64,000 nt of DNA from Prochlorococcus sp. AG-402-I23. Lineage in GTDB: Bacteria; Cyanobacteriota; Cyanobacteriia; PCC-6307; Cyanobiaceae. The DNA lies in assembly GCA_003216915.1 (NCBI GenBank), contig QCIB01000002.1:1-64000 (forward strand), in the 5' to 3' direction. The position numbers and the translations under genes are program-made. Below are positions 1 to 64,000 of this stretch, piece after piece. The notes beneath the pieces were generated by a model. It made no database searches. It was not told the DNA's origin and saw only the letters and a list, made by a program, of their open reading frames with translations. The stretch's first letter is position 1, and every line of letters begins with the position of its first letter.

Positions 1-373
1 AATTATTATCATTCATATTTTTGACTACTCTGTAATTAACAGAAATTGTTGGTTGAGTTTCTCTAATATCCCTTTGTGGCGGAATCTCAACGTTTGGTTC
101 CATTTCTTCCTCATTATTATTAGATACAAAATCATCTTTCACATTTTCGAAAGTTTTTTTTCTGAAACTAGTACTTGTAATTGTTATATTCAATAAAGTG
201 CTTACAAATAAACCAGAAAAAAACGAAATACTGATTAACTTACCTATACTCACTTCTTGGAGGGTCCATTTAAAGTATCTAAATGAAGTCTTCTGATTAT
301 TATTTGTATATAATAAAATTTGAAAAATAATTATTATAAAAAGAGTTAAAAGTAAATATTTTTTCTTAAACAT
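1..373 (-). CDS. Hypothetical two-helix membrane protein (3' end beyond window)
   Basis: Reading the complement from the ATG at 373 gives an open frame running off the left edge (124 codons visible). It begins MFKKKY, followed by a hydrophobic helix at about residues 6-22. A polar stretch and a second hydrophobic helix follow at about 45-62. The rest is an acidic, Asn- and Pro-containing tail. I do not recognise a family. The two-helix start with a soluble tail suggests an inner- or thylakoid-membrane anchor. It lies on the same strand as the RNase R-like gene, which ends about 120 bases upstream. The C-terminus is missing, so total length is unknown. Confidence 0.65.
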   Translation of the reverse strand, partial: MFKKKYLLLTLFIIIIFQILLYTNNNQKTSFRYFKWTLQEVSIGKLISISFFSGLFVSTLLNITITSTSFRKKTFENVKDDFVSNNNEEEMEPNVEIPPQRDIRETQPTISVNYRVVKNMNDNN

Positions 374-380
374 AATTTTA

Positions 381-454
381 AAAATTTATCTTAAATTTTT
401 TTTACTGTTTTTTTGGTTTTTAAAAATTATAAAAATTTATCTAAAATTTTTTTT
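381..454. repeat. Imperfect 23-bp direct repeat in AT-rich spacer
   Basis: Positions 381-403 and 432-454 match at 22 of 23 bases (AAAATTTATC, then T or A, then AAATTT and a T run), offset by 51 bases. They lie in the spacer between the RNase R-like gene and the partial membrane-protein gene, both on the minus strand. The spacer is almost pure A/T, so a chance or slippage origin is possible. Confidence 0.5.
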
Positions 455-492
455 GGGTAATATTTCCATAATATATTTTGTGAAAAATTCAT

Positions 493-2715
493 TTATGTTG
501 ATTCTAAATCAATTTGATATTTAAGAATATCGACTTTTATTATTTTTACTTCTATTGCATCTCCAACTTTATATGATTTTTTAGATTTTCTTCCAATCAA
601 TAGATTTTGCCTTGACCTGTATTCATACCAATCATTATTAAGAGTGCTTACGTGTACTAAACCCTCTACATTTAGTTCTGATATCTCAACAAAGAAACCA
701 TATGTTTGCACTGACAAAATAAACCCACTATAAGTATTACCTAGTAATTTTTCTGCTTTTCTTACTTTTTTTATATTTATCATATTAGATTTATATTGGT
801 TAACTTTGTACTTGAATTCATTATGTTTATCTATCACAAACTTGTTAAATAATACTTCTAGATTTTTTGAAATTGATGAATTAAATATATCCCAATTTAC
901 TAATTTTAATGAATTACTCTCAGATATATTAATTTCATTTATATTATTTTTCTTTGATTTCTTACCATTTATTATCATATTAAAAATACAGTACTGATTT
1001 ATAAGATTTGTGAAGTCAAATCCGGGAATTGTCCATGGAGAAATAAAAAATTTTTCTGATTCATCATTATCAGGATCTTTAGATATCAACTTTATTTCAT
1101 TGTCCTTAAATTCATTAATTAGAAGTTTATGTAAGATTCTTTTTTTATTATCGTCGTCACATAATTTAATTACTTGACTAAATGTCAAATTGCCATCTTC
1201 ATTAAGCTCTACATCATTTTCAATAAATTCTGAATATTTGATAATTTCATTAGCATTAACGTAATCTATTCCATTTGAGATGTATCCTGCACTTTTTAGG
1301 CCATATTGATTTGAATGTTTGAACCATATTAAATTAGCTTCATACAGTATTGGTGAAAGGTAAGTTTGGCAATCTTCTTTATTTAATGATTCAAAATATC
1401 CTTTTGAATATTCAGCTGGATTGTGAATAAAAAATTCTTCTAGTGCTTCAATCTTATTCAGTGGCGCAGGAATTTCCACCTTACCCTCCATAAGATGGTT
1501 ATCTCTGAATGAACATGAAATTTCTAGTATTTTATCTAGATCGTCGACATATTCCTTTATAGGTTTTAATACCCGAGAGGTTATTCTTGATTTGCTTTTT
1601 CTAGATAGAAGCGCGTCAGTATGATCACTTTCAACAATAAGACTGCATTTTACTAAAGTAAGATGAAATGACCAATCAATTATTTCATTATCACTATTTA
1701 AATTGACACAGAGGCTTATTGCTTCATCCTTTTCACCAAATTTAAATTCAGAATCATTTCTTATGGCTTCACCAAGGTAGTTTTGCCAATCATTTAATAA
1801 GGGAAATGATTCAAAGCCTTTGAATAATATTTCTAGAGATTTTTTACTATTTAGATCTACTCTTTCTGCAAGATTATTTGTGTGTATCCATAATTTAGTG
1901 TTTTTATTTTTTCCATGTTCTATTTGAATCATTGGGAGCATTGGAGAATTATTAGAATTCCAACTTTTGAATAAATAAGAGTTTTTATCTGTAAGGTCTA
2001 TCCTCTCCCTTTGTTCTATTATTTTTGATTCAATATGGTTTAAATCGTATGATTTAACGATATTGCTTTTAGATAAAACAAAGTCTGTATCATAGTCTTC
2101 ATTATTGTTTAGTTTTAGTTCTTGTATCACATGACCTAGTCCTTCTTCTTGACCTATGGGGAATCTATCAATCTCAACTTTTACTATATTCTTATTGTCT
2201 GGATTGAAAGTGTATTTTTTATTCTCTATTGGAAGTTTAATTTTAGAAAGGATCCTATCGTCTATTGGTATTGCATATACATCATTGTTTATTATTTCTA
2301 CTTTAGAAAGAAGTATTTGATTTGATCTTTCAAGAATACAATCAACTATTCCTTCAGGTGATCTTCTTTTATATCCCTCTTTTATTATCCTTACTAAAAC
2401 TTTATCTCCATTCCATGCATAGTTAAGTAGATTTTCTTTAATATAAATATCTTCTTTGTCTTTTCCTCTTACAGCAAAGCAATAGCCTTTGCTACTACAT
2501 CTTATTTTGGCGACAAGATGATCATTATCCTTTATGCAAGTATATTCATCATTTTCATTTTTATTAATTATTTCAAGTTTTTCTAGAGCGGTTAAAGCAA
2601 TATCTAATTTATCCTTATCAGATTTCTTTGTTATTTTTAATAATCTGCATAATTTTTTATATTCTAACCCTTCTGACTGATTAAGATTATCAATTATTGA
2701 AGATGATGTGAACAT
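493..2715 (-). CDS. zam: RNase R/II-family (RNB + S1) protein, Zam-like, with degenerate active site
   Basis: 740 residues laid out like RNase R: a helical N-terminal region (about 1-60), cold-shock-like beta domains (about 65-200), an RNB-like region (about 237-585) and a C-terminal S1 domain (about 658-737, with GFFVEI and GLVHVS). Active enzymes carry an Asp-rich DxxDAxDxDDA motif; the matching place here (238-247) reads RIDLTDKNSY, so the Asp cluster is largely gone. The usual SPIRRYxDL segment is SPWTIPGFDF at 559-568, losing both arginines. RNA binding through S1 and the cold-shock folds is plausible; exonuclease activity is doubtful. Cyanobacteria usually carry two RNB genes, one called zam (acetazolamide resistance); matching this gene to zam is from memory. 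The minimal catalytic paralogue is at 17345-18529. Confidence 0.7.
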   Translation of the reverse strand: MFTSSSIIDNLNQSEGLEYKKLCRLLKITKKSDKDKLDIALTALEKLEIINKNENDEYTCIKDNDHLVAKIRCSSKGYCFAVRGKDKEDIYIKENLLNYAWNGDKVLVRIIKEGYKRRSPEGIVDCILERSNQILLSKVEIINNDVYAIPIDDRILSKIKLPIENKKYTFNPDNKNIVKVEIDRFPIGQEEGLGHVIQELKLNNNEDYDTDFVLSKSNIVKSYDLNHIESKIIEQRERIDLTDKNSYLFKSWNSNNSPMLPMIQIEHGKNKNTKLWIHTNNLAERVDLNSKKSLEILFKGFESFPLLNDWQNYLGEAIRNDSEFKFGEKDEAISLCVNLNSDNEIIDWSFHLTLVKCSLIVESDHTDALLSRKSKSRITSRVLKPIKEYVDDLDKILEISCSFRDNHLMEGKVEIPAPLNKIEALEEFFIHNPAEYSKGYFESLNKEDCQTYLSPILYEANLIWFKHSNQYGLKSAGYISNGIDYVNANEIIKYSEFIENDVELNEDGNLTFSQVIKLCDDDNKKRILHKLLINEFKDNEIKLISKDPDNDESEKFFISPWTIPGFDFTNLINQYCIFNMIINGKKSKKNNINEINISESNSLKLVNWDIFNSSISKNLEVLFNKFVIDKHNEFKYKVNQYKSNMINIKKVRKAEKLLGNTYSGFILSVQTYGFFVEISELNVEGLVHVSTLNNDWYEYRSRQNLLIGRKSKKSYKVGDAIEVKIIKVDILKYQIDLEST

Positions 2716-2787
2716 AATCTAAATGAAATTATAAATTAATTTAGGGGTATACACTTCATTATTACACCTTATTATCCAAGCTTAAAA

Positions 2788-3099
2788 CTAATTATTTTCT
2801 TTCTCTTCTTTTTCTTCTTTTTCGATGGTGAAAGAATTTATAAAAAGCCTTATACCAATGATGAAAAATGTAATGGAAGCTATTGACTTAAGAACTACTT
2901 CGGGTAAAAAACTTGAAATAGAACCACCTGTTAAAGCTCCTAGTAAACTTGCAAAAACAAGTGCTGATGAAGATCCTAGAAAAACTGCTAATGGTTTATT
3001 TGAAGTGCCACTTATAGTTAAAGTAGCTAGTTGAGTTTTATCACCTAATTCAGCTATGAAAACGGTTAGAAATGTTGATAGTAATAAACTTAAAACCAT
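2788..3099 (-). CDS. UPF0016/GDT1-family transporter, C-terminal half-gene
   Basis: 103 residues with one copy of the family signature ELGDKTQLATL near the N-terminus (about 17-27), followed by hydrophobic helices and an acidic Lys/Glu-rich tail. The UPF0016/GDT1/TMEM165 family moves Mn2+ or Ca2+ out of the cytoplasm; cyanobacterial Mnx is the manganese exporter. The usual protein has two such modules in one chain. Here the second module is in the adjoining gene, whose stop codon directly abuts this ATG with no bases between. The two products probably heterodimerise. The transported ion is inferred from the family. Confidence 0.85.
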   Translation of the reverse strand: MVLSLLLSTFLTVFIAELGDKTQLATLTISGTSNKPLAVFLGSSSALVFASLLGALTGGSISSFLPEVVLKSIASITFFIIGIRLFINSFTIEKEEKEEKENN

Positions 3100-3426
3100 T
3101 TATAAATAATTTTTGAATGTTTCATAAGCTAAAAATATACTTATCAATATCATTAAAGTACCAGTAGATAAAGCAAATTTGCTAGGGGTTATTTTTTTTG
3201 ATACCCATTTACCAATAAGAACTCCTACTATGCTAGAGCTTATTAATGCTAGAGAACTTCCAATAAAAACAACTATTGGCCTGCCCGATTCAGCAGAAAG
3301 CATTAATGTGGCTATCTGAGTTTTATCGCCAAGTTCAGCAATAAAAATTGTTGTAAAAGTCGTTATAAATATTGAAAAGAAACTTTTTTCTAGATTGTTT
3401 TCTTTTTTTTCTAATTTACTATTCAT
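3100..3426 (-). CDS. UPF0016/GDT1-family transporter, N-terminal half-gene
   Basis: 108 residues: a charged Lys/Glu start, then a helix carrying ELGDKTQIATL (about 35-45), then two further hydrophobic segments. This is one module of the UPF0016 cation-exporter family, probably for manganese, which matters to a cell that builds photosystem II. It pairs with the half-gene immediately downstream. Its ATG overlaps the stop of the upstream YkgJ-type gene as ATGA, so the three genes are likely one translationally coupled operon. Confidence 0.85.
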   Translation of the reverse strand: MNSKLEKKENNLEKSFFSIFITTFTTIFIAELGDKTQIATLMLSAESGRPIVVFIGSSLALISSSIVGVLIGKWVSKKITPSKFALSTGTLMILISIFLAYETFKNYL

Positions 3427-3770
3427 TTTCCTGAAACAGCAATTCTAAAAGTTTTCATCTCTTTACTTTGGTATCCATAATTTGATGAAATATGTTGTTT
3501 GCAGCAATCTATTAAAAATTTATCACCAGATTTCAAATATCCTTTAAATAAAGTTGAAAATTCACTTACCCGGCAAAAATGTGGTCTGGTTTCATAAATT
3601 AAGCATTTTTTATTTTCTCTGTCCAGGTTTTTACACCAACCGTCTTTAGCCGTCATAGAATTTATCAAAGCTATATCTTCTTTGTTAAGTTTGTTAGCCA
3701 AATCGCTTCTTTCGTTCAAGTCGAATTTACAACAAGCTCCACAATTTTCTATACATGTCCATGATTTCAT
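3423..3770 (-). CDS. YkgJ-family cysteine-cluster protein
   Basis: 115 residues with an N-terminal CxxxCGACC cluster (about 6-14), a CKNL segment near 47, a CLIYETRPHFCR segment around 56-67, and a late DCCKQH. This cysteine spacing is that of the YkgJ/UPF0153 family, proposed to bind zinc or an iron-sulphur cluster; its biochemical role is not established. It is the first gene of the operon with the two UPF0016 halves (ATGA overlap), so a link to metal handling is suggestive only. Confidence 0.8.
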   Translation of the reverse strand: MKSWTCIENCGACCKFDLNERSDLANKLNKEDIALINSMTAKDGWCKNLDRENKKCLIYETRPHFCRVSEFSTLFKGYLKSGDKFLIDCCKQHISSNYGYQSKEMKTFRIAVSGK

Positions 3771-3852
3771 AATTTAATTCAATCTTGTAACGTATCAGTA
3801 CAGTTTCGTCATTTATTTGTAAAAATAGTATCACAAAACATATTCATTAATC

Positions 3853-3930
3853 ATGGCAACACTTATTCCTTTGGCTGTAGTTGCGTTAGCAGGACCAGCA
3901 ATAATTGCTCTTGTATTTTACCGTAAATAA
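3853..3930 (+). CDS. 25-residue single-helix peptide, Psb30/Ycf12-like candidate
   Basis: ATG at 3853 to TAA at 3930 encodes MATLIPLAV, then VALAGPAIIALVF and a YRK end. It is almost entirely one transmembrane helix with a basic C-terminus. The AGP-II-L pattern near the end resembles photosystem II subunit Psb30 (Ycf12), and small photosystem subunits are typically this size. The resemblance is from memory and the peptide is very short, so another low-mass photosynthetic subunit is possible. It sits between the divergent YkgJ operon and the HAD gene, 12 bases before the latter's GTG. Confidence 0.5.
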   Translation: MATLIPLAVVALAGPAIIALVFYRK

Positions 3931-3942
3931 AAGAAATTCTTT

Positions 3943-4707
3943 TTGGTGACCTTTTTGGAGGGTGTTTATTGGGATTTAGATGGTACCATCGCAAATACTG
4001 AATTAGAGGCCCATTTACCTGCTTTTAATAATGCTTTTAATGACCTTGGTATTGATTGGATTTGGGATACTAATACATATATAAAACTTCTTAAGATAAA
4101 TGGGGGCAAAAATAGGATTGCTTATTACGCTAAATATAATAATGATAATTTCTCGGAAGATTTAATTCTAGAAATTCATGAAACAAAGCAGTTTCATTAT
4201 TTAGAAATTATAAAAAAAAATTGCGTTAGTTTAAAAACTGGTGTTTTTAGATTAATAAATGAATTACATAGAAAAAAAGTAAGACAATTTATTGTTACTT
4301 CAAGTTCAAGAATTCAAGTCAACCTACTTGTTGATTATCTTTTTAATGGCTTCAACCCTTTTGAGTTCATTATTTCAAGCGAAGATGTTGAATTAAAGAA
4401 ACCAAATCCATTGCCATATTTAAAGGCAATCCAATTAAGTGGTATAAACAAAAACAATTCAATTGTTTTTGAAGACTCCAATCCAGGATTAAAATCTTCC
4501 CTGGCAGCTAACTTGCCAACAATTTTTGTTCCTTCAAATATCCCAATTGTTTTTGAGGAAAATATTAAATTAGATTGTATTTTAGACAGTCTTGGTGATC
4601 AGAATAATGTGGCAAATGTAATTAAAGGCCCTAAACTAAAAAAATCATATGTTGACTATAACTTTCTAAATGATTATTTAGTGTCTTTTAGTAATGCAAA
4701 AAACTAA
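3943..4707 (+). CDS. HAD-superfamily phosphatase, CbbY/phosphoglycolate-phosphatase-like
   Basis: 254 residues, GTG start. HAD motif I is WDLDGT near residue 10, with the nucleophile and acid/base aspartates present. Motif II is the TSSS stretch near 122. Motif III/IV are KKPNPLPY and VFEDSNPGLKS, the latter carrying the Mg2+-binding acidic pair. A helical cap lies between motifs I and II. This is the CbbY/Gph-like subfamily of small sugar-phosphate phosphatases; the substrate cannot be read from sequence. The downstream ycf20 overlaps its 3' end by 14 bases, so they are probably co-transcribed. Confidence 0.8.
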   Translation: MVTFLEGVYWDLDGTIANTELEAHLPAFNNAFNDLGIDWIWDTNTYIKLLKINGGKNRIAYYAKYNNDNFSEDLILEIHETKQFHYLEIIKKNCVSLKTGVFRLINELHRKKVRQFIVTSSSRIQVNLLVDYLFNGFNPFEFIISSEDVELKKPNPLPYLKAIQLSGINKNNSIVFEDSNPGLKSSLAANLPTIFVPSNIPIVFEENIKLDCILDSLGDQNNVANVIKGPKLKKSYVDYNFLNDYLVSFSNAKN

Positions 4708-5020
4708 TTTTTCAAGAATTACCTACCAGTTAAATAATTTATTTTTTGGTTTTCTAAGTGATACTTGGAGAACAAAATCTATTGGTCTAATTTCTGTTTT
4801 GACAGGTTATTTTTTGTTCGCAAATTTTATTACAAAATTTATATCTGAAGGTAAAAATGAGTTGATAATGGTCCCAATAATTATTATTTTTATTGAAATC
4901 ATTATAAGAATTAAACCTGAGACAAGTTCAAAATTTTATTATTTATGGACCGTAGTTGATAAATTAAGAATTGGTGCAATTTATGCCGTTATACTTGAAG
5001 CATTTAAATTAGGATCTTAA
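4694..5020 (+). CDS. ycf20: Ycf20 family protein (DUF565)
   Basis: 108 residues with the arrangement of the DUF565/Ycf20 family: a short N-terminus with LNNLFFGF, a WRTKSIGLISVLTGYFLF segment starting the first membrane helix, a second helix rich in Ile, and a C-terminal YYLWTVVDKLRIGAIYAVILEAFKLG stretch. Plant Ycf20-like proteins are linked to thermal energy dissipation; the cyanobacterial role is unsettled. The start overlaps the end of the HAD phosphatase gene in another frame. Confidence 0.75.
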   Translation: MQKTNFSRITYQLNNLFFGFLSDTWRTKSIGLISVLTGYFLFANFITKFISEGKNELIMVPIIIIFIEIIIRIKPETSSKFYYLWTVVDKLRIGAIYAVILEAFKLGS

Positions 5021-5023
5021 AAG

Positions 5024-5194
5024 CTACTCTTCTTCTTCTTCTTCAATAGGATAAACAAATCCTTGAGCTTTCCCAGTTAAAACTGATTTACCTAAAGATA
5101 TAGCTTTTTGAGCTGCTATTACTGCTTTTCCTTTCCAAACAGCGTGCCTTTGGTTCCTTTTGCTCTTTGATTTTTTCTTCTTTGGTACAGCCAT
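5024..5194 (-). CDS. rpmF: 50S ribosomal protein L32
   Basis: Complement from ATG at 5194 to TAG at 5024: 56 residues beginning [18 protein letters not shown], which is the L32 signature, with a [17 protein letters not shown] middle. The C-terminus is a run of glutamates encoded by GAA repeats. It is a component of the large ribosomal subunit. Its 3' end lies 3 bases from the stop of ycf20, so the genes converge. Upstream is the divergent ftsH-like gene, with a palindrome in the shared spacer. Confidence 0.93.
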
Positions 5195-5289
5195 TCTGTT
5201 TCTTTGTTTCCATATAATAATATAACCTTTAACTGGTTATCTCCAAAACTTTTGAGTATATTTTGTTTATATACGTCAATTTTTTAAAT

Positions 5290-5303
5290 AAGCATATATG
5301 CTT
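5290..5303. promoter_or_regulatory. 14-bp perfect palindrome upstream of the ftsH-like gene
   Basis: AAGCATATATGCTT is a perfect 14-base palindrome centred about 30 bases before the GTG of the ftsH-like gene, in the spacer shared with divergent rpmF. Dimeric repressors bind such sites. No known cyanobacterial box (NtcA, Fur, LexA) matches it, so an operator role is a guess. Confidence 0.35.
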
Positions 5304-5325
5304 TATTAATCACTTATAAAGATTA

Positions 5326-7080
5326 GTGTTTAGATCAAAATTCTCATATTCAGATTCTAAATCAAGTTATTCGGATCTTCTAGAAGATATAGAGACGGGG
5401 AAAATAGAATCAATATTTTTCTATCCAAGGCAGAGAGAAATTGATGTTCTGTATAAAAATGGCGATAAATTTAAAATACCTATCCTTTACAACGATCAAT
5501 TAATCCTTGAAAAGGCTAGTGAAAATAAGGTAGATCTAACTATTAACAATAGTAGAAAAGAAGCCTCAGCTGCTAATTCATTTGCTTCAATAAGTCTTTT
5601 CCTGATTTTCATTTTAGCTATAGTCTTAATCTTGAGGAGTACATCAAAATTGGCTTCCAGAGCTTTTGGTTTTACCAAAAATCAAGCTAAATTTGTAACT
5701 ATTGATGATGTAGAAACGAGATTCGATGATGTAGCTGGCGTCCCTGAAGCCGCTGAGGAATTAAAAGAGGTAATAACATTTTTGAAGGAACCCAAGAAAT
5801 TTGAAAATCTTGGAGCAAAAGTTCCTAAGGGAGTTCTTCTAATAGGCCCACCAGGAACAGGTAAAACATTATTAGCTAAAGCAATTGCTGGTGAATCAGG
5901 AGTACCTTTTCTCTCAATATCGGCATCAGAGTTTGTAGAACTTTTTGTTGGTGTTGGAGCAAGCCGAGTTCGTGATCTGTTCTCTAAGGCTAAGGAAAAA
6001 TCTCCTTGTATAATTTTCATTGATGAAATTGATTCCATTGGTAGACAAAGAGGGTCTGGGATCGGAGGTGGAAATGATGAAAGAGAACAAACCCTTAATC
6101 AGCTTCTAACTGAATTAGATGGTTTTGCTGATAATTCTGGGATTATTGTTTTAGCAGCAACAAATAGACCAGATATTTTGGATGCAGCATTATTAAGACC
6201 AGGTAGATTTGATAGAAAAATTGAAGTAATGCTTCCAGATTTAGATGGAAGAAAAAAAATTCTTTCAGTTCACTCACTTTCCAAACCACTTTCAAGCGAA
6301 GTTGACTTAGGATATTGGGCTTCTAGAACAGTTGGATTTTCGGGAGCAGATCTTGCAAACTTGATGAACGAGAGTGCTATTCACTGTGCAAGAAACGAAT
6401 CTAAATTAATCAGTGATCTTCATATAGAAAATGCTCTTGATAAAATTACCATTGGCCTGAGAAGCTCATTAATAACTTCTCCTAATATGAAAAAAATTAT
6501 TGCTTATAACGAAGTAGGTAGAGCAATTGTATCTGCTGTGAGAAATGGAATTGAATCAGTTGATAAAATTACGATTTTACCTAGATCTGGATCTATAGGA
6601 GGATATACAAAAATATGCCCTGACGAAGATGTAATTTCTAGTGGATTAATTTCAAAAAAATTATTATTTTCGAAAATTGAAATTGCTCTAGCTGGAAGAG
6701 CAGCAGAAACGATAGTTTTTGGGAAAGGTGAAATTACACAATGCTCCATAAATGATATCTCTTATGCGACAAGTATCGTAAGGGAAATGGTTACAAAATA
6801 TGGATTTTCAATTATTGGTCCAATTTCAATGGATTCTGATAATAATGAAATGTATTTAGGAGATGGATTATTTAGAAGAAAGCCTCTCATAGCAGAAAAT
6901 ACCAGTTCTAGAATAGATAATGAAATCATAAATATTTCTAAAATTTCATTAAATAATTCAATAAAAATATTGAAAAAAAATAGAGTCTTACTAGATAAAT
7001 TAGTTGATATACTTTTAAATCAAGAAACTATAGATAATAAAGTTTTTAAATTAACAACTTCTAAATTGTTGAAAGTTTGA
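5326..7080 (+). CDS. FtsH-like AAA protein lacking the zinc-protease motif and first membrane helix
   Basis: 584 residues, GTG start; an in-frame TAA three codons upstream rules out a longer N-terminus. FtsH layout otherwise: extracytoplasmic-type domain (about 12-75), one membrane helix (about 88-104), AAA domain with Walker A GPPGTGKT (174-181), Walker B IIFIDEID (229-236) and a second-region-of-homology RPGRFDR (291-297). The M41 zinc motif HExxH is replaced by NEVGR (395-399), losing both histidine ligands, though a later NDISYAT retains the usual aspartate region. The first membrane helix of normal FtsH is missing. ATP-dependent unfolding or partnering with active FtsH is plausible; proteolysis is not expected. 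This resembles the inactive FtsHi proteins of plastids. Confidence 0.88.
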
Positions 7081-7111
7081 TTTAATTGCTTTAAATAAAA
7101 AATTTATTTTC

Positions 7112-7864
7112 TTGATAATTAAAAACAATACTACGAAGTTATTAGTTACACTTTTATTTTTACTTATTCTTCCATTTGTACAAAAACAATGGTTTAATTT
7201 GTATTCACTTAATATTAATGATATTTCCTTTTATTCAATCCTTTACTATTTGAGCGGAGCAATATGTCCATCTTTGGTGTATGTAAACTCTTTAAAAAAC
7301 TATACATACTATAATTTTACTAAGGATAAAATCCATAGTATAAAAATAATTAAAGGAAAAAGATTATTATTCTTAGTAACAATAAATTTAATATTTCTCT
7401 CTTACTTTATAGCTGATTATATATATATAAATTTTGATCTTATATTTAATTTATTTCTTGAAGGAATTAATGTACCAAGACCGGATTTTCCACAGTTAAG
7501 TTTTTTCATATTTTTAATTTCTATCCTATTAATTTTTAAGAAATCTAGGTTTCTGTTAAAAAAAATAATATTGGTAAATTTTATTTTGATTTCTCTCTAT
7601 CTTTGGCATCTTCAAATTAATAATATTAGTGTTGATGATCAGTTTCATATTTATAGATATTTTGGTTTAAATGACTTAAATTTAATTAATCTTTTTATCC
7701 TAGTCGCCATAGAAATTTCTTTTTATACGTGGTGCTTCTTATCATATAAAAATAATTTGAGCGATTGGATCGTGCCCAAACCTCAAAAAGGGGATGTTAT
7801 CCCCTTTTTGAATATATTTGTTTTTTATTTTATTATTATTATTTACTACTCAATACTAACTTAA
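7112..7864 (+). CDS. Conserved-looking polytopic membrane protein, function unknown
   Basis: 250 residues from a TTG start 31 bases after the ftsH-like stop. About six hydrophobic helices are visible (near 10-22, 40-55, 85-105, 128-143, 150-165, 190-207, 228-247), with short Lys/Asn-rich connections. A PRPDFPQ motif follows the third helix and PKPQKGD precedes the last. I do not recognise the family. Its position suggests co-transcription with the ftsH-like gene and therefore a possible functional link. A 12-bp hairpin (7784-7810) lies inside the coding sequence near the 3' end. Confidence 0.6.
   Translation: MIIKNNTTKLLVTLLFLLILPFVQKQWFNLYSLNINDISFYSILYYLSGAICPSLVYVNSLKNYTYYNFTKDKIHSIKIIKGKRLLFLVTINLIFLSYFIADYIYINFDLIFNLFLEGINVPRPDFPQLSFFIFLISILLIFKKSRFLLKKIILVNFILISLYLWHLQINNISVDDQFHIYRYFGLNDLNLINLFILVAIEISFYTWCFLSYKNNLSDWIVPKPQKGDVIPFLNIFVFYFIIIIYYSILT
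7784..7810. repeat. 12-bp perfect inverted repeat, 3-base loop, inside a coding region
   Basis: CAAAAAGGGGAT (7784-7795), loop GTT, then ATCCCCTTTTTG (7799-7810). The stem has four consecutive G-C pairs, rare in this AT-rich DNA, and the right arm contains a T run as in terminators. It falls in the segment coding PKPQKGDVIPF of the membrane protein, so it is translated as well. Confidence 0.6.
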
Positions 7865-7879
7865 ATGTTTCTAATTCTT

Positions 7880-8464
7880 CTATAGCGAAGAAAAATATTC
7901 CTTACTACCTTTGGGGTCCTCTAACATTGTTTTCTCCCCGGGGGTCCAGTTTGCTGGACATACTTCATCGGGGTTTGCCGCAACGTATTGATAACCTTGA
8001 AGAATCCTTAGCGTTTCATCAACATTTCTACCTACAGGAGCCTTGTTAACAGTCGTATGCATAACTACTCCTTCGGGATTGATAAGAAATAAACCTCTAT
8101 CAGCCTCCCCATCATCATTTAGAACATTGTACGCCTGGCAAATTTCTCTTTTTAAGTCAGAAACTAAAGGATAGTTAATATCACCTATACCACCTTCATT
8201 TCTTGGGGTTTGTATCCAAGCCAAATGACAGTGTTTGCTATCAACTGATACCCCAAGTATTTCCGTATTAAGTGCCGAGAAATCTTGATATCTATCACTA
8301 AATGCAGTGATTTCAGTTGGACAAACAAATGTAAAATCTAGTGGGTAAAAGAATAGAACAACCCATTTACCTCTTAGACCTGAAAGTGTAATCTCCTTAA
8401 ACTCTTGATCATATACTGCTGTAGCACTAAAGTCTGGTGCTTCTTGGCCAACTCTTAAGCTCAT
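7880..8464 (-). CDS. Typical 2-Cys peroxiredoxin (thioredoxin peroxidase)
   Basis: 194 residues. The peroxidatic cysteine is in FVCPTE (C48) and the resolving cysteine in EVCPANW (C169), the typical 2-Cys pattern. GGIG (91-94) and a C-terminal YF (190-191) correspond to the GGLG/YF features linked with sensitivity to over-oxidation. The enzyme reduces H2O2 and organic peroxides using thioredoxin in the cytoplasm. It converges with the membrane-protein gene upstream and has its own promoter region at 8465-8563, which holds a GGTC/GACC inverted repeat. Confidence 0.93.
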
Positions 8465-8495
8465 GAAAAAATTTGTCCTTATTTAAATTATGTAT

Positions 8496-8508
8496 GGTCT
8501 GAATGACC
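8496..8508. promoter_or_regulatory. GGTC-TGAAT-GACC inverted repeat in the peroxiredoxin upstream region
   Basis: GGTC (8496-8499) and GACC (8505-8508) flank TGAAT, about 35-45 bases upstream of the peroxiredoxin ATG. The pairing extends outward by TA/TA plus one wobble. It could be a 5'-UTR hairpin or a small operator. Support is positional only. Confidence 0.3.
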
Positions 8509-8563
8509 GTAATAGGTATTATAATTTTATTAATAATGAATTAGCAAGTTTTTTTTTAATTCA

Positions 8564-8689
8564 ATGAAATGGCACTACTCCTTTACTAGGAAATTTACAA
8601 TTTTGAATCACAATAAACTTTTAAAAAATCTTAAAAAGGAGTTAATTAAATATCCCATTAACAGGCTTGACAATAAAAATTCGAATTAA
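8564..8689 (+). CDS. Possible 41-residue basic orphan protein
   Basis: ATG at 8564 to TAA at 8689 encodes MKWHYSFTRKFTILNHNK and a Lys-rich remainder. It is strongly basic, without a signal peptide or membrane helix. No good ribosome-binding site is visible (a T-rich tract precedes it). It fits the cluster of mini-genes that follows, but a random open frame of this length is not unlikely in AT-rich DNA. Confidence 0.3.
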   Translation: MKWHYSFTRKFTILNHNKLLKNLKKELIKYPINRLDNKNSN

Positions 8690-8772
8690 AAGAAATTTTA
8701 TTTTATTTTATTTAAGATTCCTTAAAATTTAACTCTCTATAATTAGAAATATTCTTTTTAATATTTTTAAAT

Positions 8773-8931
8773 ATGGCTAAATATATTGAAAGACTAAAGG
8801 AAAAAGTTAAAATAAAAAAATTTGATTCTAATCAGCCAATTGGAGCTTGGATTTTTGTTGTAATCTTGAATATAGTTGGATTTGCGGGTTATTTTTACTT
8901 AAAGGTAAATCATATACAACTAGGTAGTTAA
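8773..8931 (+). CDS. 52-residue single-helix membrane protein
   Basis: ATG at 8773 to TAA at 8931. A charged amphipathic N-terminus (MAKYIERLKEKVKIKKFD) precedes one clear transmembrane helix (about 24-43, GAWIFVVILNIVGFAGYFYL) and a short tail. The regular helix-plus-anchor design and balanced codon use suggest a real gene. No family is recognised. It is tail-to-tail with the 73-residue gene on the other strand, 4 bases apart. Confidence 0.55.
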   Translation: MAKYIERLKEKVKIKKFDSNQPIGAWIFVVILNIVGFAGYFYLKVNHIQLGS

Positions 8932-8935
8932 AAAC

Positions 8936-9157
8936 TTATTTTATTTCCTTCTTAATTGAGCGACAAAAATTTTTTAGTCTTTCATTTCTCGTTAAGTCAG
9001 GTAAAGTCCAAATTGATTCTGTATCAGGTAATGGATCTTTGCTCCATTCTTTGAATTCTTCCAATATCGAAGCATTATTTAATTTTGATGTATACTTTTT
9101 TCGTTTTTTTAAATATTTTCTTATCACTGTAAGATTCGCCTCAATATATTCCCTCAT
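8936..9157 (-). CDS. 73-residue basic orphan protein
   Basis: Reads MREYIEANLTVIRKYLKKRKKY, then a segment with EEFKEWSKDPLPDTESIWTLPDL and a basic end. It is soluble, helix-rich and positively charged at both ends; the central acidic Trp-containing part is distinctive. I know no function. It is part of the mini-gene cluster between the peroxiredoxin and the RHH regulator. Confidence 0.5.
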   Translation of the reverse strand: MREYIEANLTVIRKYLKKRKKYTSKLNNASILEEFKEWSKDPLPDTESIWTLPDLTRNERLKNFCRSIKKEIK

Positions 9158-9220
9158 AATAAATACTTAATCTTATATTAATTTATCATCTAGCAAGCTC
9201 TACTTTAAAGAAAAGATTAA

Positions 9221-9391
9221 TTAGACATTTTGAACTGCTTGAAAAAGTCCAAACGAATAACCTCCTATTAGAATCCAGCCAAGTACGCTTGATATTATTG
9301 TAGATCTTCTATTATGTCTCCTTAAAGCTGATTCAATCATTTCATTAACTTCATCTCTATTAAGGTATTCTTTCTTGGAGTTTTTTTTCAT
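9221..9391 (-). CDS. 56-residue basic protein with one membrane helix
   Basis: Complement from ATG at 9391 to TAA at 9221. The N-terminal half is charged (MKKNSKKEYLNRDEVNEMIE, then ALRRHNRRS), followed by a hydrophobic stretch rich in Gly (SSVLGWILIGGYSFGLFQAV). This is a small membrane-anchored protein with a cytoplasmic basic domain. No family is recognised. It has its own spacer upstream (9392-9589). Confidence 0.55.
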   Translation of the reverse strand: MKKNSKKEYLNRDEVNEMIESALRRHNRRSTIISSVLGWILIGGYSFGLFQAVQNV

Positions 9392-9417
9392 TTTTTTTCT
9401 TTTTACAATAAACGAAT

Positions 9418-9452
9418 TTATAAGAAAGTGAGCTTAAGATATTTTCTTATAA
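9418..9452. repeat. 10-bp inverted repeat TTATAAGAAA / TTTCTTATAA
   Basis: TTATAAGAAA at 9418-9427 and TTTCTTATAA at 9443-9452 are perfect inverted copies separated by 15 bases, in the region upstream of the 56-residue minus-strand gene. The fused form TTTCTTATAAGAAA occurs at 9901-9914 inside another mini-gene. It could be an RNA stem or operator; an AT-rich chance match is possible. Confidence 0.4.
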
Positions 9453-9589
9453 GTAAGATTTTTATTTTTGATGATTTTATAAATAATTTTTATATTTAGC
9501 ACAAAATATATAATGAAATTTTAGGAGAAATTTTTAAAATTATAAGATAAAGTATTTGAATTGAAGGATCATAGTTTTTTATACAAACA

Positions 9590-9766
9590 ATGAATATTAA
9601 AGATAAATCTGTTTTAGAAATGCTTAATAAACTTATTATTATTAATAGGCTAAATAAAAGTCAAATTCTTCAAATGGTGAATTTAGTTTCAATATCGAAT
9701 GATATCAATGATTTAAAGGATAACTTGAAATGGGAAAGTTCTAAATCATTTCATCAAAATATTTAA
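9590..9766 (+). CDS. 58-residue soluble orphan protein
   Basis: ATG at 9590 to TAA at 9766: begins MNIKDKSVLEMLNKLIII, then RLNKSQILQMVNLVSIS, ending in a charged stretch (DINDLKDNLKWESSKS). It looks like two amphipathic helices with no membrane segment. No family is recognised. The spacer before it (9392-9589) holds the inverted repeat noted above and no other gene. Confidence 0.45.
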   Translation: MNIKDKSVLEMLNKLIIINRLNKSQILQMVNLVSISNDINDLKDNLKWESSKSFHQNI

Positions 9767-9876
9767 AATACATAAACTCATTGTTTGATAATTATTAATT
9801 ATTGAAATTTACATAAGAGATACTTAATAGTTAATTGAATTAATTAAGAGTTTTATAAATAATTTATATAAGCTAT

Positions 9877-10050
9877 TCAAATAAATTTTTGATAGTAATT
9901 TTTCTTATAAGAAACTTGCTCTTGATTACTATAATTAAGTGTTGTTTTCTTATCCTTGCTAAATGATTTAATTAATATTGTAGAAGTGATTATTATTATT
10001 AGTATTATTAGTAAATCTCCTACAGTAACCCCTCTCTCCTTTAGATTCAT
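9877..10050 (-). CDS. 57-residue single-helix membrane protein
   Basis: Complement from ATG at 10050 to TGA at 9877. It starts MNLKERGVTVGDLLIIL, with a transmembrane helix at about 11-29 (Ile/Leu/Thr), then a polar tail with Lys, Asn and Tyr. The ERGVTVGDLLIIL start is reminiscent of small secreted or pilin-like leaders but too short to assign. I believe similar mini-proteins occur in picocyanobacteria, from memory. It contains the TTTCTTATAAGAAA palindrome at 9901-9914. Confidence 0.6.
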   Translation of the reverse strand: MNLKERGVTVGDLLIILIIIITSTILIKSFSKDKKTTLNYSNQEQVSYKKNYYQKFI

Positions 10051-10163
10051 GATAAAATATATATTTTATTTAAATATAGCCTTTATTATTTAATAAACTA
10101 ATATTTTTTACAAACGTGCTAAAAACACAAATGAAGGAAATATAAAATGAATATAAAAATATT

Positions 10164-10190
10164 GAGACTATAACCTTTTAAGTCATATAA
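10164..10190. repeat. GAGACTATA...TAAGTC...TATAA element (copy 1)
   Basis: GAGACTATAA, then CCTTT, TAAGTC and ATATAA, ending 22 bases before the ATG of the 59-residue gene at 10213. It matches the elements at 21571, 22101 and 22281 in order and partly in sequence. Its position just upstream of a small gene suggests a promoter-linked regulatory element. Confidence 0.4.
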
Positions 10191-10212
10191 AAAAAATAGA
10201 TGAATTCTTTAT

Positions 10213-10392
10213 ATGGAACTCAAAAAAAAAATTAGTAGTTCTAACACTCCTTATTTTTTCTCTAAAGAGATGATTATCACGAAAAAATCACTTAACGAAA
10301 ATCAACTCAAATTTACATATCAAAAACAGTTAATCTCAGATCTAGATAATAAGCACAAGGAATGGTCAAAATCGATTAACAGTAAATTTTAA
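10213..10392 (+). CDS. 59-residue basic orphan protein
   Basis: ATG at 10213 to TAA at 10392: MELKKKISSSNTPYFFSK, then KKSLNENQLKFTYQKQLI and DLDNKHKEWSKSI. It is soluble, Lys-rich and predicted helical in the second half. Its stop codon overlaps the stop of the converging 50-residue gene by two bases, a tight packing that supports both frames being real. No function is known. Confidence 0.45.
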   Translation: MELKKKISSSNTPYFFSKEMIITKKSLNENQLKFTYQKQLISDLDNKHKEWSKSINSKF

Positions 10393-10541
10393 AAGCTTTC
10401 GTTGATTATATTTAAAAGTTTATTTCTTTTAATTGTATTTTTTTCTTCCCAATTAAGTGTTACTTCATCATTAATGATAGGTTTTGCTTCATAAGCTAGA
10501 TACCAAAGAATAAATCCGACAGGAAATAATAAAATATGCAT
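10389..10541 (-). CDS. 50-residue protein with N-terminal hydrophobic helix
   Basis: Complement from ATG at 10541 to TAA at 10389: MHILLFPVGFILWYLAYEAKP followed by an acidic then basic tail. The N-terminal hydrophobic segment could anchor the protein in the membrane. Its stop overlaps that of the converging gene at 10213-10392. It lies directly upstream of, and divergent from, the RHH regulator, sharing its promoter region. No family is recognised. Confidence 0.45.
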   Translation of the reverse strand: MHILLFPVGFILWYLAYEAKPIINDEVTLNWEEKNTIKRNKLLNIINESF

Positions 10542-10581
10542 AGCAAAATTAGTTGACTTAAATCAAATATAGTGCAACACT

Positions 10582-10587
10582 TATAAT
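10582..10587 (+). promoter_or_regulatory. Likely -10 box (TATAAT) of the RHH gene
   Basis: A consensus TATAAT lies 31 bases before the ATG at 10618. The expected transcription start, about 7 bases downstream, falls at the palindrome 10593-10603. Two GTGCAA copies (10572 and 10588) bracket the hexamer. No well-spaced -35 box is evident; a TTGACT at 10553 is too far (23 bases). Confidence 0.5.
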
Positions 10588-10592
10588 GTGCA

Positions 10593-10603
10593 AGTGTGAC
10601 ACT
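10593..10603. promoter_or_regulatory. Putative operator AGTGTGACACT
   Basis: A perfect palindrome of two 5-base arms around one G, covering the predicted transcription start of the RHH gene. A near-identical copy (AGTGTGACACC on the complement) follows the gene at 10986-10996. RHH proteins commonly bind short palindromes over their own promoters, so autorepression is the natural inference. Confidence 0.5.
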
Positions 10604-10617
10604 AATTTTTTTTAATT

Positions 10618-10983
10618 ATGCCCTCTCCGAGGAAAAGAATTGGTTTTTTGCCAAGTGAAGAAGTGCATGAAATTATTGAAAAATTGTGCACAGCTAATGA
10701 GTTTAGTCAGTCAAAAGTCACAGGTTTATTGGTTGAAGAAGCATTGAGGTCTAGAGGTATGTTAAATGAATCTTATTGTCAAAATATGAATGTTAAAAGT
10801 AATTTTATAAACTTTTCTTTTGATCACGAAACATTTTCTAAAAATAATAAATCTCAACTTAATGTAGACGAATATGAAGTTAATAAAAAAGTATTATCTG
10901 ATGATATCAAAATGATGCATGAATTTATTGAGTTTAAGTATTTTAAGAAAGTTATGAAGCGAAATAACAACATTATTGAATAA
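10618..10983 (+). CDS. Ribbon-helix-helix DNA-binding protein
   Basis: 121 residues. Residues 4-47 fit the RHH (CopG/Arc-like) fold: a basic strand with RKRIGFLPSEE, a helix with VHEIIEKLC, a turn, then QSKVTGLLVEEALRSRG as the second helix. The rest is a polar Asn/Lys-rich tail with a possible C-terminal helix (about 95-117) and no recognised domain. RHH proteins bind DNA as dimers of short sites, often as autorepressors. Copies of an 11-bp palindrome lie at the promoter and just after the stop. No toxin gene is adjacent, so an antitoxin role is not supported. Confidence 0.75.
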   Translation: MPSPRKRIGFLPSEEVHEIIEKLCTANEFSQSKVTGLLVEEALRSRGMLNESYCQNMNVKSNFINFSFDHETFSKNNKSQLNVDEYEVNKKVLSDDIKMMHEFIEFKYFKKVMKRNNNIIE

Positions 10984-10985
10984 AT

Positions 10986-10996
10986 GGTGTCACACT
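10986..10996. promoter_or_regulatory. Second copy of the RHH-gene palindrome
   Basis: GGTGTCACACT is the complement of AGTGTGACACC, matching the upstream palindrome (10593-10603) at 10 of 11 bases. It begins 3 bases after the RHH stop codon. Two copies bracketing one regulator gene could allow looping, or could control a transcript reading from the other side. Confidence 0.45.
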
Positions 10997-11121
10997 ATTA
11001 ATGTTTATATGAGAATGCTTTTCAATGGAATTTAGAAATTAAGCAAAGATAAATATTTTTGAATATTTCTAATCAACTTCTTAAAGAGGGATCCAAAATA
11101 AATTGAATCTTTAAAAATTCA

Positions 11122-11160
11122 GCGGACTAAATCCTCGTGGAGATATGAACCTTAGCCCGC
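11122..11160 (-). ncRNA. Candidate structured RNA or terminator hairpin
   Basis: Bases 11122-11130 and 11152-11160 pair over 9 positions without mismatch if read on the minus strand (one G-U wobble); on the plus strand the same place is an A-C mismatch. This favours a minus-strand RNA. A small inner hairpin (CTC-CAC-GAG) sits in the loop, and a T5 run follows the 3' arm after 4 bases. No protein gene occupies 10984-11252. It could be a small RNA, an attenuator or a terminator; no known RNA family is recognised. Confidence 0.4.
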
Positions 11161-11252
11161 ATTAAAAAAATAGCAATAAAAAAATATAAATACAATTAAG
11201 TATGTAAATTTACTTTTGACTTAAAATTGGAAGATAAAAACTCTAAATATAA

Positions 11253-11405
11253 ATGGCAGTAAGTGAATTAAATGAAGATACACAGGATCAAATATGTGAT
11301 CTTCTTGAAAATCTTCAGCAAATAGAGAAACTTAAAAATAAAGATATACGAATTTTGCTTGATAAGATAGTTAGAAAATATGGAGGAAAAGTAGTAAATA
11401 AATGA
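11253..11405 (+). CDS. 50-residue soluble protein coupled to the thioredoxin-like gene
   Basis: ATG at 11253 to TGA at 11405: MAVSELNEDTQDQICDLL, then ENLQQIEKLKNKDIRILLDKI and a basic RKYGGKV end. It is acidic at the N-terminus, basic at the C-terminus and probably helical throughout, with one cysteine. Its stop overlaps the ATG of the next gene (ATGA), implying translational coupling with the exported thioredoxin-like protein. Function unknown. Confidence 0.6.
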   Translation: MAVSELNEDTQDQICDLLENLQQIEKLKNKDIRILLDKIVRKYGGKVVNK

Positions 11406-11788
11406 AACGCCTATTAATACCATTATTTTTGCTTACTTTACCAAGTCTTGTTCATAGCTCCCACTTAAATAATCAGAGAGAACTTATAGTCACCTCAGAA
11501 AGCACTAGGGAATCAATCGAGTTGGCAAAATACCTTAAAGATAATGGTGTAGTTAAATATTCAGCATATTGGTGTCCTAATTGCCTTAATCAAAGTGAAT
11601 TATTTGGTAAGAAAGCTTATAGAGAACTTAATGTAGTTGAATGTGCAAGAGATGGCATAAACAGTCAAACTCAATTATGCATTGATAAAAAAATTAAAGG
11701 GTTTCCCACATGGGAAATAAATGGAAAACTAATTTTAGGTGTACTTTCACTAAATGAGTTATCAAAGTTGACTGGATTTAAGAATTAA
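11402..11788 (+). CDS. Exported thioredoxin-like protein with CPNC motif (VKOR-type Trx domain)
   Basis: 128 residues: a signal peptide (about 1-20, MKRLLIPLFLLTLPSLVHSS), then a small thioredoxin fold with AYWCPNC (C58, C61) and the cis-proline in GFPTWEING. Two further cysteines (C81, C93) follow. The WCPxC-x-Q-ELFG pattern is that of the thioredoxin domain fused to vitamin K epoxide reductase in cyanobacteria, here as a free-standing protein. A role in disulphide formation or exchange in the periplasm or thylakoid lumen is inferred. It is coupled to the 50-residue gene upstream. Confidence 0.75.
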   Translation: MKRLLIPLFLLTLPSLVHSSHLNNQRELIVTSESTRESIELAKYLKDNGVVKYSAYWCPNCLNQSELFGKKAYRELNVVECARDGINSQTQLCIDKKIKGFPTWEINGKLILGVLSLNELSKLTGFKN

Positions 11789-11811
11789 GGAAAATGTAAG
11801 ATGATTAATGG

Positions 11812-11961
11812 CTAGATATTAAAGGTTAATTCTTGAGTACCTTTGATACAACCACCAGCTGGATAGTTAATTACTTTTTTTGATATTAATCCAATACTTA
11901 TAGCAACTATTCCAATACCAAATAAAGCTCTTGTCCTTTTGCTTGAGATGAGATACTTCAT
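11812..11961 (-). CDS. 49-residue protein with hydrophobic helix
   Basis: Complement from ATG at 11961 to TAG at 11812: MKYLISSKRTRALFGIGIVA, with a membrane segment (about 12-27), then KKVINYPAGGCIKGTQELTF. The basic start and single helix suggest a membrane anchor with a short tail containing one cysteine. No family is recognised. It converges with the thioredoxin-like gene. Confidence 0.45.
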   Translation of the reverse strand: MKYLISSKRTRALFGIGIVAISIGLISKKVINYPAGGCIKGTQELTFNI

Positions 11962-12173
11962 TGGGTACTCATAAGTATTAAATAATAGGATTATTAAATT
12001 ATAACGTGGATTAAAAAAAAAATAACAAGTACCCCTATAATTTTTTAAAATAAGTTTTAGATATTAGATATCTCGAAAATACTAAATCAATAAATGCTTA
12101 TATATCTTTTTTTCAGTATTTTTAGTTTGTAATTGACAGTCTTTTTATAATAAAATGAGACTTTTATTTTTTT

Positions 12174-12305
12174 ATGAAAAATAAAGAATTTAATATGACT
12201 CAAGGAATGGCTTTGTTACTTTTGAAGCCATTAAATTTACCCGCTAACTACGTCCTAAATCTCATAATTTATATAACTAATCCTAGTAACAATATTGGAT
12301 ACTAA
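12174..12305 (+). CDS. Possible 43-residue hydrophobic peptide
   Basis: ATG at 12174 to TAA at 12305: MKNKEFNMTQGMALLLLKPL, then NLPANYVLNLIIYITNPS. It is moderately hydrophobic, with no clear family. Its last bases overlap the stop of the converging DUF1651 gene. The ATG lies 22 bases after a TATAAT (12146-12151), but the nearby TTGACA is too close to be its -35 box. The gene is plausible rather than certain. Confidence 0.35.
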   Translation: MKNKEFNMTQGMALLLLKPLNLPANYVLNLIIYITNPSNNIGY

Positions 12306-12553
12306 TAGTCTTCCCAAAAAGGTTTGGTTCTCCTCCAACCTTGAGCGATTAATTTTCTCCATTCATCTCTAGCTTTATCAACTTTAAGTTCTTCTCTGGT
12401 TGTCATAAGAGGTGTTTCCTTTCCTAAAACACCAAGAATTCTTCCAGAGTCAATAAACATATATTCAAAAAATTTATCTTTATTTTGATTATTCTTTGAA
12501 AACCTTTTAACCCTTGAACGATTCGAATTTATAAGCCAAAAATTTTCTGTCAA
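12302..12553 (-). CDS. DUF1651 family protein
   Basis: 83 residues with the features of DUF1651, a family I associate with marine picocyanobacteria: an N-terminal FWLINSNRSRVKRF, a central FIDSGRILGVLG, a PLMTTREELKVDKARDEWRKL helix and a final QGWRRTKPFWEDY. It is soluble and rich in Trp and Arg; the function is unknown. It lies 11 bases downstream of clpS on the same strand, so the two are probably co-transcribed. Confidence 0.8.
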   Translation of the reverse strand: MTENFWLINSNRSRVKRFSKNNQNKDKFFEYMFIDSGRILGVLGKETPLMTTREELKVDKARDEWRKLIAQGWRRTKPFWEDY

Positions 12554-12564
12554 TCTTACTTATT

Positions 12565-12852
12565 TTACGTTTTCTCAATTGGAGCCATTGTTAATCCTTT
12601 GTTGAATAGTTGCTCATGATATAGCTCTGCCTGTTCAAGATTACCTCTCCATACCTCTGCAGATCCTGTCTTGTCAACTTTGATGGTTAGATCCCATGCC
12701 TTTTTTTCATTCATGCTTGGGATTATTGTTAGAAGACAATTTGCGACATGCTGAAAAGTATTAAAATTGTCATCAAGAACTATAACTCTTGCTTCTGGAT
12801 ATTTTGCTTTAGATTTTTTTGGATCTAAGACTGTGCCGAGTGAATTAACCAT
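12565..12852 (-). CDS. clpS: ATP-dependent Clp protease adaptor ClpS
   Basis: 95 residues, with RVIVLDDNFNTFQHVANCLL (about 22-41) matching the ClpS core that binds N-degron amino termini (the DD/NF region), then IIPSM, a WDLTIKVDKTGSAEVWRG segment and the C-terminal helix. ClpS delivers substrates with destabilising N-terminal residues to the Clp protease (ClpC in cyanobacteria). Length is normal for the family. Confidence 0.9.
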   Translation of the reverse strand: MVNSLGTVLDPKKSKAKYPEARVIVLDDNFNTFQHVANCLLTIIPSMNEKKAWDLTIKVDKTGSAEVWRGNLEQAELYHEQLFNKGLTMAPIEKT

Positions 12853-12919
12853 TATTGTCTTTAATAGATTAATTAAATTAAAATTTCACCTATGTTCTTC
12901 AATTGTAAAGTATTGAAAA

Positions 12920-12993
<74 letters not shown>

Positions 12994-13022
12994 ATGGGAA
13001 TATTGTAAGGCATTGGTTGTAC

Positions 13023-13505
13023 TTAATTACCATTTTGAAAATTTATTTGTTTGTGGGCCTCATATATAGCAATTCCGCATGCTACAGAAAGGTTTAGACT
13101 TCTAACACCTTTTTGATCATTGTTTCCAGTCTGTATATTAGGCATAAATATTGATATTAAAAAGTCGCTTTTATCAATAATGGAATCGGGTAATCCTGAA
13201 TCTTCTCTCCCAAATAGCAAAATATCATCTTGCTTAAATTTAAAATCCTTCAAATATAATCCATTTTTTTTACTAAAAGAAATTATTCTTTTTGTTGATT
13301 TTGACGCTAAAAATTTTTCAAAATTCTCATACTGATTTACAGTAACTAGAGGCCAATAGTCTAATCCTGCTCTTTTTAAATATTTATCTTCTAGCTTAAA
13401 ACCTAAGGGCTCTATAAGATTTAAAGGTATATTAAACGCAGCACATGATCTGGCAATATTACCAGTATTTTGTGGGATTCTAGGTTCAAAAAGAGCGACT
13501 TCCAA
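13023..13505 (-). CDS. trmL: tRNA (cytidine/uridine-34 2'-O)-methyltransferase TrmL (SPOUT)
   Basis: 160 residues, TTG start. SPOUT/TrmL motifs in order: FEPRIPQNTGNIAR (motif 1), LLFGREDSGLP (motif 2), and RSLNLSVACGIAIYEA (motif 3, the knotted SAM-binding loop). TrmL methylates the wobble 2'-OH of certain leucine tRNAs as a homodimer. The TTG lies 2 bases after the cobU stop, so the pair forms an operon. Length matches the family. Confidence 0.9.
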   Translation of the reverse strand: MEVALFEPRIPQNTGNIARSCAAFNIPLNLIEPLGFKLEDKYLKRAGLDYWPLVTVNQYENFEKFLASKSTKRIISFSKKNGLYLKDFKFKQDDILLFGREDSGLPDSIIDKSDFLISIFMPNIQTGNNDQKGVRSLNLSVACGIAIYEAHKQINFQNGN

Positions 13506-13507
13506 TT

Positions 13508-14068
13508 TTAAGTAGGTATTTCAATACTTATTTCATCTATTTTGATTGCTCTACCGTTTATAGCCAGCCAATTATCTTTTGATATTTTGGTTATTCTCTT
13601 TTGAAGTTCGCCGATTCTTTCAATATATGTATTACCAATTTTATATTCAGAGACCAGACTCCAACCTACTTGTTCTCCAACAATAATTGTTATGCTTTTT
13701 CTTTTCATTAAGAGACTTATAAGTGAATTCATTATTGTTGACCATTTATTTTGTTCTTTGCCAATACTTTTCATAACGAATCCGCCAATAGAATCTATTA
13801 ATAATGGACCTTCTTCTTTCCTTAATGTATTTAATAGATCTGTCGTTTCTATTAATTTCCAATCTTTTGGCCTTCTTTTTCGATGTAAATTAATTTTATC
13901 TTGCCATTCTTTATCATCTAAATTGTTTTCAGATAAGGCAACATATGATAATTTTTTTACCTCCTTTGCAAGATGCTCCGCGAATTCACTTTTGCCACTC
14001 TTTGTGCCACCTGTAATAAAAACTATATAAGATGAATATTCACTAATACTTAAATCCTTGGCATTCAT
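13508..14068 (-). CDS. cobU: Adenosylcobinamide kinase / guanylyltransferase (CobU/CobP)
   Basis: 186 residues. A P-loop FITGGTKSGKSEFAE (17-31) is followed by YVAL, a LHRKRRPKDW stretch where CobU carries its GMP-accepting histidine, and PLLIDSIGGFV as the Walker-B-like region. It phosphorylates adenosylcobinamide and then transfers GMP to give GDP-cobinamide, a late step of cobalamin nucleotide-loop assembly. CobN for the same pathway and cobalamin-dependent MetH are also in this window. Confidence 0.88.
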   Translation of the reverse strand: MNAKDLSISEYSSYIVFITGGTKSGKSEFAEHLAKEVKKLSYVALSENNLDDKEWQDKINLHRKRRPKDWKLIETTDLLNTLRKEEGPLLIDSIGGFVMKSIGKEQNKWSTIMNSLISLLMKRKSITIIVGEQVGWSLVSEYKIGNTYIERIGELQKRITKISKDNWLAINGRAIKIDEISIEIPT

Positions 14069-14078
14069 AAATTCTCTA

Positions 14079-14390
14079 TTATTTAGAGAAATACCACCAT
14101 GTTGCTAAAGGAATTATTGTGGCAGCAATTAACAATCCTACAACTATATAAGTAGCAATTGAGCTTTCAGTATCTTTTGATCTCATAGTGTTAAAATTTG
14201 GATCCAATACAGGGTTGTCAATAGATGAAGGCTGACTTTTTTCGTAATTTATAATAGTCTTCTGTTGAGTAATACCAAAAACTTTATTTATACTAGGAAT
14301 TTCATTTGCGTATGTAGTCGAGGGGTTAAGAATAAAAATTAAGCCAATAAAGATTAAAGAAAGTATATATTTATTGATGTTTAGGTTCAT
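14079..14390 (-). CDS. Exported or membrane-anchored protein, unknown function
   Basis: 103 residues: a signal peptide with cleavage near TTYANE (about 27-29), a polar Asn/Ser-rich middle, and a C-terminal membrane helix (about 80-98) ending in WWYFSK. The architecture is of a small lumenal or periplasmic protein fixed by its C-terminus. No family is recognised. It lies 10 bases upstream of cobU on the same strand. Confidence 0.6.
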   Translation of the reverse strand: MNLNINKYILSLIFIGLIFILNPSTTYANEIPSINKVFGITQQKTIINYEKSQPSSIDNPVLDPNFNTMRSKDTESSIATYIVVGLLIAATIIPLATWWYFSK

Positions 14391-14501
14391 TTTAAAAGGT
14401 TTTGGTTAATTATATATTAAAAACCGTATTATTGAGTAATTTAAAATGTACTAAACAATATAATATCTGCATAATTTAATTAGAAATAACCTATATAAAA
14501 T

Positions 14502-15128
14502 ATGGGATTCAATGGGAAATCATTAATATTAATCGGTGCCATACTCTTTATTTTTCAGATAGCAAATTTCATTTCAATAGAAACAATCACTCCTGAGCTT
14601 GAAAGAGCACAAGTGTTAGCCGCAATAGCTTCATTAATTATTATTTTGATAGGTTTTTTATTTAAACAATTCGAACCATTAGCTGGTGAGAAAGCTGCTT
14701 TAAAAGGAGAAAATAAGTTTCTATTCGATACAAACATGCCGGATGAAGTTATTGATGAACTTGCATGGGGTTCTGAAGCAATATTAACTTCTACAGCAGC
14801 AGCAGCAATATTAATCCACAATGATGGCGTTAATATATTGAGGAGGGGAATCACATCAAGTAATGATTTTAAACCTGGGGAAACTTGTCTGAGATCTATA
14901 AAAGATATGAAATTAATATCATTAGCAAACACTAAATTTTATCCTGGAAGAGATGAATTTTTTAATTTTTGTGCCGAAATTCCATCTATCCTAGTTGTAC
15001 CTATAAATAATAAAGCTTTTATATTGATTGGAGGCTGGAGTGCTAAGTGTTTTACGAAGTCTGATGAAAAATGGATTAATAACTGGTCCAAAAAAATTAA
15101 TAATATTTTTTCAAAAAATAAAATTTAA
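14502..15128 (+). CDS. CCB2/CCB4-family cofactor assembly protein (DUF2930)
   Basis: 208 residues: two membrane helices (about 7-25 and 36-52), then a soluble region starting FEPLAGEKAALKGENKF and containing IDELAWGSEAILTSTAAAAILI. This matches CCB2/CCB4 (DUF2930), needed to attach haem c(i) covalently to cytochrome b6 in the b6f complex. The protein should sit in the thylakoid membrane with its large domain exposed to one side. It is convergent with lptC, the stops overlapping by 4 bases. Confidence 0.78.
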   Translation: MGFNGKSLILIGAILFIFQIANFISIETITPELERAQVLAAIASLIIILIGFLFKQFEPLAGEKAALKGENKFLFDTNMPDEVIDELAWGSEAILTSTAAAAILIHNDGVNILRRGITSSNDFKPGETCLRSIKDMKLISLANTKFYPGRDEFFNFCAEIPSILVVPINNKAFILIGGWSAKCFTKSDEKWINNWSKKINNIFSKNKI

Positions 15129-15748
15129 AAATAAATTATTGATTTTACTCTTTTATCTTTTGCTTTAAAACTTACTGATTCAGTAGTTAAATTATAGTAA
15201 GCATTTTCTGAATTTATTTCATATTTATTTTCGTTATTTTCATCTTTTATTATATATTTTACTGGATTGAAAAATTCAATTATGTTATCTGAACCTAATA
15301 TGGCTTTTCCTGAATTTAAGATGATATTTTGATTTTCAAATCTTATATTACCCTCTAATAGATAGTTAGTATTTTCTATATTCCAAATAAAATTATCAGC
15401 ATATAAAAAATCCCCATCTTTTTTAAGAGTTTTTAATTTAACATTTCCTTTCAATTTCAGGAGTTTATTGTTGTCTGATAATGTAGATTCTTCTGAACTA
15501 ATAATATATTTAGTTTCTTCTCCATTGAGAATATTAATGATAGGTTTTTTTAATTCGAATTCTAATTCAATATTGTCATAACTAGAATTAGGACTGGTAA
15601 TTGAATATATTTTATCTCCACTTTTAGAGAAAATTGTCATATCTAAACTTTCTATTTTTTGTATTACTTTATTTTCATCAATTACATTTGGTGCGCAACC
15701 AAGCATAAATAATGGAAGGAAAATTATTAATCTATAAATGTTGCTCAT
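15125..15748 (-). CDS. lptC: LptC-like lipopolysaccharide export component, lipoprotein
   Basis: 207 residues with a lipoprotein signal (IIFLPLFMLGC lipobox, Cys near 18), then repeated beta-strand segments of the LptC fold: DMTIFSKSGDKIYSITSPNS, a LKGNVKLKTLKKDGDFLYADNF segment and a LLEGNIRFENQNI strand. LptC bridges inner-membrane LptFG and periplasmic LptA when LPS is moved to the outer membrane. The start overlaps the metG 3' end by 17 bases. The assignment rests on fold-like pattern rather than strong motifs. Confidence 0.75.
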   Translation of the reverse strand: MSNIYRLIIFLPLFMLGCAPNVIDENKVIQKIESLDMTIFSKSGDKIYSITSPNSSYDNIELEFELKKPIINILNGEETKYIISSEESTLSDNNKLLKLKGNVKLKTLKKDGDFLYADNFIWNIENTNYLLEGNIRFENQNIILNSGKAILGSDNIIEFFNPVKYIIKDENNENKYEINSENAYYNLTTESVSFKAKDKRVKSIIYF

Positions 15749-17276
15749 ACTCCAGTTTATTTATTATTGGAGTGGGTCTTGGAAGACTTAAGTTACTTAC
15801 TAATAATCCCCAACTTAATTGTTGTTTCCAAGGAATTTCTTCTGTGTATATAGAACCAAGTTGTGCATTAATCTTTGTAGATAATTCTGGCAATAAAGGT
15901 ATCAATAACAATCCTATTATTCGGGTACTTTCTAAAACGTTATAAATAATTTGTTTAACTAGAGGTAGATTATCTTTATCTTTTATTAACAGCCATGGCT
16001 GATTATCATTCAAATACAAATTTGTATTAATAGCTAAACTAAGGACTTCATTAGCTGCTAGATCCAATTTGTAGTTATCAAAGTTATAAATATAGTTTTC
16101 GACTGCAATTTTGGCAGAATTCTCTAATTTATTTTCACTTAAAAATTTTTCATTATTTGGCACTTTATTATCAAACCATTTTCTAGACATAGATGATGTT
16201 CTATTTAATAAATTACCAATTGTATTAGCTAAGTCATTATTGATAATGTCAACAAATCTTTTATCTTGAAAATCCCCATCATTTCCTAGTGATATGTCTT
16301 TAATGAGGTACCACCTTACAGGATCATTTCCATATTTTGTAAGCAATAAATCAGGGTCGAGTACATTTCCCAAACTTTTACCCATTTTTTGCCCTTCTCT
16401 TGTAAGAAACCCATGCCCAAAAACCTTTTTAGGAACTTTCATATTGGCAGAAATGAGCATTGCGGGCCAATATACAGCATGGAATCTCAGAATATCTTTA
16501 CCAATAAAATGAACATCAGCTGGCCATCTTCCATTAATTGATTTTTCCAATGAATGTTCTTTCGCGTCAGAGCTTATGGCACTTACATATCCAAGTAAAG
16601 CATCAAACCATACATAAAAGGTATGGTTATCGTAACCAGGGACAGGAATTCCCCATGAGACATTTGTTCTTGAAATTGAAAAATCCTTTAAACCTCTAGA
16701 TACAAAATTTATAATTTCATTCTTTCTTTCTATTGGCTCTATAAAAGAAGGTTCGTTGATTATTTTCTCAATTTCTTTTTGATATTTTGAAAGCCTAAAA
16801 AAGAGATTCTCTTCATTTTTCCATTCTAGATTTTTTTGATGTATGGGGCACTTGTATGTTGATGAGTTTTCTGGATTATCTTTAAATTCTTCACAACCGA
16901 CACAATACCAACCTTTTTGAACTCCCATATAGATATCATCTGATGCTTTTACTCTTTCATAAAATTCATTAACAACAAATTCATGATTTTTTGAGCTTGT
17001 TCTTATAAATTTATCAAAGGATATATTCCAATTTTTCCAATTATTATTAAAGACTTCTGAGATTTCATCACAATGTGATTTTGGTTCAATACCCTTTTCA
17101 TTAGCTGTTCTTTGTATTTTTAAACCATGTTCATCAACACCAGTGATGAAAATAACATCTTCACCTGCAAGCCGTTTATACCTAGCTATTGAGTCACAAA
17201 TTATTGTTGTATATACACTTCCTAAATGAGGTTTATCATTAACATAGTATAAAGGTGTAGTAATGACAAAAGTCAT
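15732..17276 (-). CDS. metG: Methionyl-tRNA synthetase
   Basis: 514 residues. Class I motifs: HLGS (HIGH) in YYVNDKPHLGSVY near the N-terminus and KMGKS (KMSKS variant) in EGQKMGKSLGNV at about 298. The zinc-knuckle CVGC...C pattern is around 125-147. It charges tRNA-Met. The protein ends soon after the anticodon-binding helices, without the C-terminal dimerisation/tRNA-binding domain of some MetRS; this short form is common. It is followed by lptC on the same strand. Confidence 0.95.
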   Translation of the reverse strand: MTFVITTPLYYVNDKPHLGSVYTTIICDSIARYKRLAGEDVIFITGVDEHGLKIQRTANEKGIEPKSHCDEISEVFNNNWKNWNISFDKFIRTSSKNHEFVVNEFYERVKASDDIYMGVQKGWYCVGCEEFKDNPENSSTYKCPIHQKNLEWKNEENLFFRLSKYQKEIEKIINEPSFIEPIERKNEIINFVSRGLKDFSISRTNVSWGIPVPGYDNHTFYVWFDALLGYVSAISSDAKEHSLEKSINGRWPADVHFIGKDILRFHAVYWPAMLISANMKVPKKVFGHGFLTREGQKMGKSLGNVLDPDLLLTKYGNDPVRWYLIKDISLGNDGDFQDKRFVDIINNDLANTIGNLLNRTSSMSRKWFDNKVPNNEKFLSENKLENSAKIAVENYIYNFDNYKLDLAANEVLSLAINTNLYLNDNQPWLLIKDKDNLPLVKQIIYNVLESTRIIGLLLIPLLPELSTKINAQLGSIYTEEIPWKQQLSWGLLVSNLSLPRPTPIINKLEYEQHL

Positions 17277-17344
17277 AAAGCTTTTTTTATTAATACTAAC
17301 AGATTTTTTTAAACTAATAACAACCTATTATATTTATTATCTTA

Positions 17345-18529
17345 TTAATAAATAAACTCTAAAAGATTACTATCATTTATAATATATTTAACTTTATATA
17401 TTTTATTACTATATATTTCTATTGATACAAAAAGAGTAATAAGTAATTCTAGTGAATAATCTGGAAAATAAACCAAAGCAATATTTTTTTTATGATTAAT
17501 CCACTTAACGAATATTATTTTATAAAAAGCTTTTTTTTCATTTTTAAAAAATAATGTTAAATACTTAGATTTATCATTTTTAAATATATTATTATTCTCT
17601 GATTGTCTAATCTTTGAATAATCAATAATCTTAGAGACTGAATCTTTACTTAGAACTTTGTAATTATTAATTTTATTATAGACTTGCCTTTGTATAATTA
17701 AATCAAGATATCTTCTTAATGGTGATGTACATTGTACATACGTTTTAAGGCCTAATGATTCATGGAATCCTGGCTTAGTAGTTAAGTAACTTCTTCCCAT
17801 ATATTGTTTTAATATTATATATTTAATATCACTATCATTGTATCTATTAAGTATTTCAGATGGATTGCAGTTTAATTTTTGAATCCTAAATGGAGCCGCT
17901 AAATTATATTTATCTATAAATAAACTTGTTACATAACCCATTAATATCATTGATTCTGCAACTATAATTTGTGATATTGTTTTCTCTAATTTAGTTAGTA
18001 TAATCTTATCCTCATATAAATTAATTTTACTATTAGGACTATCAAAAATAATTGCTCCTTGTTTATTTCTGAATTTAATACTTTTTTCTAATAAATTTTT
18101 AATCTCAATTAATTCTAGTTCTTCTTTAGGTTCTAGTTGTAATATTTCATTTGCATCTTCATAGGTTAATTGATATTTTGGTTTTATTATTGCTTCAGTT
18201 ATTTCATATTTATTTATTGATCCATCGTCATTGAATTCTATTGCTGCACTAATAGTTTCTGAAACTTTATTTTGAGCTAGATTTGCCTTTTCAAGAATAT
18301 CATTAGGCAGCATTGGGACATATTGATCAATTAAATATAAACTGCTATTTCTCTTTCTTGCATTTAAATCAACATTAGAGTCATGCAGAAAGAGTTTGCA
18401 TGGATTTGTAATATGTATCCATAATTTTTTTTTATTTCCTTCTCTTATTTCTAATGAAAAAGCGTCATCAACCTCATGTGGATCATCAGAGTCAATAATA
18501 TATGTTTTTAAATTAGTTAAATCTTTCAA
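17345..18529 (-). CDS. rnb: Minimal RNase II-type exoribonuclease (RNB domain)
   Basis: 394 residues from a TTG start; an upstream in-frame TAA excludes a much longer form. It begins almost at the catalytic site, IIDSDDPHEVDDAF (11-24), with the metal-binding aspartates of RNB enzymes, and keeps SPLRRYLDL (269-277). The N-terminal cold-shock domains are absent, and no clear S1 domain is seen in the short C-terminus. It should degrade RNA 3'-5' hydrolytically, but substrate grip may be weak alone. The larger paralogue at 493-2715 has the missing RNA-binding domains but not the catalytic residues. It sits behind rpmG and rpsR. Confidence 0.82.
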   Translation of the reverse strand: MKDLTNLKTYIIDSDDPHEVDDAFSLEIREGNKKKLWIHITNPCKLFLHDSNVDLNARKRNSSLYLIDQYVPMLPNDILEKANLAQNKVSETISAAIEFNDDGSINKYEITEAIIKPKYQLTYEDANEILQLEPKEELELIEIKNLLEKSIKFRNKQGAIIFDSPNSKINLYEDKIILTKLEKTISQIIVAESMILMGYVTSLFIDKYNLAAPFRIQKLNCNPSEILNRYNDSDIKYIILKQYMGRSYLTTKPGFHESLGLKTYVQCTSPLRRYLDLIIQRQVYNKINNYKVLSKDSVSKIIDYSKIRQSENNNIFKNDKSKYLTLFFKNEKKAFYKIIFVKWINHKKNIALVYFPDYSLELLITLFVSIEIYSNKIYKVKYIINDSNLLEFIY

Positions 18530-18574
18530 ATATTTGAGATATTAATTATAGTGCCAACTATATTCAATATGAAT

Positions 18575-18796
18575 TTATCCTTCAGGATTTACGAAGGGTA
18601 AAAGAGCTACAATTCTGGCTCTCTTTACAGCTAATGTAAGATCTCTTTGTTGCTTAGAGGTTAAACCTGTCATCCTTCTTGGTAGGATTTTGCCCCTCTC
18701 AGTTATGAATTTTTTTAGTAGTTCTACATCCTTATAGTCAATAGGATCTCCAGGTTTGATAGGTGATAATTGTTTTTTAAAAATTGAATTAGGCAT
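18575..18796 (-). CDS. rpsR: 30S ribosomal protein S18
   Basis: 73 residues: a Pro-rich start ([20 protein letters not shown]), then [19 protein letters not shown] and [21 protein letters not shown], which is S18. It binds S6 and 16S rRNA in the platform of the small subunit. It forms a ribosomal pair with rpmG upstream, 17 bases apart. Confidence 0.96.
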
Positions 18797-18813
18797 GATT
18801 TAATTTAATTTGA

Positions 18814-19008
18814 TTACTTAATTTCTTTGTGAATTGTCATTCTGTTTAAATGAGGATTAAACTTTTTTAGTTCTAATCTTTCAGTTGTATTTCTACGATT
18901 CTTTTCAGTAGTATATCTTGAGACACCATTTGATCTCTTAGGATCTGTGCTTGTCCTGGCTTCAGTACATTCCAGGGTCACTACAACTCTTGTCCCTTTT
19001 TTGGCCAT
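18814..19008 (-). CDS. rpmG: 50S ribosomal protein L33
   Basis: 64 residues from [16 protein letters not shown] to a Lys-rich end with [15 protein letters not shown], the L33 pattern. The frame continues upstream to 19056, but the ATG at 19008 matches the normal L33 N-terminus, so I use that. Only one Cys is evident, so this looks like the zinc-free form. It is co-transcribed with rpsR. Confidence 0.95.
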
Positions 19009-19108
19009 TTTAATTAATACTTTATTGTATAATTTTCTATTGTACATCTTCAACAAACTTTTTTGAAGATATACTCATTTCTTTTATCATCATTGATTTA
19101 AAATATAT

Positions 19109-21553
19109 ATGAAAGTTTCTCAAAATTGGTTGAATAATTTAGTAGAAATTACTTCTACGCCTGAAGATCTCTCTGAGAAATTGTCTATTGGTGGATTTGA
19201 GGTTGAATCATTAGAAGATTGTTCAGAAAATGTAAATGGTGTTGTTTTAGGTAAGGTATTATCTGTTTTAAAACACGAAGGATCTGATAAACTTTCAATT
19301 TGCCAAGTCGATATTGGTAATTCAAGGAATTTGCAAATTATCTGTGGTGCGCGCAATATTAAACCAAATATTTATGTTTTTGTTGCTACTGTCGGCGCGA
19401 AATTAAAAGCTATTGATTTAATTATTAAAAGAAGTGAAATTAGAGGTGTCATGAGTGAAGGAATGATATGTTCACTGCAGGAACTCGGTTTAGAGGACTC
19501 TAGCGAAGGGATAGAGATCATTGATGATGATTTAGCCTTAAAACATGAATTGGGCACTCCAGGGTCTGACTTGCTTCAATTAAATGATTTTATATATGAT
19601 TTAGCCATTACAGCTAATAGACCTGACGGAATGTCTGTTATAGGTATAGCCCGTGAAATTTCTGCCCTTTTAGAATCCACTTTAAATTTTCCTGAATTAA
19701 ACCATAAATACAATATTCATTTACTTAAGGGAATTAAACTTTGTCCAGAGGCTATAGAATCTAACTGCATTTATACAATAAGCTGCATTGATGGAGTAAA
19801 TGGAGATAAATTATCGCCAAATTGGCTTAAAGACCGTATAGAAAAATCAGGTATAAAATCTATTAATCTTCTAGTTGATTTGACAAATTATATTCTTTTA
19901 GAACAAGGTCAACCTTTGCATGCGTTTGATAAGGATAAACTTTCAAACTTAATTGGTAAGGAAGTTTCTCCTGAAGATTTTTCTGTAAGGAAAGGCAAGG
20001 ATACTGAAAGCCTTATTTGTTTAGATGGTAAAGGATATGACTTAAATGACAATATCACAGTTATTACTTGTTGTGATAAACCGGTAGCTATTGCAGGGGT
20101 TATAGGCGGTTTAGAGACTTCTGTAACTAATACTACCTCATCTATATACCTTGAAGGCGCTGTTTTTAATCCAGTTACTATAAGAAAATCTTCAAAGGCG
20201 ATTGGCATAAGAACAGAATCTAGCAGCAGGTATGAAAAAGGGATCTCATCAAAAAATACAATTAGTGCAGTAACAAGGGCAATTAATCTTTTAGAAGAAT
20301 ATTTTTGTATTAATTCACCAATCATCAATACTTCCAATTTAATAAGTAATGAGGATATATTTATTAAACTACGGAGAAATCGAATACATAAAATTCTTGG
20401 TCCATTAATAATTAACGATCAATCTGAAAAAAGAAATTTATCTGATAATGAAATAGTTGATAAATTAAAACTCATAGGTTGTACTTTAAAGAATAAAGAA
20501 TATGGCTGGGATGTAGCAGTAATTCCTAATAGATCACATGATTTAATAAGAGAAATAGATTTAATTGAAGAAATAGCGAGATTAATAGGGTATGACAGAT
20601 TCGACTTAAAACTTCCTAATCCAATTAAGCCTGGAAAATTGTCATCAGAACAGTTGGCATTGAGAAAAGTAAAAAATGGTTTTATAGAAAACGGTTTTAA
20701 CGAGGTACTAAGCTACTCTCTTGTTCCTGAGGATAATGAAAAACTTATAAAGATTTCTAATCCTTTGTTATTAGAAACAAGCTGTCTTAGAGATAATATC
20801 TGGAAAGAACATTTGGAGATAGTGAACCGTAATATAAAAGCTGGACAAGCAAGTTGTTATATATTTGAAATTGGAAATGTTTTTCATAAGAAAACTGAGT
20901 TCATTCAAGAAGAAGTTCTGAATGGTGCGATTTATGGAAATAAAAAATTTGGAAAATGGATAAATTCGGGTAAGGATAACGATCTTAATTATTACCAGGC
21001 CAGAGGAAAGTTAAAGGAGGCTTTATCATCTTTGAACATAAAAATTGAGGATAAACCCACTGAATCAATTGATTTTCTTCATCCAGGAAGAACAGCGAAA
21101 TTAGTTATTGAAGGGAAAGATGCAGGTTATTTTGGTGAAATACATCCCAAACTAATATTAGAAAAGAAGTCATTAAAAAAAGTTTATTTATTTAACATTA
21201 ATGTATCTAACCTCTTGGGAGCTAGTACAAGAAAAAATAAATGGATTCCAATATATAAGCAATACCCAATTGTTCCGAAAATGGAAAGAGATATAAATTT
21301 TGTTTTCAGTAAGAAATTTTTAATAAGCGAAATAACATCACAGATAAGAAAAACAGGAAAAAATCTCTTAGAGGATGTAAATTTACTTGATGTTTTTGAA
21401 GATAATAAATTTGGAGATGATCATATAAGTTATACATTTAGATTATCTTATAGAGATAAAGATAAAACATTATTGGAATCGGACATTACATCAATACATT
21501 CAAATATCATTTCTGATATTGAAAAATGTTTTAATACTAAATTAAGGAATTAA
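19109..21553 (+). CDS. pheT: Phenylalanyl-tRNA synthetase beta subunit
   Basis: 814 residues with the full PheT layout: an N-terminal start MKVSQNWLNNLVEI, a tRNA-binding EMAP-like domain (about 40-150, QIICGARN), B3/B4 region with LPLHAFDKDKL-type features near 265, B5 domain (about 410-490), a core-like domain, and the C-terminal ferredoxin-like FDX-ACB anticodon domain (about 720-812, PKMERDINFVF). It forms the alpha2-beta2 enzyme with PheS, which is not in this window. Confidence 0.96.
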   Translation: MKVSQNWLNNLVEITSTPEDLSEKLSIGGFEVESLEDCSENVNGVVLGKVLSVLKHEGSDKLSICQVDIGNSRNLQIICGARNIKPNIYVFVATVGAKLKAIDLIIKRSEIRGVMSEGMICSLQELGLEDSSEGIEIIDDDLALKHELGTPGSDLLQLNDFIYDLAITANRPDGMSVIGIAREISALLESTLNFPELNHKYNIHLLKGIKLCPEAIESNCIYTISCIDGVNGDKLSPNWLKDRIEKSGIKSINLLVDLTNYILLEQGQPLHAFDKDKLSNLIGKEVSPEDFSVRKGKDTESLICLDGKGYDLNDNITVITCCDKPVAIAGVIGGLETSVTNTTSSIYLEGAVFNPVTIRKSSKAIGIRTESSSRYEKGISSKNTISAVTRAINLLEEYFCINSPIINTSNLISNEDIFIKLRRNRIHKILGPLIINDQSEKRNLSDNEIVDKLKLIGCTLKNKEYGWDVAVIPNRSHDLIREIDLIEEIARLIGYDRFDLKLPNPIKPGKLSSEQLALRKVKNGFIENGFNEVLSYSLVPEDNEKLIKISNPLLLETSCLRDNIWKEHLEIVNRNIKAGQASCYIFEIGNVFHKKTEFIQEEVLNGAIYGNKKFGKWINSGKDNDLNYYQARGKLKEALSSLNIKIEDKPTESIDFLHPGRTAKLVIEGKDAGYFGEIHPKLILEKKSLKKVYLFNINVSNLLGASTRKNKWIPIYKQYPIVPKMERDINFVFSKKFLISEITSQIRKTGKNLLEDVNLLDVFEDNKFGDDHISYTFRLSYRDKDKTLLESDITSIHSNIISDIEKCFNTKLRN

Positions 21554-21570
21554 TTGTATTATTAATCTTA

Positions 21571-21612
21571 TATGAGACTATAAATTAGTCTTTATATAAT
21601 TCTTATATAAGA
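21571..21612. repeat. AGACTA/TAGTCT/TATATAA element (copy 2)
   Basis: TATGAGACTATAAATTAGTC, then TTTATATAAT and a perfect 12-bp palindrome TCTTATATAAGA (21601-21612). AGACTA and TAGTCT form an inverted repeat. It lies between the pheT stop and the 86-residue gene, ending 34 bases before the latter's ATG, as copy 1 does before its gene. Confidence 0.5.
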
Positions 21613-21646
21613 TAGATAATAATCGTATAAAACTAATTAATGTTGT

Positions 21647-21907
21647 ATGATAAGTTTCATGATCAATTTACTATCTCTACTTCTATCATCAGTTTTGTGG
21701 GTACAAGTCCCTCAGTGGTCAGATGATTGGTCAAAATGCGCTGTCGACATACCAGATGCTTCATGTCATTGGTATATAACTGCACCAGATAATACTTTTG
21801 GCGAGGGATTTGATTGGGCTAGCGCCCCTTGGTTTGATGCTAACGGATTAAGTGATGTCCCTAGTATTGAAAAACAAACTGCCATTGAAAAACTTCAATC
21901 TAGGTAG
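21647..21907 (+). CDS. 86-residue secreted-type protein, unknown function
   Basis: Begins MISFMINLLSLLLSSVLWVQ, a signal peptide or membrane anchor, then a soluble region rich in Trp and Asp (SDDWSKCAVDIPDASCHWYI, then FDWASAPWFDANGLSDVP). Two cysteines (about 31 and 40) could form a disulphide outside the cytoplasm. No family is recognised. A hairpin (21907-21927) follows the stop. Confidence 0.6.
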   Translation: MISFMINLLSLLLSSVLWVQVPQWSDDWSKCAVDIPDASCHWYITAPDNTFGEGFDWASAPWFDANGLSDVPSIEKQTAIEKLQSR

Positions 21908-21927
21908 TACTGTCTTTAAGGCAGTAC
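21907..21927 (+). terminator. Hairpin after the 86-residue gene
   Basis: GTACTG (21907-21912) pairs with CAGTAC (21922-21927), extended inward by T-G and C-G, with loop TTTAA. It starts at the stop codon. It lacks a following T run, so termination strength is uncertain. Confidence 0.35.
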
Positions 21928-22100
21928 GGGTAGAAATAAAAATCAATTGTAGCAATGCTTTTTAGATATAATTATTTTTTTGGACATTGTTAGGACATAA
22001 TTTATTGATTTATTAATTATTTTTTATTTCTTTCTAGCATTAAGCAATTTAGGTATAGCGAATTCAAATCGTTAAATTAATATATCTTACTGATCTATTA

Positions 22101-22140
22101 TGAGACTATATAATAGACTATTAATAAGTCTTATATAAGA
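22101..22140. repeat. AGACTA/TAGTCT/TATATAA element (copy 3)
   Basis: TGAGACTATATAATAGACTA, then TTAATAAG and TCTTATATAAGA. It shares GAGACTATA with copies 1 and 2 and the exact 12-bp palindrome TCTTATATAAGA (22129-22140) with copy 2. It lies mid-spacer with no gene start close by on either strand. Confidence 0.5.
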
Positions 22141-22280
22141 AGTTGTATACAAAAAATTCTTTTATTTTTACGTAGTAAATTCTATTTTAATTTCCTATTA
22201 TTCAAAATAATAATACCCAGTAATTTTGAATATTAAATAATTGAAAATTATCAGATATTTTATTAATCGCAGTTATCTTA

Positions 22281-22324
22281 TGCAAGACTAATGACTAGAC
22301 TTATACTTAGTCTAATATAAGACT
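22281..22324. repeat. AGACTA/TAGTCT/TATATAA element (copy 4)
   Basis: TGCAAGACTAATGACTAGAC, then TTATACTTAGTCTAATATAAGACT. AGTCT and AGACT flank AATATA as a palindrome (22309-22324). It ends 7 bases from the stop of the RHH-J-domain gene. It is more diverged than copies 2 and 3. Confidence 0.45.
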
Positions 22325-22331
22325 AAATATA

Positions 22332-23345
22332 CTAATTTCGATATAGATTTTTTAGCAATTGATACGCTTCATTTAATTTTCTCATTTGATCTGTTGAACC
22401 TCCAGCATCTGGATGCGTCTCTAAGGCTATTGATTTATAGGCCTCCTTAATTTTTCGCAATGTATGAGCTGATCCTGCGGATGTTGATAAATTCAATAAT
22501 TTAAGTGCTCCTCGTACAGTCATTGTTGAGTCCAAAGTTTCAAATGAATTTGATCTGTTATTTCGCTTAAATCTACTTATAAACCTCCTCATTAGTGTTG
22601 GTATCCTATTTATTAAATCTGATGTAGCAAAAGGGTCTTCTAAAACGCCAATCATTAATAAAACAATTTCAAGGGATGGATTTTTCTTTATCCAAAATGG
22701 GCATAATTCAGACATAAATTTATTGGCTGCACTCCACGTAAAGGGTAGATTTTCTGTTCCATCAAGATTTGGCCATATATCCCTTCCAAACCAATCCATC
22801 GCAGCTTCTACTACATGATCATTAGGAACTGTTCCATATAAGGTTTGCCAATGACTAATTAACGCTATTCGACATTTTATTATTTCAGTTTCTTTAATTG
22901 TATTAATTTGAATATCATTAATATTCTCATTTAATTTATTACTATTAATACTTCTTCTTAGGTTCTTTACTTTTTTTTCAACAAAATTGGGAAGACTTAT
23001 ATTTAAGTTGGTTTTTTCTTTATATTGATCGTTATTTATAACTTTTTTATTTAAAGATATCTCATTAACTTCTTTTTTAATGTCTGATTTTATTAATACC
23101 AATGCTGTATTTTCATCAATATTTAAATTTTCATTTTTATTATTTTTCTCGTTAAAGTCTATTTCTTGCTGTTGGTTCTTAGGTAGTAAATCATCATCTT
23201 GAAGAAGTTCATTAAGTATCTTCTCAATTACAGGTCCTCTTGCTCTAAATCCCCACTCTTTTCGTAATTGATCAAACCTGGAAATTAGTTCCTCAGGTAA
23301 ATCAATTGAAATTCTTTTTGTATTTGAATTTTCAGGAATATTCAA
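22332..23345 (-). CDS. Ribbon-helix-helix plus J-domain fusion protein
   Basis: 337 residues. Residues 9-48 look like RHH: TKRISIDLPEELISRFDQLRK, then RARGPVIEKILNELL. A Lys/Asn-rich linker (about 50-155) follows, then a middle domain (about 157-260, with SHWQTLYGTVPNDHVVEAAM) that I do not recognise. The C-terminal J-domain (about 278-335) has the HPD tripeptide (311-313) and a RKLNEAYQLL helix. J-domains activate DnaK ATPase; RHH domains bind DNA. A DNA-bound co-chaperone is inferred. The RHH part is the weaker call. Three AGACTA repeats lie just downstream. Confidence 0.72.
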   Translation of the reverse strand: MNIPENSNTKRISIDLPEELISRFDQLRKEWGFRARGPVIEKILNELLQDDDLLPKNQQQEIDFNEKNNKNENLNIDENTALVLIKSDIKKEVNEISLNKKVINNDQYKEKTNLNISLPNFVEKKVKNLRRSINSNKLNENINDIQINTIKETEIIKCRIALISHWQTLYGTVPNDHVVEAAMDWFGRDIWPNLDGTENLPFTWSAANKFMSELCPFWIKKNPSLEIVLLMIGVLEDPFATSDLINRIPTLMRRFISRFKRNNRSNSFETLDSTMTVRGALKLLNLSTSAGSAHTLRKIKEAYKSIALETHPDAGGSTDQMRKLNEAYQLLKNLYRN

Positions 23346-23491
23346 TAATATTTTTCTTGAATAGTAAGTAATTTATTTAATTTTATTCAAAAAAAAATTG
23401 AAAGTCCACATGGAATATTGTTTTTAAATTAAAACTTATTTATTTTCATGTCACAGGTCAGTTAAGGATCTTTTTATAATTAAAAACAAAA

Positions 23492-23671
23492 ATGTTTAAT
23501 TGTTATTTCAAATCATCTAAAGAAAAAAAGAGTTTTTATCAACATAAGAAATTAGAAATGCTTAATTATATTAAAGATTCACTTGAACGTAAAATCGCCT
23601 CCGTAACTGCTTCTATAGAAGTTTTAGAAAACCAAATAAGCAGGAATAACGAAGTCGAAGTAACTAACTAG
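23492..23671 (+). CDS. 59-residue coiled-coil-like orphan protein
   Basis: ATG at 23492 to TAG at 23671: MFNCYFKSSKEKKSFYQH, then LEMLNYIKDSLERKIASV and SIEVLENQISRN. The heptad spacing of Leu/Ile suggests an amphipathic helix or coiled coil. A TATAAT lies at 23475-23480, 11 bases before the ATG, implying a very short leader. It converges with the Ap4A phosphorylase gene 3 bases away. No family is recognised. Confidence 0.5.
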   Translation: MFNCYFKSSKEKKSFYQHKKLEMLNYIKDSLERKIASVTASIEVLENQISRNNEVEVTN

Positions 23672-23674
23672 CAT

Positions 23675-24505
23675 TTAAACAAAGTTTTCTAGAAGTTTTT
23701 CAGGTCCAAATTCCTTTAAATAATTAATATTCGATTTTTCAGTTACTAATAGATATCCTGCAAAACCTAAGCCGTTAATACTGAAACCATGAATATGATC
23801 TTTTTTTCTCTTTATAATAGCGATCCATTTATTAGTTATTAAAATATTGTAAGGATGTATTGGTTTCTTATCACTAATAGGGTCACCTAGTCCTAATTTC
23901 TTGCATAATTCTAAATAAAATTCAAAAAGAAAAGATGAATTTTCTAAAAAATTAAATTTGGATACTATGATATTTTTTTTAAGCTTACTATTTATATCTT
24001 GATATGAGTTCAACTCTAAAAACCACTTTTCTCTTGGGCATGATATCTCATCTCTAGTTCTACGCAGAAGTTGAAAATGCCTGTGTGGTTGACTTGCTCC
24101 CGCAATTGGAGAACTGTTGAAAAACCATAATCCACTAGTATCTTTATTAACTTGTTGGAGCGCTCTCCAATCATTAATATCTAACCATCCATTTTGAGGT
24201 TTCCATTTATTTGTAATAAGTAAAATATGGCCTTTTTGTACAGGGTACTTGTTTAATATTAATTGATGATTATAACCAATTTTATCAATTTCTAATATCT
24301 TTTCCCAAGGACAAAATGGATTCTGCTTAGGACCATAAATTTTTTTTTTATTAAATTTTGAAGTATCGAGTTTCCTAATTATGAAGTCGTCTTTTTCATA
24401 TAAATCGCTTGTAATAATATCAGTTTTGAGAGGATATAATGATTCATTATCAATTGATAATCGAGTTTGATCTAGTGCTTTTTTCCAATATATTTCTAAA
24501 CTCAT
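23675..24505 (-). CDS. Ap4A phosphorylase / ATP adenylyltransferase
   Basis: 276 residues of the HIT-like superfamily. The catalytic motif is GASQPHRHFQLL (about 137-148), with the histidine triad variant HxHxQ of Apa1/Apa2 enzymes. A QNPFCPWE segment and KYPVQKGHILLIT also match. It cleaves diadenosine tetraphosphate with phosphate to ATP and ADP, controlling a stress nucleotide. DUF2237 is the upstream gene on the same strand (49 bases apart). Confidence 0.85.
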   Translation of the reverse strand: MSLEIYWKKALDQTRLSIDNESLYPLKTDIITSDLYEKDDFIIRKLDTSKFNKKKIYGPKQNPFCPWEKILEIDKIGYNHQLILNKYPVQKGHILLITNKWKPQNGWLDINDWRALQQVNKDTSGLWFFNSSPIAGASQPHRHFQLLRRTRDEISCPREKWFLELNSYQDINSKLKKNIIVSKFNFLENSSFLFEFYLELCKKLGLGDPISDKKPIHPYNILITNKWIAIIKRKKDHIHGFSINGLGFAGYLLVTEKSNINYLKEFGPEKLLENFV

Positions 24506-24553
24506 TTAAAAAAATTTATAATAATTATTCTAAAAAAAAAAATAAATTTGTAA

Positions 24554-24937
24554 TTACTTTTTATTAAATTGATATTCTTTCAATTTTTCTAGAGGTACTG
24601 ATTCTAAGACTACAATATTTGTTGATTCTAATATGACTTTTGGTGCAAGACCGTCTAATAATGATTGTTTCCACCTATCAAGACAAATACACCAATGATC
24701 ACCATCCTTTAATCCTGGGAAGGAATAAATAGGCATAGGAGTTATTAAATCATTACCTTGTGATTTACTATATTTCAGGAAATTATCATCCATTACACAA
24801 CATATAGAATGATTCCCTCCATCATTTTTGTCATAGTTACAAAATCCATCTCTGAACCAGCCTGTCATAGGTGCACAACTACAAACTTCAATTTTTTCTC
24901 CTAGAACATTCAATTGATCTTGATTATTTGTGGTCAT
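24554..24937 (-). CDS. DUF2237 family protein
   Basis: 127 residues with the family landmarks NVLGEKIEVCSCAPMTGWFRDG and CVMDDNFLKYSKSQGNDL near the first half, then FPGLKDGDHWCICLDRW. Five conserved-looking cysteines could bind metal. The family is widespread but without a known function. It is probably co-transcribed with the Ap4A phosphorylase. Confidence 0.8.
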   Translation of the reverse strand: MTTNNQDQLNVLGEKIEVCSCAPMTGWFRDGFCNYDKNDGGNHSICCVMDDNFLKYSKSQGNDLITPMPIYSFPGLKDGDHWCICLDRWKQSLLDGLAPKVILESTNIVVLESVPLEKLKEYQFNKK

Positions 24938-25035
24938 AGATTTTTTAATAATAATAAAACACCAACAATTCTTTAAAAAAGGTTGACGAGTATGGGGGGT
25001 AAGGAGGTAATAATTCTAATAAGGTTTTTTTCATT

Positions 25036-25254
25036 ATGGATTGGGACTTTACTGCAAACATAGCATTTAAAGCTCTTTATGATGCTTTTAAGGATAGTGA
25101 TGAAACTTCCGCATTAGAATTTTTATCTAGTGATGGTGCTTCATTTTATCTTGAGTTAACACAGGACGCGGCGGGAGAGGGACTTGATTTAGGTGATAAT
25201 GAAACGATGGAAGAACTACAGGAAGAAATTATTGAATATTTAGAAAACAACTAA
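25036..25254 (+). CDS. 72-residue acidic protein, unknown function
   Basis: Reads MDWDFTANIAFKALYDAF and ends in a strongly acidic DNETMEELQEEIIEYLENN. It is soluble, net negative and likely all helical. Similar short acidic proteins exist in cyanobacteria, but I cannot name the family. It faces the metH gene tail-to-tail, 9 bases apart. Confidence 0.6.
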   Translation: MDWDFTANIAFKALYDAFKDSDETSALEFLSSDGASFYLELTQDAAGEGLDLGDNETMEELQEEIIEYLENN

Positions 25255-25263
25255 AGATATAGC

Positions 25264-28200
25264 TTAAGCGCTGAAATATTTAGCTTTTGAGTGTAGTGAA
25301 ATGATAGCTGTAGTACTTTGTTCTGGATGAAGCTGTTCAGATTCATCCATGGTCAAGTTTATTCTTTTTGCATCCAACAATGATAATTGTATGTTTGAAT
25401 CAGATACTTTAGGACATGCAGGATATCCAAAAGAATATCTAGCCCCTCTATATTTTTGAGCCAGTATTTCTCTATTTTTGTCTGGTTCTTCAGTCCTAAA
25501 ACCACATTCAATGCGAATTAATGCATGGACATACTCAGCTAGAGCTTCTGCTAATTGCACTGTAAGTCCATGGAATAATAAATAATCGCTATATTTATCA
25601 TCTTTAAATAATTTTTGAGAATATTCACTAGCTATATCGCCCATCGTTACTGCCTGCATAGGAAATATATCTATCGGTCTATCATTAATTAAATCACAAT
25701 AGAAATCAGCTATGCATAAATTATTTCCAGATTTTTGTCTTGGAAAATTAAATTGGGAAAGTTTATTTAATGATTTATCATCAAATATAAAAATACTATT
25801 ATCTTTTCTCCCGCATCTGAAATATCCATAAACTGCTTTGGGTGAAATTAGTTTTTTTTCTATAATTGTCTCTAACCATTTATCTAACAATGGTTTAGCA
25901 TATGAATCCAAATAGTTATTGTATTCATCTACGCTTTGGTTTTTTCCTTTTTTTATTTGCCATTGTCCGCTAAATAGAGATTTTGTATCTAAATAAAAAA
26001 TTAACTTATTTAAATCTATATCAACATCATTCAAGACTTTCGTACCCAAGAAAGGAGCTTGAATTGGTTCTTCTTCATTTATGAATTTAGATCTTATAAA
26101 ATTTTCTTTTAAATTTAATTTTGATGTCTCGGAATGTATAGATATTGATTTTTTAACAGCTTGAGAGTTGGATTTTGATGAGGCTAAATTAATATTTATT
26201 CCCTCATTATTAATGAACCCCTCTGTATTTGACCAATTACCCTTTTTTTTATTATCCATATATTCATTCATGAATTTAAGATCAGTGAACGCATCTTTTC
26301 CGTACAATATTTTCCCTTTATATATTTTGCTGCAGTCCTCATTTACAAATTTTGGAGTTAAGGCTGCGCCTCCTAATATTACTGGTACATTAATATCTTC
26401 ATTGTTAAAAGCCTCTAAATTATCTTTCATAAAAGCAGTTGATTTAACAAGTAATCCGCTCATAGCGATGCAATCGGCATTGTGCTTCTTTTGTGCATCT
26501 ATAATTGCTGAAACATCTTGCTTTATTCCTAGATTTATTACGTCATAACCATTATTTGTAAGTATTATGTCAACCAAATTTTTTCCAATATCATGAACAT
26601 CGCCTTTGACAGTTGCAATTAAGAGTTTTCCATTTGATATGTTTTCATCTACAGTTTCCATATGTGGTTCTAAAATTGAAACGGCAAATTTCATTGTTTC
26701 AGCGGATTGGAGTACAAATGGCAATTGCATTTGACCTGAGCCAAATAAATCTCCTACAACTTTCATCCCATCTAGTAAAAAAGTATTAATTATTTCAAGA
26801 GGTTTATATTTTTTTAACGCTTTATTTAATTTATCCTCTAAACCTATTTTTTCTCCATCAATAATATGATTTTTTAGACTTTCTTCCAGAGTTAGATTTT
26901 TATTTTCTGATGATGCTTTTTTGAAATCTTGAAGAGATAAATTTTGAAAAGCCTTTGTTAATTCTACTAATGGATCATAAATACAAATATCATCTTCAAA
27001 TTCTCTTTTGTCATATATCAAATCTAAGCAAAGCTTTTTAGTTTCTTCAGAAATTTTTGATAATGGCAAAATTTTATTTGGTGCAATGATAGCAGAGTCC
27101 AATCCTGCTTTAATGCATTCATCTAAAAATATTGAATTTAGATTAATTCTGGTTAATGGTGAAAGACCAAAACTAATGTTTGATATACCCAGTATGATAT
27201 GAATCTCTGGGAAATTTTCATGAATTTTTGATATAGCAGTAATTGTTTCTTTAGCGTTTAATCTATCTTCTTCTATCCCAGTAGATATTGGCAGAGCTAA
27301 TGGATCAAAAAAGAGCTCATAATCAGACAAACCACATTGTCTGGTTCTATTAATAGCTCGTTTAGCAATATCAAATTTTTTATCTGCATTCCTTGCCATT
27401 CCATCTTCATCAATAGTTCCGACAACAAGACCTGAACCATAGCCCAAGGCTAAATTTAGAACTTGATCAAACCTTTCATTACCGTCTTCGTAATTGGTTG
27501 AATTTATAATACATTTACCACCAGCTGACTTTAATCCACTTTCCATTTTGTCAGCATCTGTAGAGTCAATCATTAATGGCAAATTTATATTTGTAACTAG
27601 TCTTGAAGTTATTTCTTTCATATCATTCACTCCGTCTCTCCCCACATAATCAACATTCACATCAAGAACGTGTGCATTTTCTTTTTGTTGTTGCTTGGCA
27701 ATTGAAACTAGTCCATCCCAATCGTCATTATTTAACAACTCCCTTACCTTTTTGGATCCACTTGCATTTAATCTTTCTCCTACAATTAAGATAGAATTTT
27801 CTTGTTTGTAAGGTACAGAATTATATATTGATGATGCAGAAGGAATATAACCACTTAAATTGTTCTTACCATTTTTGTTAGGCCTTTCGTTATCAATAAT
27901 TTCATCGATTATTGAAGAAAGATATTTAATATGTTCAGGTGTTGTCCCACAACATCCACCTATTAATTGAACATTAAAGTCATATATAAAATTCATTAAC
28001 TGCATCTTTAATTCTATAGGCTTTAATCTGTAGTGAGCTACACCACCAATATTTTCAGGAAGTCCTGCATTGGGAATACAGCTTATAGCGAAGGGAGAAT
28101 TTTCAGACAAATATTTAATATGTTCCTTCATTTGTTCTGGACCAGTAGCACAATTTAGTCCAAGGATATCTATATTAAATGGCTCTAATATTGTTAATGC

Positions 28201-28830
28201 AGAGGCAATGTCAGATCCAACAAGCATAGTACCTGTTGTTTCCATTGTTATGGATACCATTATAGGTATATCTATATTTTTACTATCAAGTACTTCTTTA
28301 GATGCTAATAAGGCCGATTTTATTTGCAATACATCTTGACAAGTTTCAATTAAAAGAAGATCAACTCCTCCATCCGTAAGACCATATATTTGTTCTTTAT
28401 ATGATTGCTTTAATTCATCAAAATCTATATGTCCTAATGTGGGTAATTTAGTTGTTGGTCCAATTGAACCAGCAACAAATCTTGGCTTATTAACTGATGC
28501 ATATTTGGCAGCAGCTTTTTTTGCTATTATTGCAGCTTTTTTATTTATCTCATATGCCTTATCCGCAATATCGTATTCATCAAGAACTATTGATGAGGCT
28601 CCAAAAGTATTAGTTTCTATAACATGACAACCTGCTTCTAAGAATGAATTATGAACCTTTTCAACTACCTTTGGTGTGGATAAAACAAGGTTTTCATTAC
28701 AACCCTCTAATTCTTTTCCTCCAAATTCCTCTGCTGTAAGATTTAAGTTCTGAAAAGATGTTCCAGTACCCCCGTCAAAAATTATTAATGGCTTTTCATC
28801 TCTATGAAGATAGGTTCTGAAAGATTCCAT
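25264..28830 (-). CDS. metH: Cobalamin-dependent methionine synthase
   Basis: 1188 residues, full length for MetH: a homocysteine-binding barrel (about 1-325, zinc cysteines in LNCA and GGCCGTTPEH), a pterin-binding barrel (about 345-600, EIVGERLNASGSK-like start), a cap and B12 Rossmann domain (about 640-880; GDVHDIGKNL carries the cobalt-ligating His) and the C-terminal SAM reactivation domain (about 920-1188, RYSFGYPACP). It transfers methyl from 5-methyl-THF to homocysteine through cobalamin. It lies 17 bases after ilvE. Confidence 0.96.
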   Translation of the reverse strand: MESFRTYLHRDEKPLIIFDGGTGTSFQNLNLTAEEFGGKELEGCNENLVLSTPKVVEKVHNSFLEAGCHVIETNTFGASSIVLDEYDIADKAYEINKKAAIIAKKAAAKYASVNKPRFVAGSIGPTTKLPTLGHIDFDELKQSYKEQIYGLTDGGVDLLLIETCQDVLQIKSALLASKEVLDSKNIDIPIMVSITMETTGTMLVGSDIASALTILEPFNIDILGLNCATGPEQMKEHIKYLSENSPFAISCIPNAGLPENIGGVAHYRLKPIELKMQLMNFIYDFNVQLIGGCCGTTPEHIKYLSSIIDEIIDNERPNKNGKNNLSGYIPSASSIYNSVPYKQENSILIVGERLNASGSKKVRELLNNDDWDGLVSIAKQQQKENAHVLDVNVDYVGRDGVNDMKEITSRLVTNINLPLMIDSTDADKMESGLKSAGGKCIINSTNYEDGNERFDQVLNLALGYGSGLVVGTIDEDGMARNADKKFDIAKRAINRTRQCGLSDYELFFDPLALPISTGIEEDRLNAKETITAISKIHENFPEIHIILGISNISFGLSPLTRINLNSIFLDECIKAGLDSAIIAPNKILPLSKISEETKKLCLDLIYDKREFEDDICIYDPLVELTKAFQNLSLQDFKKASSENKNLTLEESLKNHIIDGEKIGLEDKLNKALKKYKPLEIINTFLLDGMKVVGDLFGSGQMQLPFVLQSAETMKFAVSILEPHMETVDENISNGKLLIATVKGDVHDIGKNLVDIILTNNGYDVINLGIKQDVSAIIDAQKKHNADCIAMSGLLVKSTAFMKDNLEAFNNEDINVPVILGGAALTPKFVNEDCSKIYKGKILYGKDAFTDLKFMNEYMDNKKKGNWSNTEGFINNEGININLASSKSNSQAVKKSISIHSETSKLNLKENFIRSKFINEEEPIQAPFLGTKVLNDVDIDLNKLIFYLDTKSLFSGQWQIKKGKNQSVDEYNNYLDSYAKPLLDKWLETIIEKKLISPKAVYGYFRCGRKDNSIFIFDDKSLNKLSQFNFPRQKSGNNLCIADFYCDLINDRPIDIFPMQAVTMGDIASEYSQKLFKDDKYSDYLLFHGLTVQLAEALAEYVHALIRIECGFRTEEPDKNREILAQKYRGARYSFGYPACPKVSDSNIQLSLLDAKRINLTMDESEQLHPEQSTTAIISLHSKAKYFSA

Positions 28831-28847
28831 TTTAGGTAAAAATCAAT

Positions 28848-29762
28848 TTATTGTAGAGAAATTCTTGTTACCCAATTATCATAGTCTTGAGAACGACCTT
28901 CTGTTATTTCTATAATCTTACTTTTTAATTTATTCGTTATTGGTCTTTCAACATTTAATTCAGTTGATTCAATTTTTTTAACTGGTGTAATTTTTGCTGC
29001 TGTACCAGTTAGAAAAACTTCATCTGCTATTAATAATTCTGTTTTATCAACAGGCCTTTCAATTACATTTAATCCAAATGATTTTGCTAATTCAATTACA
29101 CTAGCTCTTGTAATCCCCTCAAGGATATCTTGATCAACACCTGGAGTTATTAAGTCTCCATTTCTTACAATAAATAAATTCATACCACTAGCTTCGCTTA
29201 CCTTACCACTTGAATTTAACAGCAAGGCTTCATCAAAACCCGATAAACTAGCTTCTGTTTTAGCTAATGAACTAGTAATATAAGCTCCACTTATTTTTCC
29301 TCGCAATGGGAGAGATCTATCTTCTTGCCTGGTCCAACTACTCATTCTACAAGAAACACCATCTGGGGATAGATAATCTCCTAGTTCAATACAATAAATA
29401 AAGAAATCTGTTTCAATATTGTGTAACCTTGGAGCTATTCCTAAATCGCTTGTATATACAAATGGTCTTATATAAATAGGGTTTTTTGGCTTGTTTATTT
29501 TTATAACTTCTTCTAAGGCTTTAAAAATATAATCTTCAGAAATATCAGTTAAGAGTAATTTTGCACTTTGAGATAACCTTTTTATGTGTTTATCAGTTCT
29601 AAACAAAAGGAATTCATCTTTATTAGAAGGGTTAGGTATCGCTCTCATTCCTCCAAATGCTGCCGTACCATAATGTAGTGCATGAGTAGCTATTGATATT
29701 TTTGCTTCTTTAAATGGAATACATTTACCTTCGAACCAGGCGTATGGAAGAAATTCATGCAT
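28848..29762 (-). CDS. ilvE: Branched-chain amino acid aminotransferase
   Basis: 304 residues, class IV PLP fold. HALHYGTAAFGGMRA near 27-41, the PLP lysine in SSLAKTEASLSG (about 163-174) and EASGMNLFIV follow the IlvE pattern. It makes the last transamination for Val, Leu and Ile. IlvA, which begins Ile synthesis, is at the far right of the window. It probably shares an operon with metH, both being amino-acid genes on the minus strand. Confidence 0.94.
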   Translation of the reverse strand: MHEFLPYAWFEGKCIPFKEAKISIATHALHYGTAAFGGMRAIPNPSNKDEFLLFRTDKHIKRLSQSAKLLLTDISEDYIFKALEEVIKINKPKNPIYIRPFVYTSDLGIAPRLHNIETDFFIYCIELGDYLSPDGVSCRMSSWTRQEDRSLPLRGKISGAYITSSLAKTEASLSGFDEALLLNSSGKVSEASGMNLFIVRNGDLITPGVDQDILEGITRASVIELAKSFGLNVIERPVDKTELLIADEVFLTGTAAKITPVKKIESTELNVERPITNKLKSKIIEITEGRSQDYDNWVTRISLQ

Positions 29763-29834
29763 ATTTAATTTATTTAATTAAGGTAAACTTGTTTTATCCT
29801 ACTTACGTATTCTAAACCCTATTTATCTATAAAA

Positions 29835-32800
29835 ATGCACAGGATATTGAATATAGCAGGAAATGAAAAGAATAAGGATGATTTAATTGAGCAACCAGTT
29901 GCAGATTTTATTTTTATAACAAGTGTCAAAGCTGATTTAAATCTCTTATCGAACTTATTGTTAGAAAAAGAATTTTCTTCATTAAAAAATAATATTAGAG
30001 CTTTAGAAATTTCTAATTTAAATTCCTCAGCTCAAATAGATAATTACCTATTAAAAACAATTAATTATGCAAAAGTTGTCGTACTACGATTATTTGGAGA
30101 TAAAGGAACATGGAACTATGGAATTGAACAACTTTTAAATTGGCAAGCAGTTGATAAAAAAAGGAAGTTAGTAATCCTATCAGGTACCCTTGATCAGGAA
30201 GTTTCCTTATCTGAAATTAGTAGTATAGATAAAAATGTAGCATTAAATATTTCTAAATTACTAAGATCTGGAGGACTGGATAATTATAGAAAATTTCTTA
30301 ATTGTTTAAATTACCTAAAAAAAGATGAAACATTAATTCCTAATGAGTTTTTAAAAATTTCTTTTTATGAAGATCCTTATTTGTATGATTGGAAAATTGA
30401 AAAAGGAGAAAAGATAGGAATAATATCCTATAAATCGCTTTTTTTGGCTAATGAAATTGAAGTAAACGAAAAACTTAACTTGCAGTTAAGAAAGTGCGGA
30501 CTATCTCCTAAAACATTTTTTATTTCAACTCTAAAAGATCAAATTATTCAAAAGAAATTAATAGAAATTTTTAAAAAAGAAGACATAAAAATAATAATTA
30601 CCACAACTTCATTTTCTTCATCTCAAATTAAAAATAATGATTTAATTGAAAATTCTACAAATATTTTTACTTCTCTTAAAATCCCAATTTTACAGCTTCT
30701 TTCTTCAAATATATCAAAAAAAAATTGGTTAAATTCATCAATTGGAATGAATTCATCTGATTTATTAATGCAAATAATTATTCCCGAATTTGATGGAAGA
30801 ATTACTACCTCACCTTCTGCTTTTAAAGAAATAATATCAAAAGAGAATACACTTTACAGTGAAATTACTAGTTACAAAGCTGATCAAGTAGGGATTGAAT
30901 GGATTTCAAAATTTGCAACAAATTATGTGAAACTACAGAAACTTAATAATATTGATAAAAGAATTTGTTTAGTAATAAGTAATTATCCAGTAAAGAACGG
31001 TAGAATCGGAAATGGCGTTGGTCTAAATACACCATCTTCAATAATAAATATTCTTAATTGGTTAAAAGAAGAAGGTTATGACCTTGGATCTTGTAATTAT
31101 CCTCAAGATTCTTCGGAATTAATGTCAATGCTTATAAAAACTAGAACTAATGATATTGAATCTCAGAATAATAAACCATTAGATTACTTACCACTTAGTG
31201 ATTATTTAAAATATTGGAATTATTTAGAACATGCTCCAAAAAATACTATTATTAATCGTTGGGGTAAACCATCTGATGCGATCGATCTAGATAATGAAGG
31301 CTTCTCAATAAATGGTCTTAGATTTGGAAAAATAACATTATTGATTCAACCTCAACGTGGTTATGACGCTTACACTGATAGAGATATTCATTCTCCTGAT
31401 CTTCCACCTCCTCATAGATATTTAGCACAATATTTTTGGATTGAAAAAGTTTTTAATGCAAATGCTATATGCCATATTGGAAAACATGGGACTGTTGAAT
31501 GGTTACCTGGCAAATCTATAGGTCTCAGCAATAAATGTTTTCCAAATATTATTTGTCCAGCAATACCTAACATATATCCTTTTATTGTAAATGATCCTGG
31601 AGAAGGATCCCAAGCTAAAAGAAGAACTGCTGCGACAATTATTGATCATTTAACCCCTCCTTTGGATAGGTCAGAATTATATGGAAAATATTCAATATTA
31701 GAAAATTATTTAGACGAATATTTTGAAGCAAAATTATTAAATTCTAATCGTATTGAGATAATAGAAAAATCTATTTTTGAATTAATTAAAAAAGATTTTA
31801 GTGAAATTACTTTAAAGAATAAAAATATTCAAATAGAAGAAATTGATTCCTTTCTTTGCAAAATTAAAGAATCTCAAATTAGAACAGGTTTACATGTATT
31901 TGGCAATAGGCAGAATGATATTAATGAAATAAATTTATTCTTGTGTATTGCAAGAGTACCAAATGCCAACCGAATTGGTGTTATTCAATATATAGCAAAA
32001 AATTTAAAACTGGATTTGAACCCTTGGACAAATAAATATGATCAAAAGTTAACTGAAAAGGATAAAAAATTATTATTGAGGTTTTCAAACAAAAAAATCT
32101 TAAATTTTAGAATGGCTATTGAGTTTTTGGAACAACAAGCAAAATATATTATATATTTGTTTTTTTACAAAAAGAAAAACAATATAAACTATTTAGAAAA
32201 ATATAAAAATCAGAAAATAATAGACTATTTCTTTAATGATAAAAAACATAATAATTATTTTTTATTATTAAAAAATGAGATACTAAATCCAATCATTAAT
32301 TCTTCATATAATGAAAAATTATCATTTATTAATTCATTAAATGGCAAATATGTAAAAAGTGGTCCATCTGGAGCCCCTACGAGAGGTAAAACTGAAGCTT
32401 TACCCACTGGTAAAAATTTCTTTTCAGTTGATGCGAGAGGATTGCCAACTGAATCAGCATGGAGTGTAGGTTGCAAATCTGCGTCTCAAATTATTGATTT
32501 ATACAAACAAGAAAATGGAGAAGATTTAAAAAATATAGCAATATCTGTATGGGCAACATCCACCATGCGCAATGGTGGAGAAGACATTTGTCAAATATTA
32601 TATTTATTAGGTGTACAACCTATTTGGGATGGACCCTCAAGAAGAGTAGTTGACTTAGAAATCATCCCTTTATCTGTTCTCGATAGGCCAAGAGTAGATG
32701 TAACATTAAGGATTTCGGGAATGTTCAGAGATGCATTTCCTCAGTTAGTCAAATTAACTTCTAAAGCAATAAATCAAATATCTAATCTTAATGAGAATGA

Positions 32801-33572
32801 TAAATTTAACCCTCTTGCTGGGGCTTTAAAGGATGGTGATCCAATTAATCGTATATTTGGGTCAGCACCAGGTTCATATGGAGCTGGTCTACAAGAACTA
32901 ATTTCAAATTCTAATTGGGAAAATATAGATGATTTTGGAGAATCTTTTCTTAATTGGAGTAAGTGGATTTATAGTGATAATCTTGAACCTATAGAGGATA
33001 AAAAATCATTAGAAAATGCTCTTAAAAATGTGCAGTTAGTTGTTCATAACCAGGATAATAAGGAACATGATATTTTAGATTCTGATGACTATTATCAGTT
33101 TCAGGGTGGTTTATCTTCAGCCGTGAAAAAATTGAGTGGTAAATTACCTGAAATGTATCATGGTGATTTATCTAAATTTGGATTATCTAAAATTTCAAAA
33201 TTACAAGATGAAATTAATAAAGTTGTTATTTCAAGAATACTTAACCCTAAATGGATAAATGGAATGAAGGATAATGGTTATAAAGGAGCTTTTGAATTTT
33301 CAGCGACACTAGATTACTTATATGCTTTTGATGCTTCTACTGAAGTAGTGTCAGATTGGTGTTATGAGGAAGTTTATAAATCATGGTTATGTGATCGTGA
33401 TCTTAGGAATTTCTTTCTAGAAAATAATCCATGGGCTTTAAGAGATATTGCACAAAGATTTCTTGAAATTGTCAATAGAAAAATGTGGAATGATTGTTCA
33501 TCTGATGTCATAGAAAATTTAAAGAACATAATTATTAATACTGATTCAATAATTGAAAAAAACGAATTTTGA
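29835..33572 (+). CDS. cobN: Cobaltochelatase subunit CobN
   Basis: 1245 residues, the size of CobN. Recognisable blocks include PQRGYDAYTDRDIHSPDLPP, HIGKHGTVEWLPGKS, the GPSGAPTRGKTEALPTGKNF segment and SVWATSTMRNGGEDICQILY near the middle and late parts. With CobS and CobT it inserts Co2+ in the aerobic corrin pathway. The related ChlH/BchH (Mg-chelatase) is similar, but CobN is longer-spaced and the context includes cobU and metH. It is divergent from ilvE. Confidence 0.9.
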   Translation: MHRILNIAGNEKNKDDLIEQPVADFIFITSVKADLNLLSNLLLEKEFSSLKNNIRALEISNLNSSAQIDNYLLKTINYAKVVVLRLFGDKGTWNYGIEQLLNWQAVDKKRKLVILSGTLDQEVSLSEISSIDKNVALNISKLLRSGGLDNYRKFLNCLNYLKKDETLIPNEFLKISFYEDPYLYDWKIEKGEKIGIISYKSLFLANEIEVNEKLNLQLRKCGLSPKTFFISTLKDQIIQKKLIEIFKKEDIKIIITTTSFSSSQIKNNDLIENSTNIFTSLKIPILQLLSSNISKKNWLNSSIGMNSSDLLMQIIIPEFDGRITTSPSAFKEIISKENTLYSEITSYKADQVGIEWISKFATNYVKLQKLNNIDKRICLVISNYPVKNGRIGNGVGLNTPSSIINILNWLKEEGYDLGSCNYPQDSSELMSMLIKTRTNDIESQNNKPLDYLPLSDYLKYWNYLEHAPKNTIINRWGKPSDAIDLDNEGFSINGLRFGKITLLIQPQRGYDAYTDRDIHSPDLPPPHRYLAQYFWIEKVFNANAICHIGKHGTVEWLPGKSIGLSNKCFPNIICPAIPNIYPFIVNDPGEGSQAKRRTAATIIDHLTPPLDRSELYGKYSILENYLDEYFEAKLLNSNRIEIIEKSIFELIKKDFSEITLKNKNIQIEEIDSFLCKIKESQIRTGLHVFGNRQNDINEINLFLCIARVPNANRIGVIQYIAKNLKLDLNPWTNKYDQKLTEKDKKLLLRFSNKKILNFRMAIEFLEQQAKYIIYLFFYKKKNNINYLEKYKNQKIIDYFFNDKKHNNYFLLLKNEILNPIINSSYNEKLSFINSLNGKYVKSGPSGAPTRGKTEALPTGKNFFSVDARGLPTESAWSVGCKSASQIIDLYKQENGEDLKNIAISVWATSTMRNGGEDICQILYLLGVQPIWDGPSRRVVDLEIIPLSVLDRPRVDVTLRISGMFRDAFPQLVKLTSKAINQISNLNENDKFNPLAGALKDGDPINRIFGSAPGSYGAGLQELISNSNWENIDDFGESFLNWSKWIYSDNLEPIEDKKSLENALKNVQLVVHNQDNKEHDILDSDDYYQFQGGLSSAVKKLSGKLPEMYHGDLSKFGLSKISKLQDEINKVVISRILNPKWINGMKDNGYKGAFEFSATLDYLYAFDASTEVVSDWCYEEVYKSWLCDRDLRNFFLENNPWALRDIAQRFLEIVNRKMWNDCSSDVIENLKNIIINTDSIIEKNEF

Positions 33573-33573
33573 A

Positions 33574-34221
33574 TTATCTGCCTAATAGTGATAGTCCATG
33601 ACTATCTGTTCCGCATGTTTTTAGCATTGAATATTTATCTGCTAATTTATCTATTTCTGAACATACAAATAAACTAGGATTCCATATTTCATTAAGTTCA
33701 TAATCGTACCAAACTTCTATTCCATCAATACCTTGTATTTTAGCCTCTGGAATTAATTTATAAAAGGGAATCCTGTACCTCGCTGGATGTGCAAGAAATG
33801 ATAAACCACCAGCTAAATTTATTGCTTTAATAACTGTTTTAATATTTAAATCATTACCTATTGGAGATTCTCCAAGGATGTAGGGATTTAGGTATCTACT
33901 TTTAATATCTATTCCTAATCCAATTACATGTACTAAACATCCTAGAATCAAACAATTAATTTCTATTCCGGAAATTAATGTAAGCGAATCTTTAGGGTAA
34001 TTATTGAGTATATTATTTTTTTTTATATATTCATGAGCTTTAATTGTATGATGATCGGTAATTGATAAAAATTTCAAGTTATTTTTATAAGCTTGTTCTA
34101 AAAGTTCATGCGGTTCTAGACTTCCATCACTAAATTTTGTATGAATGTGAAAATTAATATTTTTAGGACAACTATATTTATTAATATTGGAAGTTAATTT
34201 TATTAAGTCTTCCTTATTCAT
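33574..34221 (-). CDS. PHP-domain phosphoesterase
   Basis: 215 residues with the PHP metal-binding motifs FHIHTKFSDGSLEP (HxH, about 22-35), SITDHHT (about 53-59), a GIEINC strand, AHPAR and a final CGTDSHG. It should bind two or three divalent metals and hydrolyse a phosphate ester, as in YciV/Trp-operon-associated PHP proteins; the substrate is unknown. The ATG overlaps the hemJ stop by 8 bases, so the genes are co-transcribed. Confidence 0.82.
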   Translation of the reverse strand: MNKEDLIKLTSNINKYSCPKNINFHIHTKFSDGSLEPHELLEQAYKNNLKFLSITDHHTIKAHEYIKKNNILNNYPKDSLTLISGIEINCLILGCLVHVIGLGIDIKSRYLNPYILGESPIGNDLNIKTVIKAINLAGGLSFLAHPARYRIPFYKLIPEAKIQGIDGIEVWYDYELNEIWNPSLFVCSEIDKLADKYSMLKTCGTDSHGLSLLGR

Positions 34222-34780
34222 TACTTAATGAATTCTCATTTTTCTTTCTAATCTTTGCATATAATTGTATTGAAGCCAACATGAAAATAACAAGTCCAAC
34301 TACACTCCATGTAGCAACACTGGTTGGAAAATTATTTTTAAAAATAACTAAAAGTACAATTATAAATAATAATAAAGTAGGCAATTCATTTAATAATCTT
34401 AGTTTTTTTGCTGAGATGGTTGAGGTACCATTTTGTAATGAATACATTATTTTATAACAATAAGAATGATAAATTACTAATCCCAAAACAAAAGAAATTT
34501 TAATTTGCAACCACTTCTCACTTAACCAACTTGGCTGCATAATAACCATGCATATAGCCATACTTAAAGCTAATATCATCCCAGGAGTTGTGATTATATT
34601 TGCAAGCCTTTTTTCCATCAAGGTGTATTGTTTATTAAAGGCAATTTTTAATTCATTATCCATATTTTTAGATTCTTCATGATATATAAAAAGTCTTACT
34701 AAATAAAAAAGTCCCGAGAACCAAACAATTACACCAATAATGTGTAGTGATTTAAACCAGAGATATGTTTCAGCTGTCAA
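34214..34780 (-). CDS. hemJ: Protoporphyrinogen IX oxidase HemJ (UPF0093)
   Basis: 188 residues, TTG start, with four to five membrane helices. N-terminal KSLHIIGVIVWFSGLFYL and YHEESKN, then LMEKRLANIITTPGMIL, and a WLQIKISFVLGLVIYHSYC segment define the HemJ family. It oxidises protoporphyrinogen IX to protoporphyrin IX, before the haem/chlorophyll branch; cyanobacteria use it where others have HemG or HemY. The start is set by an in-frame stop just upstream. Confidence 0.9.
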   Translation of the reverse strand: MTAETYLWFKSLHIIGVIVWFSGLFYLVRLFIYHEESKNMDNELKIAFNKQYTLMEKRLANIITTPGMILALSMAICMVIMQPSWLSEKWLQIKISFVLGLVIYHSYCYKIMYSLQNGTSTISAKKLRLLNELPTLLLFIIVLLVIFKNNFPTSVATWSVVGLVIFMLASIQLYAKIRKKNENSLSNE

Positions 34781-34868
34781 ATTACTAGATTAATTTCTAA
34801 ATATATATTTTTAATATAGTTATATTAAACAATATCAAGAAATCTATTTTTCAAAAATTAATTAATAT

Positions 34869-36827
34869 TTATAACTCGTGAAAATATTCATATATATCAT
34901 TTACTGAATTTTTTCCAAGTCCTTTAACTTTTGATAAATCTTCTTTAGTAGCTATTCTTATTGCGTCAATTGATTTAAAATGCTCAAGCAATTCTCTTAT
35001 TCTAGATGGACCTAATCCACTGATTTGGGACAATTGTGATCTATTCATTCTATTAGATCTTTTGTCTCTATGAAAAGATAATGCAAATCTATGGGCTTCA
35101 TCTCTAATCCTTCTTAATAGAAGGACTCCTTTTTGATTTTCATCAGTATCAAGAGAGTTTGTAAAACCTGGAATAAATATTTCTTCATTTTTTTTTGCCA
35201 ATGAACATATAGTAACTTCTTCCTCAAGATTTAATTCTTTTAATGCTTTAATAGCAGCATTTAACTGACCTTTACCTCCGTCAATCATTATTAAATTAGG
35301 CCAATCTGATAGAAGTTCATTGTCTAATTTGCTATTCGTTTTATCATTTAATATTGAAAAATCCCCTCCGTTTTTTTTAAATATTGACCATTTCCTAAAC
35401 CTTCTATGTATTACTTCATATATCGAAGCAAAATCATCACTATGTCCTATAAAAACGTTTGGATCTTTAATTTTATATTTCCTATAATGCTGTTTAGAAG
35501 GAATTCCATCAATAAATACGACTTGTGATGCTACTGGGTCTGTGCCTTGAATATGGCTTATATCATAACCTTCAATTCTTTTAGGTTGTTCGCTTAATTC
35601 AAGAATTTGGGCAAGATCCTCAATTGATGATTCATTATCTTGTATCCCATTTAATATTCTATCTAATTCTAATTTCGCATTTTTTAAAACCATCTCTACA
35701 GTTTCATGTTTTTTATTTCTTTTTGGGATTATGATTTTTACTTTCTTTTTTCTTAACTCCGTTAACCAATCCTCTATGGTTGTTTGTTTTGGAAGTTTAT
35801 ATTGAATAATAATTTCTGATGGTATTTCTACGCCTTCAACATTCGTATAATGCTCTTCTAATACCCTTTGAAGAATAAGATTTTCATCTTCATTATTTAA
35901 TTTTTGACTATAACCAATTCTCCCAATGAGCTTACCAGATCTCATTTGGAAAATTTGTATACTAGCTACATTTTTTTCTGAAACTATTCCAAAGATATCT
36001 CTATTAATTGAAGAATCTGGTATTGATATTTTTTGTGATTCAGTTAATAATTTTAAACCTGAAATTTGGTCCCTTAATTTTGCTGCATTCTCATAATCTA
36101 AATCATTTGAAAATTGAAGCATTTTTTTTTGCAAAAATATTTCTAAGTCATCATTTCTTCCCTGAAATATCATAGATACTTGTTTTATTATTTTTTTATA
36201 ATCGTCGGATGATATCACTTCTTGGCAAACACCTGGACATCTTCCTATTGAATAATTCAAACATGTTCTATCTTTATAGACTGGCCTTGGCCTTTGTCTA
36301 AGTGGAAATATTTTTTTTATCGTAAATAATGTTCTCCTTAATAATCCGACATCTACATAAGGTCCATAATATCTATCTAAATTATTTCTATTTCTTCTTC
36401 TTCTTGTAATAAATATTCGAGGATATTTTTCACTCCAAGTTATGCAAAGATATGGATATTTCTTATCATCCTTTAAAAGAATATTAAAGTATGGTTTGTT
36501 TGTTTTTATTAAATTTGACTCTAAATTTAGTGCTTCATATTCGCTATCTGTGACTATAATTTCTATTTCAGTTATTTGACGAACCATCAAACTTAATCTT
36601 GGAGTTAAATCTGAAAAATTATTGAAATAACTACTTACTCTACTGCGTAGTTTTTTAGATTTACCAATATAAAGTAAATTATTATCTATATCCTTAAAAA
36701 GATAGCAACCAGATGACTTTGGAATTTCGGATAATCTTGATTTTAATAACTCTTTATTATTAATTAATTTATATTCAATTTTAAAATTATATTTATTATC
36801 TATTGTTTCTATAGAGGAATTACTCAT
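34869..36827 (-). CDS. uvrC: Excinuclease ABC subunit C
   Basis: 652 residues: GIY-YIG nuclease domain (about 35-115; GCYLFKDIDNNLLYIGKSKKLR), a cysteine cluster in CLNYSIGRCPGVC, the UvrB-binding UVR motif (about 235-270, DLDYENAAKLRDQI), the C-terminal RNase H-like nuclease (about 405-560; GYDISHIQGTDPVASQVVF) and helix-hairpin-helix repeats (about 590-650). It makes both incisions in nucleotide excision repair with UvrA and UvrB. Upstream, the flavin reductase gene is 9 bases away. Confidence 0.96.
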   Translation of the reverse strand: MSNSSIETIDNKYNFKIEYKLINNKELLKSRLSEIPKSSGCYLFKDIDNNLLYIGKSKKLRSRVSSYFNNFSDLTPRLSLMVRQITEIEIIVTDSEYEALNLESNLIKTNKPYFNILLKDDKKYPYLCITWSEKYPRIFITRRRRNRNNLDRYYGPYVDVGLLRRTLFTIKKIFPLRQRPRPVYKDRTCLNYSIGRCPGVCQEVISSDDYKKIIKQVSMIFQGRNDDLEIFLQKKMLQFSNDLDYENAAKLRDQISGLKLLTESQKISIPDSSINRDIFGIVSEKNVASIQIFQMRSGKLIGRIGYSQKLNNEDENLILQRVLEEHYTNVEGVEIPSEIIIQYKLPKQTTIEDWLTELRKKKVKIIIPKRNKKHETVEMVLKNAKLELDRILNGIQDNESSIEDLAQILELSEQPKRIEGYDISHIQGTDPVASQVVFIDGIPSKQHYRKYKIKDPNVFIGHSDDFASIYEVIHRRFRKWSIFKKNGGDFSILNDKTNSKLDNELLSDWPNLIMIDGGKGQLNAAIKALKELNLEEEVTICSLAKKNEEIFIPGFTNSLDTDENQKGVLLLRRIRDEAHRFALSFHRDKRSNRMNRSQLSQISGLGPSRIRELLEHFKSIDAIRIATKEDLSKVKGLGKNSVNDIYEYFHEL

Positions 36828-36836
36828 TTATAATGG

Positions 36837-37325
36837 TTAACCTCCATAATTCCAGCCAGTTGAAGATAAATTTAGTGAGTCAACATCATTATTCAAATAA
36901 GCAGATTGAACTTCTCCTACAAAAACGGTATGGTCTCCATGAATAACACTTCCAACAACTTTACATTCAACTCCACCCACACTATCAACTAAAATAGGCA
37001 AACCAAGTTCACCTAAATTAAATTCAACAGATTCAAATCTGCCTCCTAATGCTTTTTGGGGTTTAAAAAAAACAGCTGCTAGATCCTTTTGATCACTTTT
37101 GAGCACATTTAATGAGAACTTATTGGTGGACTTTATTATATTATGACTAGAACCCTCTGCTCTAACAGCCATTACGACTAATGGGGGGGTGAAGGAACCT
37201 TGAGTAACCCAACTAGCAGTAAATCCATTTACTTCATTTTTATCTTCGTCTCTAACTCCACAAATAAATAAACCGTGAGGTATTTTTCTTAATAAGATTT
37301 TTTTTGCTTCTAGATTTAATGTCAT
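36837..37325 (-). CDS. Flavin reductase-like (DIM6/NTAB) protein
   Basis: 162 residues. HGLFICGVRDEDKNEVNGFTASW, then FTPPLVVMAVR and HNIIKSTNKFSLNVL follow the FMN-binding split-barrel of flavin reductases, and HGDHTVFVGEV near the C-terminus is typical. It binds FMN and may reduce flavin or act in a larger electron-transfer system (related domains occur in cyanobacterial flavodiiron proteins). The electron partner is unknown. It precedes uvrC. Confidence 0.85.
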   Translation of the reverse strand: MTLNLEAKKILLRKIPHGLFICGVRDEDKNEVNGFTASWVTQGSFTPPLVVMAVRAEGSSHNIIKSTNKFSLNVLKSDQKDLAAVFFKPQKALGGRFESVEFNLGELGLPILVDSVGGVECKVVGSVIHGDHTVFVGEVQSAYLNNDVDSLNLSSTGWNYGG

Positions 37326-37384
37326 AATTGATATATCTAATAAACTTATTTTAACTAAATTTCTTATTGGTTCATAATAAATTC

Positions 37385-37858
37385 ATGAAAATTCTTTATC
37401 CTGGTACATTTGATCCTTTAACAAACGGGCATATTGATTTAATAGAAAGGGCTGAAAAAATATTTGGGAATCTAGTAGTTGCTGTTTTAGAAAACACTTC
37501 TAAAACACCTACATTTAATATTCAAAGAAGAATTTTACAAATAAAAAATTCTCTTTCTCATTTACCTAATATTGAAGTTATTTCTTATTCCGGACTCACT
37601 GTTGATTGTGCAAATGATCTAAAAGCTAATCTTATTTTAAGAGGCTTAAGAGCAATGAGTGATTTTGAGTATGAACTCCAGATTGCTCATACAAATAAAT
37701 CTCTTAATAATGAAATTGAAACTATATTTTTATCAACCAATACAAACTATAGTTTTCTTAGTAGTTCTTTAGTAAAAGAAGTTGCAAAATTTGGGGGTGA
37801 AGTTAATCATATGGTACCCCCCACTGTTGAAAAGGATTTAAAAGAATATTTTAAATAA
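37385..37858 (+). CDS. coaD: Phosphopantetheine adenylyltransferase
   Basis: 157 residues from the ATG at 37385, which gives the normal start [20 protein letters not shown]; the frame is open from a TTG at 37367 but the added residues are not family-like. TNGH is the nucleotidyl-transferase (HIGH-type) motif; [17 protein letters not shown] is the ISS-x-x-(V/I)(R/K)E motif region. It adenylylates phosphopantetheine, the fourth step of coenzyme A synthesis. Confidence 0.95.
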
Positions 37859-37863
37859 TATTT

Positions 37864-39093
37864 TTATTTACAAGATTTCAAGTAATAAACATCACGTAAT
37901 AATTTAAAAGCTTTTTCTTTATTAATATTATTAGAATTTTGGATAATGCTTATAATTATTGGCTTTTCATTTTTATATAAAAAGCCAGATAATGCAAAGA
38001 CATTTGAAAGAGTGCCAGTTTTTCCAAAAAACTTTCCAGATAATTCACTATTTACAAATCTTTTAGCTAATGTTCCTCTTAATCCCATAATTGCAAGTGT
38101 AGATTGATAAGCTTTAAAATTATTAGAATATCTCATTTTATCTAAAAACAATGCAACCAACTTTGTAGTAATTTTATTTTTTCTAGACAATCCACTAGCA
38201 TCTGCAAAGTAAGTATTACTTACAGGGAGACCCTTATTTTCTAACCATTTTTTCAATTTTGTATAGTCATTATCTTTCCATGTATTTGAGGCATTTTTAA
38301 AGAGAGATTCAGCGGTAAAATTATGACTTTCAGAATTTGTTAAAGTTAATAATGAAAGAATTGGAGTTGAATATATTTTCTTTATCTCTGTAATATCTTT
38401 TAAATAAATTGTCTTTTCTGAATCAAAAAAATCTATATAAACATTTGAATTTGGAAATTTATTTTTTAAATATTTTTTAATAAAATTTTTTAATGCATAA
38501 ATATCCTCATATTTATTGTGATTACTTTCTATTGCAAGAGATGTAATTGGAGATCCATATTCGTAAAGCTTATCTGTATTTGTCCAACCATTTGGCCAAT
38601 ATAATTTTGAATCAATTTCTACAATATTAAAGTTAATAATTTTATTTTCTTTAACATTTGAAACTAGTTCGATTATATGTTCATAATTCAGATCTGGATC
38701 ACCTTGACCCTGCAAATAATAATTGTTTTTATTTTTTTTTAATAAGGAAGTTTTTAAATTATTATTTAATTTATATTTACTTAAAACATAAGCTGATGAG
38801 AATAATTTTTGATTTGATGCTGGCAACCTTGGAACTTCATCATTATAGGAACTAATTATTTCTCCTTTATTATTAATAATCGATACACTAAAAGAGTCAT
38901 CAAGCGTTTGATTCAATAAAGCATCATAAGTAGGACATTTTTTATTTTTAGTAATTATTCCAGGGAAATTAAAATAAATACTATTTAAAATATTTATTTT
39001 CTGATTTGCGAGTAAATATCTTATTAAGATAGGAGATGTTACTAATATAAGAAAAATAAAGAAAAATAAATAAATTTTTTTTATCACATTCAA
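37864..39093 (-). CDS. dacB: D-alanyl-D-alanine carboxypeptidase, PBP4 type (peptidase S13)
   Basis: 409 residues from a TTG (a GTG two codons on is an alternative). An uncleaved or signal-type N-terminal helix (about 8-28) precedes the catalytic domain: PASNQKLF with the SxxK serine (S93/K96), DASGLSRKN (the SGLSRxN region) and FGKTGTL (KTG). It trims or endopeptidase-cleaves peptidoglycan stem peptides outside the cytoplasm. The long insertion domain of E. coli PBP4 seems reduced. It follows the DUF1995 gene. Confidence 0.88.
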   Translation of the reverse strand: MNVIKKIYLFFFIFLILVTSPILIRYLLANQKINILNSIYFNFPGIITKNKKCPTYDALLNQTLDDSFSVSIINNKGEIISSYNDEVPRLPASNQKLFSSAYVLSKYKLNNNLKTSLLKKNKNNYYLQGQGDPDLNYEHIIELVSNVKENKIINFNIVEIDSKLYWPNGWTNTDKLYEYGSPITSLAIESNHNKYEDIYALKNFIKKYLKNKFPNSNVYIDFFDSEKTIYLKDITEIKKIYSTPILSLLTLTNSESHNFTAESLFKNASNTWKDNDYTKLKKWLENKGLPVSNTYFADASGLSRKNKITTKLVALFLDKMRYSNNFKAYQSTLAIMGLRGTLAKRFVNSELSGKFFGKTGTLSNVFALSGFLYKNEKPIIISIIQNSNNINKEKAFKLLRDVYYLKSCK

Positions 39094-39094
39094 T

Positions 39095-39724
39095 CTATAA
39101 GTTTACAAAAATAGATTCGTTGTCCGGTTTAATTTCAAATTCTTTTTTAAAATAATATTTTTTGTTTTCTTCTTTGAAAAGCAACCAGTTATTTGGATAA
39201 ACATGCATAAGAGCAGCTTTATTTAAAGGCTGAAGAAAAAAAATATTTTTCCAAGTTTTGACAAAATTTTTACGTCTTTCTCTAATAACACTTCCTATAC
39301 CAATATTTGCATCTTCAAATTTGGGATTTAATGAAAAATGCGTTCCTTGATAATTATCAGACATAGGTTCAAATGATTCGAAATCATATGGCTGAGGTAG
39401 TATCGAAATCATTGCACTATCAATATTATTTATATTATTTGATTCCTTAAATGATTTAAAAGTAAAAATTCTATCTTTGATATCTGGATAGTCTCTTTGA
39501 GCCAAAGCAACAGCACCTTGATCAGCAAATGTTATGAATAGATTATTAATATTTTTAGATAATATATTGTAGATAGTTATTCCAATTTTGTTAAACTTCA
39601 ATCCTTCAAAATTAAATTCTATAGTAAATCTTTTATTTGAATCTAATAAACTTGGAATAATTGCATCCTCCATATTCTTAAGAGATTCATTTAAATCTTT
39701 AGGTAGTCTGTAATTAGTTTCCAT
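39095..39724 (-). CDS. DUF1995 family protein (LPA3-like)
   Basis: 209 residues from the ATG at 39724, which overlaps the desulfurase stop as TAATG; an ATG at 39742 is also in frame but lies inside that gene. The YRLPKDLNESLKNMEDAIIPSL start, then RFTIEFNFEGLKF and FITFADQGAVALAQRDY, fit DUF1995. The plant member LPA3 assists photosystem II (CP43) assembly, and a comparable thylakoid role is possible. It is encoded between a cysteine desulfurase and dacB. Confidence 0.75.
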   Translation of the reverse strand: METNYRLPKDLNESLKNMEDAIIPSLLDSNKRFTIEFNFEGLKFNKIGITIYNILSKNINNLFITFADQGAVALAQRDYPDIKDRIFTFKSFKESNNINNIDSAMISILPQPYDFESFEPMSDNYQGTHFSLNPKFEDANIGIGSVIRERRKNFVKTWKNIFFLQPLNKAALMHVYPNNWLLFKEENKKYYFKKEFEIKPDNESIFVNL

Positions 39725-40896
39725 TAAAATTTGTAAATGCATATTTTAATAAGTTCTAAAAATTTATCTATTTCTGACTTATTGTTTATTGAACCTAAAG
39801 TAACACGAATATTTGAATATAGTTCATCATCTTTTAAACCAATATTTTTAAGTGTTGAGCTAGGTTTCCCAGATGAGCTTGAACAAGCACTTCCACTACT
39901 TATGGCTATTTTATTTTCTGACATGAAATTAACAATCTTATAGGCCCTTATAGGCTCAAATAGTTTATTTAATAGTAGAAAGGAAATATGATTGGGAAGC
40001 CTATGGTTAATACTGCCCGTAATCTTTATATGATTATTATCCTTAATTTTTTGAAAAAAATAATTTATAAGTTTATTAATATTATTAGAAGGAAATTCAG
40101 TTATGTAATCATTTAATTTTATTTTTCCTTTAATATTTTTAAGTGATTCATACATTCCAGCGATTAATGGCAAAGCTTGAGTACCTTGTCTAATTGAAAA
40201 TTCCTGAGTAAGTGATATGTCTTTATTTTTTAAAATTTGTCTAGACTTTTCTTTTGTCAAAAGAATACCGATACCTTTTGGACCTCCAAATTTATGAGCA
40301 GATAAACTTAAAAAATCACATTTAAGATCTTTCCAACTGAATATTCCATTACTTAATATTTGAGTCCCATCTATATGAAACATAATATTTAATTCTTCAC
40401 ACTTGGAACCTATAAATTGAACAGGTTGTATCGTCCCAATTTCACTTTGTCCCCAAGTAATAGATACGAGCTTAGTTTCATGGGTTAAAATTTTATCGAT
40501 ATTAGAAATATTTAAAATTCCATCATTATTTACCCTCCATTCGTAAATATCCCAATTTTGTTTTCTTAGTTTATTAGCACAAATAGTTGTTGCTTGATGT
40601 TCAACATTCGAAATAACAACTTTACCATTTTTAAAGTTCTCATAAATATTATTAAATACAATATTTGTTGATTCCGAAGAACCAGATGTAAAAATTATAT
40701 CCTCTGGATCTGCTTCAAATATATAAGAAATTTTAGATCTAATTTTCTCAAGATATGTAGAGCATTTTATCCCTAGCTCATATGTAGATGAAGGGTTATG
40801 CCAATAATTCCTATAAGTTGAATTTATTATATTTAAAACATTCTCAGATAATGGAGTTGTGGATGCATTATCTAAATAGATAAAATTATTTTCCAT
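39724..40896 (-). CDS. Cysteine desulfurase (IscS/NifS family)
   Basis: 390 residues, class V PLP aminotransferase fold: IYLDNASTTPLS start, TSGSSESTN (phosphate-binding), the HIDGT segment, the PLP lysine in LSAHKFGGPKG (about 203-213), and the catalytic cysteine loop SGSACSSSSGKPS (about 330-342). It releases sulphur from cysteine for iron-sulphur clusters and thiolated tRNA. Length and loop fit the group I (NifS/IscS) rather than the SufS group. The ATG and the dapF stop overlap as TAATG. Confidence 0.93.
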   Translation of the reverse strand: MENNFIYLDNASTTPLSENVLNIINSTYRNYWHNPSSTYELGIKCSTYLEKIRSKISYIFEADPEDIIFTSGSSESTNIVFNNIYENFKNGKVVISNVEHQATTICANKLRKQNWDIYEWRVNNDGILNISNIDKILTHETKLVSITWGQSEIGTIQPVQFIGSKCEELNIMFHIDGTQILSNGIFSWKDLKCDFLSLSAHKFGGPKGIGILLTKEKSRQILKNKDISLTQEFSIRQGTQALPLIAGMYESLKNIKGKIKLNDYITEFPSNNINKLINYFFQKIKDNNHIKITGSINHRLPNHISFLLLNKLFEPIRAYKIVNFMSENKIAISSGSACSSSSGKPSSTLKNIGLKDDELYSNIRVTLGSINNKSEIDKFLELIKICIYKF

Positions 40897-41756
40897 TAAT
40901 TTACTAACATTGATCCTGTGAAAACCTTTTTAGCATTACCGGTCATCATGACTTCACAATCGTCTTTTGACCAATCAATTTTAAGATTACCTCCTGGTAA
41001 AGTTACTATGGTTCGTGAATTACAAAGGCCTAATTTATAAGCTGCTACATGAATAGCACAAGCACCTGTTCCACAGGCTAAGGTTGGTCCTGCACCTCTT
41101 TCCCATACTTTTACTTTAATATTATCTCTATTTAAGATTTGACAAAAATGCACATTAGTTTTTTCTGGAAATAATTCATTTTTTTCAAATATAGGACCAA
41201 GTCTGGAAAGAACAATTGACTCTATGTCTTGTAAAAAGAATATTAAATGAGGATTTCCCATTCCTACGGCATAACCTATATTATTAAAATTTTTCTCTAT
41301 AAATTCATGTGAAGGAATTGAATTAATTTTTTTTTCAATTGTTGTTGGAATATTTTGACTTTCTAAAATTGGAACTCCCATTTTTACTATAATTTCATGA
41401 TTTATATATTTTGCAATTTTTAAACCTGCTTTAGTCTCAATTTTATATTCAATATTTTTATTATTCATTGAATCATTTACATGGAGATACTCTACTAAAC
41501 ACCTAATTCCGTTTCCACACATTTGAGCTTCAGAACCATCAGAATTAAAGATTATCATTTTTGCATAATTATCATCATTAGGTTGTTCTATAAAAATCAC
41601 ACCATCTGCTCCAATACCAAATTGCCTGTTGCAAATTTTTTTTATATCAAATATTTTGTTTGACTTGTAATTTTTATATAAATCATTTCCTCTAGAATCA
41701 ATTACTACGAAATCATTTCCGTTACCTTGATATTTTTCAAAAGTAATATTTTTCAT
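40896..41756 (-). CDS. dapF: Diaminopimelate epimerase
   Basis: 286 residues. The two catalytic cysteines are in MCGNGIRCL (about 81-89) and LACGTGACA (about 226-234), with NGNDFVVIDSR near the N-terminus. It interconverts LL- and meso-diaminopimelate, used for lysine and for peptidoglycan. It leads a three-gene block dapF / desulfurase / DUF1995 joined by one-base stop-start overlaps. Confidence 0.96.
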   Translation of the reverse strand: MKNITFEKYQGNGNDFVVIDSRGNDLYKNYKSNKIFDIKKICNRQFGIGADGVIFIEQPNDDNYAKMIIFNSDGSEAQMCGNGIRCLVEYLHVNDSMNNKNIEYKIETKAGLKIAKYINHEIIVKMGVPILESQNIPTTIEKKINSIPSHEFIEKNFNNIGYAVGMGNPHLIFFLQDIESIVLSRLGPIFEKNELFPEKTNVHFCQILNRDNIKVKVWERGAGPTLACGTGACAIHVAAYKLGLCNSRTIVTLPGGNLKIDWSKDDCEVMMTGNAKKVFTGSMLVN

Positions 41757-41863
41757 TTTTAGATAATATATTTTAAATTTTAATTATAAATTATTCCTTT
41801 TAACAATCTATTTCTATTTTATACAATGGATATTAAAATAATAATTTAATATTTAAAAATTAA

Positions 41864-44434
41864 GTGATTTCTCCCGATAAACAATATGAGGCTGATACCA
41901 ATTTATATAATCCATCTGAAATAGAAAAAAAATGGCAGTCAAAATGGACAGAAAACAATTTATACAAAACCGAAGAATTAACTGATAATAGCGAAAAATT
42001 TTATGCCTTATCAATGTTTCCCTACCCTTCAGGTAATCTTCATATGGGACATGTTAGGAATTATGTTATTACAGACTTAATAGCTCGGTTCCAAAGATTT
42101 AAAGGCAAATCTGTTTTACATCCAATGGGTTGGGACGCTTTTGGTTTGCCTGCTGAGAATGCAGCGATTGAAAGAGGAATTAGTCCAAGTGTCTGGACTA
42201 AAAAAAATATTTCTCATATGAAGTCACAATTAAAGCTTTTGGGACTATCAGTTGATTGGGATAGGGAATTTGCAACTTGTGATGAAAATTATTATATTTG
42301 GACGCAATATCTTTTTTTAGAGTTATACAAGGCAGGTCTTGTATATCAAAAGGAATCAGAAGTTAATTGGGATCCTATAGATAATACAGTCTTAGCAAAT
42401 GAACAAGTTGATTCAGAGGGTAAATCCTGGAGATCTGGTGCAGTAGTTGAAAAAAAATTATTAAAGCAATGGTTTTTAAGGATTACTAATTATGCGGATG
42501 AGTTATTGAAGGATTTAGAAAAATTAAATAACTGGCCAGAAAGAGTAAAAATAATGCAAGATAATTGGATTGGAAAGTCAATTGGTACAAATATTAATTT
42601 CAATATCAATACCAATTCTGAAAAGAAAATAACGGTATTTACAACAAGGCCAGATACTTTATTTGGAGTTACTTATTTAGCAATTTCTGTTAATCATTCA
42701 TTAATTAAAAATATTTCTGATCAAGAAACCATAAAAGATATAGAAATTCTTAAACAATATTTGAAGAATAATAAAAATAATGAACTTGAAAAAATTGGAA
42801 TAAAAACTAGCTTAATAGCAATAAATCCAGTTAATTCTGAGTCTATTCCTATTTGGGTTGCAAGTTATGTTCTCGATGAATACGGTACAGGCGCTGTTAT
42901 GGGCGTGCCTGCTCATGATCAAAGAGATTTTGAATTTGCTAAGAAAAATAATATTAATATTAAACAGGTAATAATTAAGGATAAAAATGAACAAACTAAA
43001 GAGCTTAATGAAGCATATGTGGAAAATGGATATCTTATTAATTCAAATCAATACAATGGTATATCAAATACTATTGCTAAATTAAAAATTTCAGAGGAAG
43101 GAGTAAATAATGGATGGGCCGAAAATAAGATTCAATATCGTTTAAGAGATTGGTTAATATCTAGACAAAGATATTGGGGATGTCCGATTCCCATCGTTAA
43201 TTGCAAAAAATGTGGATCTGTTCCTTTAAACCAATCAGAATTACCTGTTGCACTACCAAAAGATATAGATATCTCTGCTAACAAGATTAATGCTTTAGGT
43301 GATAATAATAATTGGATAAATACAACATGTCCAAAATGTGGAATAGCGGCAAAAAAAGAAACTGATACTATGGACACTTTTATGTGTTCATCATGGTATT
43401 TTTTAAGATATCCATCTTCAAAATGTTCAAATAAGCCATTTGAAAAGATTGAAATTAATAAGTGGTTGCCTGTAGATCAATATGTTGGAGGAGTAGAGCA
43501 TGCAATATTGCATTTGTTATATGCAAGATTTTTCACTAAAGCTTTGCGGGATAATGAACTATTTGAAATTGATGAACCATTTAAAAAACTATTAACGCAA
43601 GGAATGGTTCAGGCTGCAGCCTATAAAAACAATAAAACGGGTAAATATGTTTCTCCCTCCGATATTAATGACCTATCAAATCCTACAGATCCTATTGATA
43701 ATACTAAACTCGAAGTTCTTTTCGAGAAGATGTCAAAGTCAAAATATAATGGAATAGACCCTGAATCAGTAATTATAAAATATGGAGCAGATACAGCAAG
43801 AATGTTTATATTATTTAAAGCACCGCCAGAAAAAGATTTAGAATGGGGAGATACAGATGTTGAAGGACAATTTAGATTTTTAAGCAGGATTTGGAAGCTT
43901 TATATAAATTGTGCAAAAGATATAGATAGTAAATCTAATTCCTATCCAGATAAAGAAAAAAGTTTAATAAAGTCTATGAATATAGCCATAAAAGAAATTT
44001 CGAATGACATATTAAATAACCAATTTAATACTGCGATTTCAGAACTAATGAAGTTTTATAATTCATTATCAAATTCCATTAATGACGTAAACAATAATTT
44101 AAAAATTGAGGCTCTAAAAACATTTTGTATTTTATTGGCTCCATTTGCACCTCATATTGCAGAAGAAATATGGCATCTTATAGGATTTAACAAATCTGTG
44201 CATTTAGAACACTGGCCTTCCTTTAATGCGGAGGCACTAAAGGAAGATTCATATGAACTTGTAATACAAGTGAATGGGAAAGTTAGAGACAAAGTAAATA
44301 TTAATAATGATATGAGTGAAGATCAAATTAAAGAATTGACTCTTAAGAGACCTAACATATTAAAATGGATTCAAGAAAAGGAAATAAGAAAAATAATTAT
44401 TGTTAAAGGAAAAATTATGAATATTGTTGTTTAA
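41864..44434 (+). CDS. leuS: Leucyl-tRNA synthetase
   Basis: 856 residues, GTG start. HMGH in [14 protein letters not shown] (HIGH motif), an editing domain (about 220-410, [11 protein letters not shown]), a zinc-type CxxC pair (NCKKC and CPKC), and [11 protein letters not shown] (about 618). It charges tRNA-Leu and edits mischarged products. Its stop overlaps the converging pgi stop by 4 bases. Confidence 0.96.
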
Positions 44435-46014
44435 GAATTTATTTTTTGAATAACTAATGAATTTGGATTTGACCAATCGCCCTTAACTAAATAATTATCA
44501 TTACCGAAACACATTTCACGGAGTATGAAAAAAATTGGTTCACTAACTGAATTATCAAATAATGATGTTATGTCATTTATAGAAAATTCTCCACCTTTGT
44601 CTAATAAATTACTTACTTTTTGTTGATACTCAATAATATTTGCAGCTGCTTTCTTTCCAGCTTCAACTCCCGGTTGATCATATGCATTTATATTTACCAA
44701 TTCAGCATAGAAGGATACAGCCCTCTCAAATAAAGCGATTAAGCCACCTAGTGAAAAACAATTTAACTTTTCTAACGTAATAGTGATACTTTGCCTGTTT
44801 TCATTAGAGAGTGCTGATCTGGTTCCTTGCAAAAAACCAGAAAGATATTCCTTAGGATTATCTTTTTCATCAAAAATATTAGTAGATGGAGAATCTAATA
44901 ATTCAATAAAAATACAAAAGAAATTATCAATACCATCTCTCAGTTGCTGAACATAAGCATGTTGATCTGTAGATCCTTTATTACCAAAAACGGAAATACC
45001 TTGATTAACTACTTCACCATTCCTATTAAATTTCTTACCTAATGATTCCATTACTAATTGCTGAAGATATTTACTAAATACCTGTAACCTATCTCTATAA
45101 GGTAATACGACCATATCTCTCTTTCCAATACCATCGCCAGTTAAATACCATGCGGATGATAATAGTGCTGCTGGATTATGTTTAAAATCACTTATACGTG
45201 TGGCCTCATCCATTAATGATGCACCTCTAATAAATTCAAATATATTTTCATTAATAAGAGCTAATGGAAGTAAACCCACAGAGCTTGTAATACTAGTTCT
45301 TCCTCCAACCCAATCTTGCAAATTAAATATTTTTAACCAATTTTCAGAAGTGGCTTTTTTAAATAACTTACTATCTTTCATAGTTATAGCTATAGCATTA
45401 GAATTCCATTCAAGAGAATTATTTTCGCAGTAACTTTTAATAATTTCCATAGCAATTCTAGGTTCAGGCGTACCACCTGATTTGCTTACAACTACAAATA
45501 ATGTTGTTGATAATTTTTCAGATAACTCTTCTAACTTTTCGCTAATTAAAAAAGGATCAACATTATCGATATAAGAAAAATTTAAGCCTCTAGAGCACTT
45601 CTGCAATGACTCTGTAATAAGTAATGGTCCTAAACCACTTCCACCAATTCCTATCCATAGAACATCAGTATACTGCTGATTATTCTTATTCTTAATATCT
45701 CCATTTAAAATTTGTTTACCAAATTCAGAGATTGCATTAATATCTGCGCTAATTTCCTCTCCTATTTTTGAAGAGGGTGAAATTGATGGATTTCTAAGCC
45801 AATAATGTCCAACTTGTCTATTTTCATCAATATTAGAGATTGCACCTTTTTCTAATTCCTTTATTGATGAGAAAACATCTTTAAATTTCTCTTCTAAATT
45901 TTTTATTTCTTCATTTGTGAAATTAATTTTGCTTATGTCTAACCAAATATTTAATTTTTTATCAAACCAAAGATAATTACAAAATTTATCCCAAGAGTTT
46001 AAATCTCCATTCAT
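44431..46014 (-). CDS. pgi: Glucose-6-phosphate isomerase
   Basis: 527 residues. [15 protein letters not shown] (about 118-132), [10 protein letters not shown], and [11 protein letters not shown] (about 480-490) are PGI signatures, with the catalytic Glu/His regions around [11 protein letters not shown] and STDQHA. It interconverts glucose-6-P and fructose-6-P for glycogen, the oxidative pentose phosphate route and gluconeogenesis. The spacer at 46015-46190 separates it from divergent purN and holds a long imperfect hairpin. Confidence 0.96.
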
Positions 46015-46088
46015 TTTATATATTTGTTTCCTTTAATTATTTTCTAATTATATCTATACGGATAGTACATAGATTTGATTCATTTAAA

Positions 46089-46138
46089 ATTGTTTAAATT
46101 TATATTTTCAAATAAATATGTTTTTGAATATAAACAAT
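46089..46138. repeat. Imperfect inverted repeat between pgi and purN
   Basis: ATTGTTTA (46089-46096) and TAAACAAT (46131-46138) are perfect 8-bp arms; inside them TATT plus CAAA pair with TTTG plus AATA, with bulges of 6 and 2 bases on the left side. All within a 176-base AT-rich spacer. It might be an RNA stem or an operator; low complexity weakens it. Confidence 0.3.
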
Positions 46139-46190
46139 TAAAAGAGAGGGTTTATTTTATTTCATATGAATTTATCATTGGATAAAAACC

Positions 46191-46847
46191 TTGGATAAAT
46201 CATTTAATTACGTAATTTCGCCTGAGATATCTGAATTTAGAAAATTTTCACCAAAATTAAAAATAGGTGTACTTGCTTCTGGAAGAGGAACAAACTTTCA
46301 GGAGTTAATAAATCTCTCAGAAAAAGGAGAATTAGATATAGATATAAAAGTTCTCATAACTAACAAAGATGATGCCGGTTGTATAAAAAGAGCTGAAAGT
46401 GTTGAAATACCTCATAAAATAATAAGAGGTAAAGACTTTCCCAAAAAAGAGATATTTGAATTGAAAATTATAAATACATTAATTAATTACGATGTTGAAC
46501 TTGTTGTAATGGCTGGCTGGATGAAAATTGTCTCTCCATTTTTTATAAAAAAATTTAAGAATAAAATTATTAATATTCACCCATCATTACTTCCTGCATA
46601 TAAAGGTGGTTCTGCTATAAAGGAATCTTTAGTAAACGGTTCAAAAATAACTGGTTGTTCAGTACATTTTGTTGAAGAGGAGGTAGATAGTGGTGCTTTA
46701 ATAATGCAAGCTGCATTGTCAATTAGAGATGATGATGATATTGAATCACTTTCTAAAAGAATACAGATCCTAGAGCATAAAATTTTACCTCACTCTATCT
46801 CTCATGCTGGTTTTTTGATAAGAGGTAATTTTATGGAAAATTATTAA
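46191..46847 (+). CDS. purN: Phosphoribosylglycinamide formyltransferase
   Basis: 218 residues from a TTG. After a 23-residue N-terminal extension, KIGVLASGRGTNFQ begins the normal PurN fold. The formyl-THF site motif IINIHPSLLPAYKGG (about 120-134) includes the catalytic Asn-His pair; VHFVEEEVDSGALI is the second conserved segment with the catalytic Asp. It makes the third step of purine synthesis. The last 17 bases overlap the converging argC. Confidence 0.92.
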   Translation: MDKSFNYVISPEISEFRKFSPKLKIGVLASGRGTNFQELINLSEKGELDIDIKVLITNKDDAGCIKRAESVEIPHKIIRGKDFPKKEIFELKIINTLINYDVELVVMAGWMKIVSPFFIKKFKNKIINIHPSLLPAYKGGSAIKESLVNGSKITGCSVHFVEEEVDSGALIMQAALSIRDDDDIESLSKRIQILEHKILPHSISHAGFLIRGNFMENY

Positions 46848-47886
46848 TTAACTCAAGACCGTCATCCATTGAAAATCCGCTAATTATATTTAAATTTTGA
46901 ATTGCTTGACCACTCTGTCCTTTTAACAAATTATCAATCACAGATAAAATAATAATTCTTCCATTTCGAATATCAACTTTAACAGAAAGGAAAATTTGGT
47001 TTGTATTTTTAACCCATTTTGTTGAAGGGTATGTATCTACAGGTAATACTTTAATATTTTTGAAATTTCTATAATAATTATCCAAAAGAATTCTGCAATC
47101 ATCAGAAGTTAATCCTGGATCTCTTAATCTCCCATATATAGTCGAATGCATACCCCTTGAAATCGGAACCAAATGAGGTGTAAAAAGAAGTTCAATTCTA
47201 TTTCCAGAAATTAGAGATGCTACATGCTCGATCTCTGAGGTATGTCTATGGTTTATCAATCCGTATGCTGACAGCCCTTCTCCACATTCTGATAAGAGTA
47301 GCTTTTGGTTTGGTTCACGACCTCCTCCAGAGGTTCCGCTTTTAGAATCAATTACTATACCTTCATTTTCAATAATTCCTTGAGAAAGATATGGAACTAA
47401 TGGAATAAGAGCAGATGTTGGATAACATCCTGGACATGCAATTAATCTTCCTTTTGAAATGGATTCTTTATTTATTTCAGGAAGACCGTAGACTGCTTCT
47501 TTACATAAATCATCATCATTTCTTTTATAAATAGCAGCTTCTTTGGAATATACTTTTTTCCATTCATCTAAGGACTTATATCTGTAATCAGCTGATAAAT
47601 CAATGACTATAACTCCTCTATCTAATAATTTCCTTGTCAAGGTTGAAGATAGGCCATTTGGTAAGCAAAGCAAAGCAACATCAGAATTTTTTGAAATATT
47701 ATCTACTGAAATTTCTTCAATATATGGATCATTATCTAGGTAAATAAAAGGGAAATTATCATTCCACTTTGATCCAGATGTTTTATTACCTCCTAAAAAT
47801 GAAATTTTATAGTTTTTATTTTTATTTAAAAGATTTACCGCTTGAATACCGCCGTAACCTGTAGCACCTACTATTGCAACATTCAT
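46831..47886 (-). CDS. argC: N-acetyl-gamma-glutamyl-phosphate reductase
   Basis: 351 residues. NADP site VAIVGATGYGGIQ at the N-terminus, the active-site cysteine in ACPGCYPTSALIPL (about 142-155), and SKSGTSGGGRE. HLVPISRGMHSTIYG matches the second conserved block. It reduces N-acetylglutamyl phosphate to the semialdehyde in arginine synthesis. Confidence 0.96.
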   Translation of the reverse strand: MNVAIVGATGYGGIQAVNLLNKNKNYKISFLGGNKTSGSKWNDNFPFIYLDNDPYIEEISVDNISKNSDVALLCLPNGLSSTLTRKLLDRGVIVIDLSADYRYKSLDEWKKVYSKEAAIYKRNDDDLCKEAVYGLPEINKESISKGRLIACPGCYPTSALIPLVPYLSQGIIENEGIVIDSKSGTSGGGREPNQKLLLSECGEGLSAYGLINHRHTSEIEHVASLISGNRIELLFTPHLVPISRGMHSTIYGRLRDPGLTSDDCRILLDNYYRNFKNIKVLPVDTYPSTKWVKNTNQIFLSVKVDIRNGRIIILSVIDNLLKGQSGQAIQNLNIISGFSMDDGLELINNFP

Positions 47887-47974
47887 TTTTTTGAATTGGC
47901 AGACTTTGAGATAGGATTATATAGTGTTGAATTTAAGGTAACTAAAACACTATTTTTCTATATTGATAGGAATA

Positions 47975-49699
47975 ATGAAAGAAACAAGTCCCGAATCAAA
48001 TAATGGAACAATTTTGGATATAAATGAATCTTTTAAAATTGAATTTGACCCTATAAGTGATGCTTTGGCAGCTATAAGAAATGGTGAATGCATAATTGTT
48101 GTAGATGATGAAAGAAGAGAAAATGAAGGAGATTTAATATGTGCGGCTCAGTTTGCAACTCCGCAGCAAATTAATTTTATGGCTACAGAGGGTCGAGGTC
48201 TAATATGCCTAGCTATGCAAGGTGAAAAACTTGACTCTTTAGATTTACCATTAATGGTAGATAGAAATACAGATGAAAATCAAACAGCTTTTACGATATC
48301 AATTGATGCTGGACCTGAAAATAATGTTACTACTGGAATTTCTGCTGAAGACAGGGCAAAGACAATTCAAGTTGCTATAAACCCAAAAACAAAACCTGAT
48401 GATTTAAGAAGACCAGGACATATTTTTCCATTAAGAGCTAAGAAAGGTGGAGTATTAAAAAGAGCAGGTCATACCGAAGCGGCAGTAGATATTGCGGCAA
48501 TGTCAGGACTTTATCCCGCCGGAGTGATTTGCGAAATACAAAATCCTGACGGTTCCATGTCAAGACTTCCAGAACTTAAAGAATATGCAAAACAGTGGGG
48601 AATGAAATTAATATCTATAGCTGATTTAATAAGTTATCGTTTTCAAACTGAGAGATTTGTATTTAGAAAATCTGACGCAGTACTTCCAAGTATTTTTGGT
48701 AATTTCAAAGCTTATGGATATGTTAATGAACTTGATGGTTCAGAGCACGTTGCATTAGTTAAACAAAAATCATCAAAATTAAGCGAACCTGTACTAGTTA
48801 GAATGCACTCAGAGTGCTTAACTGGCGATGCTTTTGGATCATTACGTTGTGATTGTAGACCTCAGTTAGAGGCTGCATTATCAAGGATAGAAAAAGAGGA
48901 AGAGGGAGTTGTTGTTTACTTGAGACAAGAAGGCAGAGGTATTGGTCTTATAAATAAATTAAAAGCATATAGTTTACAGGATGGTGGATTAGACACTGTA
49001 GAAGCTAATGAAAAATTAGGCTTTCCAGCTGATCTAAGAAATTATGGAGTTGGAGCACAGATATTAACCGATCTAGGGATAAAAAAACTAAAATTACTTA
49101 CAAATAATCCTAGAAAGATTGCTGGATTAGGTGGTTATGGAATAGAGGTTATTGAGAGAGTTCCATTAGTGATTTGTCCAAACGATAAAAATGCAGAATA
49201 TTTAAGTGTAAAAAAAACGAAGTTAGGTCACATGATTGATGAAGATAATCCTAATTTCAGGAATATCGATCCATTTATATCAATTTTTCTTGACGGAAAA
49301 TATAAATCTATTGATCTTGTTCCAATAAAAAATATCGCTATTAAATTCTGTAGTGATAAGAAGATTAATATTAAACTAGAAAGTACACCAAGATTATTGG
49401 CTTTTTGGAATCGACCAAAATTAGTTTGGCGAATTTTACATGATCAGAATAGAACCAATTCCAACATTACTGATGAAGAAATAAAGAATATAGAATCATT
49501 TATTCAGTTTTTATCCAATTATGAAAAAAGTACAAAGATTGGAATTATTGTTTCTAGAAACATTGAACAGGCATTACACCCAAAAAGTAGCATCAAATTA
49601 ATAAATACTAAATTTAGTATTAATAATGAAATTTTATATTCATCTACAAGAAAATTTAATCTAGATAAAGAGACATTTAGTATTGTTTTTGAAAGCTAA
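47975..49699 (+). CDS. ribBA: Bifunctional DHBP synthase / GTP cyclohydrolase II with C-terminal extension
   Basis: 574 residues from ATG 47975 (a TTG at 47963 is also open). The RibB part (about 20-225) has [13 protein letters not shown] and HTEAAVDIA. The RibA part (about 230-425) has [20 protein letters not shown] with the zinc cysteines, and [10 protein letters not shown]. Together they make both precursors of riboflavin from ribulose-5-P and GTP. A C-terminal segment of about 145 residues beyond the usual RibA end has no motif I know. Confidence 0.94.
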
Positions 49700-49700
49700 T

Positions 49701-50141
49701 TTACTTTTTTAAAGTTGCTTTTAGAATTTTTGAACCATTAGTAAGCTTTAGAACTACATCCATATCATCAGTCTTACCAAAAACAGTATGAACTCCATCG
49801 AGATGAGGCTGTGGTTCATAAACTATGAAAAACTGACTACCACCTGTATCCTTTCCTGCATGAGCCATAGAAAGTGAGCCTTTAAGATGTTTATTGGAAT
49901 TAATTTCACATTTAATATTATATCCAGGACCTCCAGTTCCAGGCATACCAGATGCTCCGACACGAGTATTAGGACATCCACCCTGAGCCATAAATCCAGG
50001 AATAACTCTGTGAAACGCTAGACCATCATAAAAACCATCAGTAATCAAATTCGTAAAGTTTTTAACTGTATTAGGTGCGTCGTTAGAGAAAAATTCAATA
50101 TTAATGTTTCCAACTTCTGTTTCAAATAATGCTGTTGTCAT
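49701..50141 (-). CDS. ppiB: Cyclophilin-type peptidyl-prolyl isomerase
   Basis: 146 residues. [14 protein letters not shown] (about 42-55), a GPGYNIKCE segment, [16 protein letters not shown] and LDGVHTVFG are the cyclophilin active-site blocks. No signal peptide, so it acts in the cytoplasm. It is compact compared with eukaryotic cyclophilins, as usual for bacterial PpiB. Its end faces ribBA one base away. Confidence 0.94.
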
Positions 50142-50179
50142 GTTCTATTTGTTTAATAATTATTCTGATATTTTAGTAG

Positions 50180-50563
50180 CTAAAGCAACTTTTCAAGGTT
50201 TTCCTTAATGGTATTTATATCAATTTTATCTTTATTACTATTTTTGTCTCCCTCCCAATTTTCCACTTCTAGGTTTTTCTGGGGTGGTGAAATTAAAAAC
50301 CTATCTTCTGCGGTTTTGGGTACAAAATTTTTTTCTACTAATTTGCATTCATAATCTAATTTAATGCAGAAATCTTTTATTTCCTCAATGTTGATCATTT
50401 CAACTGTTGCCAAAGGAAAATCTTGAGCTTCTAGTAGACCACAATATCTTGTTGCATCATCCTTATCTTCAAACATAAGAACAATGGTCCTTCCTATAAG
50501 TTCGATTGAATGAATTCCTTCCTTATCTGTTCCTGAATTATACATAAGAACAAATATGTTCAT
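50180..50563 (-). CDS. DUF3110 family protein
   Basis: 127 residues, starting MNIFVLMYNSGTDKEGIHSI, then TIVLMFEDKDDATRYCGLLEAQDFPL and VEKNFVPKTAEDRFLISPP. I associate this with DUF3110, a cyanobacterial and plastid family of unknown function. It lies between the dnaK-dnaJ pair and ppiB on the same strand, so a link to protein folding is suggestive. Confidence 0.72.
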   Translation of the reverse strand: MNIFVLMYNSGTDKEGIHSIELIGRTIVLMFEDKDDATRYCGLLEAQDFPLATVEMINIEEIKDFCIKLDYECKLVEKNFVPKTAEDRFLISPPQKNLEVENWEGDKNSNKDKIDINTIKENLEKLL

Positions 50564-50596
50564 AATTATCTATTTTTCTATTTACATAGTATTTGA

Positions 50597-51523
50597 TTAA
50601 GAATCAGAAAGCGATAATTCTTGTAATCTTGTATATAAAGCAATTTCTTCATCATTAATATCAGCAGGTATCACTACCAAGATTTCAACATATTGATCAC
50701 CAAGATTATCTTCGAAAGTTAAACCTCTACCTTTCAAACGTAACATTCTTCCTGTAGATGATTTTGGTGGCACTTGAAGTGTGACATTTCCATCAAGGGT
50801 CGGAACCTCTACTGCACAACCAAGAAGTGCATCGTGAGGAAATAACTCTAATTTATAAAGAACTCTTAAACCATCAATTCTTAGACCACTTTCGGTTTGA
50901 ACCTTTAACTGTAGATAATGATCTTTACCTCCTCTTGCAATATTTTCAAGTCTTAATCGCCATCCATCTCCAGCGAAAGGAGGTGTATCAACTTCTACTA
51001 CGGTTTCATCTTCAAGTTCTATTAAAATTGAAGCTCCATTTAAGGCCTCATCAGGAGTTAACTCAATAACTGTTTCAATATCTTGGTGGAGTTTAACTGG
51101 AGGGGGCTCTTCTGGAGAGGTTGTAGGGTATTCATAATTATTAAATTCATCATTATTTGTATTTATCATTTCATCCTCAAATGTTTCATTGTCATAGTCT
51201 TGATAATTCTTTGGTGAGTATTCATATCCAAATAATGAATCAAGATAATCTTGAAAATCAGGAAAACCCGTCTTGAAATTATTATTTTCATTATCGTCCT
51301 GGATTTTTTCATCCGAACTATTTTTCCTTACATTAGGATCACGTAGATATTCGTATGCTTCGTTAATTAATTTAAATCTTTCTTCTGCATTAAGGTCGTT
51401 TTTATTTAAATCTGGATGCCATTTTCTTGCCTCTCTTCGAAAGGCCTTTTTAAGTTCTTTATCATCGAAATCAGGGGATAAGCCCAAAATCGACAAATAG
51501 TCTTTTTTAGAGGAAGTAGTCAT
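50597..51523 (-). CDS. dnaJ: DnaJ-type co-chaperone (type B, no zinc finger)
   Basis: 308 residues from the ATG at 51523, giving [15 protein letters not shown]. The J-domain covers about 8-70 with WHPDLN; an acidic linker (about 75-140, with many Asp/Asn/Tyr) and DnaJ C-terminal beta domains (about 145-300; PPFAGDGWRLRL, GLTFEDNLGDQYVEI) follow. The cysteine-rich zinc finger of DnaJ is missing, as in CbpA/type II proteins. It overlaps the dnaK 3' end by 17 bases and is probably its dedicated partner. Confidence 0.86.
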   Translation of the reverse strand: MTTSSKKDYLSILGLSPDFDDKELKKAFRREARKWHPDLNKNDLNAEERFKLINEAYEYLRDPNVRKNSSDEKIQDDNENNNFKTGFPDFQDYLDSLFGYEYSPKNYQDYDNETFEDEMINTNNDEFNNYEYPTTSPEEPPPVKLHQDIETVIELTPDEALNGASILIELEDETVVEVDTPPFAGDGWRLRLENIARGGKDHYLQLKVQTESGLRIDGLRVLYKLELFPHDALLGCAVEVPTLDGNVTLQVPPKSSTGRMLRLKGRGLTFEDNLGDQYVEILVVIPADINDEEIALYTRLQELSLSDS

Positions 51524-53504
51524 TGTCCCATGGATCATCGTCCCTAGAATTACCATACCTCGAATTTCTATAATTTCTATTCATTTGATTATCCCAAGGA
51601 TCATCATCCCAATAATCATCAGAAAAGAGTTCATCCTTTAATGTTCCAAATGTATTTTTAATACCCTGTAAGGGATTATTATCGGTTTTCTTTTCAGAAG
51701 CAAATTTTCTGTTTAAGCCGAATAATGCTTCTTGTAGAGCACTTACTGAAATTTCTAATTCTTGAGGATCATCGTCATCTATATACTCTTCAACATCTTG
51801 AATGGCTAATTCAACAGCTCGTTGTTGCCTTTCAGCTCCATAAGGCCCAAATTCTAAAGAAGCATCCCTAAGTCTTCTCTCAGCTTGCGCAATAAGAGTT
51901 AAAGCACTATTTTTTCTATCAATTACAGATCTTCTCTTCCTATCATCATTAGCTTTTGCTTTAGCTTCTTCAATTATCGAATTTATTTCTTGTTCATTTA
52001 AATTAGAACCTCCCGAAATTGTAACCGTTTGCTTTCTTCCAGTTGTTCTATCAGTTGCACTTACTTCTAAAAGACCATTAGCATCAATATCAAATGCTAC
52101 CTGAACTTGAGGTATTCCTCTTGGAGCTGGAGGTATTCCTGATAGTCTAAATTTACCTAGTGATTTATTTTCAGTGGCTAAAGGCCTCTCTCCCTGCCGT
52201 ACTTGAACAACCACTGAAGATTGATTAGCTTCGGAAGTACTAAAAACATCTGATTGTCTAACTGGTATTGGCGTATTACGAGGAATGAGTACCTTCATAA
52301 GACCACCAATAGTTTCTAAACCTAAAGATAAAGGAGTAACGTCATTTAGGAGTAAATCTTGTAAATCACCACTAATAATTCCAGATTGAATCGCAGCTCC
52401 AACTGCTACGACTTCATCAGGATTTACAGATTGACATGGTTCATTAGGAACAAGAGTCTTAACTAATTGTTGAACCATTGGAATTCTAGTGCTGCCACCT
52501 ACAAGAACTACCTCATCAATATCTTCTGCGTTCCATCCAGAATCATCTAAAGCAATTTGGACAGGCTCTAGTAATCTATCTAGTAAATCTTGTGATAATG
52601 ATTCAAATATTTTTCTATCTAAGGTTTCTTCAATATGTAATGGGCCCTCTTTACTTGTGGTGATAAAAGGTAAGGATATTTTTGTTTTTTGCAATCCTGA
52701 TAATTCACATTTAGCTTTTTCGGCAGCTTCAGTTAGTCTCTGTAAAGCTTGTCTATCCCTTCTTAGATCAATTTCATGTTTAGTAAGAAATTTTTCAGCG
52801 AGCCAATCAACTATTTTTGAGTCAAAATTGTTTCCTCCTAACTGTGTATCACCACATGTTGCTTTAACATCAAATACACCATTAGAAATTTTTAATAATG
52901 AAACATCAAAAGTTCCTCCCCCTAAATCAAAAACCAAAACATTATTAGAAGAACTTTTTTCAAAGCCATAAGCTAAAGCAGCTGCAGTAGGCTCATTTAG
53001 GATTCTATCAACTTTAATGCCAGCCAAAATTGCAGAATCCTTTGTAGCCTGTCTTTGTGATTCATTAAAGTAAGCAGGGACTGTAATAACTGCAGAGTCA
53101 ACAGTATCTCCAAGATATGTTTCAGCATCATTGATTAATTTTCTAATCAACGAGCTTACTAATTCTTCTGGTGCATACTCTCTTTCTGTATTTGGACTAA
53201 GAACCCTAACGCTTCCATTGATATTAGCTTTTACGTTATAAGGAACTGAAATACTATTCTCATCTAATTCATCCCAGTCACTACCAATAAATCTTTTTAA
53301 GTTATAAAAGGTATTCTTAGGATTTAGAACAAGTTGTCTTCTAGCTTGATCACCTATTACTATTTCCTTGTCTTTTGTAAATCCAACTATTGAAGGTGTA
53401 GTTCTAGAACCCTCAGAATTTGCAATAACAATTGGACGTCCAGCTTCTATAACTCCTACAACAGAGTTAGTAGTACCTAAATCAATTCCAACTATTTGCC
53501 CCAT
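51507..53504 (-). CDS. dnaK: Hsp70 chaperone DnaK with aromatic-acidic tail
   Basis: 665 residues. [11 protein letters not shown] (ATPase phosphate loop 1), [24 protein letters not shown], the linker [13 protein letters not shown] and the substrate domain are all intact. The last 40 residues replace the usual EEVD-like or acidic end with two DDDPWDN repeats separated by [12 protein letters not shown]. Cyanobacteria have several DnaKs; DnaK3 is the one encoded next to a DnaJ and tied to thylakoids, and the adjacent overlapping dnaJ suggests this is that type. That assignment is inference. Confidence 0.93.
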
Positions 53505-53717
53505 GATTTTAGATCGCTAAATTAAAGCAAAATTTACTAATAATTTAAATAATTTTTATCTTAGATATTTACATATAATAGTAAAAATCAAATATTTTCA
53601 ACTTTATTTAAATAAATAAGATTATTTATAAGTTGTTAAAAAGATTACTATCTATTTTAAAAGATTCTTTAAAAACAAAGATGTTGATGTAGTTAACCAA
53701 AATAAACTAATATAAAA

Positions 53718-53804
53718 CGGAGAGAGAGGGATTCGAACCCTCGATAAAGTTGCCCCTATACAGCATTTCCAGTGCTGCGCCTTCAACCACTCGGCCACCT
53801 CTCC
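53718..53804 (-). tRNA. tRNA-Ser (GGA anticodon)
   Basis: Class II tRNA: acceptor GGAGAGG/TCTCTCC (7 bp, one G-U), D-arm GCC/GGC with GAGTGGTTGAA, anticodon stem CAGCA/TGCTG with loop CTGGAAA (anticodon GGA, reading TCC/TCT), a long variable arm with the GTATAGGGGCAACTTTATC region, T-arm GAGGG-TTCGAAT-CCCTC and discriminator G. No encoded CCA. It sits between dnaK and the ferredoxin gene. Confidence 0.95.
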
Positions 53805-53853
53805 CAAGATAACCATTTTAACCCTTGATCATCCCATTTTAGAGGAAAGTTAT

Positions 53854-54228
53854 TTGAAAAAGACTTTCACAGTCACGATTAAAAATAAGGAAACCGGAAA
53901 GGTTTACCAAGAGGAGGTTAATAGTGATGATTACATACTTAAGGAATTTGAAAAGAAAGGTTTCAAACTTGCATTTTCATGTAGAAATGGTTGCTGTACA
54001 AGTTGTGCAGTTAAAATAATATCTGGTACTTTGCAACAACCTGAAGCCATGGGTGTATCTCAAGCATTAAAAGACAAAGGTTATGCACTACTTTGTGTCG
54101 CTAAAGCAACTTCAGATCTTGAGGTAGAAACTACATATGAAGATGAAGTTTATGATTTACAATTTGGACAATATTTTGGGAGAGGAAATACAAGGGTTGC
54201 GCCACCTTGGGAATTTGAGGAAGATTAA
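53854..54228 (+). CDS. 2Fe-2S ferredoxin with C-terminal extension (FdC2-like)
   Basis: 124 residues from a TTG start. Plant-type ferredoxin fold: cysteine ligands C43, C48, C51 (CRNGCCTSC) and C81. The sequence runs about 25 residues past the usual end (DLQFGQYFGRGNTRVAPPWEFEED). This tail and the CCTSC spacing resemble FdC2 ferredoxins of cyanobacteria and chloroplasts, distinct from photosynthetic PetF. Its electron partner is unknown. The suhB-like gene follows 5 bases later. Confidence 0.85.
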   Translation: MKKTFTVTIKNKETGKVYQEEVNSDDYILKEFEKKGFKLAFSCRNGCCTSCAVKIISGTLQQPEAMGVSQALKDKGYALLCVAKATSDLEVETTYEDEVYDLQFGQYFGRGNTRVAPPWEFEED

Positions 54229-54233
54229 TTATC

Positions 54234-55082
54234 ATGTTTGAATTAAGTGAAATAGAGGGGATTACAAGTGAAGTAAACTTATCCATTTTGTATGAAATAG
54301 CCAAGAATTCCGCTCAAATTGGTAATGAAATTTTAAAAGTTAATTACAATAAAATTCAGAAAATTTCATCAAAGGGTAGGAAGGGTGATCTAGTTACCAA
54401 TGTAGATTTGGAAGTTGAAAATAAAATAAAAGAATATTTGTTAGAAGAGACACCAAACATATCTATAAATGCAGAGGAATCTGGTAAATTAACCAAATCT
54501 TCAGATTTAACGTGGTGTATAGACCCTTTAGACGGTACAACTAATTATTCCCATGGATATCCTTTTTTTGGGACTTCTATTGGCCTTGTATATCAAAATA
54601 AGCCAATTATAGGCGCTATATCAGTACCTTATTTAAATGAACTATATTCAGCCTGTATAGGTTTAGGCTCATTCTGCAATGATAGTGAACTTAAAGTATC
54701 GAATCCCTCTAATCTTTCTGATAGTCTACTTGTAACTGGTTTCTCTTATGACAGATTTGAGACAGAAGATAATAATTATGCTGAATTTTGTTATTTAACA
54801 CATAAAACTAGAGGCGTTAGAAGAGGAGGTGCAGCAGCAGTTGATCTAGCATTTGTTGCGGCAGGTAAGGTAGATGGATACTGGGAAAGAGGATTGGAGG
54901 TATGGGACCTAGCGGCCGGTGCTATCATTGTAAAAGAGGCTGGTGGTATTATTTCTGATTATCCATCAGGCGAATTTAATTTAAGTTCAGGTAGAATTTT
55001 AGCTTGTTCTCCCAGCCTTGAGAATGAATTAAAAAATGAACTAAATAAAGTCTCTCCATTTAAAAAAAATCTCTATACCTAA
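54234..55082 (+). CDS. Inositol monophosphatase family protein
   Basis: 282 residues. Metal-binding motifs: an EESG segment (about 82-85), WCIDPLDGTTNYSHGYP (about 99-115) and a late GLEVWDLAAGAIIVKEAGG (about 221-239). It is a Mg2+-dependent phosphomonoesterase of the IMPase/SuhB family. In cyanobacteria some members dephosphorylate inositol phosphate, histidinol phosphate or sulphate nucleotides; being beside hisZ makes histidinol-phosphatase an appealing but unproven idea. Confidence 0.87.
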   Translation: MFELSEIEGITSEVNLSILYEIAKNSAQIGNEILKVNYNKIQKISSKGRKGDLVTNVDLEVENKIKEYLLEETPNISINAEESGKLTKSSDLTWCIDPLDGTTNYSHGYPFFGTSIGLVYQNKPIIGAISVPYLNELYSACIGLGSFCNDSELKVSNPSNLSDSLLVTGFSYDRFETEDNNYAEFCYLTHKTRGVRRGGAAAVDLAFVAAGKVDGYWERGLEVWDLAAGAIIVKEAGGIISDYPSGEFNLSSGRILACSPSLENELKNELNKVSPFKKNLYT

Positions 55083-55100
55083 AATTAGTTAAATATTAAA

Positions 55101-56252
55101 ATGACAGATATAAAGGAAATTAAATTAGTCGATGTAAAAAATAACTCAAACATAATAAATAATTTAAATAGTGTTTATAAACTATGGGGATATGAAGAGG
55201 TTTCACCCTCATTCATAAATACTTTAGATACCATAAAAGGCCGTGGCGTTATTGACGAAAAACAAGTTGTAGGAATAGTAAGTAATAATTCATTATGTCT
55301 TAGGCCAGAAATGACAACATCAATTGTTAAATTGTCATCTACTAGATTAATAAATAAGAAAAGACCTATAAGATTATTCACCAATGGAATGGTTTTTGAT
55401 AAAAAACAAAATAATAAAAATTCATTTAAGTTACAAGAAAAATTGCAGAGTGGAATTGAATTAATTGGATATGATACAAAATACCCAGAAATTGAAGTTA
55501 TTAATATTTTGTTTGATTCAATCGATAATATTAATTTGAAGGATGGTTGTAATTTATATCTACTTGTAAGCACCACAAAAATAATGGATTTAATCTTAAG
55601 TAAATATAAGAATAATAATTTTGAAGAAATTAAGAAAAGTCTGGTCAATTTTGATCAAGATAATTTATCTAAATTAGGAATAGATGAAGACGATAAATAT
55701 ATTCTTAAAGATCTTTTATTCACACGAGGAGAGCCAATTGCAATATTAAAAAAATTAAAAACTACATATGGTACTAGTAAAACATTAGATGACTTAAATT
55801 TTTTATTTGAAACATTATCAAAAATATCAAATAAATATGGTGTTAAATTACAACTTGATCCCACTTTTCAACCTCACTTGAATTTATATGAAGGAATAGT
55901 TTTTCAACTAATAGCGGATAATGGTAAATATAAAAGCGTTATTGCAAAAGGCGGAAGATATGATGAGTTAGTAAGATCATTTAGCCCTTATGAGAAAATA
56001 TTTAATGGGATTGGATTTACGATTTCAGTAGACATTTTAAGAAATTTAATTAAGGAAGAAAAGACAAATAAAAAAAAGATTTTATTGATGTTTAAAGATT
56101 CTTATTTGTTAGAAAAAGGTATGAATGAACAAAAAGCACAACAGAAAAAAGGAAATATTGCTGTCTTACATTTAAATCCATGTGATGACATTGCTAAAGC
56201 CAATCAAATTATGAAAGAAAATAATTGTAATGAGATTTTGTGGGTTAAATAA
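55101..56252 (+). CDS. hisZ: ATP phosphoribosyltransferase regulatory subunit HisZ
   Basis: 383 residues of histidyl-tRNA-synthetase-like fold without the anticodon domain. YEEVSPSFINTLDT, LCLRPEMTTSIVK, KLQEKLQSGIELIGYD and KGGRYDELVRSFSP mark the class II core. HisZ is the regulatory partner of short HisG in the first step of histidine synthesis. The R-x-E/GG patterns of an active synthetase are partly kept, but length and divergence favour HisZ. It lies 18 bases after the IMPase gene. Confidence 0.88.
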   Translation: MTDIKEIKLVDVKNNSNIINNLNSVYKLWGYEEVSPSFINTLDTIKGRGVIDEKQVVGIVSNNSLCLRPEMTTSIVKLSSTRLINKKRPIRLFTNGMVFDKKQNNKNSFKLQEKLQSGIELIGYDTKYPEIEVINILFDSIDNINLKDGCNLYLLVSTTKIMDLILSKYKNNNFEEIKKSLVNFDQDNLSKLGIDEDDKYILKDLLFTRGEPIAILKKLKTTYGTSKTLDDLNFLFETLSKISNKYGVKLQLDPTFQPHLNLYEGIVFQLIADNGKYKSVIAKGGRYDELVRSFSPYEKIFNGIGFTISVDILRNLIKEEKTNKKKILLMFKDSYLLEKGMNEQKAQQKKGNIAVLHLNPCDDIAKANQIMKENNCNEILWVK

Positions 56253-56290
56253 ATCCTTTTAAAAGTATATTTGGGTTTTGAAATTCATAT

Positions 56291-56304
56291 ATTGTTCGGA
56301 CAAT
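56291..56304. other. Small hairpin with TCGG loop between hisZ and htpG
   Basis: ATTGT (56291-56295) and ACAAT (56300-56304) pair around TCGG, extended by one T-A pair outside. It lies about 75 bases before the htpG ATG and 40 bases after the hisZ stop. No T run follows, so it is more likely a leader element than a terminator; it is small enough to be coincidence. Confidence 0.25.
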
Positions 56305-56370
56305 ACTCCTAATTAAACTTGATTAACTAGTTTTTACGAAATAAGATTTAATATGTTTGATTTTTTTTAA

Positions 56371-58275
56371 ATGGAAAAAGGCGAAATTCGTATTAATACC
56401 GAAAATATTTTCCCAATTATCAAGAAGGCAGTATATTCTGACCATGAAATCTTTTTAAGAGAACTTGTTAGTAATGGTGTTGACGCAATTAGTAAAAGAA
56501 GAATGGCCTCTATGGCAGGTGATTGCGAGAATACTGAGGAAGCTCAAGTAAAAATAACAATTAACCGTGAAAAAAATACGTTAACAATTTCCGATAATGG
56601 AATTGGAATGAATGATGAAGAAATTAAGAAGTATATAAATCAAGTTGCATTTTCTAGTGCTGAAGAATTCCTAACAAAATACAAAAAAGATAATGATGAA
56701 TTCATAGGTCATTTTGGTCTAGGTTTTTATTCAAGTTTCATGGTGGCAGATAGAGTTGATATATTAACTAAGTCGGCAATTGGGGAGTCAAAAGCATTCA
56801 AATGGTCTTGTGATGGATCGCCAAATTTCACGTTAGAGGAATCAGAAAGAGAGACAATTGGTACAGATGTTATTCTTCACCTACTTGAAGAAGAAAAAGA
56901 TTTTATCGAGCCTGAAAGAATTAAATCACTAATAAAAAAATATTGTGATTTTATGCCAATAGATGTCTTATTAGAAGGAGAGTCAATCAATAAGAAAAAT
57001 CCTCCTTGGAGAAAACAACCTAGTGAATTAAAAGATGAAGATTATATTGAGTTATATAAATACCTTTATCCTTTCCAGGGAGATCCACTGTTATGGATTC
57101 ATCTAAATACAGATTATCCATATGACATACAAGGGATATTGTATTTTCCAAAGTTGTCAGGTAGAGCTGATTGGGAAAAAGGAGAAATAAAACTATTTTG
57201 CAATCAAGTATTCGTAAGCGATTCAATTAAAGAGATAGTACCAAAATACCTTTTACCTCTAAGAGGAGTTATTGACTCTACAGATATACCGTTAAATGTT
57301 AGTAGAAGTGCATTACAAACAGACAGAAAAGTAAGGTCTATATCATCATTTATCTCAAAAAAAATCGCTAATAAACTTAAGGATTTGATAAAAAATTCTC
57401 CAGAATTTTATGCAGAAATTTGGGATTCAATCTCTGCTTTTATTAAAATTGGTGCTATAGAAGATGAAAAATTTGCTGATTTAGTCAATAACAGTATAAT
57501 TTTCGAAACAATAATAAATTCAGAGAAAGACGTAACTACAGATATTGAAAATAAATCTCTCATCAAGTCCAATGATAAATATTTCACAACTCTCGCTAAT
57601 TACAAAGAGCGAAATAAATTAACTGATTCTAAAAAAATAATTTACTGTTCAGATTTGATTGCGCAGTCTAGTGCATTAAATATCTGTTTATCTGATAATA
57701 AAGAAGTTATTAAATCAGATCCCTTAATTGACGCACAATTTCTTCCATGGTTGGAAAGTAAAAATGAAGATTATCAATTCCAAAGAGTAGATTCTGAAAT
57801 AAATGAAATAGAAGATAAAGAATCTAAAGAAATTGTAGATAAGGATGGCAAATCAAATACAGATAATCTTAGAGATACGATAGTTAAGGCCCTTAACAAT
57901 GAGAAAGTAACAGTTAAAGTGCAGTCACTTTCAAGTAACGATGCTCCACCAGCGATGATCTTGCTTCCAGAACAAATGAGAAGAATTAATGATATGGGCG
58001 CTTACATGGAACAAAAGATGCCTGGCTTACCTGAATATCATGTGCTCTTAATTAACAAAGAACATCCACTTATTGTTGGTCTTAATAAAATTACAGGCAA
58101 CAAAATAATTATTGATGAAAAAGATCCTATTGAGAATCCATTGGCATCTAAAATTGCTAATCATGTTTACGATATGGCTAAACTTTCCGTTGGTGGATTA
58201 GATCAAGAACAGATAATTAATTTACAAAATAATAATGCCGAATTAATTTCAGAATTACTTAATTCAACAAATTGA
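56371..58275 (+). CDS. htpG: Hsp90-family chaperone HtpG
   Basis: 634 residues. N-terminal ATPase of GHKL type: FLRELVSNGVDAI (about 29-41), ISDNGIGMN (about 75-83), GHFGLGFYSSFMV (about 113-125). A middle domain with LPLNVSRSALQ and the C-terminal dimerisation region (AKLSVGGLDQEQ) follow. It lacks the eukaryotic MEEVD. In cyanobacteria HtpG protects photosynthetic and pigment enzymes under heat and oxidative stress. Confidence 0.96.
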   Translation: MEKGEIRINTENIFPIIKKAVYSDHEIFLRELVSNGVDAISKRRMASMAGDCENTEEAQVKITINREKNTLTISDNGIGMNDEEIKKYINQVAFSSAEEFLTKYKKDNDEFIGHFGLGFYSSFMVADRVDILTKSAIGESKAFKWSCDGSPNFTLEESERETIGTDVILHLLEEEKDFIEPERIKSLIKKYCDFMPIDVLLEGESINKKNPPWRKQPSELKDEDYIELYKYLYPFQGDPLLWIHLNTDYPYDIQGILYFPKLSGRADWEKGEIKLFCNQVFVSDSIKEIVPKYLLPLRGVIDSTDIPLNVSRSALQTDRKVRSISSFISKKIANKLKDLIKNSPEFYAEIWDSISAFIKIGAIEDEKFADLVNNSIIFETIINSEKDVTTDIENKSLIKSNDKYFTTLANYKERNKLTDSKKIIYCSDLIAQSSALNICLSDNKEVIKSDPLIDAQFLPWLESKNEDYQFQRVDSEINEIEDKESKEIVDKDGKSNTDNLRDTIVKALNNEKVTVKVQSLSSNDAPPAMILLPEQMRRINDMGAYMEQKMPGLPEYHVLLINKEHPLIVGLNKITGNKIIIDEKDPIENPLASKIANHVYDMAKLSVGGLDQEQIINLQNNNAELISELLNSTN

Positions 58276-58314
58276 GTCATGTGTTAGAATTTTTAAAGAT
58301 TTAACTCAATAAAT

Positions 58315-58551
58315 ATGTCAAGAGTTTGCGAACTGACCGGTGTAAAAGCTAATAACGGGATGGCAGTGAGTCACTCACATATTCGTACCAAAAAATTGCA
58401 ACAAGTTAATCTCCAAAAAAGGAGACTTTGGTGGGAAGAAGGCAAAAAATGGGTGAATATTAAAATTAGCACCAAAGCACTAAAGTCTATACAAAAAGTA
58501 GGTTTAGACAAATTTGCCAAATCAAATGGAGTTGATTTAAAAAAATTCTAA
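58315..58551 (+). CDS. rpmB: 50S ribosomal protein L28
   Basis: 78 residues: [20 protein letters not shown] and [20 protein letters not shown], with [20 protein letters not shown], the L28 layout. It is a large-subunit protein near the exit region. It is the first of a row of small plus-strand genes running to psaK. Confidence 0.96.
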
Positions 58552-58556
58552 ATTTG

Positions 58557-59090
58557 ATGAGAAATTTAGTTATAAGTATATTAATATCTTTTATTTTTTT
58601 ATTAAATTGTAATTCAGCAATTGCTTTTGACTTTGCTCCTGAAGTTGGAGATAAAGCTCCAAACTTTCAATTAGAAGGTTTTAATAAAAACATAAAATCA
58701 AAAAACATTTGGGAATTAAATGATTTTCAAGGTAAGTGGCTTGTTATGTATTTTTATCCAAAGGACTTTACCGCAGGTTGCACTCTTGAAGCTAAAGGTT
58801 TTTCGGAATTAAAAAAAGATTTTTCAAAATATAATGCCGAAATTGTTGGTATTAGTGCTGATAATCAAGATTCTCATGAAAGTTTCTGCAGCGAGAAATC
58901 TATAAACTACACTTTATTATCCGATCCTGAAGGAATTATTAGCGATAAATATGGTTCTTGGATTCCTCCATTTTCAGATAGAAATACATTTTTGATTTCT
59001 CCAGAAGGAGAAATTTCTTATAGATGGATAAGTGTTTTACCCATAAATCATGCCAAGGAAGTACTTAATGTACTAAAGAAAAAAATATAA
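58557..59090 (+). CDS. Exported PrxQ/Bcp-type peroxiredoxin
   Basis: 177 residues from the ATG at 58557 (a TTG one codon upstream is also open). Signal peptide (about 1-23, ending SAIAFDF) suggests a lumenal or periplasmic enzyme. The thioredoxin-fold motif FYPKDFTAGCTLEAKGF holds the peroxidatic C75. The resolving Cys that many PrxQs carry five residues later is Lys here; another Cys, C111 (SFCSEKS), could serve. It reduces peroxides in the thylakoid lumen or periplasm by inference. Confidence 0.87.
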   Translation: MRNLVISILISFIFLLNCNSAIAFDFAPEVGDKAPNFQLEGFNKNIKSKNIWELNDFQGKWLVMYFYPKDFTAGCTLEAKGFSELKKDFSKYNAEIVGISADNQDSHESFCSEKSINYTLLSDPEGIISDKYGSWIPPFSDRNTFLISPEGEISYRWISVLPINHAKEVLNVLKKKI

Positions 59091-59093
59091 ATT

Positions 59094-59396
59094 TTGCACG
59101 AACTTTCATTTGGAACTTGGTTAATTCACATCTCTTCGGTCATTGAATGGATATTTACCATCTTTGTTATATACAAAATTTCTACATATAAAGAATACAA
59201 TTTATTTTTTTGGTTAAGCTTAGCTATGGTTCCAAACTTAATAGGAGCTATGTGCGCTATTACTTGGCATATTTATGATAATCAAGCTGTATTGTATGGA
59301 TTAGTAACGCTTCAAGGGATATTTACATTAATTGGTAATTCAACATTAGCTCTCGCATCATTCACTATTTTTAAAAAGGAAGAGACTTATGAATGA
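59094..59396 (+). CDS. DUF2499 membrane protein
   Basis: 100 residues from a TTG start, with three membrane helices: LIHISSVIEWIFTIFVIY, FWLSLAMVPNLIGAMCAIT and TLQGIFTLIGNSTLALASF. It fits DUF2499, a cyanobacterial and plastid family without known function. The C-terminus overlaps the start of the next gene by 8 bases. Paired DUF2499-DUF3593 genes are, as I recall, common in cyanobacteria. Confidence 0.78.
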   Translation: MHELSFGTWLIHISSVIEWIFTIFVIYKISTYKEYNLFFWLSLAMVPNLIGAMCAITWHIYDNQAVLYGLVTLQGIFTLIGNSTLALASFTIFKKEETYE

Positions 59397-59724
59397 TTTA
59401 TTTTTTAAATTTATAGAAAAATTAGGTTCCATTGATAACACATTATTGTTCGCAGTATCAATATTTCCATATGCAATATTTTTGTTTTATTTATATAAAA
59501 TCAAATCTGTTAATATTTTTGTAAAAACAGGATTTTCCTTAACTGTTTTATTCGTATTAATAACTATATTGGTATCTATCTTCACACTAAATTACTATGA
59601 TAAAACCCTTGTTGAAGTTGACTTCCTGCATGGCTTTGCAGAATCCTTCCTAACTCTAAGTGATTTTGTTATTTTGTTTGGATTTATAAAGTTGTTAAAT
59701 TGCTTAGAAGTAAACAACTCTTAA
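59389..59724 (+). CDS. DUF3593 membrane protein
   Basis: 111 residues with three membrane segments: LLFAVSIFPYAIFLFYLY, FVKTGFSLTVLFVLITILV, and FAESFLTLSDFVILFGFI. The VDFLHGFAESFLTLSD stretch is typical of DUF3593. Function unknown. Its overlap with DUF2499 implies the two act together in a membrane, possibly the thylakoid given psaK next in line. Confidence 0.76.
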   Translation: MNDLFFKFIEKLGSIDNTLLFAVSIFPYAIFLFYLYKIKSVNIFVKTGFSLTVLFVLITILVSIFTLNYYDKTLVEVDFLHGFAESFLTLSDFVILFGFIKLLNCLEVNNS

Positions 59725-59790
59725 GACCTTTTACAATTTTGTGTTTTTTAGGTAAAAGTATTAGAGAATATATGAAAATAACGATTTTTT

Positions 59791-60051
59791 ATGTTTACTA
59801 CATTATTTGCAGCTGCAGATCCAGCAACTTTTTCTTGGTCTCCAAAGTGTGCCGTCGTAATGATTGCATGTAATGTTTTTGCTTATGCAATTGCTAGAGC
59901 AACAATAAGAAAACCTAATGAAGGTTTTGAAATACCTAATTCAAAATTCTATGGTGGTTTAAGTCACGCGTCAGTTGTAGGTGCTAATTGCCTAGGTCAT
60001 ATTTTTGGAATTGGAGCAATCCTAGGATTAGCTTCACGAGGTGTTTTATAA
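59791..60051 (+). CDS. psaK: Photosystem I reaction centre subunit PsaK
   Basis: 86 residues. Two membrane helices with the PsaK signature WSPKCAVVMIACNVFAYAIAR in the first and SVVGANCLGHIFGIGAILGL in the second, linked by a loop with KPNEGFEIPNSKFYGGLSHA. PsaK is a peripheral photosystem I subunit. A bidirectional AT hairpin (60050-60072) separates it from dxs. Confidence 0.94.
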   Translation: MFTTLFAAADPATFSWSPKCAVVMIACNVFAYAIARATIRKPNEGFEIPNSKFYGGLSHASVVGANCLGHIFGIGAILGLASRGVL

Positions 60052-60072
60052 AAATTTATTTATTAAATTTTT
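60050..60072. terminator. Bidirectional A/T hairpin between psaK and dxs
   Basis: AAAAATTTA (60050-60058) and TAAATTTTT (60064-60072) form a perfect 9-bp stem with loop TTTAT. It offers a T run on both strands and lies exactly at two convergent gene ends, overlapping the dxs stop. The stem has no G-C pairs, so it would be weak. Confidence 0.4.
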
Positions 60073-61960
60073 AATTATCTAACTTAAATTTTTTAACAAT
60101 TTTATCTGCCATCTGATCAGGCATAAGTCCTAATTTTTCTTTACTCTGATCAGGTGAAGCATGATCAACTAAAACATCAGGTATACCTATTCTGTATACA
60201 GGAATATTTATTTCATTATCGTTTAATAATTCAACTATTGCGGAACCAAATCCACCTATTAAAGTTCCTTCTTCCATAGTTACAACTTTTTGAATCCTAC
60301 TTGCTAAAGGCATAATAAGACTTTTATCGAGAGGTTTCACAAATCTTGCATTAATAAGACATGCATTAATGTTCATATTTTTTAGTATCTTTGCTGTTTC
60401 GATAGCTGATGCGACCATTGAACCATAAGCAATAATTAAAATATCCTCTCCTTCTTCAAGTATTTCAGCTTCGCCTATATTTAAAGGCTCCCAACCCTCA
60501 TCCATTACAGCCACTCCTAGCCCAGAGCCTCTGGGTATTCTTAGTGCTGTAGGACCGTTATGGTTTATTGAAGTTATTAACATTCTCTGTAATTCAGACT
60601 CATCTTTTGGGGCCATCAATACAAAATTAGGTATAGATCTCATATAACTTATATCGTATTGACCTTGGTGAGTAGGACCGTCAGCTCCAACTATCCCAGC
60701 TCTATCAAGTACGAATGATACAGGTAAATTTTGTATACCTACATCATGAATTAATTGATCGAATGCACGTTGAAGAAAAGTACTATAAATAGCTACAACA
60801 GGTTTAAGACCATCGCACGACATTCCTGCCGCAAGAGTAACTGCATGTTGTTCTGCTATTCCTACATCGATATATTGGTCTGGAATATTTTTTTGCAATA
60901 TATCTAAACCAGTACCTGTAGCCATTGCAGCTGTAATGCCAACGACTTTGCTATCTTGTTCACATATTTTCAATAAGGTTTGACCAAATATTTTACTATA
61001 ACTAACAGGCTTAGGTTTCTTTGATGGAATAGATTTCCCAGTAGTCAGATCAAATGCAGACTGTGCATGATATCCTACTTGGTCAGCTTCTGCATAAGGA
61101 TAACCCTTCCCTTTTGTTGTGACAACATGAACAAGTACAGGTTTTTTAAGTTTATGAGCAGCGTTAAAAGTATTAACTAAATTCCCAATATCATGACCGT
61201 CTATTGGTCCCATATATGTAAATCCAAGTTCCTCAAAAACAGCACCAACCTTAGGAACAGCCAATCGTCTAACGCTTCCTTTAATATTTTTAAATTCTTC
61301 TGGTATATCCTTACCAATTAAGGGAATATTTTTTACACTTTCTTGAACACTATCAGATAAAAATTGCAATGGCGGACTAACTCTTACCTTATTTAAGTAA
61401 GATGAAAGGGCTCCAACTGGAGGAGAAATAGACATATCATTATCGTTTAATACAACAACTAGAGGAGTATTTGGTAAGTGTCCTGCATGATTTATAGCTT
61501 CTAATGCCATTCCTCCAGTTAATGCTCCATCTCCAATAACAGCAGCACATTTATAATTCTCACCTTTTCTGTCTCTTGCTATTGCCATTCCTAAAGCAGC
61601 AGAAATAGAAGTGCTTGCATGTCCAGCACCAAAATGATCAAATTTACTTTCACTTCTTTTTAGATATCCAGCTACTCCATTTTGTTGTCTAAGGGAATCA
61701 AATTGACTGAAACGTCCTGTTATTAATTTATGAGGATAACCTTGATGTCCTACATCCCAAACAACTTTGTCGAAATCTAGATCAAGAGTTTGATATAAAG
61801 CCAATGTAAGCTCAACTACACCTAAACCAGGACCAAGATGTCCACCGCTAGTAGATACTACTTGAAGGTGTCTTTCTCTAATTTGACAAGCAATTTCCTC
61901 TAATTGTGAAACTGTTAAGCCATGAAGTTGATTTGGATGACTTAACTCACTTAAAAGCAT
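60071..61960 (-). CDS. dxs: 1-deoxy-D-xylulose-5-phosphate synthase
   Basis: 629 residues, transketolase-like. TPP-binding [13 protein letters not shown]...LNDNDMS (about 144-180), the conserved HGTGHAST-like region at about 113 ([11 protein letters not shown]), the Pyr domain (about 320-480; [27 protein letters not shown]) and the C-terminal domain. It condenses pyruvate and glyceraldehyde-3-P, the first step of the MEP route to carotenoids, phytol and quinones. It is divergent from ilvA. Confidence 0.96.
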
Positions 61961-62076
61961 TTAACAAAAATTGGTATCTATATAATCTAAAACGTCGAGG
62001 TGCAAAATGAGTAATTTTTTGGAAATAGATCATGTAATGTTTTATTAGATTAATAATTAATGCTAAAAGTATATAT

Positions 62077-63618
62077 ATGAATGATTATTTTAAAAAAATA
62101 CTTCAAGCTGAAGTCTATGAAGTAGCAAAAAAAACGCCCCTAGAAAAAGCTCATAATTTAAGTAATACACTTAATAATGAAGTTTTTCTAAAAAGAGAAG
62201 ATCTTCAAGATGTATTTTCATTCAAGGTAAGAGGTGCATATAACAAAATGAGTAAGCTCACAAATTCTCAGCTTTCTCAGGGAGTAATTACTTCAAGTGC
62301 TGGTAATCATGCTCAAGGTGTTGCTCTTAGTGCTCTCAAGCTAAATTGCCAAGCAACAATATTAATGCCCATTACAACACCTCTTGTAAAAGTTAATGCT
62401 GTGAAAAAGTTAAAAGCAAAAGTTATATTATTCGGTGATAATTATGATGAAACATACAAAGAAGCAATAAGAATTAGCAAAGAAAGAAATTTATGTTTTA
62501 TTCATCCTTTTGATGATCCAGATGTAATAGCAGGACAAGGAACTATAGCTATTGAACTTGAACAGCAACTAAAGGAAAAACCCTATGCAATTTATATTGC
62601 TGTTGGTGGTGGTGGATTGATATCAGGAATATCCTTATATATTAAAAAAATATGGCCTGAAGTAAAAATAATTGGGGTAGAGCCTGAAGATGCAGACGCT
62701 ATGACAAAATCTTTGGAAGAATCAAAAATTGTGGAATTATCTTCTGTTGGTCAATTTGCAGATGGAGTGGCGGTTAAAAAAATTGGTAAAAATACTTTTG
62801 ATATTGGCAGAAAATATATAGATAAGATGATTACCGTTAATACTGATGAAATATGTGCAGCTATAAAAGATGTTTTTGAGGATACTAGATCAATACTAGA
62901 GCCCGCAGGAGCATTATCAATTGCAGGGATGAAAAAAGATATTTTAAATTCGAATCATTCAAATAGAAAAATGGTTGCGATTGCATGTGGTGCAAATATG
63001 AATTTTGAACGGCTTAGATTTGTCGCAGAAAGAGCAGAACTTGGTGAGTGTAAAGAAGTAATGATGGCTGTTGAAATTCCTGAACGTGCTGGAAGTTTAA
63101 TTGATTTTTGTAAGTTACTTGATAATAGAAATTTAACTGAATTTAGTTACAGGATGTCAAATTCTAAGAATGCCCAGATCTTTGTAGGAGTTCAAGTCTA
63201 TGGATTAAATGATAAAAAAAATCTTTTAAATGTATTTAGAAATTCGGAGTACTCATTTATTGACATAAGTGATGATGAATTATCTAAAAATCATCTAAGA
63301 CATATGGTAGGTGGAAGATTACCAAAGAATTTTAAAGAAATGGATAATAGAAACTTTATTGAGCTTTTATACAGATTTGAGTTTCCTGAAAGGCCTGGCG
63401 CATTAATAAACTTCTTAAATAATATGAAATCTAATTGGTCTATAAGCGTATTTCACTATAGGAATTATGGCGCTGATGTTGGGAAAATTGTTATTGGAGT
63501 TTTAATCGATAAAAATGAGATTTTAGAGTGGAATAAATTTGTAAGAATTCTAGGCTATAAATTTTGGGATGAAACTCAAAACGATACATATAGATTATTC
63601 CTTGGTGCATCAGATTAA
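62077..63618 (+). CDS. ilvA: Threonine ammonia-lyase, biosynthetic
   Basis: 513 residues. PLP lysine in SFKVRGAYNK (about 50-59), the phosphate loop VGGGGLISG (about 182-190), and a C-terminal pair of ACT-like domains (about 330-405 and 425-505; VEIPERAGSLIDF and EFPERPGALINF), the regulatory form inhibited by isoleucine. It deaminates threonine to 2-oxobutyrate for isoleucine. IlvE, at the end of the path, is also in the window. Confidence 0.96.
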   Translation: MNDYFKKILQAEVYEVAKKTPLEKAHNLSNTLNNEVFLKREDLQDVFSFKVRGAYNKMSKLTNSQLSQGVITSSAGNHAQGVALSALKLNCQATILMPITTPLVKVNAVKKLKAKVILFGDNYDETYKEAIRISKERNLCFIHPFDDPDVIAGQGTIAIELEQQLKEKPYAIYIAVGGGGLISGISLYIKKIWPEVKIIGVEPEDADAMTKSLEESKIVELSSVGQFADGVAVKKIGKNTFDIGRKYIDKMITVNTDEICAAIKDVFEDTRSILEPAGALSIAGMKKDILNSNHSNRKMVAIACGANMNFERLRFVAERAELGECKEVMMAVEIPERAGSLIDFCKLLDNRNLTEFSYRMSNSKNAQIFVGVQVYGLNDKKNLLNVFRNSEYSFIDISDDELSKNHLRHMVGGRLPKNFKEMDNRNFIELLYRFEFPERPGALINFLNNMKSNWSISVFHYRNYGADVGKIVIGVLIDKNEILEWNKFVRILGYKFWDETQNDTYRLFLGASD

Positions 63619-63648
63619 ATTTAAGGTAAATTAGGAAAGATTTCGGTA

Positions 63649-64000
63649 ATTAAAATCAATCAATCTGATCTAAATACCACGCCAATATCTGATATAGATC
63701 TAGTTACTAAAGTTGAAGCTGTTCTATATTTGAAAGGCAGACCAATAACAAAAAAGGATCTTTCAGAAATTACTAATTCTGATATTAACTTAATAAATGA
63801 TGCAATTAAAGATTTAAAAAATAAATACTCTAATCCAAATTCAGCTATTGAATTAAATGAAGTTAATAATAGTTTTTCTCTTGAACTAAAGTCTAGTCTG
63901 GATGAATACGTGGATGATTTACTTCCTTCTGATTTGAAAACATCCGAATTAAGGACATTGGCAACTATTGCAATCAAAAAAAAGATCCTTCAATCCGATC
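63649..64000 (+). CDS. scpB: ScpB-like segregation and condensation protein (5' part)
   Basis: The frame runs off the right edge (about 117 codons visible). The product begins with a linker then VEAVLYLKGRPITKKDLSEI, NSFSLELKSSL and LKTSELRTLATIAI, the ScpB winged-helix pattern. ScpB works with ScpA and SMC to compact and segregate the chromosome. No ATG, GTG or TTG precedes the conserved region in frame; the nearest upstream stop is at 63622. An ATT at 63649, 9 bases after GGAAAG, is my choice of start; other rare codons (ATT 63640) are possible. Confidence 0.7.
   Translation, partial: MKINQSDLNTTPISDIDLVTKVEAVLYLKGRPITKKDLSEITNSDINLINDAIKDLKNKYSNPNSAIELNEVNNSFSLELKSSLDEYVDDLLPSDLKTSELRTLATIAIKKKILQSD

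Follow-up and report, generated by a model that had tools for sequence, protein, structure and literature searches.

Is an FtsH homologue without a protease site a gene in decay, or is it a protein maintained for something other than cutting? The question is raised by an open reading frame in the first 64,000 nucleotides of contig QCIB01000002.1 of Prochlorococcus sp. AG-402-I23, the stretch referred to here as the window. An original prediction, made from the sequence alone, had described the product as a selected FtsH paralogue that lacks both the HExxH motif and the first membrane helix.

Identity and domain structure

The frame at 5326 to 7080 on the plus strand starts with GTG and encodes an FtsH homologue of 584 amino acids. 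The whole protein matches the NCBIfam model TIGR01241 (FtsH) with 647.6 bits, above the cutoff of 600, and Pfam assigns AAA, AAA lid, and Peptidase M41 domains as well as a weak FtsH_ext domain. The features of the locus are as follows.

5326..7080, plus strand: pseudo-protease FtsH (picocyanobacterial FtsH 4, putatively FtsH1-type), from TIGR01241, with the name from a primer match
5317..5319, plus strand: in-frame TAA, three codons 5' of the GTG, from the sequence
5365..5541, plus strand: FtsH_ext (PF06480), residues 14 to 72, near the N-terminus, weak at 25.6 bits against a cutoff of 25.5
5581..5634, plus strand: sole transmembrane helix, residues 86 to 103, equivalent of FtsH TM2, from hydropathy (helix 78 to 111 in the structure model)
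5833..6228, plus strand: AAA ATPase domain (PF00004), residues 170 to 301, from Pfam
5845..5868, plus strand: Walker A, GPPGTGKT, from sequence and alignment
5944..5958, plus strand: pore loop, FVGVG, from sequence and alignment
6016..6030, plus strand: Walker B, FIDEI, from sequence and alignment
6160..6216, plus strand: second region of homology (SRH), both arginines present, from sequence and alignment
6475..7047, plus strand: Peptidase M41 (PF01434), residues 384 to 574, zinc site lost, from Pfam
6508..6522, plus strand: NEVGR replacing HExGH, with R399 (6520-6522) at the second zinc histidine, from alignment
6754..6756, plus strand: D477, third zinc-ligand position, retained, from alignment
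5024..5194, minus strand: rpmF (ribosomal protein L32, named by eye), divergent neighbor, from gene-order comparison

The genome carries three further FtsH genes, each with HExGH, whose M41 domains score 230.6 to 256.1 bits, compared to 153.9 bits for the window protein. HExGH was kept in 41 of the 42 paralogue loci scanned, and the 42nd (L213) is the NEVGR-type gene of another genome. The predicted structure (mean pLDDT, 75.8; pTM, 0.63) comprises an N-domain, one membrane helix, the AAA domain, and a helical M41 region, and its best PDB matches were FtsH chains together with chains of the Ycf2-FtsHi motor (ranks 5 and 10). As a prediction, the model supports the FtsH fold only.

Published primers for "FtsH 4" of MED4 and MIT9313 matched L199 (G015) and L155 (G131) with no mismatch. 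By this exact match, the window gene is the picocyanobacterial FtsH 4, the motif of which reads as broken in MED4 and as intact (HEIGH) in MIT9313. FtsH 4 has been equated with Synechocystis FtsH1, an assignment called "less obvious" than the others (PMC6300248). In our own tree, built without slr1390, the window protein grouped with FtsHs from other cyanobacteria and away from sequences of the FtsH2, FtsH3, and FtsH4 types.

Loss of the zinc site

Codons 395 to 399 (6508 to 6522) read N-E-V-G-R at the place of the FtsH H-E-x-G-H. Of 49 aligned FtsH proteins, at least 90% carry His at each of positions 395 and 399, and HEAGH lies opposite NEVGR in the best-matching FtsH chains of the PDB; the replacement described earlier was thus borne out by both comparisons. 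D477 occupies what we take to be the third zinc-ligand position. The window protein is therefore an FtsH homologue but, by its sequence, not an active FtsH protease, and with its ATPase motifs kept and its zinc motif lost, it qualifies as an FtsHi in the functional sense. Walker A, Walker B, the pore loop, and both SRH arginines were kept in 118/118 sequences of the family (a count that includes repeats, and in which L363 ends before M41), in agreement with the intact AAA domain (Walker A, Walker B, SRH) claimed for the window protein.

Distribution among relatives

The orthologue was present in 52 of 61 genomes of the same genus, with 9 missing versus 11.0 expected from incompleteness. Copies with an intact HExxH, which would speak against the original prediction, were looked for among these close relatives and found in 0 of the 54 same-genus sequences: 53 read YNEVGR and one YNEGGR (L201).

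Of 212 family sequences collected, 193 were left once repeats were removed by genome title, and 192 have the M41 region; L363, without it, is in neither of the following counts. HExxH was broken in 104 sequences and intact in 88, the latter including two that are probably other paralogues (L362 from G115 and L364 from G119) and otherwise 86 sound sequences. The broken sequences came from seven genus-level groups (54 from the genus of the window, 29 from g56, 10 from g11, 3 from g17, 2 each from g39 and g4, and 1 from g27) and from 3 named Prochlorococcus loci; the DNA of the named sequences L002 and L003 is identical to that of G025 and G043, which they repeat. No genus-level group mixed broken and intact motifs. 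A strain-specific error is rejected, as the motif is broken in 104 sequences from seven groups. One locus, L177/L395 (G070) with the motif YNEAGK, is in our assumption very probably the SS120 "FtsHi" gene.

At the threshold used, 12 of 41 g56 genomes and 4 of 14 g11 genomes had no match (versus 7.7 and 2.75 expected, respectively), an excess that makes occasional gene loss possible. The near-complete genomes G296 and G369 gave no match for this FtsH type at the thresholds used, and G086 (99% complete) and G133 (94%) yielded only three FtsH genes each, none of this type. Complete loss of the gene is possible in these four genomes.

FtsH relatives were also seen in viral contigs of IMG/VR, where 112 of 124 pattern stretches encode them. 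The 80 that were kept (L221 to L300) share only 41 to 50% identity and were ruled out as the NEVGR-type gene.

Origin of the loss and fate of the catalytic positions

In a tree of 88 sequences from which the motif columns had been removed, the 57 broken sequences made up one side of a branch with an SH-aLRT support of 99. A first tree of 126 sequences with a wider outgroup had likewise placed the broken sequences in one clade of 24 (support, 89) among intact ones. The tree of three neighboring genes gave one change of state, at a branch support of 14, and the AAA-only tree gave 4 changes, of which strong branches force only 1. Because the broken sequences form one clade, a single founding loss of the protease site is likeliest, an origin that is favored but, given many long branches, not proven. 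Several independent losses, suspected from the varied motifs, are disfavored, since one change of state suffices on the full-length and neighbor-gene trees. The nesting of the clade among protease-intact cyanobacterial orthologues argues for a separate origin of plant FtsHi, in trees built without plant sequences.

The 104 broken sequences carry R (68 sequences), K (35), or I (1, L403) in place of the second histidine. The position is thus basic in 103 of 104, or in 101 of 102 distinct sequences with two repeats set aside. At the third-ligand position, D was found in 86, Q in 6, E in 5, N in 3, H in 3, and Y in 1. The minimum number of changes on the tree was 6 for the first His, 7 for the Glu, 12 for the third ligand, and 8 for the second His; 7 of these 8 remain basic, and one leaves K/R. 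Three of the catalytic positions (first His, Glu, and third ligand) therefore drift across the broken clade, whereas the second position stays basic. The preservation of charge in 7 of 8 changes is only suggestive because K-R exchange is mutationally easy. Position 399 was compared with the other M41 columns in which half or more of the 57 broken sequences are basic; it was the sole one basic in 0 of 31 intact and at least 90% of the broken sequences, a uniqueness for which we set aside its being a trivial K/R site. In some sequences (L127, L159, and L177), D477 is lost yet K is kept, which is evidence against a simple K-D bridge. Since all broken sequences share only one change, the loss of the second His, this loss may have been the first step, preceding the changes at the other catalytic positions.

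Tentatively, and with some doubt on our part, the zinc site may have been converted rather than merely lost. A founding His-to-Lys/Arg change in the ancestor of seven Prochlorococcus-like groups would have introduced a positive charge, held thereafter, that might substitute electrostatically for the metal and keep the M41 fold locked. On this reading, the protein would be a motor subunit specialized for a non-cutting role, and the counterpart of an essential FtsH1/FtsH3 complex would be a half-active ring. If so, very abundant phototrophs would carry, as a stable natural state, the equivalent of the type-B mutants made by engineering.

N-terminus and membrane helix

Two N-terminal membrane helices are typical of FtsH. 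By this two-helix criterion of the family, the window protein has one helix, the only hydrophobic segment in its hydropathy profile being residues 86 to 103, and the in-frame TAA at 5317 to 5319 lies before the GTG; both agree with the described exclusion of the N-terminal helix. Upstream of the remaining helix, a 19-residue stretch with a hydropathy of at least 1.6 was found in 0 of 104 broken sequences. The nearest start codon 2 to 14 codons before the conserved SYS was GTG in 67 and ATG in 36 of the 103 scorable broken sequences. A NEVGR-type motif with a short N-terminus had been expected across strains and is conserved in the genus, but the position of the upstream stop varies, the open frame having 615 codons in L093 and L103, 594 in L201, and 588 in L114.

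Protease-intact orthologues are similar in this respect. Among the 85 scored, 12 have a stop at most 20 codons from SYS, too close to accommodate a helix, and 24 have a stop within 40 codons, with a hydropathy there of at most 1.06. A hydropathy of 1.6 was reached in 13 of the 88 intact sequences, in every case at a distance of over 200 residues upstream of Walker A; the doubtful L364 is among the 13, and several others, judged by eye, overlap rpmF on the opposite strand. Because protease-intact orthologues also lack the first helix, its loss is older than that of the protease site and separate from it. A tie between the two losses is thus rejected, and the missing helix cannot be counted, as was first proposed, as a feature of the protease-dead copy. 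A cytoplasmic location of the AAA domain is suggested by basic residues that follow the remaining helix.

In the FtsH1-like proteins of other cyanobacteria (L303 to L327), a weak first helix was seen by eye, often ending in A-x-A like a cleavable signal peptide.

Selection on the window FtsH

We compared omega (MG+F3X4) in nine genomes of the same genus for the N-domain, AAA, and M41 regions. The values were 0.056, 0.030, and 0.081 for the window FtsH; 0.011, 0.009, and 0.019 for FtsH2; 0.006, 0.001, and 0.008 for FtsH3; and 0.004, 0.002, and 0.003 for the active paralogue FtsH4. A counting method gave 0.062, 0.037, and 0.111 for the window FtsH versus 0.016, 0.013, and 0.031 for FtsH2. The omega of the window FtsH is thus about three to five times that of the active type-B FtsH2, a rough comparison weakened by the difference in mean dS between the loci (about 0.3 and 0.8, respectively). 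Mean identity to MIT9313 was 0.71 (AAA) and 0.41 (M41) for broken sequences, compared to 0.83 and 0.69 for intact ones. Selection is therefore strong and far from neutral, yet somewhat relaxed, mostly in M41. The low omega expected for the AAA domain was found, but it exceeds that of the active paralogues. Constraint persists even in the dead M41 domain, presumably because it forms part of the ring.

Slow decay following loss of function would fit the faster evolution relative to the paralogues, the low M41 identity to MIT9313 beside that of intact orthologues, and the few near-complete genomes without the gene. However, the frame is open across seven genus-level groups, every ATPase motif is retained, and omega is only 0.03 to 0.08. 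Decay is already largely refuted by these observations, and we consider it very improbable. Together with the presence of the gene in most genomes of the genus, they support the selected pseudo-protease of the original prediction.

Proposed function and alternatives

With its zinc site lost, ATPase motifs kept, coding sequence under purifying selection, and first helix absent, the protein is probably a protease-dead type-B subunit that serves as an ATP-driven unfoldase partner of the active type-A FtsH3 in a mixed ring. This putative FtsH1-type subunit would join FtsH3 in a mixed hexamer, where its AAA positions and pore loops would help to draw substrates from within the membrane or from its surface, with the M41 domain of the subunit as a structural part of the ring. 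Cutting would be left to the FtsH3 sites alone. The hetero-oligomer is suggested by the reported homology to Synechocystis FtsH1 and by published type-B FtsH mutants, and the partner, membrane, substrates, and ring activity are inferred. According to a review, the partner of Synechocystis FtsH1 is FtsH3, and their complex, located mainly in the plasma membrane, is essential. In mixed rings, the protease activity of type-B subunits is reported in review to be dispensable for photosystem II (PSII) repair, whereas their ATPase is needed. As PSII repair is supported without type-B proteolysis, a dead type-B subunit can work.

Speaking against the mixed ring are a constraint looser than in the active paralogues, as their lower omega indicates, the near-complete genomes without a match (G296 and G369), and a possible scarcity of the protein. 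In MED4, isoforms 1, 2, and 3 are described as having balanced shares of the transcripts, with FtsH 4 unmentioned in the accessible text (PMC6300248), and an ocean-protein figure has columns for FtsH1 to FtsH3 only, so FtsH 4 may be scarce. The looser constraint would also fit a brake, in which incorporation lowers or retunes proteolysis by FtsH2/3 or FtsH1/3 rings without being required for them, as would a protease-dead subunit alongside three active-type paralogues in the same genome. The conservation of all ATPase motifs suggests a working engine instead, and we regard the brake as rather improbable. The same motifs would equally serve a homohexamer acting as a pure unfoldase or translocase without protease, like the plastid FtsHi motor. 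The N-terminus and membrane anchor, which are unlike those of the other three paralogues, and the Ycf2-FtsHi chains among the structural matches point in that direction. However, these matches reflect the shared fold, with ordinary FtsH chains ranking equally high, the plastid motor is itself hetero-oligomeric, and Synechocystis FtsH1 reportedly forms hetero-oligomers with FtsH3. A homohexamer is thus unlikely, though less so than a brake. Least credible of all is an enzyme that still cuts by another set of metal ligands or another active site. Purifying selection on M41 (omega, 0.081) and the retention of the third-position Asp by 86 of 104 sequences could be read in its favor, but both histidines are replaced in the window protein, the Glu or Asp is also lost elsewhere in the clade, and no conserved replacement ligand set was seen. 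Several Prochlorococcus-like lineages therefore probably keep a protease-dead FtsH motor as the non-cutting partner in a mixed ring.

Relation to known FtsH proteins

FtsH1 of Synechocystis sp. PCC 6803 (slr1390), a type-B FtsH, is the homologue according to a published picocyanobacterial tree. It is treated in the literature seen as part of an active protease, whereas the window protein has no zinc site. The window protein itself has no first helix or signal.

Plant FtsHi1, -2, -4, and -5 and the Ycf2-FtsHi motor, described as non-cutting subunits of a hetero-complex, share with the window protein the FtsH fold, the ATPase, and a degraded HExxH. Unlike plant FtsHi, the window protein sits inside one cyanobacterial orthologue group. 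We know of no Ycf2 or FtsH12 partner for it. The window clade keeps a basic residue at the second His. Arabidopsis FtsH2 with a mutated protease site, also type-B, is reported in reviews to support its complex without proteolysis (Zhang et al. 2010). In contrast to that engineered thylakoid mutant, the window protein represents the natural state of a whole clade.

One FtsHi has been counted in Prochlorococcus marinus SS120 (Mishra et al. 2019, PMC6460958), and a later review does likewise. The former covers one strain, and its accessible text does not say which paralogue this is, how widely it occurs, how it arose, or how constrained it is. The words HExxH, zinc, inactive, and proteolytic were not found in the accessible text of PMC6300248, which uses Zn2+. 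The SS120 FtsHi is thus already published, but in the literature covered, which excludes most subscription papers, nothing was found on how widely the site has been lost, on a single origin of that loss, or on the conservation of a basic residue. Prochlorococcus FtsH4 appears in a 2024 paper as the Synechocystis FtsH1 homologue with the function "cell viability" (PMC11262661), a reading to be corrected in that MED4 FtsH 4, by its predicted product, cannot be a zinc protease. Whether all FtsH sites of a mixed ring must cut has so far been asked with engineered mutants. With many descendants of a probable single event, the clade offers a natural series in which a type-B subunit has retained its engine but not its cutter, alongside relatives such as MIT9313 in which the cutter is kept.

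Gene order at the locus

The rpmF gene lies on the opposite strand in 103 of 104 broken and 86 of 88 intact loci. It is upstream in 103 broken and 80 intact loci, a rule that counts from the open-frame start labeling 6 intact loci as downstream. A gene for a 108-amino-acid membrane protein was found in 101 broken and 79 intact loci. Gene order thus agrees between broken and intact loci, and the rpmF neighbor supports orthology.

On the downstream side, a peroxiredoxin gene (named by eye; 7880 to 8464, opposite strand) was found in 0 of 88 intact and 97 of 104 broken loci, a contrast that may reflect only the short flanks compared. Directly downstream of the window FtsH, at 7112 to 7864, lies a gene for a multi-span membrane protein of 250 amino acids, which a similarity comparison found in 0 of 88 intact loci and in 54 of 104 broken ones.
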